Origin: a virus | Direction: 5' to 3' (one strand) | DNA length: 21,595 nt | Virus record (IMG/VR): IMGVR_UViG_3300020222_001218 | Span: 1 to 21,595 of that record | In this document: one piece after another, positions 1 to 21,595 of the stretch | Numbering within the stretch: position 1 is the stretch's first letter | How the letters are laid out: the number at the start of each line of letters is the position of its first letter | Program-made: the position numbers and the translations under genes | Notes under the pieces: model-generated | Seen by the model: only the letters and a program-made list of their open reading frames with translations | Database searches by the model: none | Told to the model about the DNA's origin: nothing

Positions 1-107
1 TTGCCGCCATTCTTTGCTTTGTTAGCAGTAGCGTTACCCTGATTTTGTTTGGAGTTCTTTTGACCTCCTGTTGAACCTTTTTTGCCCTTATTTGCGGACT
101 TGGCCAT
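1..107 (-). CDS. Small basic Lys/Asn/Gly-rich protein, 3' end outside the window
   Basis: Only the first 35 codons are visible; the gene runs off the left edge. The peptide begins MAKSANKGKKGSTGG and is made almost entirely of Lys, Asn, Gly, Ala, Ser and Gln, so it is highly basic and probably disordered. The start ATG shares one base with the TAA of the preceding membrane-protein gene (TAATG), and an AGGAG stands four bases upstream, so the start is well supported. It is the last visible member of the lysis block. I do not recognise a function; the composition would suit nucleic-acid or phosphate binding, but that is only inference. Confidence 0.7.
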   Translation of the reverse strand, partial: MAKSANKGKKGSTGGQKNSKQNQGNATANKAKNGG

Positions 108-415
108 TACGCTCCTGTGCGAGGTTGGACTTGTCCTTCCTCAAGAGCTTCCACTCTTGACTCAAGGGATGCTTCAGCAACTTCTGCTGCGGGTGGTTCT
201 GGAGGTGCGACTACAAACTCTTGTCTGGGTGCCTCTGGCGCTTTATGTTCTTCATCATCACCTTTCTTCATGGTGTTGATACCGAACGTAGCAGCAGATG
301 CTGTAAACACAGTAGCAATAAAGGTCGGATCCATTTTGGATAGCATACCTGAATAGCTAGCGGTGAGAAGAGCAGCAGACCAACTCAGGATACATATACG
401 AATTAATTGTCCCAT
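107..415 (-). CDS. Two-helix membrane protein, possible holin
   Basis: A 102-residue protein. Two hydrophobic segments lie near the N-terminus (about residues 3-25, from LIRICILSW, and about 29-48, around FIATVFTASAATFGI). A hydrophilic, Pro/Glu-rich, acidic tail with a short predicted coil (SLESRVEALEEG) follows. The gene lies just downstream of a lysozyme and a peptidase in the same transcription unit. Short proteins with two N-terminal helices and a charged tail next to an endolysin are often holins, so holin is the best guess, but no family signature proves it. I start at ATG 415 because an AAGGA lies seven bases upstream; an in-frame ATG at 439 would add eight residues but has no visible ribosome binding site. 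Confidence 0.75.
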   Translation of the reverse strand: MGQLIRICILSWSAALLTASYSGMLSKMDPTFIATVFTASAATFGINTMKKGDDEEHKAPEAPRQEFVVAPPEPPAAEVAEASLESRVEALEEGQVQPRTGA

Positions 416-422
416 AGCATTT

Positions 423-427
423 TCCTT
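423..427 (-). promoter_or_regulatory. Ribosome binding site that sets the start of the holin-like gene
   Basis: AAGGA on the minus strand, seven bases before ATG 415. The alternative in-frame ATG at 439 has no such site, so the shorter protein is preferred. Confidence 0.6.
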
Positions 428-456
428 TTTCTTGTCCATTGTTTTTTATTGTGAGG

Positions 457-1128
457 TTAACTTTTTTTCCAAGCTTCACCTTCTGCTTTTCTTCTACGAG
501 CAAGACCTGCTTCTACATTAGAACCAGGATTACGATAGAGGAATAGCGCATCAGGAACCATGTCCCATTCTTTATTCTTCAAGCGTTTAGTAATAGTATT
601 AAAGTTAGCACCACCGTAGAAACCAGCACCAAGATTATAAGCAAAGCTGAGAAGAGCTCCTCTTTTTCCATCTGACATCTCATTCCAATGTGGTACTTTA
701 CGAAGTGCAGGAAGAAACTCATTCTTGCACTGCTCAATAAGAAGTGCATCCGCTTCTGCCTGTGTTAATGTATCACCCATCTTAAAGTGTGACCCATCTT
801 TTTTGCGAGTTGAACCCCAACCAATAGTAATTGGAAGTCCACCAGTCAGAGGATCAGGATATGCCTTAAGATGACATCCTTCAAACTCTTTGATTAGTTT
901 AATTCCCATTTGTGGGACATCATCACCACCTGTTACAGGAGCTGCAGCAGCGGGTGTGGATGCTGGTGCAGCACTAGTCTTTTTTCCGCGATAGATCTCC
1001 GCCCAATCAATATTATCTTCTAGATACTTGACTGGGAGATTATCTTCCAACCACTGTACTGCTTTGACGTGATTGGGGTTCTTCTCGTCATAAAACTTGA
1101 AGAAGTTATGTAGATCGATTCTTGCCAT
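457..1128 (-). CDS. T4-type lysozyme (GH24 endolysin) with N-terminal module
   Basis: A 223-residue peptidoglycan hydrolase. The C-terminal domain (from about residue 72) carries the GH24 pattern: catalytic Glu83 in KEFEG, Asp92 in AYPDP and Thr101 in TIGWG, matching Glu11, Asp20 and Thr26 of T4 lysozyme. The end RNPGSNVEAGLARRRKAE is typical of phage lysozymes. Residues 4-31 form a separate module (DLHNFFKFYD...AVQWLEDNLP), joined by an Ala/Pro/Ser/Thr-rich linker at about residues 51-68. The same module starts the neighbouring peptidase. There is no signal peptide, so it would need a holin or other route to reach the cell wall. A GGAG lies seven bases before the ATG. Known family role: cutting host peptidoglycan at lysis. 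The module's role is unknown; wall binding or attachment to the virion are both possible. Confidence 0.93.
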   Translation of the reverse strand: MARIDLHNFFKFYDEKNPNHVKAVQWLEDNLPVKYLEDNIDWAEIYRGKKTSAAPASTPAAAAPVTGGDDVPQMGIKLIKEFEGCHLKAYPDPLTGGLPITIGWGSTRKKDGSHFKMGDTLTQAEADALLIEQCKNEFLPALRKVPHWNEMSDGKRGALLSFAYNLGAGFYGGANFNTITKRLKNKEWDMVPDALFLYRNPGSNVEAGLARRRKAEGEAWKKS

Positions 1129-1213
1129 TGTTGTCTCCGAAATACCGTTGATAAAGTTCGTTTGCTTCTACGTGCCTACCATTATTTGTAAGTTCTTTAA
1201 TCACTTTAAGCAT
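1106..1213 (-). CDS. Possible 35-residue protein between peptidase and lysozyme
   Basis: An ATG-started frame fills the otherwise empty gap between the peptidase and lysozyme genes and overlaps the lysozyme start by 23 bases. It begins MLKVIKELTNNGRHVEANEL and ends in a Gly/Asn/Lys-rich tail. The first 25 residues look like one amphipathic helix. The ribosome binding site is weak. Gap position and sensible composition support it, but chance is a real alternative. Confidence 0.35.
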   Translation of the reverse strand: MLKVIKELTNNGRHVEANELYQRYFGDNNGKNRST

Positions 1214-1226
1214 CTTTGCTTTAAAT

Positions 1227-1898
1227 CTAGTCGAAGATTCTGCCCCATCCATCGTTGCCTCCTGGACACCAACGGTGCTTGAGAACTGCTTTGGTGTAAG
1301 TTGTTTTCTTACCGTTAGTCACAGGACCAGTATAGTTATCATTGAGAGAACCATATGGATCATTTACAAAATATCCTTTACCATCTGGTGTCTTACCAAT
1401 CACAACACACATATGCCCACCAGTAGGTGCAGAAAGAGAACCCCTGTGAAGGATACCAATAACAACAGGTTTCCCAGCATCGAGACTTTTATCAACATCA
1501 GCAAAAGAAAGATTGTAACTAAAGTGTGACTTAACTCCATAACCTGCCAGAACTTTCGTCTGTACCGCATGGTCAGTCGTGTCGCCAATCGCAAATACTT
1601 TCTTGACATACTCATCATCGCCTTTGATGCTCCCTGGCTTGAGGAAAGCAAGACACATTGCACATGACGAACTATTGCAAGTTCTATGTGCATCTCTGTA
1701 ATTATCTACTTGGTTAAAGTAAGGAACTGCGAGGACTTCTGGTGTGGGGGGTTTAGTTCTAAAGATTCCAATCCAATCAGTCTCTGCGTCATCTAGGAAT
1801 TGAGCAGGAAGGTTATCCTCTAACCACTGTACTGCTGCTACATGATTCGCATTACCATCATCATAAAATTTAAAAAAGTTATGAAGATCTAGGGTCAT
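1227..1898 (-). CDS. C39-like papain-fold peptidase with the same N-terminal module as the lysozyme
   Basis: A 223-residue protein. Residues 3-31 (DLHNFFKFYD...AVQWLEDNLP) match the start of the downstream lysozyme almost exactly, then a short Pro-rich linker leads to a cysteine-peptidase-like domain. Visible landmarks are PYFNQVDN with a Cys74 (RTCNSSSCAM), His162 in GGHMCVVIG and Asp180 in VNDPYG, the order expected for a C39-like Cys-His-Asp triad. Extra cysteines at 79 and 82 leave some doubt about the nucleophile. In phages such domains may cut cross-link peptides of the cell wall, so it probably acts with the lysozyme. It is the first gene after the late promoter, with the ATG about 24 bases downstream of it. 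Confidence 0.8.
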   Translation of the reverse strand: MTLDLHNFFKFYDDGNANHVAAVQWLEDNLPAQFLDDAETDWIGIFRTKPPTPEVLAVPYFNQVDNYRDAHRTCNSSSCAMCLAFLKPGSIKGDDEYVKKVFAIGDTTDHAVQTKVLAGYGVKSHFSYNLSFADVDKSLDAGKPVVIGILHRGSLSAPTGGHMCVVIGKTPDGKGYFVNDPYGSLNDNYTGPVTNGKKTTYTKAVLKHRWCPGGNDGWGRIFD

Positions 1899-1922
1899 TG
1901 GATATTACTCTAAACACTGGAG

Positions 1923-1930
1923 TATTTATA
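1923..1930 (-). promoter_or_regulatory. T4-like late promoter before the lysis genes
   Basis: The minus strand reads TATAAATA, the exact late-promoter box of T4-like phages, 24 bases before the peptidase ATG. Late timing fits lysis genes. The first base of the box is also the last base of the upstream terminator's T-tract. Confidence 0.75.
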
Positions 1931-1954
1931 AAAAAAACGCCCTTTTGGGCGCTT
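1930..1954 (-). terminator. Intrinsic terminator after the peroxiredoxin gene
   Basis: On the minus strand CGCCC, loop AAAA, GGGCG, followed by eight T. It lies nine bases past the peroxiredoxin stop codon and separates the early-type redox operon from the late lysis genes. Confidence 0.9.
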
Positions 1955-1963
1955 TGATTATCT

Positions 1964-2491
1964 TCAAACAGTGGCACCAACTTTCACATTTGCCGCCACA
2001 TAACTCAATACATTCTCCGGAGTAGTCGCTTCGTAGGGGTCTGTGTCGGCATTGTCCCGTTGCCCATCCTCAACGAATAGTTTTTCGATGACTCCGTTAT
2101 CCACGACCATAGCATAACGCCAAGAGCGATCACCGAAACCAAGGTTAGACTTGCTGACAAGCATACCCATAGAACGTGTGAAATATGCATTACCGTCTGG
2201 AATGAATTTGACTTTCTCAATGTTCTGGTCCTGGGCCCAGGCATTCATCACAAACGCATCATTAACAGAAATGCAGTAAATAGCATCAATACCGAGAGCA
2301 ATAAACTCTTCGCACTTCTCTTCAAATCCAGGCAACTGGTAAGCAGAACAAGTAGGAGTGAATGCACCAGGTAGACTGAAAATAACCACACGCTTGCCAT
2401 CAAAAAGTTCAGCAGAGGTATGTGTTACAAACTCACCGGACTCACGGAATAAAAATTTTACCTGAGGTACTTGATATCCTTCCTTACGCAT
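1964..2491 (-). CDS. Peroxiredoxin, Prx5/PrxII type
   Basis: A 175-residue thiol peroxidase that would reduce hydrogen peroxide and organic peroxides in the host cytoplasm. The active site PGAFTPTC places the peroxidatic cysteine at 48. A second cysteine at 73 gives a spacing of 25, as in the intramolecular two-cysteine PrxII enzymes, and Cys60 is an extra one. The chain length is slightly above the usual 160 of the family. I start at ATG 2491 because a GGAGG lies five bases upstream; ATGs at 2509 and 2503 are in frame but lie inside or at the end of the preceding hli gene. It is the last gene of an operon with two hli genes, which points to protection of the photosynthetic machinery during infection. 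Confidence 0.92.
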   Translation of the reverse strand: MRKEGYQVPQVKFLFRESGEFVTHTSAELFDGKRVVIFSLPGAFTPTCSAYQLPGFEEKCEEFIALGIDAIYCISVNDAFVMNAWAQDQNIEKVKFIPDGNAYFTRSMGMLVSKSNLGFGDRSWRYAMVVDNGVIEKLFVEDGQRDNADTDPYEATTPENVLSYVAANVKVGATV

Positions 2492-2496
2492 CTTAA

Positions 2497-2501
2497 CCTC
2501 C
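2497..2501 (-). promoter_or_regulatory. Strong ribosome binding site that sets the peroxiredoxin start
   Basis: GGAGG on the minus strand, five bases before ATG 2491. It sits next to the hli stop codon, so the longer peroxiredoxin starts within hli are unlikely. Confidence 0.75.
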
Positions 2502-2502
2502 A

Positions 2503-2622
2503 TCACCATACGCCAGGAATCACCTGACCAGTCAGGGAATAAGATACGACCGCCGCAACGAATCCAAGCATTGCAAGGCGTGAGTTGAGGACTTCTGCCT
2601 CAGGGGTAAATCCGAATTTCAT
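2503..2622 (-). CDS. hli: High-light-inducible protein, 39 residues
   Basis: A very short Hli protein. It begins MKFGFTPEAEVLNSRLAMLG, which contains the chlorophyll-binding signature ExxNxRxAMxG (Glu10, Asn13, Arg15, Met18), followed by one membrane helix and the end TGQVIPGVW. Proteins of this family bind chlorophyll and carotenoid in the thylakoid membrane and protect photosystem assembly under light stress. An AAGGAG lies seven bases before the ATG, and the start overlaps the preceding gene's stop (ATGA). The peroxiredoxin gene begins 11 bases downstream. It is easily missed by gene callers because of its length, but the signature makes it secure. Confidence 0.93.
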   Translation of the reverse strand: MKFGFTPEAEVLNSRLAMLGFVAAVVSYSLTGQVIPGVW

Positions 2623-2912
2623 TTTGTTTCTCCTTGATAGGGGTGTTGTTGTTTGAGTTCAGGATTAGGTTGGGAAAAAACCATCGGGCTTCTGGTCTTG
2701 TTTTTGATAACGATGAAAGCATCGTTCTGATAAGTCACAGTTCCACATGGTTTTGCCCACTTGGGATTAGCATCTGGATGAGTAGCAGTTCCTGTTACTG
2801 CTGTACCACCGATTTCTACAGAGAGTTCATCGTTAACATCCCATCCAAGGTTTTGAAGAGCAAGAGCAAATTGTCCAAGCATATCAGAGGTGTGAATGGG
2901 TCTGGGTGACAT
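2619..2912 (-). CDS. Hypothetical protein between the two hli genes
   Basis: A 97-residue soluble protein of unknown function, starting MSPRPIHTSDMLGQFALALQ. The middle (VEIGGTAVTGTATHPDA and VTYQNDAFIVI) looks like beta strands, and the tail is Pro/Gln-rich. There are no membrane segments and only one cysteine. Two starts compete: ATG 2912 has a GAGG eight bases upstream, while ATG 2945 would add eleven residues and shares one base with the stop of the preceding 28-residue gene (TGATG). I chose the one with the binding site. Its stop overlaps the next hli start by four bases, so the two are probably translated together; a role in photoprotection is only inferred from context. Confidence 0.75.
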   Translation of the reverse strand: MSPRPIHTSDMLGQFALALQNLGWDVNDELSVEIGGTAVTGTATHPDANPKWAKPCGTVTYQNDAFIVIKNKTRSPMVFSQPNPELKQQHPYQGETK

Positions 2913-2944
2913 CACTCTTTCCTCTGGTTCAAGATTGCCAATCA

Positions 2945-3031
2945 TCAATAAGTCTCAGAGAGTTGATCTACAGCATAACCCAGGATTGCAAAAAATGCAA
3001 CCGTGGTGATGGTAAAAATTGTTTCAGTCAT
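2945..3031 (-). CDS. 28-residue single-helix membrane protein
   Basis: The peptide is one hydrophobic helix (IFTITTVAFFAILGYAV) with short polar ends (MTET at the start, DQLSETY at the end). The ATG has AGAGG six bases upstream, and the stop shares a base with a possible start of the next gene. It sits between two hli genes. Size and shape resemble the tiny subunits of photosystems, but I see no match to a named one, so the function is unknown. Confidence 0.6.
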   Translation of the reverse strand: MTETIFTITTVAFFAILGYAVDQLSETY

Positions 3032-3063
3032 CAGTAACCTCTTGTTTGATTGGTTGTAGATCT

Positions 3064-3258
3064 TCAGAAGATTCCGAAGAAGAACTTGTCAGTGAGAGCA
3101 TAAGAAATGAACCCAGCAATAATACCGACCATAGCCCAGCGTCCATTAACTTTCTCCTTTACTTGATTGGGGGAATCCATACCGTAGTTTTCGTAATACA
3201 TGGTAGGCTCTGTTGCCCACATGTTTTGTTGACCACGCTCATTAGTTGTTACAGTCAT
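3064..3258 (-). CDS. hli: High-light-inducible protein, 64 residues
   Basis: The C-terminal half carries the Hli signature EKVNGRWAMVG (ExxNGRxAMxG) and one membrane helix ending ALTDKFFFGIF. The N-terminal 30 residues are polar, with several Tyr and Met, and probably lie outside the membrane. Family role: binding chlorophyll and protecting the photosynthetic apparatus; cyanophages carry such genes to keep host photosynthesis running. I start at ATG 3258, since the upstream extension to 3318 would run through the promoter and terminator stem. No clear Shine-Dalgarno is seen. It is the first gene after a perfect sigma70 promoter, with about 20 untranslated bases. Confidence 0.93.
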   Translation of the reverse strand: MTVTTNERGQQNMWATEPTMYYENYGMDSPNQVKEKVNGRWAMVGIIAGFISYALTDKFFFGIF

Positions 3259-3285
3259 TGTAGTTTTGTAAAGAACTATTACACA

Positions 3286-3314
3286 ATTATATAGGAAAAA
3301 GAAAGGGGTGTCAA
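3286..3314 (-). promoter_or_regulatory. Perfect sigma70 promoter for the hli/peroxiredoxin operon
   Basis: On the minus strand TTGACA (3309-3314), 17-base spacer, TATAAT (3286-3291). Both hexamers are exact consensus. The -35 box lies inside the terminator hairpin of the preceding gene. Confidence 0.88.
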
Positions 3315-3323
3315 GCACCCCTT
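3297..3323 (-). terminator. Intrinsic terminator after the 3362-3565 gene, shared with a promoter
   Basis: Minus strand: stem AAGGGGTG / CACCCCTT with loop CTTGA, then TTCTTTTT. The loop and right arm hold the TTGACA of the next promoter, so one stretch of DNA ends one unit and starts another. Confidence 0.85.
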
Positions 3324-3361
3324 GTAGTCATTTATACTTATTTTGTCAGGATTCCCGCAAA

Positions 3362-3565
3362 TTAATTTTCATTCTTCTGGTATTCTAATTTGACCCAATT
3401 TACCAAAGCATATGATTCAGTTAGTTCTGATTTATATTCTTGATAATCAGGATCATCTAACATATCTTCTTTTTCTAGAAACTCAACTTCACTAGAAAGG
3501 AAATCAATGTAGTGATTAATAGCGGTAATAGCAAGTTGCCGATCCCGCTGAGATAAAAGAGACAT
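3362..3565 (-). CDS. Hypothetical 67-residue acidic helical protein
   Basis: Starts MSLLSQRDRQLAITAINHYI and is rich in Glu, Asp and Leu, with no Cys. It looks like two helices (about residues 5-32 and 40-62) and is soluble. The start is fixed by GGGAGG four to five bases before ATG 3565; the longer frame from 3616 crosses a terminator and promoter. It is a single-gene unit: promoter 3588-3616 in front, terminator 3297-3323 behind. Early-type expression is implied by the promoter. I do not recognise a family. Confidence 0.8.
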   Translation of the reverse strand: MSLLSQRDRQLAITAINHYIDFLSSEVEFLEKEDMLDDPDYQEYKSELTESYALVNWVKLEYQKNEN

Positions 3566-3587
3566 ATTACCTCCCAACTCAATATGT

Positions 3588-3616
3588 ATAATACTAAAAA
3601 AGGGGTTGTTTGTCAA
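3588..3616 (-). promoter_or_regulatory. Sigma70 promoter for the 67-residue protein
   Basis: Minus strand TTGACA (3611-3616), 17-base spacer, TATTAT (3588-3593), with the predicted start about 16 bases before the ATG. The -35 box is in the loop and right arm of the preceding terminator; the terminator's T-run forms part of the spacer. Confidence 0.85.
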
Positions 3617-3620
3617 CCCC
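3595..3620 (-). terminator. Intrinsic terminator after the outer-membrane-like gene
   Basis: Minus strand GGGGTTG / CAACCCC with a five-base loop (ACAAA), followed by T6. It starts 25 bases past the stop at 3646 and overlaps the next promoter. Confidence 0.88.
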
Positions 3621-3645
3621 CATCTATTACCTTATGAGTGAGTTA

Positions 3646-4023
3646 TCAGAACGAGTAACGAACTTTTAGTTCACCACCAAGGTCAAAGACTTCGCTAGTG
3701 TTACCATACTCACCAGAAATTTTAGCATTGACGCTAACACGTTCGGATGCTTTCACTTTTACACCAACTTCACCAACGGCAACGGTTTCACCAGTGGTGG
3801 TGGTTGCACCTTTGGTCCACTCATAACCAGGACCGATTTCACCAAAGACAGTTACATTAGGAGCAACTTTCTCTTCATAACCAACACGAAGTTCAGTTTG
3901 GGAACCTTTGTAGGTGCCATCAGAAAGAGCACCAGTAGTCTTGCTTTCAACATAAGGGCCAGCAAATGCAGCCGAAGCAAGGAAAGGAGTTGCAGCAACA
4001 GCTGCGATTGCGGATTTAAACAT
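3646..4023 (-). CDS. Secreted small outer-membrane-type beta protein
   Basis: A 125-residue precursor. The start is a classic Sec signal peptide (MFKSA, hydrophobic core, cleavage expected after ASAAFA at about residue 21). The mature part is about 104 residues of alternating polar and hydrophobic strands (for example VTVFGEIGPGYEW and GELKVRYSF). It ends in Phe with alternating aromatic and hydrophobic residues, as in the C-terminal beta-signal that BAM recognises in outer-membrane proteins. That suggests insertion in the host outer membrane, though the chain is short for a full eight-strand barrel. AGAGGT lies seven bases before the ATG. It has its own promoter, a structured leader of about 110 bases and its own terminator. 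Possible roles are receptor masking or nutrient uptake; none is proven. Confidence 0.8.
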   Translation of the reverse strand: MFKSAIAAVAATPFLASAAFAGPYVESKTTGALSDGTYKGSQTELRVGYEEKVAPNVTVFGEIGPGYEWTKGATTTTGETVAVGEVGVKVKASERVSVNAKISGEYGNTSEVFDLGGELKVRYSF

Positions 4024-4043
4024 AATTATACCTCTAAGTTTCT

Positions 4044-4086
4044 CGCAGAGTAATACCTGCGGATGGAAGGAGTTTCGACAAACTCC
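4044..4086 (-). other. Two hairpins in the long leader of the outer-membrane-like gene
   Basis: The leader between the promoter and ATG 4023 is about 110 bases and holds no gene. On the RNA, GGAGTTT / AAACTCC closes a four-base loop (4069-4086) and CGCAG / CTGCG closes an eight-base loop (4044-4061). A weaker CTCT / AGAG pairing further down would involve the ribosome binding site. No known riboswitch is recognised. Confidence 0.5.
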
Positions 4087-4131
4087 GTGTTCAGTGAGTC
4101 AACGAGTAATTGAGGTCTCATCACCTGAATG

Positions 4132-4139
4132 TATTTATT
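4132..4139 (-). promoter_or_regulatory. Possible late promoter box before the outer-membrane-like gene
   Basis: The minus strand reads AATAAATA, one base from TATAAATA. It overlaps the -10 of the sigma70 promoter, which might allow both early and late expression. Confidence 0.35.
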
Positions 4140-4165
4140 GTAACACAAACCTGGGATCACGTCAA
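4137..4165 (-). promoter_or_regulatory. Sigma70-type promoter for the outer-membrane-like gene
   Basis: Minus strand TTGACG (4160-4165), 17-base spacer, TACAAT (4137-4142). The -35 overlaps the stop codon of the last glycosylation gene. No strong terminator separates that operon from this promoter. Confidence 0.7.
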
Positions 4166-4956
4166 GCCCCTTGTGGATGACTCGGTTCGGTTATCCGACT
4201 AAGATAAGGATCATAATTCATATACTCTCGAATATCCACATTAGCTCCATTTTGTTGCCAATAATTTGCCTGAGCTGCATGATTACCTCTATGAAAAGCA
4301 TCAATATGATCTGGATGTATAGAAGATCCCAATTCAATTTGATAAAGAAGAATTGGAATTGAATATGTATTCCCAGAATTATAAATCAAATCATCAGCAA
4401 CTGGTCTAGGCTTGACTCCATTATCTAAACGATACTTATTATCTTTAATATGAAACTTTAACAATTTTTCTGCATGGTGGCGATTAATTAAGTAACACGC
4501 AGTAGAAAAATCATTAACAAATCTTTTATGAAGTTTAACATGAATGTCACCAGTACAAATAATTGCAATCTGAACAACATCCCAATCATATGGTATTTGG
4601 GAGTAAAAGTCTTGCCAAGTAAAGTTCCAATAATGAACTGGATCTAAGCTACAATCATCCTCCATAATAATTGCATACGGACTGTCGGAAGTTTCATACC
4701 AATGCTTAATTGCTTTAAGATGTGAAGTAACACACCCAATTTCGCCCGAAGTCATCATATCAGGATATTTTCCTTTGATGATGTCACTCAGATCATCTTC
4801 ACGACCATCATAAGCAGAGATGCGAGTATAATTCTCAACTTCCCAATACTTAAACTGATCTTCCATGTATTGCTTTCTATCAAGTTGCCCATCAAGATTC
4901 AAATAATAAATGGGACCAATATTTGCAAGTTTATATGTTGATTTATTTTTGTCCAT
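4162..4956 (-). CDS. Glycosyltransferase family 25 (LPS type)
   Basis: A 264-residue enzyme with GT25 marks: IYYLNLDGQLDRK near the start, GEIGCVTSHLKAIKHW at about 71-86 and the metal/nucleotide-binding IIMEDD at about 96-101. GT25 enzymes, such as LPS galactosyltransferases, add sugars, often galactose, to lipooligosaccharide; the donor here cannot be told from sequence. I start at ATG 4956, which overlaps the preceding gene by 14 bases; the frame extends to a TTG at 4971 without support. It is the last of the seventeen-gene operon. Confidence 0.85.
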   Translation of the reverse strand: MDKNKSTYKLANIGPIYYLNLDGQLDRKQYMEDQFKYWEVENYTRISAYDGREDDLSDIIKGKYPDMMTSGEIGCVTSHLKAIKHWYETSDSPYAIIMEDDCSLDPVHYWNFTWQDFYSQIPYDWDVVQIAIICTGDIHVKLHKRFVNDFSTACYLINRHHAEKLLKFHIKDNKYRLDNGVKPRPVADDLIYNSGNTYSIPILLYQIELGSSIHPDHIDAFHRGNHAAQANYWQQNGANVDIREYMNYDPYLSRITEPSHPQGA

Positions 4957-5893
4957 TGATAATAGATTCAATACTTGGTAGATAATGAGTTTTTAAAATT
5001 TCAGTCCAGTTAAACTGTTTTGAATATTCTAGTATTTCTTTTCTATTTTGTATAGAGTAGTTTCGATTTTCAATAATTTTCCTTTCAACATATTCTATAT
5101 CATTAATTCTGTTTTCGGGAATGATTGTAATAAAATCTTTGAATTCGTCAAGATTTGCTTTACCCCACTCACATACAACTACACCTAAACCGGCAGAAAG
5201 TGCTTCCATGCAAACTAATGGATGTGCTTCTCCATCCGAAAGAAGAACAAGATTACCATAATCAGTCAGTTCATTATAAAGAGTTGGTTTATCCCATTCA
5301 CCCAAATAATTTCCATTTGTATTAAATCTTTGATCAACATTATTACCAGCAAACCATAAGCTAGAAATTCCTTGGAACATAAATTGACGCTTTCTATAAT
5401 CAATTTTTGCTAGGTAAATTGAACGATCACTAAATTTTGGTTCATTAGTATACCTGAAAAGAGAATTATTAACACCATTTGGAGTTAGATAAAGTTTATC
5501 CTCAGGAATATTCATTAAGACTTTATAAACATTCTTAATTCCATCAGACAAACAAAAAACATTTGGTCTAATCTGAGCAAAAGCATTAGCAATATTTGCA
5601 TATCCTCCAAACATTTCAGGTCTTTCTAGATAACCAAAGTGACTTGTAATTGCTTTGGGATATTGAATATAAGAATATACTCCAATAAAGTCATCATAAT
5701 GAACATGAACAAAATCCGGTTTGAAATTATTAATCTCAGAAATAATTTGTGATGGATTTTGAGTGTTGACAATCTGAACTTCATGCCCAAGTTCTTCAAG
5801 AGCACACTTAGTATCCCACACTAAGATCTCAACTGCGCCCCAACCAGTTGGAGGAATTGGCATGATTCCAGGACCGACTAATGTAATTTTCAT
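4943..5893 (-). CDS. GT4-type glycosyltransferase (GT-B fold)
   Basis: A 316-residue retaining glycosyltransferase. The N-terminal Rossmann domain begins MKITLVGPGIMPIPPTGWG, with the GG-like loop that faces the acceptor. The C-terminal domain has SDGEAHPLVCMEAL, giving the E-x7-E pair (Glu222, Glu230) that binds the nucleotide sugar in GT4. FVHVHYDD and LTPNGVN are also typical of the family. The acceptor and donor are unknown. Its ATG overlaps the preceding gene's stop (ATGA), so translation is probably coupled. Confidence 0.88.
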   Translation of the reverse strand: MKITLVGPGIMPIPPTGWGAVEILVWDTKCALEELGHEVQIVNTQNPSQIISEINNFKPDFVHVHYDDFIGVYSYIQYPKAITSHFGYLERPEMFGGYANIANAFAQIRPNVFCLSDGIKNVYKVLMNIPEDKLYLTPNGVNNSLFRYTNEPKFSDRSIYLAKIDYRKRQFMFQGISSLWFAGNNVDQRFNTNGNYLGEWDKPTLYNELTDYGNLVLLSDGEAHPLVCMEALSAGLGVVVCEWGKANLDEFKDFITIIPENRINDIEYVERKIIENRNYSIQNRKEILEYSKQFNWTEILKTHYLPSIESIINGQK

Positions 5894-6696
5894 ATCTTAC
5901 CCAACTCCGTAAACAAAGACATATGCTTGCCATCATGTCTTTCATAAATCTCATAATCATTTGGATTCTTTTTAACCAAATAACCAAGTGCAATTTGTTC
6001 ATTATTTACAAACTGATTTAGTATCATTTTGTTTAGAAGAACGTCATCAACATCTTGCCCAACTTTAAGAATAGATTTTACCGTCCCACCAAACATAGAT
6101 CCAAGAACATAAGATCTATTGTCCAAAAGATAACTTTCTGGAAGGGTTACTGCATTTGCAAGATCTTTATAAAATTCCATGTTCATTTGAATGAGGAATT
6201 TTTCACCCATGCCTTGTAGTGCTTCTACTGCATTTGAACTTGGGTAATCAAGATCTAGATTATAACCTTCAAAAAATCTGGATCCGCCAGCATCGAGCCA
6301 GAAGAAAAATTTACTATTAAATGGGTTTTCATCAATAGCAGTTTTCAACCACTCGAACTTAGAATATTGAATAATAGAATACATTGAGTGCTTACACTCG
6401 ATTCTATTTGGATCAGAGATTTTATTTTTATACTCATCAGATTCGATAATAGAATCCAGGGATTGTTTAAGATGATAATATGGAATTTGGTCTGCTGTTT
6501 GTACAATAATTTCTGTTGGGATATTGCTTCTCCTTTCTTCAATAAAAGGAACAAGATCTTCCGTTACAAAAAGAACCATTGGACATTTAAGTTTGAGAGT
6601 TAACTCAAACCATTTCAAATATTCATCCCAAGATCTACCATCCATTTCCTCCCTTTCGATATTAAAAAGAGAGGATACAATTGTGACTTCCTTCAT
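5890..6696 (-). CDS. HtrL/YibB-like protein, probable glycosyltransferase
   Basis: A 268-residue protein resembling the HtrL_YibB (WlaTC) family. Visible marks are the early VTIVSSLFNI, MVLFVTEDL near residue 40, YYHLKQSLDSII, and KFFFWLDAGGSRFF at about residues 129-142. Family members occur in LPS and capsule loci and are thought to act as glycosyltransferases, though this is less well shown than for GT4 or GT25. ATGA overlaps tie it to genes on both sides. The family call rests on motif memory. Confidence 0.7.
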   Translation of the reverse strand: MKEVTIVSSLFNIEREEMDGRSWDEYLKWFELTLKLKCPMVLFVTEDLVPFIEERRSNIPTEIIVQTADQIPYYHLKQSLDSIIESDEYKNKISDPNRIECKHSMYSIIQYSKFEWLKTAIDENPFNSKFFFWLDAGGSRFFEGYNLDLDYPSSNAVEALQGMGEKFLIQMNMEFYKDLANAVTLPESYLLDNRSYVLGSMFGGTVKSILKVGQDVDDVLLNKMILNQFVNNEQIALGYLVKKNPNDYEIYERHDGKHMSLFTELGKI

Positions 6697-7655
6697 AAAA
6701 CACTCATAATAGACTTAATACGATTCACATAAGTGTGATTCTCTTGAACATACATCATAGACTTTCTTATGTAGTCATGATCTAAACGCTTATCCATGGC
6801 ATCATGAAACATCAATCCAGTATCGGGAGAATATATGCAATGACCTTCAAGTTCTTTAAAGACCTCATATGAATTTGTAGTCCCCAAGTGTCCCCAACTA
6901 ATAGATTTGAAAACTCTACAAGGAACATATCCATTTTTAATATGCTCTGGACCACGAATATCAACACCAAGAATTGATTTCTTAGTTCTCAAAATAACTT
7001 CACTCTCACTTAGAGGATTGGAAAATGGGTCATTATGAATAAATTCTACACCATTCTTATTGCATTCGTCAATGAATGGTTTAAAGGTGCTGTAATTTTC
7101 ACATCTACCATGCGCTGAAATATTTCCACTAAAATAAATTTTATCTTCTCTTGGACAATTAATATCTTCAAAATTAAATTCTTCTGGTAGATAATTGGTT
7201 GCCCAAGTTACATAAAACTTATCATAATCTTCAATCCAATATTGATGATAATCATTTAAAACTTGGACTCTACGATTTTTCTTTTCTTGAAGATAGCAGC
7301 AAGGACCAACTTTGGTAACCCTCTCTTTATCAAGAGAATAATCATAAACATGATCTTTGTGCCACAAATGATTATATCTAACATCAACAAACTTCTTGAC
7401 ACCGCTATTAATATACTTTGCTGGATCTGGGCATACATGAACAAAGTATGTGCTTGTTTTATTCAGTGGAATATTTTTATCAGCAAATCCTTCCGTCCAA
7501 AAAACGCAGTCATTCCAATCAAAGTTATCAGGATACTCACCATCATGAAACCAATATGTTTCATATCCAAGATGAGTAAATGCTTTATAAAAAGCTGCAT
7601 GAATATAGGAGTGAGTATGAGAGTACAGGGGATAACCCCAAACAATAATTTTCAT
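6693..7655 (-). CDS. Probable GT-B glycosyltransferase
   Basis: A 320-residue protein starting MKIIVWGYPLYSHTHSYIHA, a Rossmann-like first strand followed by a His-rich loop. The C-terminal part (GPEHIKNGYVPCRVFKSIS, then GHLGTTNSYEVFKEL) looks like the donor-binding half of GT-B enzymes. I cannot assign a CAZy family. The start at ATG 7655 shares a base with the preceding stop (TGATG); the longer frame from 7706 runs into the upstream gene and is rejected. The context makes a sugar transfer role likely. Confidence 0.65.
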   Translation of the reverse strand: MKIIVWGYPLYSHTHSYIHAAFYKAFTHLGYETYWFHDGEYPDNFDWNDCVFWTEGFADKNIPLNKTSTYFVHVCPDPAKYINSGVKKFVDVRYNHLWHKDHVYDYSLDKERVTKVGPCCYLQEKKNRRVQVLNDYHQYWIEDYDKFYVTWATNYLPEEFNFEDINCPREDKIYFSGNISAHGRCENYSTFKPFIDECNKNGVEFIHNDPFSNPLSESEVILRTKKSILGVDIRGPEHIKNGYVPCRVFKSISWGHLGTTNSYEVFKELEGHCIYSPDTGLMFHDAMDKRLDHDYIRKSMMYVQENHTYVNRIKSIMSVL

Positions 7656-8326
7656 CAGTACATGTCCTTGTAACAATGGATGAGAGGCAGATCGCTTTGT
7701 TGCCAATTTGGTGTTCTATGAGTTTCGCCAAGTAGATTATTCACAGAACAATCATAACCACAAACCAAATAAAGAGTAGTAATAAATTGATCCATTGAAC
7801 CCATCACTGGATCATAATCTTCTTCAATAAATTGATTTACTTTACTAATATTTTCTTCAATAGTAAATAAGTTTTTGTTTAAAATAGAACCACCAGTTGC
7901 GCCATACCAATCTACATTTGGATTTGAATTATACTTCTCAACTATTTTATCATAAAGATAGACTTTGTTTCCTGGAACATAAGACATTGCAAGATTAAAG
8001 TCATCTTTAATATTAATTTTTCCCCTACAAAGAACATCATCCTCCATCAAAAGAACATAGTCAGTTCCGAAAACATTAAAACAATCAACTAATCTTTCAT
8101 AAAGAACCTTAGCATGTTCTAGTAGAAGATAATTCATTCCCGTATTAACTTCATCAAAAACATAATGACAATTGTATTTTTCTGCTAAATCTGAAAAATC
8201 ATCTCCATTATCAGAAATCAAATAATAAGGTACATCTGGATTGTGTGTTCGGAATTCGGAAATAGCGAATTCTGTTGCTTTTTTATTCTTATAGCACTGA
8301 TGATATGCAGCAAAAGTTTTGGTCAT
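7655..8326 (-). CDS. GT-A type glycosyltransferase-like protein
   Basis: A 223-residue protein starting MTKTFAAYHQCYKNKKATEF. It has a GT-A layout: nucleotide-binding strands, then LLMEDDVLCRG at about residues 92-102 with acidic residues placed like a DxD metal site, then WYGATGGSILNKN and SMDQFITTLYL. No exact family is recognised. Overlaps with both neighbours (ATGA and TGATG) keep it in the operon. It probably adds one sugar of the glycan. Confidence 0.65.
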   Translation of the reverse strand: MTKTFAAYHQCYKNKKATEFAISEFRTHNPDVPYYLISDNGDDFSDLAEKYNCHYVFDEVNTGMNYLLLEHAKVLYERLVDCFNVFGTDYVLLMEDDVLCRGKINIKDDFNLAMSYVPGNKVYLYDKIVEKYNSNPNVDWYGATGGSILNKNLFTIEENISKVNQFIEEDYDPVMGSMDQFITTLYLVCGYDCSVNNLLGETHRTPNWQQSDLPLIHCYKDMY

Positions 8327-9219
8327 AGATTTTTACCAATCCAGTCTTCAAGTGTTACAGTTGGACTCCACCCAAAAGTTTTTCTCAACTTTTCATTATT
8401 GGCAAGAGTTACTCTGGATTCACCAATCCTTGGTGGAATATTTACAATGTTGTCAGAGATCTGTTTTGCAATCTCATTTACGGAATGATTTTTACCAGTA
8501 CCAACATTATAAATCTGACCAAATGCATCCGAGTCTGGATTAGAAATAGCAACCATGACGTTTGCATTTACAACGTCAGAAACATGAGTAAAGTCTCTAC
8601 GCTGCTCTCCATCACCAACGATAGTTAGAGGTTCACCTGCTGCTTTCTGACGAAGAAAGATTCCAATTACTGGTGCATACTGCCCTCTAAGTGGTTGGCG
8701 TTCACCATACACATTAAAATATCTAAAACAAATAGTAGGAAGACCAAACAAGTCTGTATACATCTTGCAAAGTTTTTCACCATTCACCTTCGAAACCGAA
8801 TAAGGATTGAGACAATCATCAGGTTGAGTTTCAACATTTGGAAATGGATTCATTCCATAAGCAGAAGATGTGGATGAATACATTACACGCTTAACACCTG
8901 CTTCACGAGCACATTGAAGAACGGTTACAGTTCCCACTGAGTTGATACTGACTGCTTCAATAGGGTTTTCAATAGCAGGTTGAATACGTGCCTCTGCTGC
9001 AATATGAAATACATAGTCAACTCCATCATAGAGTGAACGTGTATTTTCATAGTCACGAATATCGTACTTATAATTTTGCGCTTTGTCGTTCCAGTAGAAT
9101 TGTTCATGAACATCAGAATATTCGTTATCAATCACTACAACTTCGTGTCCCATATCAATAAGACGATCTACAAGATTAGATCCAATAAATCCAGCGCCAC
9201 CAGTTACCAATGATTTCAT
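8323..9219 (-). CDS. NAD-dependent sugar epimerase (extended SDR, GalE/WbpP-like)
   Basis: A 298-residue extended short-chain dehydrogenase. GGAGFIGSN at 7-15 binds NAD, SSTSSAYG near 115-122 supplies the Ser/Thr, and Tyr140-x3-Lys144 (YSVSK) is the catalytic pair. FRYFNVYGERQ and DGEQRRDFTHVSDVV are typical of UDP-hexose 4-epimerases and related dehydratases. A C4 epimerase would supply UDP-Gal or UDP-GalNAc, the usual donors of the GT6 enzyme in this operon; that link is inference. It is slightly shorter than the typical 310-340 residues. Four bases separate it from the gene before. Confidence 0.88.
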   Translation of the reverse strand: MKSLVTGGAGFIGSNLVDRLIDMGHEVVVIDNEYSDVHEQFYWNDKAQNYKYDIRDYENTRSLYDGVDYVFHIAAEARIQPAIENPIEAVSINSVGTVTVLQCAREAGVKRVMYSSTSSAYGMNPFPNVETQPDDCLNPYSVSKVNGEKLCKMYTDLFGLPTICFRYFNVYGERQPLRGQYAPVIGIFLRQKAAGEPLTIVGDGEQRRDFTHVSDVVNANVMVAISNPDSDAFGQIYNVGTGKNHSVNEIAKQISDNIVNIPPRIGESRVTLANNEKLRKTFGWSPTVTLEDWIGKNL

Positions 9220-9223
9220 AAGA

Positions 9224-9781
9224 TTACTCCTTCACGTAAACTAGAACAACATCATCAGGTCTTCCCTTAACTTCCCTTAAATCGATTCGGGTAAAATTAG
9301 ATAGAAACTTTTCGGGATAAGATCCGGGTTCAGACCAGTCATTTACATCCTCAATTACATATGTGCCACCCTTTTTCAAATAAGATTTTAGAATTTGAAA
9401 GGTCTTTACAGTCAGATCTTTTTGATGAGAGGCATCATCAATAATAAAGTCAAACTTAGGAAGACTCTCAAAAGTACTGGGATCATCTTGGCTGCCTTCT
9501 GGAATAATAATCATATTAGTATATTTCTTTGGATCAATTTCCAAAGGAGAATAGTCAATATCACTCCCGTATATTTTACCATTCGGAAATAGTTCGGACC
9601 ATATTACCATACTGTGTCCACGCCAAGTACCAACTTCTAGCATGGTAAAATCTTCTACATTTTCATACTTAGATAGAAGTTCTGGATAAACTAAATCATA
9701 AGAATGACCAGCAGCTTTGTCAGTTAGTCCTTCTAGACTATATTCAATTAATTTATTTCTAATAGATTCTGTAAAACTCAT
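9224..9781 (-). CDS. SAM-dependent methyltransferase, possibly sugar O-methyltransferase
   Basis: A 185-residue class I methyltransferase. Motif I is MLEVGTWRGHS at about residue 47, the acidic ribose-binding end of strand two is SDIDYS, and FIIDDASHQKD resembles the metal-binding DD/DGSH site of MycE- and CmcI-like sugar O-methyltransferases. The end of the Rossmann core is KKGGTYVIEDV. It would cap or decorate a sugar of the glycan by O-methylation. Start at ATG 9781, one base after the preceding stop; a TTG at 9802 would add seven residues but would overlap more. Confidence 0.82.
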   Translation of the reverse strand: MSFTESIRNKLIEYSLEGLTDKAAGHSYDLVYPELLSKYENVEDFTMLEVGTWRGHSMVIWSELFPNGKIYGSDIDYSPLEIDPKKYTNMIIIPEGSQDDPSTFESLPKFDFIIDDASHQKDLTVKTFQILKSYLKKGGTYVIEDVNDWSEPGSYPEKFLSNFTRIDLREVKGRPDDVVLVYVKE

Positions 9782-9782
9782 T

Positions 9783-10430
9783 TTAATTCCAATTATTTGC
9801 AAAAAATGGATAAAGCATTCTCTCCCAAAAATGAGAGACTTCTACATATGGATGCTGAAACTCTGGATCATTCTTAATATGAATGTACTTCTCTTTGCTG
9901 TGCTGTAAGATCTTATCCTTTCTAACTGCAAAGTTGTGAGACCAAGCACATCGAGAAGGTCCAGGCCAAGGAAGATCAATGTAATTAACCCACCAATCTG
10001 TCATGTGAGCATACTCACAAACCTTATACCTCTCATCTGGTGTTGCCAATCTCCAATTTTGATGATCATAAACATTCTCATCTAATGGAGCAGAAATACC
10101 TTTATCATATGCTTCGTTCAAAACATAATCTAAAAATACCAGTGGATTTTTTTTATCATTTTCACTGTGAGTATTTTTGACATCACCAAGGTGATCATCT
10201 ACTCTTCCCTGTATGAATGCGACAACATCAGGTAGATTATCGTAGTGATCTACAATATAACAAAAGAAAGAATATGTTTCTAGTCCTATTGGATTCATAG
10301 AAACAACTTCTTTAAACTCTTCATTCTTTAACTCAGTTGTTTTGTTATAAACAACTGCGTCTTTTTTGTAATGATCAAGCCAGTCTAGGTTTTCATTATA
10401 CCTAGCAACACAAATGTCATAGGTAAACAT
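9783..10430 (-). CDS. DUF3431-like protein in the glycosylation operon
   Basis: A 215-residue protein matching the DUF3431 layout: ICVARYNENLDWL at the start, VVYNK, IGLETYSFFCYIVDHYDNLP, then VAFIQGRVDDH at about residues 71-81. The family is common in polysaccharide loci and resembles glycosyltransferases, but its reaction is not established. Many Trp, Tyr and His residues in the second half could bind sugar. The start shares a base with the preceding stop (TAATG). Confidence 0.72.
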   Translation of the reverse strand: MFTYDICVARYNENLDWLDHYKKDAVVYNKTTELKNEEFKEVVSMNPIGLETYSFFCYIVDHYDNLPDVVAFIQGRVDDHLGDVKNTHSENDKKNPLVFLDYVLNEAYDKGISAPLDENVYDHQNWRLATPDERYKVCEYAHMTDWWVNYIDLPWPGPSRCAWSHNFAVRKDKILQHSKEKYIHIKNDPEFQHPYVEVSHFWERMLYPFFANNWN

Positions 10431-11125
10431 TACGACTTCTCCATCTTACTTCTATCTAACATCCAAGCTTTTAAGTCTACTACGGCATGAGGAATTTGTA
10501 AATATGCAAACGTATGATGGACAAGTTCATGCATGTGACGAATTCCATCTTTATAGAAATCATCATATACTTTCAGAATGCCAAACTCTTGCATTCTGTG
10601 TTTTGGTCCAAGATAGAACCAATCACAATATTCTCTACCCCTACCTGCCTGTAAAGATCCATCCATCACATAAATTCCATCTTGATTGCAAAGTTCGAGA
10701 GGAACTCTATCTTTGAATTCTAGATCAGTTCTCATTCGAATAACAAGATCATAATCACCTTCAACAAGATCAATCGATTTCTTAACAGATGTCCATTGCG
10801 ACTTCTGGCGATATATTGATTGTCTTACAATGTCTTCTTCAAGAGAGAATTCCATTTGACTTACCATTTTAAAATTAGATAAGTCAAAGTCAAGATACTT
10901 TTCATAAACCATTTTTTTGGGATTCATCTTATTTTTGAATTCCAAAATTGGATCATAGTTTTCTGGATAAACCAAAGAACTATTCCAGGCAAATATTTGC
11001 CCACGATAACTCTCATCCCACCAGAAATGTGCATAGACATCAACCTCATGATCTTGGATGAGATTATCAAAATTCATCTTTTCAATGAATCTTGGTTGTC
11101 CCGCAAAACAAAGAGCAATTTTCAT
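10430..11125 (-). CDS. Glycosyltransferase-like protein, GQPRF paralogue 2
   Basis: A 231-residue protein starting MKIALCFAGQPRF. It is a paralogue of the gene at 11441-12196: both have the same start, DVYAHFWWDE or DVFAHLWFDE, an R-x-R-T-D motif (VIRMRTDLEF here), a DWFxxG block and a HELxHH/R block late in the chain. The layout is GT-A-like, and RTD may do the work of a DxD site, but no family name comes to mind. Start at ATG 11125, one base past the preceding stop; an upstream TTG at 11137 is less likely. Confidence 0.65.
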   Translation of the reverse strand: MKIALCFAGQPRFIEKMNFDNLIQDHEVDVYAHFWWDESYRGQIFAWNSSLVYPENYDPILEFKNKMNPKKMVYEKYLDFDLSNFKMVSQMEFSLEEDIVRQSIYRQKSQWTSVKKSIDLVEGDYDLVIRMRTDLEFKDRVPLELCNQDGIYVMDGSLQAGRGREYCDWFYLGPKHRMQEFGILKVYDDFYKDGIRHMHELVHHTFAYLQIPHAVVDLKAWMLDRSKMEKS

Positions 11126-11126
11126 A

Positions 11127-11441
11127 TCACTTTTCAAATACTAAACAAACAACTTGAAGATCTTCATTATTGTATGGAATATGAAAATCTGTCTGCTCTG
11201 CTTCTTTATCATAAGTTCCTTTTAGTTTCAAACCAGAACTCTCTACAATATCAATAAGAATTTCTGGTTTTATAAATTCACCAAAATCATTGTTGATATT
11301 AATGTCACTTGAAATGATAAACTTACCTTTTGGTTTTAGAACACGGTGAACTTGTTCTGCGACTTCTTTTGAGTAATCTTTCTCTAAAATTTCTTCTTTA
11401 AAGATATCTAAATCTTTTCTATTTAAAACTCTATTAAACAT
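11127..11441 (-). CDS. Methyltransferase remnant lacking the SAM-binding motif
   Basis: A 104-residue protein. EVAEQVHRVLKPKGKFIISS is the strand four to five region of class I methyltransferases of the UbiE/Methyltransf_11 type, and the rest fits the C-terminal half. The N-terminal half with the glycine-rich SAM motif is absent; nothing like it lies in the preceding gene. The ATG shares a base with the preceding stop (TGATG), so it is still set up for translation. Either it is a decayed gene or it needs a partner. It lies between two paralogous glycosyltransferase-like genes. Confidence 0.6.
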   Translation of the reverse strand: MFNRVLNRKDLDIFKEEILEKDYSKEVAEQVHRVLKPKGKFIISSDININNDFGEFIKPEILIDIVESSGLKLKGTYDKEAEQTDFHIPYNNEDLQVVCLVFEK

Positions 11442-12196
11442 CAGAATCTAGGCAACGTAATCATAATGGGATGTGCTTGAATATCAATTCCAAAACAATC
11501 AACCATTTTTCTATGTAGGAGCTCATGGCACCATGCTTTTTGATTTTCCCTCATACACTTATCAAAAATAAGTTGAGAAACTGGAAACACACTCATAAAA
11601 GCATCCATGACATCGGAACCACCAAAGTTGAACCAATCATTGATCATTCCATCAGGTTGGTTCATAATGCCAGTGAAGTTAATAACTTCTGGATTGTAAA
11701 TATTATACTGCATTTTAGTTTGAACCATAGAATCGGTTCTGCAACGAATCACCCAATCATACTTGAAATCATTTTCATATTCATGAAGTTTTTTAAGTTT
11801 ATTGACTTCATTCAGACTATAAAAGTAAGACAAGCAATTATTGACAGTCCTGTTTCGATAGTCAGGATCTAGTGGATTATCAATGGAACCTGGCCAATAT
11901 CTATAAAGAGAAGTTTCAAAATAAAGTTTTGAATCAACAAACTTTTTGCTTTTTTCAACAGAGATTGATACTGGGTTATAAATCGACTCAAAAGTTTCAA
12001 CAGCGTTTTCTGAAATCCGTTGATTTACCCAATCTCCATTTCCACCATACTTATAAGGACTCCTCTGTAAATCTTCATCAAACCAAAGATGTGCAAAAAC
12101 ATCTACATCATAATCTCTAATTACATTTTGTTTGATATATTCCGAACACTCCTTGACAAATCTTGGTTGCCCAGAAAAACATAATGCTATTTTCAT
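11441..12196 (-). CDS. Glycosyltransferase-like protein, GQPRF paralogue 1
   Basis: A 251-residue protein starting MKIALCFSGQPRFVKECSEY. It shares with the gene at 10430-11125 the start, DVFAHLWFDE at about residues 33-42, WVIRCRTDS with the R-x-R-T-D motif near 150, DWFNFGG and HELLHR. The pair probably arose by duplication and may add sugars at related steps. The ATG overlaps the stop of the SDR gene before it (ATGA). A transfer role is inferred from context and layout. Confidence 0.68.
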   Translation of the reverse strand: MKIALCFSGQPRFVKECSEYIKQNVIRDYDVDVFAHLWFDEDLQRSPYKYGGNGDWVNQRISENAVETFESIYNPVSISVEKSKKFVDSKLYFETSLYRYWPGSIDNPLDPDYRNRTVNNCLSYFYSLNEVNKLKKLHEYENDFKYDWVIRCRTDSMVQTKMQYNIYNPEVINFTGIMNQPDGMINDWFNFGGSDVMDAFMSVFPVSQLIFDKCMRENQKAWCHELLHRKMVDCFGIDIQAHPIMITLPRF

Positions 12197-13182
12197 AATT
12201 CAATCTCAGTTACTACCTTCTTAAATAATGATTCCAAATCAGTATTTGGTTCCCAACCAAGAAGTTCTTTTGCTTTTTGATAAGAACCTCTTGAATGCTT
12301 ATTCGTTTCCTTTGCGACAATATCTTTGTTTAAAGGGTATGAACCTTCAAATAGTTCTGGATAAGTATCCCACAACTTCGAAGCATCTCTATATGTAGGT
12401 TGAATGTCAGAACCAAAAACATCGGAGACATATTTAACAATTTGATTTACAGAAATCAAAGTCCCCGTACATACATTAAAAGTATCATCTGGTTTTTTAT
12501 CAAGACAAATATCAATCAAGTTTACAACGTCATCTACATGAATATAATCTCTCTTTTGCTCACCATCAGAATGAAGCATCGGAGGATTTCCCTTCTTAAT
12601 TTCTCTAACCAGATAATTTAGTAAAGGAGGATTCTTTCTATGAATATCTTGCCTTGGACCAAATACATTAAAGAACCTAAGGGTAGTAATTTTCATATCA
12701 TAATTAATACGATATGACTCACAAACTTCTTCTGCCATCTTTTTAGACAAAGAATACCAAAGCCTGGGATTTACACCCAGATCTTCGGTAAACACTTTTT
12801 CTTTATTGTTTTCATAGATAGCACTTGTACTTGCAAAAATAACATGCTGAACATTCCACTTTCTGGCACAATTTAGAATGTTCATTGTTCCAGCAACATT
12901 AACATCAATCGTCTCAGTGGAATTAGTTTCGCAATCGGGCAAGGCAGTGATAGCAGCTAAATGAATAATGCAATCATAATCACATCTAAGAAGGTTTTCT
13001 AAATTGGGATCACAGATACTTACATTATGAAAATCACCAAACTTCTCCCCATTGATAGTTAAATTCTCTTGGTATCCATTTCTAAGATTATCAACAAGAG
13101 TAAGAGTATGACCTTTCTTATGCAAGAAGTATCCCAAGGTAGATCCAATTCCACCTGCTCCACCAGTCAAAAGTATCTTCAT
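12193..13182 (-). CDS. NAD-dependent sugar epimerase/dehydratase (extended SDR)
   Basis: A 329-residue extended SDR with GGAGGIGS at 7-14 for NAD, FASTSAIYE for the active-site Ser/Thr, and Tyr143-x3-Lys147 (YSLSK). RFFNVFGPRQ and DGEQKRDYIHVDDVV are the substrate-side marks shared by UDP-hexose epimerases and nucleotide-sugar dehydratases. The second Gly-Gly in GGAGGIGS replaces the common Phe. Substrate is unknown; it differs clearly from the other SDRs in the operon, so it probably makes a different nucleotide sugar. ATGA overlaps link it to both neighbours. Confidence 0.85.
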   Translation of the reverse strand: MKILLTGGAGGIGSTLGYFLHKKGHTLTLVDNLRNGYQENLTINGEKFGDFHNVSICDPNLENLLRCDYDCIIHLAAITALPDCETNSTETIDVNVAGTMNILNCARKWNVQHVIFASTSAIYENNKEKVFTEDLGVNPRLWYSLSKKMAEEVCESYRINYDMKITTLRFFNVFGPRQDIHRKNPPLLNYLVREIKKGNPPMLHSDGEQKRDYIHVDDVVNLIDICLDKKPDDTFNVCTGTLISVNQIVKYVSDVFGSDIQPTYRDASKLWDTYPELFEGSYPLNKDIVAKETNKHSRGSYQKAKELLGWEPNTDLESLFKKVVTEIEL

Positions 13183-14237
13183 TTTAAAAACTCCTTTAAG
13201 TTATCACTGTTTCTTGGTATATTAATTGCTTCACATGAGGGATATGGATTACTCTTGGCAAAATCATTAATAATTACTCGCTTGCAATGGGGAAGACCTG
13301 TAATAAGTTCATCATACAATACTTCTTTTTCATCCAACTCTTTAATTGTCAATTCTCTCATATAATTTGGTCTACTTGTTGTCAGAACAATTTTTACTTT
13401 TCCAGACTTGCGAAGAAAGTTTAAATGATCAATATTATTTTGCAAAGACTCGCCATTACCTACATATGGTGGGAAATGAACAGATGAATTAGTTACCAAA
13501 GTCCCATCAATATCTACAAATAAACAACTATATTGACTCTTATAATTGTTCCAAGAATCAATAGTTCCCCAATCTTTAAAGTTTGTTGTTGAAAGTCCTT
13601 CAAACTTAGAACCCGAAAGTATCATTTCAAATATAACGTTGCTCACATAACATTCTCCTTCCAAGTCTTGAATTTTGTCAAAGGTTTCGCAGAACTGAGA
13701 TGCACTCTCAAATCCATATCCACCAGCAGAGAAAGTTGAACTAATTACTTTCTTTTCAACAATATTAGTAACAATTCCGTTTACATCAAGCTCAATATAA
13801 CTCTTAGTTCTGGCATTAATATCATCCATGTCATTAAGATCGAAGAACGCAATCTGATTAGTTGGAGATTCAATATTGCATTCATAGTATCCGTCAGAGT
13901 CTTTGATAAAGATAAATCCTTCAATACCCTCCTTCTTAATTGCATTATAGACAGTTTCTGATTGTGAAGATGTCTGCTCTTCCAAAAAGATAAACTTTGA
14001 CTTATTGATCAGACCACATTCTTCTAATTCATTTTTGAAACCTTTAAGAAATTGATATTTTTCCTCATGCTCATCTAAGAAAATAAAACATAGAGAATCA
14101 AAAAAATCCAAATTGATTCCCAGAATAGATTCTGTAACCATGAATCTATTCGTCATTGGATGAGTTAACATCCATTTAGGTCTCATCCCAGGAAATCTAG
14201 AAGACTTTCCCCCCATGGGAACAATTAAATTTTTCAT
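13179..14237 (-). CDS. Fused nucleotidyltransferase and HAD phosphatase
   Basis: A 352-residue two-domain protein. Residues 1 to about 230 resemble sugar-nucleotide pyrophosphorylases: VPMGGKSSRFPGMRPKWM carries the Gly-rich NTP loop, the Arg and the Lys of the family, and FIFIKDSDGYY supplies the acidic metal site. From about residue 238 a HAD domain follows: FVDIDGTLV with Asp242 and Asp244, TTSRPN as motif II, and INDF near the end as motif IV. Such pairs occur in capsule loci, where they make an unusual nucleotide-activated group. The kinase gene just before it overlaps by 41 bases, so phosphorylation, activation and phosphatase steps may act on one substrate. Confidence 0.82.
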   Translation of the reverse strand: MKNLIVPMGGKSSRFPGMRPKWMLTHPMTNRFMVTESILGINLDFFDSLCFIFLDEHEEKYQFLKGFKNELEECGLINKSKFIFLEEQTSSQSETVYNAIKKEGIEGFIFIKDSDGYYECNIESPTNQIAFFDLNDMDDINARTKSYIELDVNGIVTNIVEKKVISSTFSAGGYGFESASQFCETFDKIQDLEGECYVSNVIFEMILSGSKFEGLSTTNFKDWGTIDSWNNYKSQYSCLFVDIDGTLVTNSSVHFPPYVGNGESLQNNIDHLNFLRKSGKVKIVLTTSRPNYMRELTIKELDEKEVLYDELITGLPHCKRVIINDFAKSNPYPSCEAINIPRNSDNLKEFLK

Positions 14238-15036
14238 ATAAACTAGAATTTTTTATCATTTTATATAATGTATCTCTTTGGTATTGATTAGTCAAGTATG
14301 GCTCAATTCGCAAAGAGTTTAAAGTATCAAGAATTTGGAAACAATCACTATCAATGTAAGAAGAATATCTCTGATAAAGATTGTCCCAAATAAATCTGTA
14401 AATTTGTTTGATTCTTAATGAATCTATTCTTTGAACTTTTAGACTCCAAAAGTAATAAAGATCTTGTTTTAATTTGACAAGATCGCAGATAAAACTATCA
14501 ACGTATGAATCTAAAAAATCAATGAAAAACAATCTGTTTCTATGGAACAGAATATTAGTAAAAGTTAAATCTCCATGACAGAATGTTTTTGGTGCAATAA
14601 TTGTTTTGTTGAGGAGATGATCCTTTAAAAACAAAACATAGTCTCTGTACTTTGTTTTACTTTCAAGAGAATTAAGTTTTTCTGTTATCTGATTATTAAT
14701 CTTATGATTCTTAGAACTTAAAATCAAAAAATCAAAATAAGAAAATAACGTCTCAATTACAAAATTAATATCAGTGATATTTGAAGTTGAAAAATATTCA
14801 CTAAAAGAAAGACCAGAAATATACTCCATATCAAAAAAATATATTTTATCTTTACTCACATTATATATTTTTGGAGTATTGATATTCTTTAAAATAAAGT
14901 TTGAAAATAAAACTTGCTTATCTATTTGTTTAGAAAGTCTAGAATTGTACTCATCCGAAGATGAGTATTTTCTAATAAGTTGATTGTCAATCAACTCCAA
15001 TTTACAACCAGATAATCCATTATCTAATTTTTTCAT
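14197..15036 (-). CDS. APH-type kinase (phosphotransferase family)
   Basis: A 279-residue protein with the aminoglycoside/choline kinase fold. HGDLTFTNIL at 154-163 gives the catalytic Asp156 and the metal-binding Asn161, and FFIDFLD at about 170-176 gives the Asp of the DFG-like site. The N-terminal lobe is poorly conserved, as is usual. In capsule and LPS loci such kinases phosphorylate small molecules such as choline before nucleotidyl transfer. Here the next gene is a nucleotidyltransferase, so a similar order is likely. Codons are more AT-rich than in neighbours (many Ile, Lys, Asn, Ser), which hints at a different origin. Confidence 0.75.
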   Translation of the reverse strand: MKKLDNGLSGCKLELIDNQLIRKYSSSDEYNSRLSKQIDKQVLFSNFILKNINTPKIYNVSKDKIYFFDMEYISGLSFSEYFSTSNITDINFVIETLFSYFDFLILSSKNHKINNQITEKLNSLESKTKYRDYVLFLKDHLLNKTIIAPKTFCHGDLTFTNILFHRNRLFFIDFLDSYVDSFICDLVKLKQDLYYFWSLKVQRIDSLRIKQIYRFIWDNLYQRYSSYIDSDCFQILDTLNSLRIEPYLTNQYQRDTLYKMIKNSSLYEKFNCSHGGKVF

Positions 15037-15749
15037 TTGTGATATTTGGAATTGTCCTTTGCAAGATGAACAATTTTTGGATCGAATTCACAATATCCAG
15101 CAAAGACTTCTGGATATGCATACTCTGGACCTAGGACATTTACAAGTTCTTTATTCTCAATAAAATATTTGTTGAGATGACTTTCATCATGCCAGACAGC
15201 GATTACATTACGCGATAGGTCATCCTTTGTTCTCCTATCAAGTTCTTTCCTCATATCAAGAACCTCAGGAACTTTTCCTCCCCAAAGACATCCTTGAAAA
15301 TAAACAGAGAAATCTGCATCATCTTCTACACATGCATTAGATAATGTATTAGTCTCCAATGATCCAGGGAATTTATTATGAGGTGGCATCTTTAAAAAAT
15401 GGCACGGATGATGAACGCCAAAGAGTGATTTTGTTTCATCAAAGAATTCTTCTGTTGTAATTTTATCTACAACAAGAGCATCAGCATCAATGAAAACAAA
15501 CCAATCATTCTTTTTAATTTCCTCTTCTGCTTTTTGAATGATTTCAAATCGATTCAGAGTAATAAATGGCCATTCAAGATGTTCCTGATGATATACCTTA
15601 ACGTCCTCAGGAAAATCACCTTCTCCATCAGTAAAGACTAAAAAGTTTTTTTCTACACCAGGTAAAAAATACTCATGAATGTTTTCATAGTATTTGGGAA
15701 GGAAATTTAAATACTTTCCTGTCCCCATAAAACAGATAGCAACTTTCAT
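15033..15749 (-). CDS. Glycosyltransferase family 6 (ABO blood-group type)
   Basis: A 238-residue enzyme with strong GT6 marks: FTDGEGDFPEDV, LEWPFITLNRFEII, DAD at 88-90 (FVFIDADALV), YFQGCLWGG at 150-158 and WHDESHLNKYF at 186-196, where Glu189 matches the active-site Glu of the ABO enzymes. GT6 enzymes transfer Gal or GalNAc in alpha-1,3 linkage to galactose, often when it carries an alpha-1,2-fucose. The DxD here is the metal-dependent form known from vertebrate members, whereas cellular bacterial ones usually have NxN. Start at ATG 15749, sharing a base with the preceding stop; an upstream frame to 15764 is less likely. Confidence 0.9.
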   Translation of the reverse strand: MKVAICFMGTGKYLNFLPKYYENIHEYFLPGVEKNFLVFTDGEGDFPEDVKVYHQEHLEWPFITLNRFEIIQKAEEEIKKNDWFVFIDADALVVDKITTEEFFDETKSLFGVHHPCHFLKMPPHNKFPGSLETNTLSNACVEDDADFSVYFQGCLWGGKVPEVLDMRKELDRRTKDDLSRNVIAVWHDESHLNKYFIENKELVNVLGPEYAYPEVFAGYCEFDPKIVHLAKDNSKYHK

Positions 15750-16555
15750 TAAATTACAATCCAATCAGGACAATAGAGATCTTTTGTATCAAGATGAGCA
15801 TTACTTGGACCAAACCAAACCTTAGGAGCAATTACTTTTTTAGAAGTTGATAACCATGCCCCCCACCAACTAAAAGTACTATTTGCAATAATATGTTCTT
15901 TGCAAAGAGACATTAGACATAGATCGACGTAACTATTATTACTCTCCGACACTAAGAATCTATCATCAGAGAATAATGATTGTTCTTTACACCAGTCAGG
16001 ATCGTCTGAAAAAATAATTACTGTTTTATCAGAATCAAATTGACGTAGAGCTTCCTTATAGTAGTCAAGACCAAGATTATGATGATTAGAAGAGTTAATC
16101 AAAAAATCACCTCTCCTGATATGTAAAGAAATTGGATCATTGACTTGCGATACCATCTCTTTACATGGTTTGAGTATTTCATCTTTAAAGGCGAAATCTT
16201 CTCTGATTTCATCTTCAATATGTTTGAAATATTTTTCAGTCTGGAAATACCCAACAAGATTCACCCAATCTGGGCATTCATCGAATATATCTTCATTAAA
16301 ATAAAATCCAGATTCTTGAACAAGTGGTCTTGATTCATCTATGGTTTGAAGATTCAATTCGCTTAGATTTTTAAGAACAAATGGTTGAAAAATTTCAATA
16401 CGCAATTTATTACCAAGAGAATCTATAACAACTTCTCTGTGATTAGGAATACAAAAGTTATAATTATTGTTTCTTGCTATTCCTTTGAGAGAAGCGTATT
16501 GAAACATCTGGTTTCCCAGTTGTCCCATTTTACCCAAAAAGTTAAATCCAATCAT
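15749..16555 (-). CDS. Glycosyltransferase family 11 (alpha-1,2-fucosyltransferase type)
   Basis: A 268-residue enzyme with all main GT11 marks: GQLGNQMFQYA at 11-21, HIRRGDF at 145-151 for the GDP-sugar, FSDD near 182-185 and NSTFSWWGAWL at 225-235. The family moves L-fucose from GDP-fucose to the O2 of a galactose. The gene before it makes a GDP-mannose 3,5-epimerase, whose product GDP-L-galactose differs from GDP-L-fucose only by a 6-hydroxyl, so L-galactose is a plausible donor sugar. The gene after it is a GT6 enzyme that commonly uses the product of such a step. ATGA and TAATG overlaps couple all three. Confidence 0.92.
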   Translation of the reverse strand: MIGFNFLGKMGQLGNQMFQYASLKGIARNNNYNFCIPNHREVVIDSLGNKLRIEIFQPFVLKNLSELNLQTIDESRPLVQESGFYFNEDIFDECPDWVNLVGYFQTEKYFKHIEDEIREDFAFKDEILKPCKEMVSQVNDPISLHIRRGDFLINSSNHHNLGLDYYKEALRQFDSDKTVIIFSDDPDWCKEQSLFSDDRFLVSESNNSYVDLCLMSLCKEHIIANSTFSWWGAWLSTSKKVIAPKVWFGPSNAHLDTKDLYCPDWIVI

Positions 16556-17607
16556 GATGTTTTTAATTCAATCTGCTCTACAATCCACTTATATGTTTTA
16601 CGAATTCCTTCTTCAAGAGTTTGAGAATAATCCCACCCTAGTTTTTCACGAATCAAATCATTATTTGAGTTGCGACCACGAACACCAAGAGGAGCATCAA
16701 GAATATGATTTTTCCCAACATTCTTACCAGCAACTTTTGCGGCAGTTTCTACAAGTTTATTGATAGTGACCATTTCTTCTGAACCAATATTCACTGGTCC
16801 AATAAAGTCACTCTCCATCATTCTGCGTGTTGCTTCGATGCATTCGTCAATGTACAGGAAGGAACGAGTCTGTAAACCATCTCCCCACACATCAATAGAT
16901 CCACCTTCCTCTGAAAGATATGCTACTTTACGACAGATTGCTGCTGGGGCTTTCTCCCGACCACCTTCCCAGGTTCCCTCTGGTCCGAAAATATTATGAT
17001 ATCTAGCAACACGTACAGGGATACCATAGTTACGATGATAAGCAAAGTAAAGGCGTTCCGAGAACAGTTTTTCCCAACCATATTCAGAATCTGGTGCTGC
17101 TGGATACGCGGATTCTTCACGACAGTCGGGATTATCTGGATCAAGTTGATTGTACTCTGGGTACATGCAAGCAGAACCAGAATAGAAAATTTTAGTCTTA
17201 TTTACTTCTTTGAAATCATTCAGTTGACGTTGTGCTTCAAGAACGTTTAGATTAATAGTCACTGAGTTATGCATAATATCTGCATCATTCTCGCCAGTAA
17301 ACACAAATCCTGCTCCACCCATATCAGCAGCAAACTGATAGATCTCATCAAAGGTCTCAATGTACCTACTAGGAACAAAGTTATAAAAATTGCGATAAGG
17401 ACCTTTGTATTGTAGAACTCTTTCTACAAAATTTAGATCTCGCAGATCACCAACAACAAATTCATGTGCTTCGCCCTCTGAAAACTCAGGAAATTTAAGA
17501 TCAACACCACGAACCCAATATCCTTCTGAGCGAAGTCTTTTTACCATATGACTTCCAATAAATCCACCAGCACCAAGCACAAGTGCTGTTTTCCTATAAT
17601 CACTCAT
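16552..17607 (-). CDS. GDP-mannose 3,5-epimerase-like enzyme (extended SDR)
   Basis: A 351-residue extended SDR close to the plant GDP-mannose 3',5'-epimerase. Marks: LGAGGFIGSH at 11-20 for NAD, QFAADMGGAGFV at 91-102, YSGSACMYPE with Cys147, EYGWEKL with Tyr176 and Lys180, FGPEGTWEGGREKAPAA with Lys219, and DGLQTRSFLYIDECIE. The Arabidopsis enzyme uses Cys145, Tyr174, Lys178 and Lys217; all four are present here at a constant offset of two. It would convert GDP-D-mannose to GDP-L-galactose and GDP-L-gulose. First gene of the seventeen-gene operon, about 19 bases downstream of the predicted transcription start. GDP-mannose must come from the host, as no mannose gene is seen here. Confidence 0.9.
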   Translation of the reverse strand: MSDYRKTALVLGAGGFIGSHMVKRLRSEGYWVRGVDLKFPEFSEGEAHEFVVGDLRDLNFVERVLQYKGPYRNFYNFVPSRYIETFDEIYQFAADMGGAGFVFTGENDADIMHNSVTINLNVLEAQRQLNDFKEVNKTKIFYSGSACMYPEYNQLDPDNPDCREESAYPAAPDSEYGWEKLFSERLYFAYHRNYGIPVRVARYHNIFGPEGTWEGGREKAPAAICRKVAYLSEEGGSIDVWGDGLQTRSFLYIDECIEATRRMMESDFIGPVNIGSEEMVTINKLVETAAKVAGKNVGKNHILDAPLGVRGRNSNNDLIREKLGWDYSQTLEEGIRKTYKWIVEQIELKTS

Positions 17608-17632
17608 AGATTATTCTAAATTCCCTCTATAT

Positions 17633-17661
17633 ATGATACAAAAAAAGGAGGTTGTTGTCAA
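17633..17661 (-). promoter_or_regulatory. Sigma70 promoter of the glycosylation operon
   Basis: Minus strand TTGACA (17656-17661), 17-base spacer, TATCAT (17633-17638). It is the only promoter I can see for the 13 kb operon. The -35 box lies in the loop and right arm of the preceding terminator. Confidence 0.85.
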
Positions 17662-17666
17662 CCTCC
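17639..17666 (-). terminator. Intrinsic terminator in front of the glycosylation operon
   Basis: Minus strand GGAGGTTG / CAACCTCC with a four-base loop, then T7. It ends transcription of the small-gene unit upstream and overlaps the operon promoter. Confidence 0.88.
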
Positions 17667-17675
17667 CAAGCAATT

Positions 17676-17706
17676 CAGGCTCGCCGCCTGCCCTTTGACC
17701 AGGGCA
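17676..17706 (-). other. Two tandem hairpins downstream of a stop codon
   Basis: Minus strand TGCCCT / AGGGCA with loop GGTCAA (17689-17706), followed directly by CAGGC / GCCTG with loop GGCGA (17676-17690); the two share two bases. They lie between the stop at 17716 and the terminator. They may protect the RNA end or assist termination. Confidence 0.5.
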
Positions 17707-17715
17707 CTTTTTATG

Positions 17716-17922
17716 TCATTCCGAGACGGGTTGAGGAATCAGATCCTCGTATGCAGCGTCAACTGCTTTTTCAAAATCATGGTACGGTCCATGATTTACC
17801 TCATTATACACATAATAATATTTACCTTCAACTTCTAGGACATCAAAGTAAGTGATTACTTGATCACCAGTATCAAGGTCTTCAACAATTCTCATCCGTA
17901 CTGGATTAGTATCAAATTGCAT
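17716..17922 (-). CDS. Hypothetical 68-residue acidic protein
   Basis: A soluble, acidic protein. It has a beta-rich middle (DQVITYFDVLEVEGKYYYVY) and a C-terminal helix (DFEKAVDAAYEDLI). I recognise no family. The first ATG at 17922 has no good ribosome binding site; an internal ATG at 17895 (MRIVEDLD) is an alternative. It is the last gene of the unit that ends in the 17647-17706 hairpins. Confidence 0.65.
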   Translation of the reverse strand: MQFDTNPVRMRIVEDLDTGDQVITYFDVLEVEGKYYYVYNEVNHGPYHDFEKAVDAAYEDLIPQPVSE

Positions 17923-17957
17923 AGCATTAAAGGGTAAGTTGACTCCACCACTTGATT

Positions 17958-18185
17958 TTAAGAAACCAAGAAAAGTTGGGTTAATTTTGATATCTCGGTA
18001 ATACCAAAAAATACTATTAGAAATAGCACATCCCAGAGTTTGAGTTTGATTGCAAAAGGAATACCAAGAAGTCCTCCGATAAACTTAATGACCAAACCAT
18101 ATTTGAAACTTCCCCATAGCATGATTTGATAACCAAGCATAAGGAGAATGTTTCCAAGATATCGTAAGATACTAGATTTAGACAT
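17958..18185 (-). CDS. Small membrane protein, 75 residues
   Basis: Three hydrophobic stretches fill most of the chain: about residues 7-24 (LRYLGNILLMLGYQIMLW), 28-46 and 50-64 (DVLFLIVFFGI). Short charged Lys-containing turns separate them. It is probably an inner- or thylakoid-membrane protein. No family or ribosome binding site is recognised; the 49 bases before the start hold nothing I can name. Confidence 0.6.
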   Translation of the reverse strand: MSKSSILRYLGNILLMLGYQIMLWGSFKYGLVIKFIGGLLGIPFAIKLKLWDVLFLIVFFGITEISKLTQLFLVS

Positions 18186-18234
18186 AAGGGGTTTTTATCA
18201 CCGACCAGGGCTTAGTTTTGAGTCATAACCGAGA

Positions 18235-18489
18235 CTATTCTTCATCATCTCTCACATAGCAAGGAACTCTATCTGGATCTAACCATTTAGTATACTCGAA
18301 GTCCTCCATCGCTGTCATCAGTTGCATCTCATTATCGCAGTGATACATATCACGATAGCGACCAGTATAAGAATCTGCTTTTTGAATACGGCAATCAGGT
18401 TTACCGTTGATTTCTAGTGTTCCGACCTGCACATAACGATATGGAAACCGCTCCATTAGAACGGTTGGTTTCCTTACGACGTTCATCAT
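18235..18489 (-). CDS. Hypothetical 84-residue protein
   Basis: A soluble protein, MMNVVRKPTVLMERFPYRYV at the start, rich in Tyr, Asp, Arg and Met, with three cysteines. The end WLDPDRVPCYVRDDEE is acidic. Two neighbouring ATGs (18489 and 18486) both overlap the preceding stop, so coupled translation is likely whichever is used. No family recognised. Confidence 0.7.
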   Translation of the reverse strand: MMNVVRKPTVLMERFPYRYVQVGTLEINGKPDCRIQKADSYTGRYRDMYHCDNEMQLMTAMEDFEYTKWLDPDRVPCYVRDDEE

Positions 18490-18698
18490 GCTTCAACTAC
18501 CTCAATATCACTAGCGACATATTCCATGAGCATTTCATAATCATCCAGAGGATCACCAGAAAATACTACACCCTCGTTTTCATAGTAGCGACGAACCTTT
18601 TTGTAGAGTTTCGGATTCTTTACATCAAGGTAGAACTCGCCATTTGCGGCACTACGAAGAGTTTGAACGTCTTTCTTAAATTTTGCTGTGAGAGTCAT
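18486..18698 (-). CDS. Hypothetical 70-residue protein
   Basis: Begins MTLTAKFKKDVQTLRSAANG: a basic first half and an acidic second half ending SDIEVVEA. It is probably a small mixed helix-strand fold, with no cysteine or membrane part. The start at ATG 18698 is chosen because the sigma70 promoter at 18721-18749 puts transcription start about 16 bases before it; the longer frame reaching 18749 would run through the promoter. First gene of a four-gene unit reaching to 17716. Confidence 0.72.
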   Translation of the reverse strand: MTLTAKFKKDVQTLRSAANGEFYLDVKNPKLYKKVRRYYENEGVVFSGDPLDDYEMLMEYVASDIEVVEA

Positions 18699-18720
18699 TG
18701 TTTTGAATGTTGACCTTAGT

Positions 18721-18749
18721 ATTATAAGGGTTTGACTCAGAGAAGTCAA
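18721..18749 (-). promoter_or_regulatory. Sigma70 promoter for the 18698-17716 gene unit
   Basis: Minus strand TTGACT (18744-18749), 17-base spacer, exact TATAAT (18721-18726). The -35 forms an inverted repeat with AGTCAA in the spacer. It lies 25 bases past the CAT tRNA. Confidence 0.82.
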
Positions 18750-18774
18750 TATGGACAGTAGAGTTTCTGTCTTA

Positions 18775-18847
18775 TGCAGGTTGTCGGTTACGATCCGACC
18801 TGTGCCGATTTATGAGATCGGTGCTTTCACCAGATAGCTAAACCTGC
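18775..18847 (-). tRNA. tRNA with CAT anticodon (Met or Ile2)
   Basis: A 73-base cloverleaf: acceptor GCAGGTT / AACCTGC, U8-A9, a D arm of three pairs, anticodon stem CCGAT / ATCGG, loop CTCATAA (anticodon CAT), variable loop of five, T stem GTCGG / CCGAC, discriminator A. The CCA end is not encoded. The T loop is ATCGTAA instead of TTCRANY, so the usual T54-A58 pair is lost. Sequence alone cannot tell elongator Met from Ile2, which is modified to read AUA. Confidence 0.78.
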
Positions 18848-18851
18848 AAGG

Positions 18852-18939
18852 TACGAGTGCCTGGATTCGAACCAGGTCAAAGCCGCTAATCTGGCGGAAA
18901 AGGTTTATAAGACCTCTCTGACTACCAAGTCTCACTCGC
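18852..18939 (-). tRNA. Class II tRNA, Leu-like, with odd anticodon loop
   Basis: An 88-base tRNA: acceptor GCGAGTG / CACTCGT with a G1-U72 pair, as in some Leu tRNAs, discriminator A, T arm CCTGG TTCGAAT CCAGG, and a long variable arm (CCGC / GCGG). That arm limits the type to Leu, Ser or Tyr, and Leu fits best. The anticodon loop reads CTTATAA, giving TAT in the normal place, which fits none of the three. The D region is about four bases shorter than in E. coli Leu tRNAs and position 8 is A. Only four bases separate it from the CAT tRNA. Confidence 0.7.
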
Positions 18940-18953
18940 TTGAATCCAAATTT

Positions 18954-18982
18954 ATAATAGCGGATTTGGAACGCTAGGTCAA
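18954..18982 (-). promoter_or_regulatory. Sigma70 promoter for the Leu-like and CAT tRNAs
   Basis: Minus strand TTGACC (18977-18982), 17-base spacer, TATTAT (18954-18959). Predicted start about eight bases before the tRNA. The -35 overlaps the stop codon of the antitoxin-like gene. Confidence 0.75.
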
Positions 18983-19203
18983 GAACCTTCTTCGTGGTCG
19001 GTGTGTATTCGTATCACATCGTCGTCCACGTTAGATTCTACTGCAAACTTTATGGTTTCGTTGTATGGAACAATCACTGCGTTTCTTTCTCCATCAGTAA
19101 TAATAAATGATTCACCATTTTCAACTCTTTCTATCAGAGTATCAAAATCTTCTTGAAACTCTTCGACTGTAAACTTTTGGAGATTTGAAAGTTCTGGATA
19201 CAT
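18979..19203 (-). CDS. Phd/YefM-type antitoxin-like protein without a toxin partner
   Basis: A 74-residue protein. FTVEEFQEDFDTLIERVENG followed by ESFIITDGERNAVIVPY matches the Phd/YefM pattern: a helix pair leading to a strand that ends in a polar turn and a conserved Val/Pro. Such antitoxins bind DNA as dimers and neutralise a paired toxin with their C-terminal tail; here the tail is acidic (NVDDDVIRIHTDHEEGS). No toxin-like gene lies next to it: tRNAs flank both sides. It may counter a host toxin or just regulate transcription. It is probably transcribed together with tRNA-Pro. No ribosome binding site is evident. Confidence 0.72.
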   Translation of the reverse strand: MYPELSNLQKFTVEEFQEDFDTLIERVENGESFIITDGERNAVIVPYNETIKFAVESNVDDDVIRIHTDHEEGS

Positions 19204-19227
19204 TTTTATAAAGCGAAGTTTTTATGA

Positions 19228-19299
19228 TCGGGGTGAGAGGGATCGAACCTCTGTCTTCTTGCTCCCAAAGCAAGCCGTCTACCGCTGACTTACACCCCG
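19228..19299 (-). tRNA. tRNA-Pro (TGG)
   Basis: A 72-base cloverleaf: acceptor CGGGGTG / CACCCCG, anticodon stem CTTGC / GCAAG, loop TTTGGGA (anticodon TGG), T arm AGAGG TTCGATC CCTCT, discriminator A, no encoded CCA. Its first ten bases overlap the end of a small gene. Confidence 0.93.
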
Positions 19300-19421
19300 T
19301 CAGCACCGTTATTTAGTTTGGTGTATGATATTATACCCATAATCGGAGCAACCGTCAAGCCTGCTCCACAAAGTCCCAACCATACTGGACTTGCTGCTAA
19401 AACTTCTATTAGGTGAAACAT
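19290..19421 (-). CDS. Small membrane protein, 43 residues, overlapping tRNA-Pro
   Basis: Starts MFHLIEVLAASPVWLGLCGA and continues hydrophobic to about residue 32, then a short polar end (TKLNNGADGV). One or two membrane helices. The ribosome binding site GGAGGGG lies six bases before the ATG, and the ATG shares a base with the preceding stop (TAATG). The last ten bases, with the stop, are also the start of tRNA-Pro, and the tRNA promoter lies inside the gene. Function unknown. Confidence 0.7.
   Translation of the reverse strand: MFHLIEVLAASPVWLGLCGAGLTVAPIMGIISYTKLNNGADGV
19330..19358 (-). promoter_or_regulatory. Sigma70 promoter for tRNA-Pro and the antitoxin-like gene
   Basis: Minus strand TTGACG (19353-19358), 17-base spacer, TATAAT (19330-19335). 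It lies wholly inside the 43-residue gene; transcription would start about 24 bases before the tRNA. Confidence 0.78.
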
Positions 19422-19642
19422 TAGTATCCCCTCCAAGTTTTAAATTCGTAGTAAAAGTATTGGTCTACACTAAAATTATCTAACGGGGCATTTTCTTCTC
19501 GATGTGCCCATTCAAGACAAAAATCTTTAATTTTATGATCGTTTAATGAATTGTGACCCCACATTCTAACAAAGGAAGATGCAGCAAATTGATACCTCTC
19601 CTTAATGTGCGGTTCCATTCCCCTTGTAATCGTTGGAATCAT
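19421..19642 (-). CDS. Hypothetical 73-residue protein
   Basis: Starts MIPTITRGMEPHIKERYQFA. Rich in Trp, Tyr, Phe and His, soluble, with FCLEWAHREENAP in the middle and YEFKTWRGY at the end. The ribosome binding site GGAGG sits five bases before ATG 19642 and is itself part of the overlapping gene upstream. Its stop shares a base with the next start. No family recognised. Confidence 0.75.
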   Translation of the reverse strand: MIPTITRGMEPHIKERYQFAASSFVRMWGHNSLNDHKIKDFCLEWAHREENAPLDNFSVDQYFYYEFKTWRGY

Positions 19643-19724
19643 AGTATCCTCCTCGTGTTCCGAAATAGAGTGTTGTCAAAACAAACGGAATTGAAACAAG
19701 TAAAAGTGCTTTTGCTAATAACAT
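19602..19724 (-). CDS. Small membrane protein, 40 residues
   Basis: Starts MLLAKALLLVSIPFVLTTLY, one membrane helix, followed by a polar tail FGTRGGYYDSNDYKGNGTAH. The helix-plus-GYYDS/NGTAH layout resembles short proteins I recall from other T4-like cyanophages, but I cannot verify that here. It overlaps the next gene by 41 bases in another frame and codes through that gene's binding site. No clear binding site of its own; it starts five bases after the previous stop, so re-initiation is likely. Confidence 0.6.
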   Translation of the reverse strand: MLLAKALLLVSIPFVLTTLYFGTRGGYYDSNDYKGNGTAH

Positions 19725-19728
19725 ATTT

Positions 19729-19821
19729 TTATTGTGGGTATGCGTGTGTGAGACTCCACCAGATCCAGAGTCCCATAATTGATCCGTAAAGAAGTGATGA
19801 AAAGAAAAGCGTCTTAAACAT
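19729..19821 (-). CDS. Small membrane protein, 30 residues
   Basis: MFKTLFFSSLLYGSIMGLWI begins a single membrane helix that ends in WWSLTHAYPQ. It overlaps the end of the gene before by eight bases. A GAGG lies about nine bases before the ATG. Size and shape resemble tiny photosystem or cytochrome subunits, but no named match is seen. Confidence 0.55.
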   Translation of the reverse strand: MFKTLFFSSLLYGSIMGLWIWWSLTHAYPQ

Positions 19822-19927
19822 CTTTCTCGTCCTCGTAAGTTGATGGTTCTTCAAAGAGTTCGTCTAACTTTTGTTGTAAAACTCTCTCTTGAAGTTCTTG
19901 CAAATCTTTTTCTGTTAAAACTATCAT
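19814..19927 (-). CDS. Small acidic helical protein, 37 residues
   Basis: MIVLTEKDLQELQERVLQQK begins one long amphipathic helix, followed by an acidic tail (LDELFEEPSTYEDEKDV). AGGA lies three bases before the ATG, and the ATG overlaps the preceding stop by four bases (ATGA). Could be a short binding peptide; function unknown. Confidence 0.6.
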   Translation of the reverse strand: MIVLTEKDLQELQERVLQQKLDELFEEPSTYEDEKDV

Positions 19928-20103
19928 TTATCCTTTAATAGTTCTTCTACTCTTTTACGCATATTGGTACTGTCTTGTTTCATATAATCACGTAGAGAAT
20001 ATCCACGTTGATTTCTCATAATACAAGTGCCCTGATAAAACATCGTGGCGGCAAACACCAGTAATAGGACTATGCCTATTATTTCAGAGTAATGTTGAGC
20101 CAT
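19924..20103 (-). CDS. Small single-helix membrane protein, 59 residues
   Basis: MAQHYSEIIGIVLLLVFAAT holds one N-terminal membrane helix (about residues 8-24), then a basic cytoplasmic-type tail (MRNQRGYSLRDY, RKRVEELLKDK). It overlaps the preceding gene by 25 bases and the next by four. Function unknown. Confidence 0.68.
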   Translation of the reverse strand: MAQHYSEIIGIVLLLVFAATMFYQGTCIMRNQRGYSLRDYMKQDSTNMRKRVEELLKDK

Positions 20104-20282
20104 GGTAGTAATGGTGGAATTTCTCCAATTAATCTCAATAGTCCTTCAGCAAATAAACCAAGAACCACCCAACCGACGCACATACTAATGATAGAAGCAT
20201 TGCGGTTGTGTCTTCGTATTGCTGCATCGATCATCTCCTGAACTTCTGAACGGGTAACTAATTCTTCTTGTTCATGCATCAT
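20079..20282 (-). CDS. Small tail-anchored-type membrane protein, 67 residues
   Basis: A polar N-terminal helix (EELVTRSEVQEMIDAAIRRH) precedes a membrane helix at about residues 29-50 (SIISMCVGWVVLGLFAEGLL) and a short hydrophobic end (IPPLLPWLNITLK). The ATG overlaps the preceding stop by four bases, and a second in-frame ATG at 20279 follows at once. No family recognised. Confidence 0.7.
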   Translation of the reverse strand: MMHEQEELVTRSEVQEMIDAAIRRHNRNASIISMCVGWVVLGLFAEGLLRLIGEIPPLLPWLNITLK

Positions 20283-20428
20283 TTCTTGTCTCCAAGAAAC
20301 TCTGCAAGTCGATCTTTTTTTGTTTTTACAATTTCGACTGCTCTTTTATAAAACATATTGTCTGTATTACCAGAAGACTCAAAAGTTGCCTTGATCTTCA
20401 CCCAATTATCATAGGTGCGTTGATCCAT
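20279..20428 (-). CDS. Small basic protein, 49 residues
   Basis: Starts MDQRTYDNWVKIKATFESSG and ends in a Lys-rich stretch (VKTKKDRLAEFLGDKK). Probably two helices, soluble. First gene of the small-protein run, about 18 bases downstream of the predicted transcription start, with GGGATAA before the ATG as a weak binding site. The next gene overlaps its stop. Unknown function. Confidence 0.65.
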   Translation of the reverse strand: MDQRTYDNWVKIKATFESSGNTDNMFYKRAVEIVKTKKDRLAEFLGDKK

Positions 20429-20452
20429 GAGTTTATCCCGTGATATTAATAT

Positions 20453-20480
20453 ATAATAATCACAAGTATTTCGTTGTCAA
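20453..20480 (-). promoter_or_regulatory. Sigma70 promoter for the small-protein run
   Basis: Minus strand TTGACA (20475-20480), 16-base spacer, TATTAT (20453-20458). The 60 bases between it and tRNA-Ser hold nothing else I can name. Confidence 0.75.
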
Positions 20481-20541
20481 ATTATGTGTTCATTACAAGA
20501 CACTCATTAAGAGATTGTTAAGTTCATATCTGCTATTGAAA

Positions 20542-20627
20542 CGGAAGCGGTAGGATTTGAACCCACGAACGCTATTAACGTTGGTTGTTTTCAAGACAAC
20601 TGCCATAAACCACTCGGCCACGCTTCC
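20542..20627 (-). tRNA. tRNA-Ser (TGA)
   Basis: An 86-base class II tRNA: acceptor GGAAGCG / CGCTTCC, anticodon stem GTTGT / ACAAC, loop CTTGAAA (anticodon TGA), long variable arm AACG/CGTT, T arm GTGGG TTCAAAT CCTAC, discriminator G as normal for Ser. No encoded CCA. Confidence 0.95.
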
Positions 20628-20639
20628 AATATTAGAGGA

Positions 20640-20891
20640 TCAACGAACCTCAAAATCTAAACGCTTTACCTTGCGTTGGCGTCTTGCTTCTTGAAAAGCA
20701 AGATCTTGTGAAGAGAGAACATTTGATTTTTGTTCTTTCTGAATAGAATTTAACATAACAATACGAGATAAGTCAACTGCTGAAATCTTATCACCGCGAA
20801 TTGTTGCCATATTAGGACAACCACACGTTACAGTTTTGGTTGGGTGTCCTGTTAATTCTCTATTACAATCTTTGCATCTTATTGAAATCAT
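20640..20891 (-). CDS. Zinc-ribbon-like protein, 83 residues
   Basis: Starts MISIRCKDCNRELTGHPTKT. Cys6, Cys9, Cys23 and Cys25 (CKDC, then TCGCPN) form a likely zinc site. After it, a segment GDKISAVDLSRIVMLN and a basic helix (EARRQRKVKRLDFEVR). It could bind nucleic acid or a host protein. It lies between the Dps-like gene and tRNA-Ser in one apparent transcript. AGGA is ten bases before the ATG, somewhat far. Confidence 0.75.
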   Translation of the reverse strand: MISIRCKDCNRELTGHPTKTVTCGCPNMATIRGDKISAVDLSRIVMLNSIQKEQKSNVLSSQDLAFQEARRQRKVKRLDFEVR

Positions 20892-20906
20892 TGTCTTTCA
20901 TCCTAG

Positions 20907-21341
20907 TCATTGCAAATGCGATCTGAGTTGCCAGATGAATTTACCGTGTGCTTCCATTAAATCTTGAACTAAATTAGAAGTTGCATATTGTTTTTGAGAT
21001 TCGGATTCTTCCGAAATCTCTTGCATCATTTCACAAAACTTTGTGTTATTATCTAGAAGTTCTTGTAACATTTCTTTTGCTGCTGGCGAACTTGATGTAC
21101 CTTCAATTTGAGTTACTTCAAGTATTCTAGAAAGAGAACTCAAAGGTTTTATGTTCAAATAACGCATATGTTCTGAAAGACGATCAATCTCTTCAAACAT
21201 AGTTTCATACTGACCACCAAAGAGTTGATGAAGTTGGGTGAAATCTTCACCAACAACATTCCAATGAAATGCCCAAGTTTTATGGAATAAAACAAAAAGC
21301 GATGACTGAGCATCACTTAGTAGTTTATAAAGTCTTTCCAT
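20907..21341 (-). CDS. Dps-like ferritin-family protein
   Basis: A 144-residue four-helix protein with the Dps signature: KTWAFHWNVVGEDFTQLHQL at about residues 22-41, followed by YETMFEEIDRLSEHMR. Dps proteins form dodecamers that store iron, consume peroxide and may bind DNA. Of the ferroxidase ligands, both His (FHW and LH), the Asp at +15 and the Glu at +19 are present, but the acid at +4 after the second His is Gly. There is no basic N-terminal tail, so DNA binding is doubtful. I start at ATG 21341, with AAAGAG four bases upstream; a TTG at 21368 is rejected. With peroxiredoxin and Hli it suggests a phage-borne stress kit. Confidence 0.85.
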   Translation of the reverse strand: MERLYKLLSDAQSSLFVLFHKTWAFHWNVVGEDFTQLHQLFGGQYETMFEEIDRLSEHMRYLNIKPLSSLSRILEVTQIEGTSSSPAAKEMLQELLDNNTKFCEMMQEISEESESQKQYATSNLVQDLMEAHGKFIWQLRSHLQ

Positions 21342-21369
21342 TATACTCTTTTTACTTTTATTTATCAAG

Positions 21370-21441
21370 TGGGCAATATCGGATTCGAACCAATGACCAA
21401 CTGCGTGTAAAGCAGCTGCGCTACCGCTGCGCTAATCGCCC
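21370..21441 (-). tRNA. tRNA-Val (TAC)
   Basis: A 72-base cloverleaf: acceptor GGGCGAT / ATTGCCC, anticodon stem GCTGC / GCAGT, loop TTTACAC (anticodon TAC), T arm ATTGG TTCGAAT CCGAT, discriminator A. No encoded CCA. Confidence 0.94.
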
Positions 21442-21445
21442 ATAA

Positions 21446-21488
21446 GGGGAAGGAGAGCTCTTGGACGAAACCGCAGGATCACTTCCCC
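21446..21488 (-). other. Hairpin with seven-pair stem between two tRNAs
   Basis: The 49-base space between tRNA-Gly and tRNA-Val holds GGGGAAG / CTTCCCC closing a 29-base interior. The stem has the length of a tRNA acceptor stem, but no anticodon arm or T loop is seen. It may be a processing element or a remnant. Confidence 0.4.
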
Positions 21489-21490
21489 AG

Positions 21491-21561
21491 AGCGAATGAC
21501 GGGGATCGAACCCGTGACACCAACTTGGAAGGATGGGATGTTACCGCTACACCACATTCGC
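21491..21561 (-). tRNA. tRNA-Gly (TCC)
   Basis: A 71-base cloverleaf: acceptor GCGAATG / CATTCGC, loop CTTCCAA (anticodon TCC), T arm ACGGG TTCGATC CCCGT, discriminator T. The anticodon stem CCATC / GTTGG has one T-T mismatch. No encoded CCA. Confidence 0.93.
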
Positions 21562-21595
21562 TTATGAGACAATCATAAACCTTTTGAGTTTGATT

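Follow-up and report, generated by a model that had tools for sequence, protein, structure and literature searches.

Long variable arms are taken, outside nematodes, as a mark of Leu, Ser, Tyr or Sec tRNAs. The nearest analogue in the literature of the phage tRNA described here is the nematode nev-tRNA-Ile(UAU), likewise a class II tRNA with a long variable (V) arm and the anticodon UAU that falls outside the Leu/Ser/Tyr set, as stated in the parts of PMC4300185 and PMC4033280 that deal with it. According to the same parts, the nev-tRNAs come from nuclear genes of eukaryotes, are expressed at a low level, accept Leu in vitro and occur alongside an abundant normal tRNA-Ile(UAU), whereas the family of this study consists of phage genes with a short D arm or a canonical body and a conserved V loop. 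Unusual tRNAs with a non-Ser anticodon, often UAU, are also known from metagenomes as allo-tRNAs, and UAU is among the commonest anticodons of the 8/4 allo-tRNAs (both in the relevant sections of PMC7609411). Allo-tRNAs show an 8/4 or 9/3 arrangement and Ser identity, while the phage family is 7/5 with A73, although it may overlap with the metagenomic UAU group of allo-tRNAs. The class I tRNA-Ile(UAU) of the cyanophages S-SM2 and S-PM2 shares with the phage family the anticodon loop CTTATAA, A73, G1·U72 and the same slot before a CAU tRNA, but has no V arm, an ordinary D arm and a length of 74–75 nt.

The tRNA-Ile(UAU) of Mycoplasma mobile belongs to class I. As a U34 isoleucine tRNA that serves AUA without lysidine it resembles the phage family, but it is cellular and works with an adapted isoleucyl-tRNA synthetase (IleRS) and ribosome, and acceptance of U34 may require changes in bacterial IleRS, as given in the pertinent part of PMC4014445. 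A PMC literature search resulted in no description of a class II tRNA-Ile or a CAGAUUA V loop in phages or bacteria, and the literature on UAU and IleRS consisted of AUA-decoding work, none of it about phages judging by the titles.

A class II tRNA with the anticodon UAU

The window, i.e., the whole stretch of DNA analysed, is a 21.6-kb virus record whose closest annotated DNA was found in Synechococcus phages. The original prediction had described at 18852–18939 a class II tRNA with a long variable arm, TAT anticodon, short D arm, A73 and G1·U72. All of these features were confirmed by sequence, ARAGORN and fold, and the combination of class II body, UAU and short D arm indeed fits no standard tRNA class; the location was retained, but the gene lies on the minus strand, where ARAGORN called a tRNA-Ile with anticodon TAT at 18850–18939. 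The following features were assigned.

18852–18939, minus strand: class II tRNA, anticodon UAU (phage long-armed tRNA(UAU), short-D type); ARAGORN, fold, family alignment and covariation
18933–18939, minus strand: acceptor stem, 5' strand, pairing with 18853–18859, G1·U72; fold, double changes in 6/7 pairs
18853–18859, minus strand: acceptor stem, 3' strand; sequence and fold
18920–18931, minus strand: D arm with a stem of 4 bp and the 4-nt loop UGGU; fold, 3/4 pairs with double changes, loop variants exist
18898–18918, minus strand: anticodon arm with a stem of 7 bp; fold, 5/7 pairs with double changes
18907–18909, minus strand: anticodon UAU; sequence and ARAGORN, TAT in 154/154 distinct family members
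18883–18897, minus strand: variable arm with a stem of 4 bp and the loop CAGAUUA at 18887–18893; fold and covariation
18860–18876, minus strand: T arm with a stem of 5 bp; fold, the 8/4 arrangement pairing in just 2/55 sequences

The tRNA has a length of 88 nt, with the acceptor strands GCGAGTG/CACTCGT, the discriminator A73 at position 18852 and an only incompletely encoded CCA. Between the acceptor and anticodon stems there are just A8, the 12-nt D arm (GACT-TGGT-AGTC) and A26. The anticodon loop reads CTTATAA (18905–18911), and the V arm (CCGC-CAGATTA-GCGG) is followed by a 6-nt linker. Minimum-free-energy folding led to a five-arm cloverleaf of the same form as read from the sequence (−31.2 kcal/mol, z −3.07), and 2 of 200 shuffles folded as well as the tRNA itself. 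Covariance-model scoring, which had been proposed as a check, gave tRNA-Sec (RF01852) as the best Rfam match, with 31.2 bits under a gathering score of 47; the general tRNA model scored lower. Bacterial tRNA-Sec shares the 4-nt D loop and the long V arm, but it has a UCA anticodon, whereas the phage tRNA has UAU, A73 and an acceptor stem of 7 bp.

Members and distribution of the family

The window tRNA has a counterpart of 95.5% identity in phage S-SRM01, in a stretch without annotation, and further matches were obtained in S-SKS1 and Sinorhizobium phage Phosso. With a pattern combining D arm, TTATA and GATTAG, the same gene was detected in at least 119 IMG/VR stretches, which together with the references comprised 109 distinct 100-nt sequences. 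Relaxing the pattern in the collected loci showed which parts are kept. Without the V loop, GATTAG was still present in 127 of the 132 matches listed, the other five having GATCAG (three) or running into another tRNA (two); without the D arm, there were among the matches listed 87 members with other D arms, many of them fully canonical. An anticodon-blind scan gave at least 119 rows, and in all loci collected up to then TAT was present in 176/176 of the matches listed; three pattern scans for the short-D type with a non-A35, non-U36 or non-U34 anticodon returned no sequence each. A normal TAA loop in related phages, which the original prediction had named as an observation that would speak against it, was not encountered, every member found having TAT.

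After deduplication, the family set consisted of 154 distinct sequences at 228 places. Besides the uniform TAT, 152 of the 154 have A37 and 152 have A73, with G37 and C73 in two members each, and CCA is encoded in 108/154. The V loop C[AC]GATTA occurs in 152/154 of these class II TAT tRNAs, most of which were fetched by patterns requiring it; on the same contigs it occurs in 0/346 other class II tRNAs and 0/1540 class I tRNAs. In the two alignments given below, CAGATTA was present in 48/55 short-D and 45/47 canonical-D rows, figures that are not independent evidence since many rows were fetched via GATTAG. Among the phages found by BLAST, ENFP1 (CAGATGG) and 3-521 (CGGACAG) were exceptions, and S-SKS1 and S-CRM01 have CCGATTA.

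Some irregular copies were observed too. At L145:4419–4444 (plus strand) and L147:625–650 (minus strand) the class II gene passes from the anticodon stem directly into a different tRNA, as would result from recombination or a deletion. In S-CRM01, an apparent 3' half of a second copy lies at about 145681–145736 (L013 about 1490–1545), immediately following the intact gene for the class II UAU tRNA; it has a V arm with GCCAGATTAGCG, and ARAGORN calls neither a D arm nor an anticodon.

The 11 named carriers are phages of Synechococcus (S-SRM01, S-SKS1, S-CRM01, DSL-LC02 and SynMITS9220M01), Sinorhizobium (Phosso), Lactobacillus (LpeD, Lpa804, ENFP1 and 3-521) and Aeromonas (phage 1233). Annotation often overlooks the gene, no tRNA being annotated at this site in 7/11 of these phages. 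A search of a cellular genome collection with the exact short-D pattern gave six contig matches, of which two were real, both in Nostoc, and four contained no tRNA. Within a sample of 386 cyanobacterial genomes, the two pattern matches were the Nostoc used as centre and a match judged by eye to be due to chance, so that no further real case was obtained in this sample; the plasmids scanned revealed no match. The Nostoc copies (L138:1249–1336 and L140:3064–3151) represent the same short-D tRNA in two genomes, and both contigs carry an HNH endonuclease ORF near the tRNA and no clear phage structural gene.

Covariation and two tRNA architectures

For the short-D type, 55 diverse sequences were aligned out of 91 distinct ones passing the filter. 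In this alignment, 99.5% of the cells were paired compared with 77.9% in shuffles, and double changes were detected in 20/28 pairs, with 278 double-change cells compared with 64.8 ± 6.1 in shuffles. Sliding the structure by 1–3 columns reduced pairing to 39–46%. The pairs by which the anticodon stem is extended to 7 bp were mostly G·U, G-C or A-U; the Nostoc copy has one double change among them, from A-U to C-G. The four differences between the window tRNA and S-SRM01 form two compensated base pairs in this very stem. The fold of the window tRNA is beyond chance and under selection, and its short D arm goes together with a 7-bp anticodon stem and not with damage.

The canonical-D alignment consisted of 47 sequences, namely 40 chosen from 60 distinct non-short-D members and seven loci of named phages. 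Here, 97.9% of the cells were paired, with double changes in 21/24 pairs, including 4/4 in the V arm. Thus, both alignments revealed two tRNA architectures with a common UAU anticodon and V loop. The ancestry of the canonical-D bodies, assessed by the best BLAST half, gave a noisy signal. In 23 of the 47 canonical-D sequences, e.g., at L184:2609–2699, a C×C mismatch tops the anticodon stem, leaving a stem of 4 bp; a 4-bp anticodon stem has been linked to altered wobble in a 2026 paper (PMC13092985). Two further arrangements were considered for the short-D type. An extra helix of the D arm/anticodon stem with the 3' linker (columns 19–24 with 59–64) was 90.9% paired, little more than the 89.5% in shuffles, and was left out of the model; the 8/4 fold of allo-tRNAs was dismissed as positions 8 and 81 pair in 2/55 sequences only, the 7/5 form being fully paired.

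Genomic slot and neighbouring genes

Around the tRNA, the following neighbours were identified in the window.

18775–18847, minus strand: tRNA with anticodon CAU (called tRNA-Met), conserved downstream neighbour in the slot; ARAGORN and Rfam
18954–18982, minus strand: putative sigma-70-like promoter TTGACC-17-TATTAT, just upstream of the class II UAU tRNA; consensus match only
18979–19203, minus strand: Phd-like antitoxin ORF, upstream neighbour in the slot; phrog_375 with E 2.4e-12, PF02604 with 25.6 bits under the cut-off of 29.8

Three promoter-like sites were found around the tRNA, compared with 1.1 expected by chance. Elsewhere in the window, ARAGORN reported a tRNA-Phe (17617–17709, minus strand, 93 nt, gaa), for which Rfam gives no match up to E 1 and which is probably spurious, and an ORF at 20907–21368 (minus strand) matches ferritin/Dps (PF00210, 77.9 bits), its PHROGs family being named DNA binding protein.

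The CAU tRNA is the same neighbour in S-SM2, RN05-S, S-SKS1 and DSL-LC02. In cyanophages, the slot before it is occupied by a class I tRNA-Ile(UAU) in S-SM2, RN05-S, S-B05, S-B43, S-H68, S-PM2 and DSL-LC03 and by a class II tRNA in the window and S-SKS1 (short-D) and in DSL-LC02 (canonical-D), and it is empty in Bellamy. In S-SRM01, the class II UAU tRNA lies at another place and is followed after about 460 bases by a CAU tRNA. Reading of six phage genomes in 20-kb pieces revealed exactly one UAU tRNA per genome, of class II in S-SRM01, S-SKS1, DSL-LC02 and S-CRM01 and of class I in S-SM2 and S-PM2. One type does not replace the other throughout, though, since both occur together on 9/201 contigs, once only three bases apart (L099).

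Homologs of the Phd-like antitoxin were located at most 250 nt upstream in 73 of the 207 family loci having enough upstream sequence, namely in 68/145 short-D and 5/62 canonical-D loci. The ORF is likewise found before class I UAU genes in 6/7 loci (L006, L007, L008, L009, L012 and L016, not L010) and before the lone Met tRNA of Bellamy, whose slot has no UAU tRNA. It therefore marks the slot and not the class II tRNA.

Meaning of AUA in the carrier phages

At AUA sites of four class II carriers, the aligned residues of other phages were Ile in 39–45%, Val in 18–24% and Leu in 12–15%, and two class I carriers gave Ile in 40–48%, Val in 20–21% and Leu in 14–16%. AUA codons at columns invariant in other phages faced Ile 53, Val 10 and Leu 7 times in class II carriers and Ile 23 and Leu 3 times in class I carriers, the Ile:Leu ratio being indistinguishable between the two (Fisher p = 1.0). 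The leucine codons CUA and UUA, in contrast, aligned with Leu at 56–73%. The IMG/VR loci gave a similar picture for 2035 AUA sites (Ile 40.2%, Val 19.3%, Leu 14.0%), and their AUU codons gave Ile 54.3%, Val 18.5% and Leu 10.4%; Leu is slightly commoner opposite AUA than opposite AUU, with a similar tilt in class I carriers. These counts indicate that carrier phages write AUA as isoleucine. As the host tRNA-Ile2 alone could yield the pattern, the test reflects what the proteome tolerates and not the amino acid on this tRNA: read from aligned codons, it argues against wholesale insertion of Leu and falls short of proof of charging with Ile.

Identity and charging

According to the identity lists of PMC9976931, the strong determinants of Ile are the discriminator, the anticodon and t6A37, while those of Leu in E. 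coli are A73, A15-U48, G18G19 and A20a, with A14 listed for Leu too; in the same account, E. coli LeuRS is independent of the anticodon and the V-arm sequence is no part of Leu identity. The short-D body carries the strong Ile determinants in its sequence and cannot accommodate the full Leu list, as its 4-nt D loop NGGN, mostly with A8, has no place for A14, A15 and A20a; canonical-D members possess A14. Among the traits of an AUA-reading tRNA-Ile, the UAU anticodon with A37, A73 and the use of AUA as isoleucine in carrier genomes were present, but a class I body with a short variable loop was not, the stem of the V arm covarying. As to tRNA-Leu, there is no NAA or NAG anticodon, the core A14, A15-U48 and A20a is absent from the short-D type, and A73 is present but nonspecific.

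G1·U72, which together with A73 had been read as pointing to Leu, turned out not to be Leu-specific, being present in 256/1795 other tRNAs on the same contigs and in 9/12 class I tRNA-Ile(UAU); as a mark of isotype it was ruled out. By tRNA, it was counted in 112/152 class II UAU, 9/12 class I UAU, 60/103 UAA, 7/160 CAU and 0/91 UGG genes.

We regard it as probable that the family represents AUA-reading isoleucine tRNAs, encoded by phages on an unusual class II scaffold. The tRNA would be transcribed during infection, would gain CCA where this is not encoded, as in the window, and would be charged with isoleucine by the host IleRS, supplying AUA decoding independent of the lysidine-modified tRNA-Ile2 of the host. 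The enzyme presumably comes from the host, since 20 records of carriers or related phages contain no class Ia synthetase that exceeds the Pfam cut-off; a phage-encoded synthetase was considered and discarded, PF00133 matching in 1/20 records only (Phosso) and below the cut-off. Some host factor shared by distant bacteria may recognize the V-arm loop, which in the simplest view would mark a U34 isoleucine tRNA for identity or quality control. Against this account count the conserved V loop, which an Ile tRNA as such does not need, the E. coli-type minor determinants, e.g., C4-G69 and C29-G41, which are not conserved in the short-D alignment, the adaptation that IleRS may need, the two members each with C73 and G37, the contigs with both types of UAU tRNA (9/201) and the slight excess of Leu opposite AUA over AUU on the virus loci.

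The long V arm and A73 would also suit a Leu-charged tRNA inserting Leu at AUA, as had been suggested originally, i.e., a phage counterpart of the nematode nev-tRNA-Ile(UAU), a class II tRNA with UAU reported as Leu-charged in vitro in the relevant part of PMC4300185; the anticodon independence of E. coli LeuRS in the account of PMC9976931 points the same way. We consider this quite improbable, as AUA columns in carriers are isoleucine columns with Ile:Val:Leu proportions as in class I UAU carriers, the short-D members have no positions for A14, A15 and A20a, and the V loop belongs to the best conserved portions of the tRNA although it is unused in E. coli Leu identity as listed in PMC9976931; moreover, a widespread conserved gene mistranslating the AUA codons of its own phage would be costly. 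Still further from the data is a decaying or misfolded Leu or Ser tRNA gene private to the window contig. Apart from a best score that does not come from the Rfam tRNA model, this idea of decay, raised in the original prediction, is refuted by the compensated changes (all four differences from S-SRM01 among them), the covarying stems, the invariant anticodon and the wide distribution across many phages, and hardly any weight is left to it.

Alternatively, the gene product might be a tRNA-shaped decoy, substitute or regulator that counters a toxin or an anticodon nuclease of the host, with the V loop as bait and AUA decoding not its main job. An extra hairpin loop conserved across phages of distant hosts, the Phd-like antitoxin ORF directly upstream in 73/207 loci and the second, class I UAU tRNA on 9/201 contigs would fit such a role, but conservation of the anticodon, of A37 and of A73 and a CCA encoded in many members suit translation, and the antitoxin ORF goes with the slot, as seen from class I UAU loci (6/7) and the lone Met tRNA of Bellamy; we hold this to be unlikely. 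Returning to the isoleucine tRNA, a tentative extension, to which we likewise give only a small chance, is that the V-arm hairpin acts as a portable second recognition loop on at least two tRNA bodies, always together with UAU, by which a shared host enzyme, IleRS in the simplest case, is brought to accept a U34 tRNA rejected in its absence. The central triplet of CAGAUUA is GAU, and in a post hoc comparison the V loop matches the anticodon loop CUGAUAA of tRNA-Ile(GAU) in 5/7 bases; by this likeness, the V loop may imitate the standard isoleucine anticodon loop. If true, one loop would serve the synthetase, a host enzyme common to cyanobacteria, rhizobia, lactobacilli and Aeromonas, and the other the ribosome.

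Altogether, a common viral family with a V arm, an isoleucine-box anticodon, two architectures and a near-invariant V loop breaks, in the bacterial world, the rule that links long variable arms to a few tRNA kinds, and it raises the question of which enzyme reads the V loop. It offers a natural example in which the decoding of AUA by U34 can be tested, tRNA identity having possibly been shifted onto a new arm, and the class II UAU tRNA may also provide an orthogonal scaffold.
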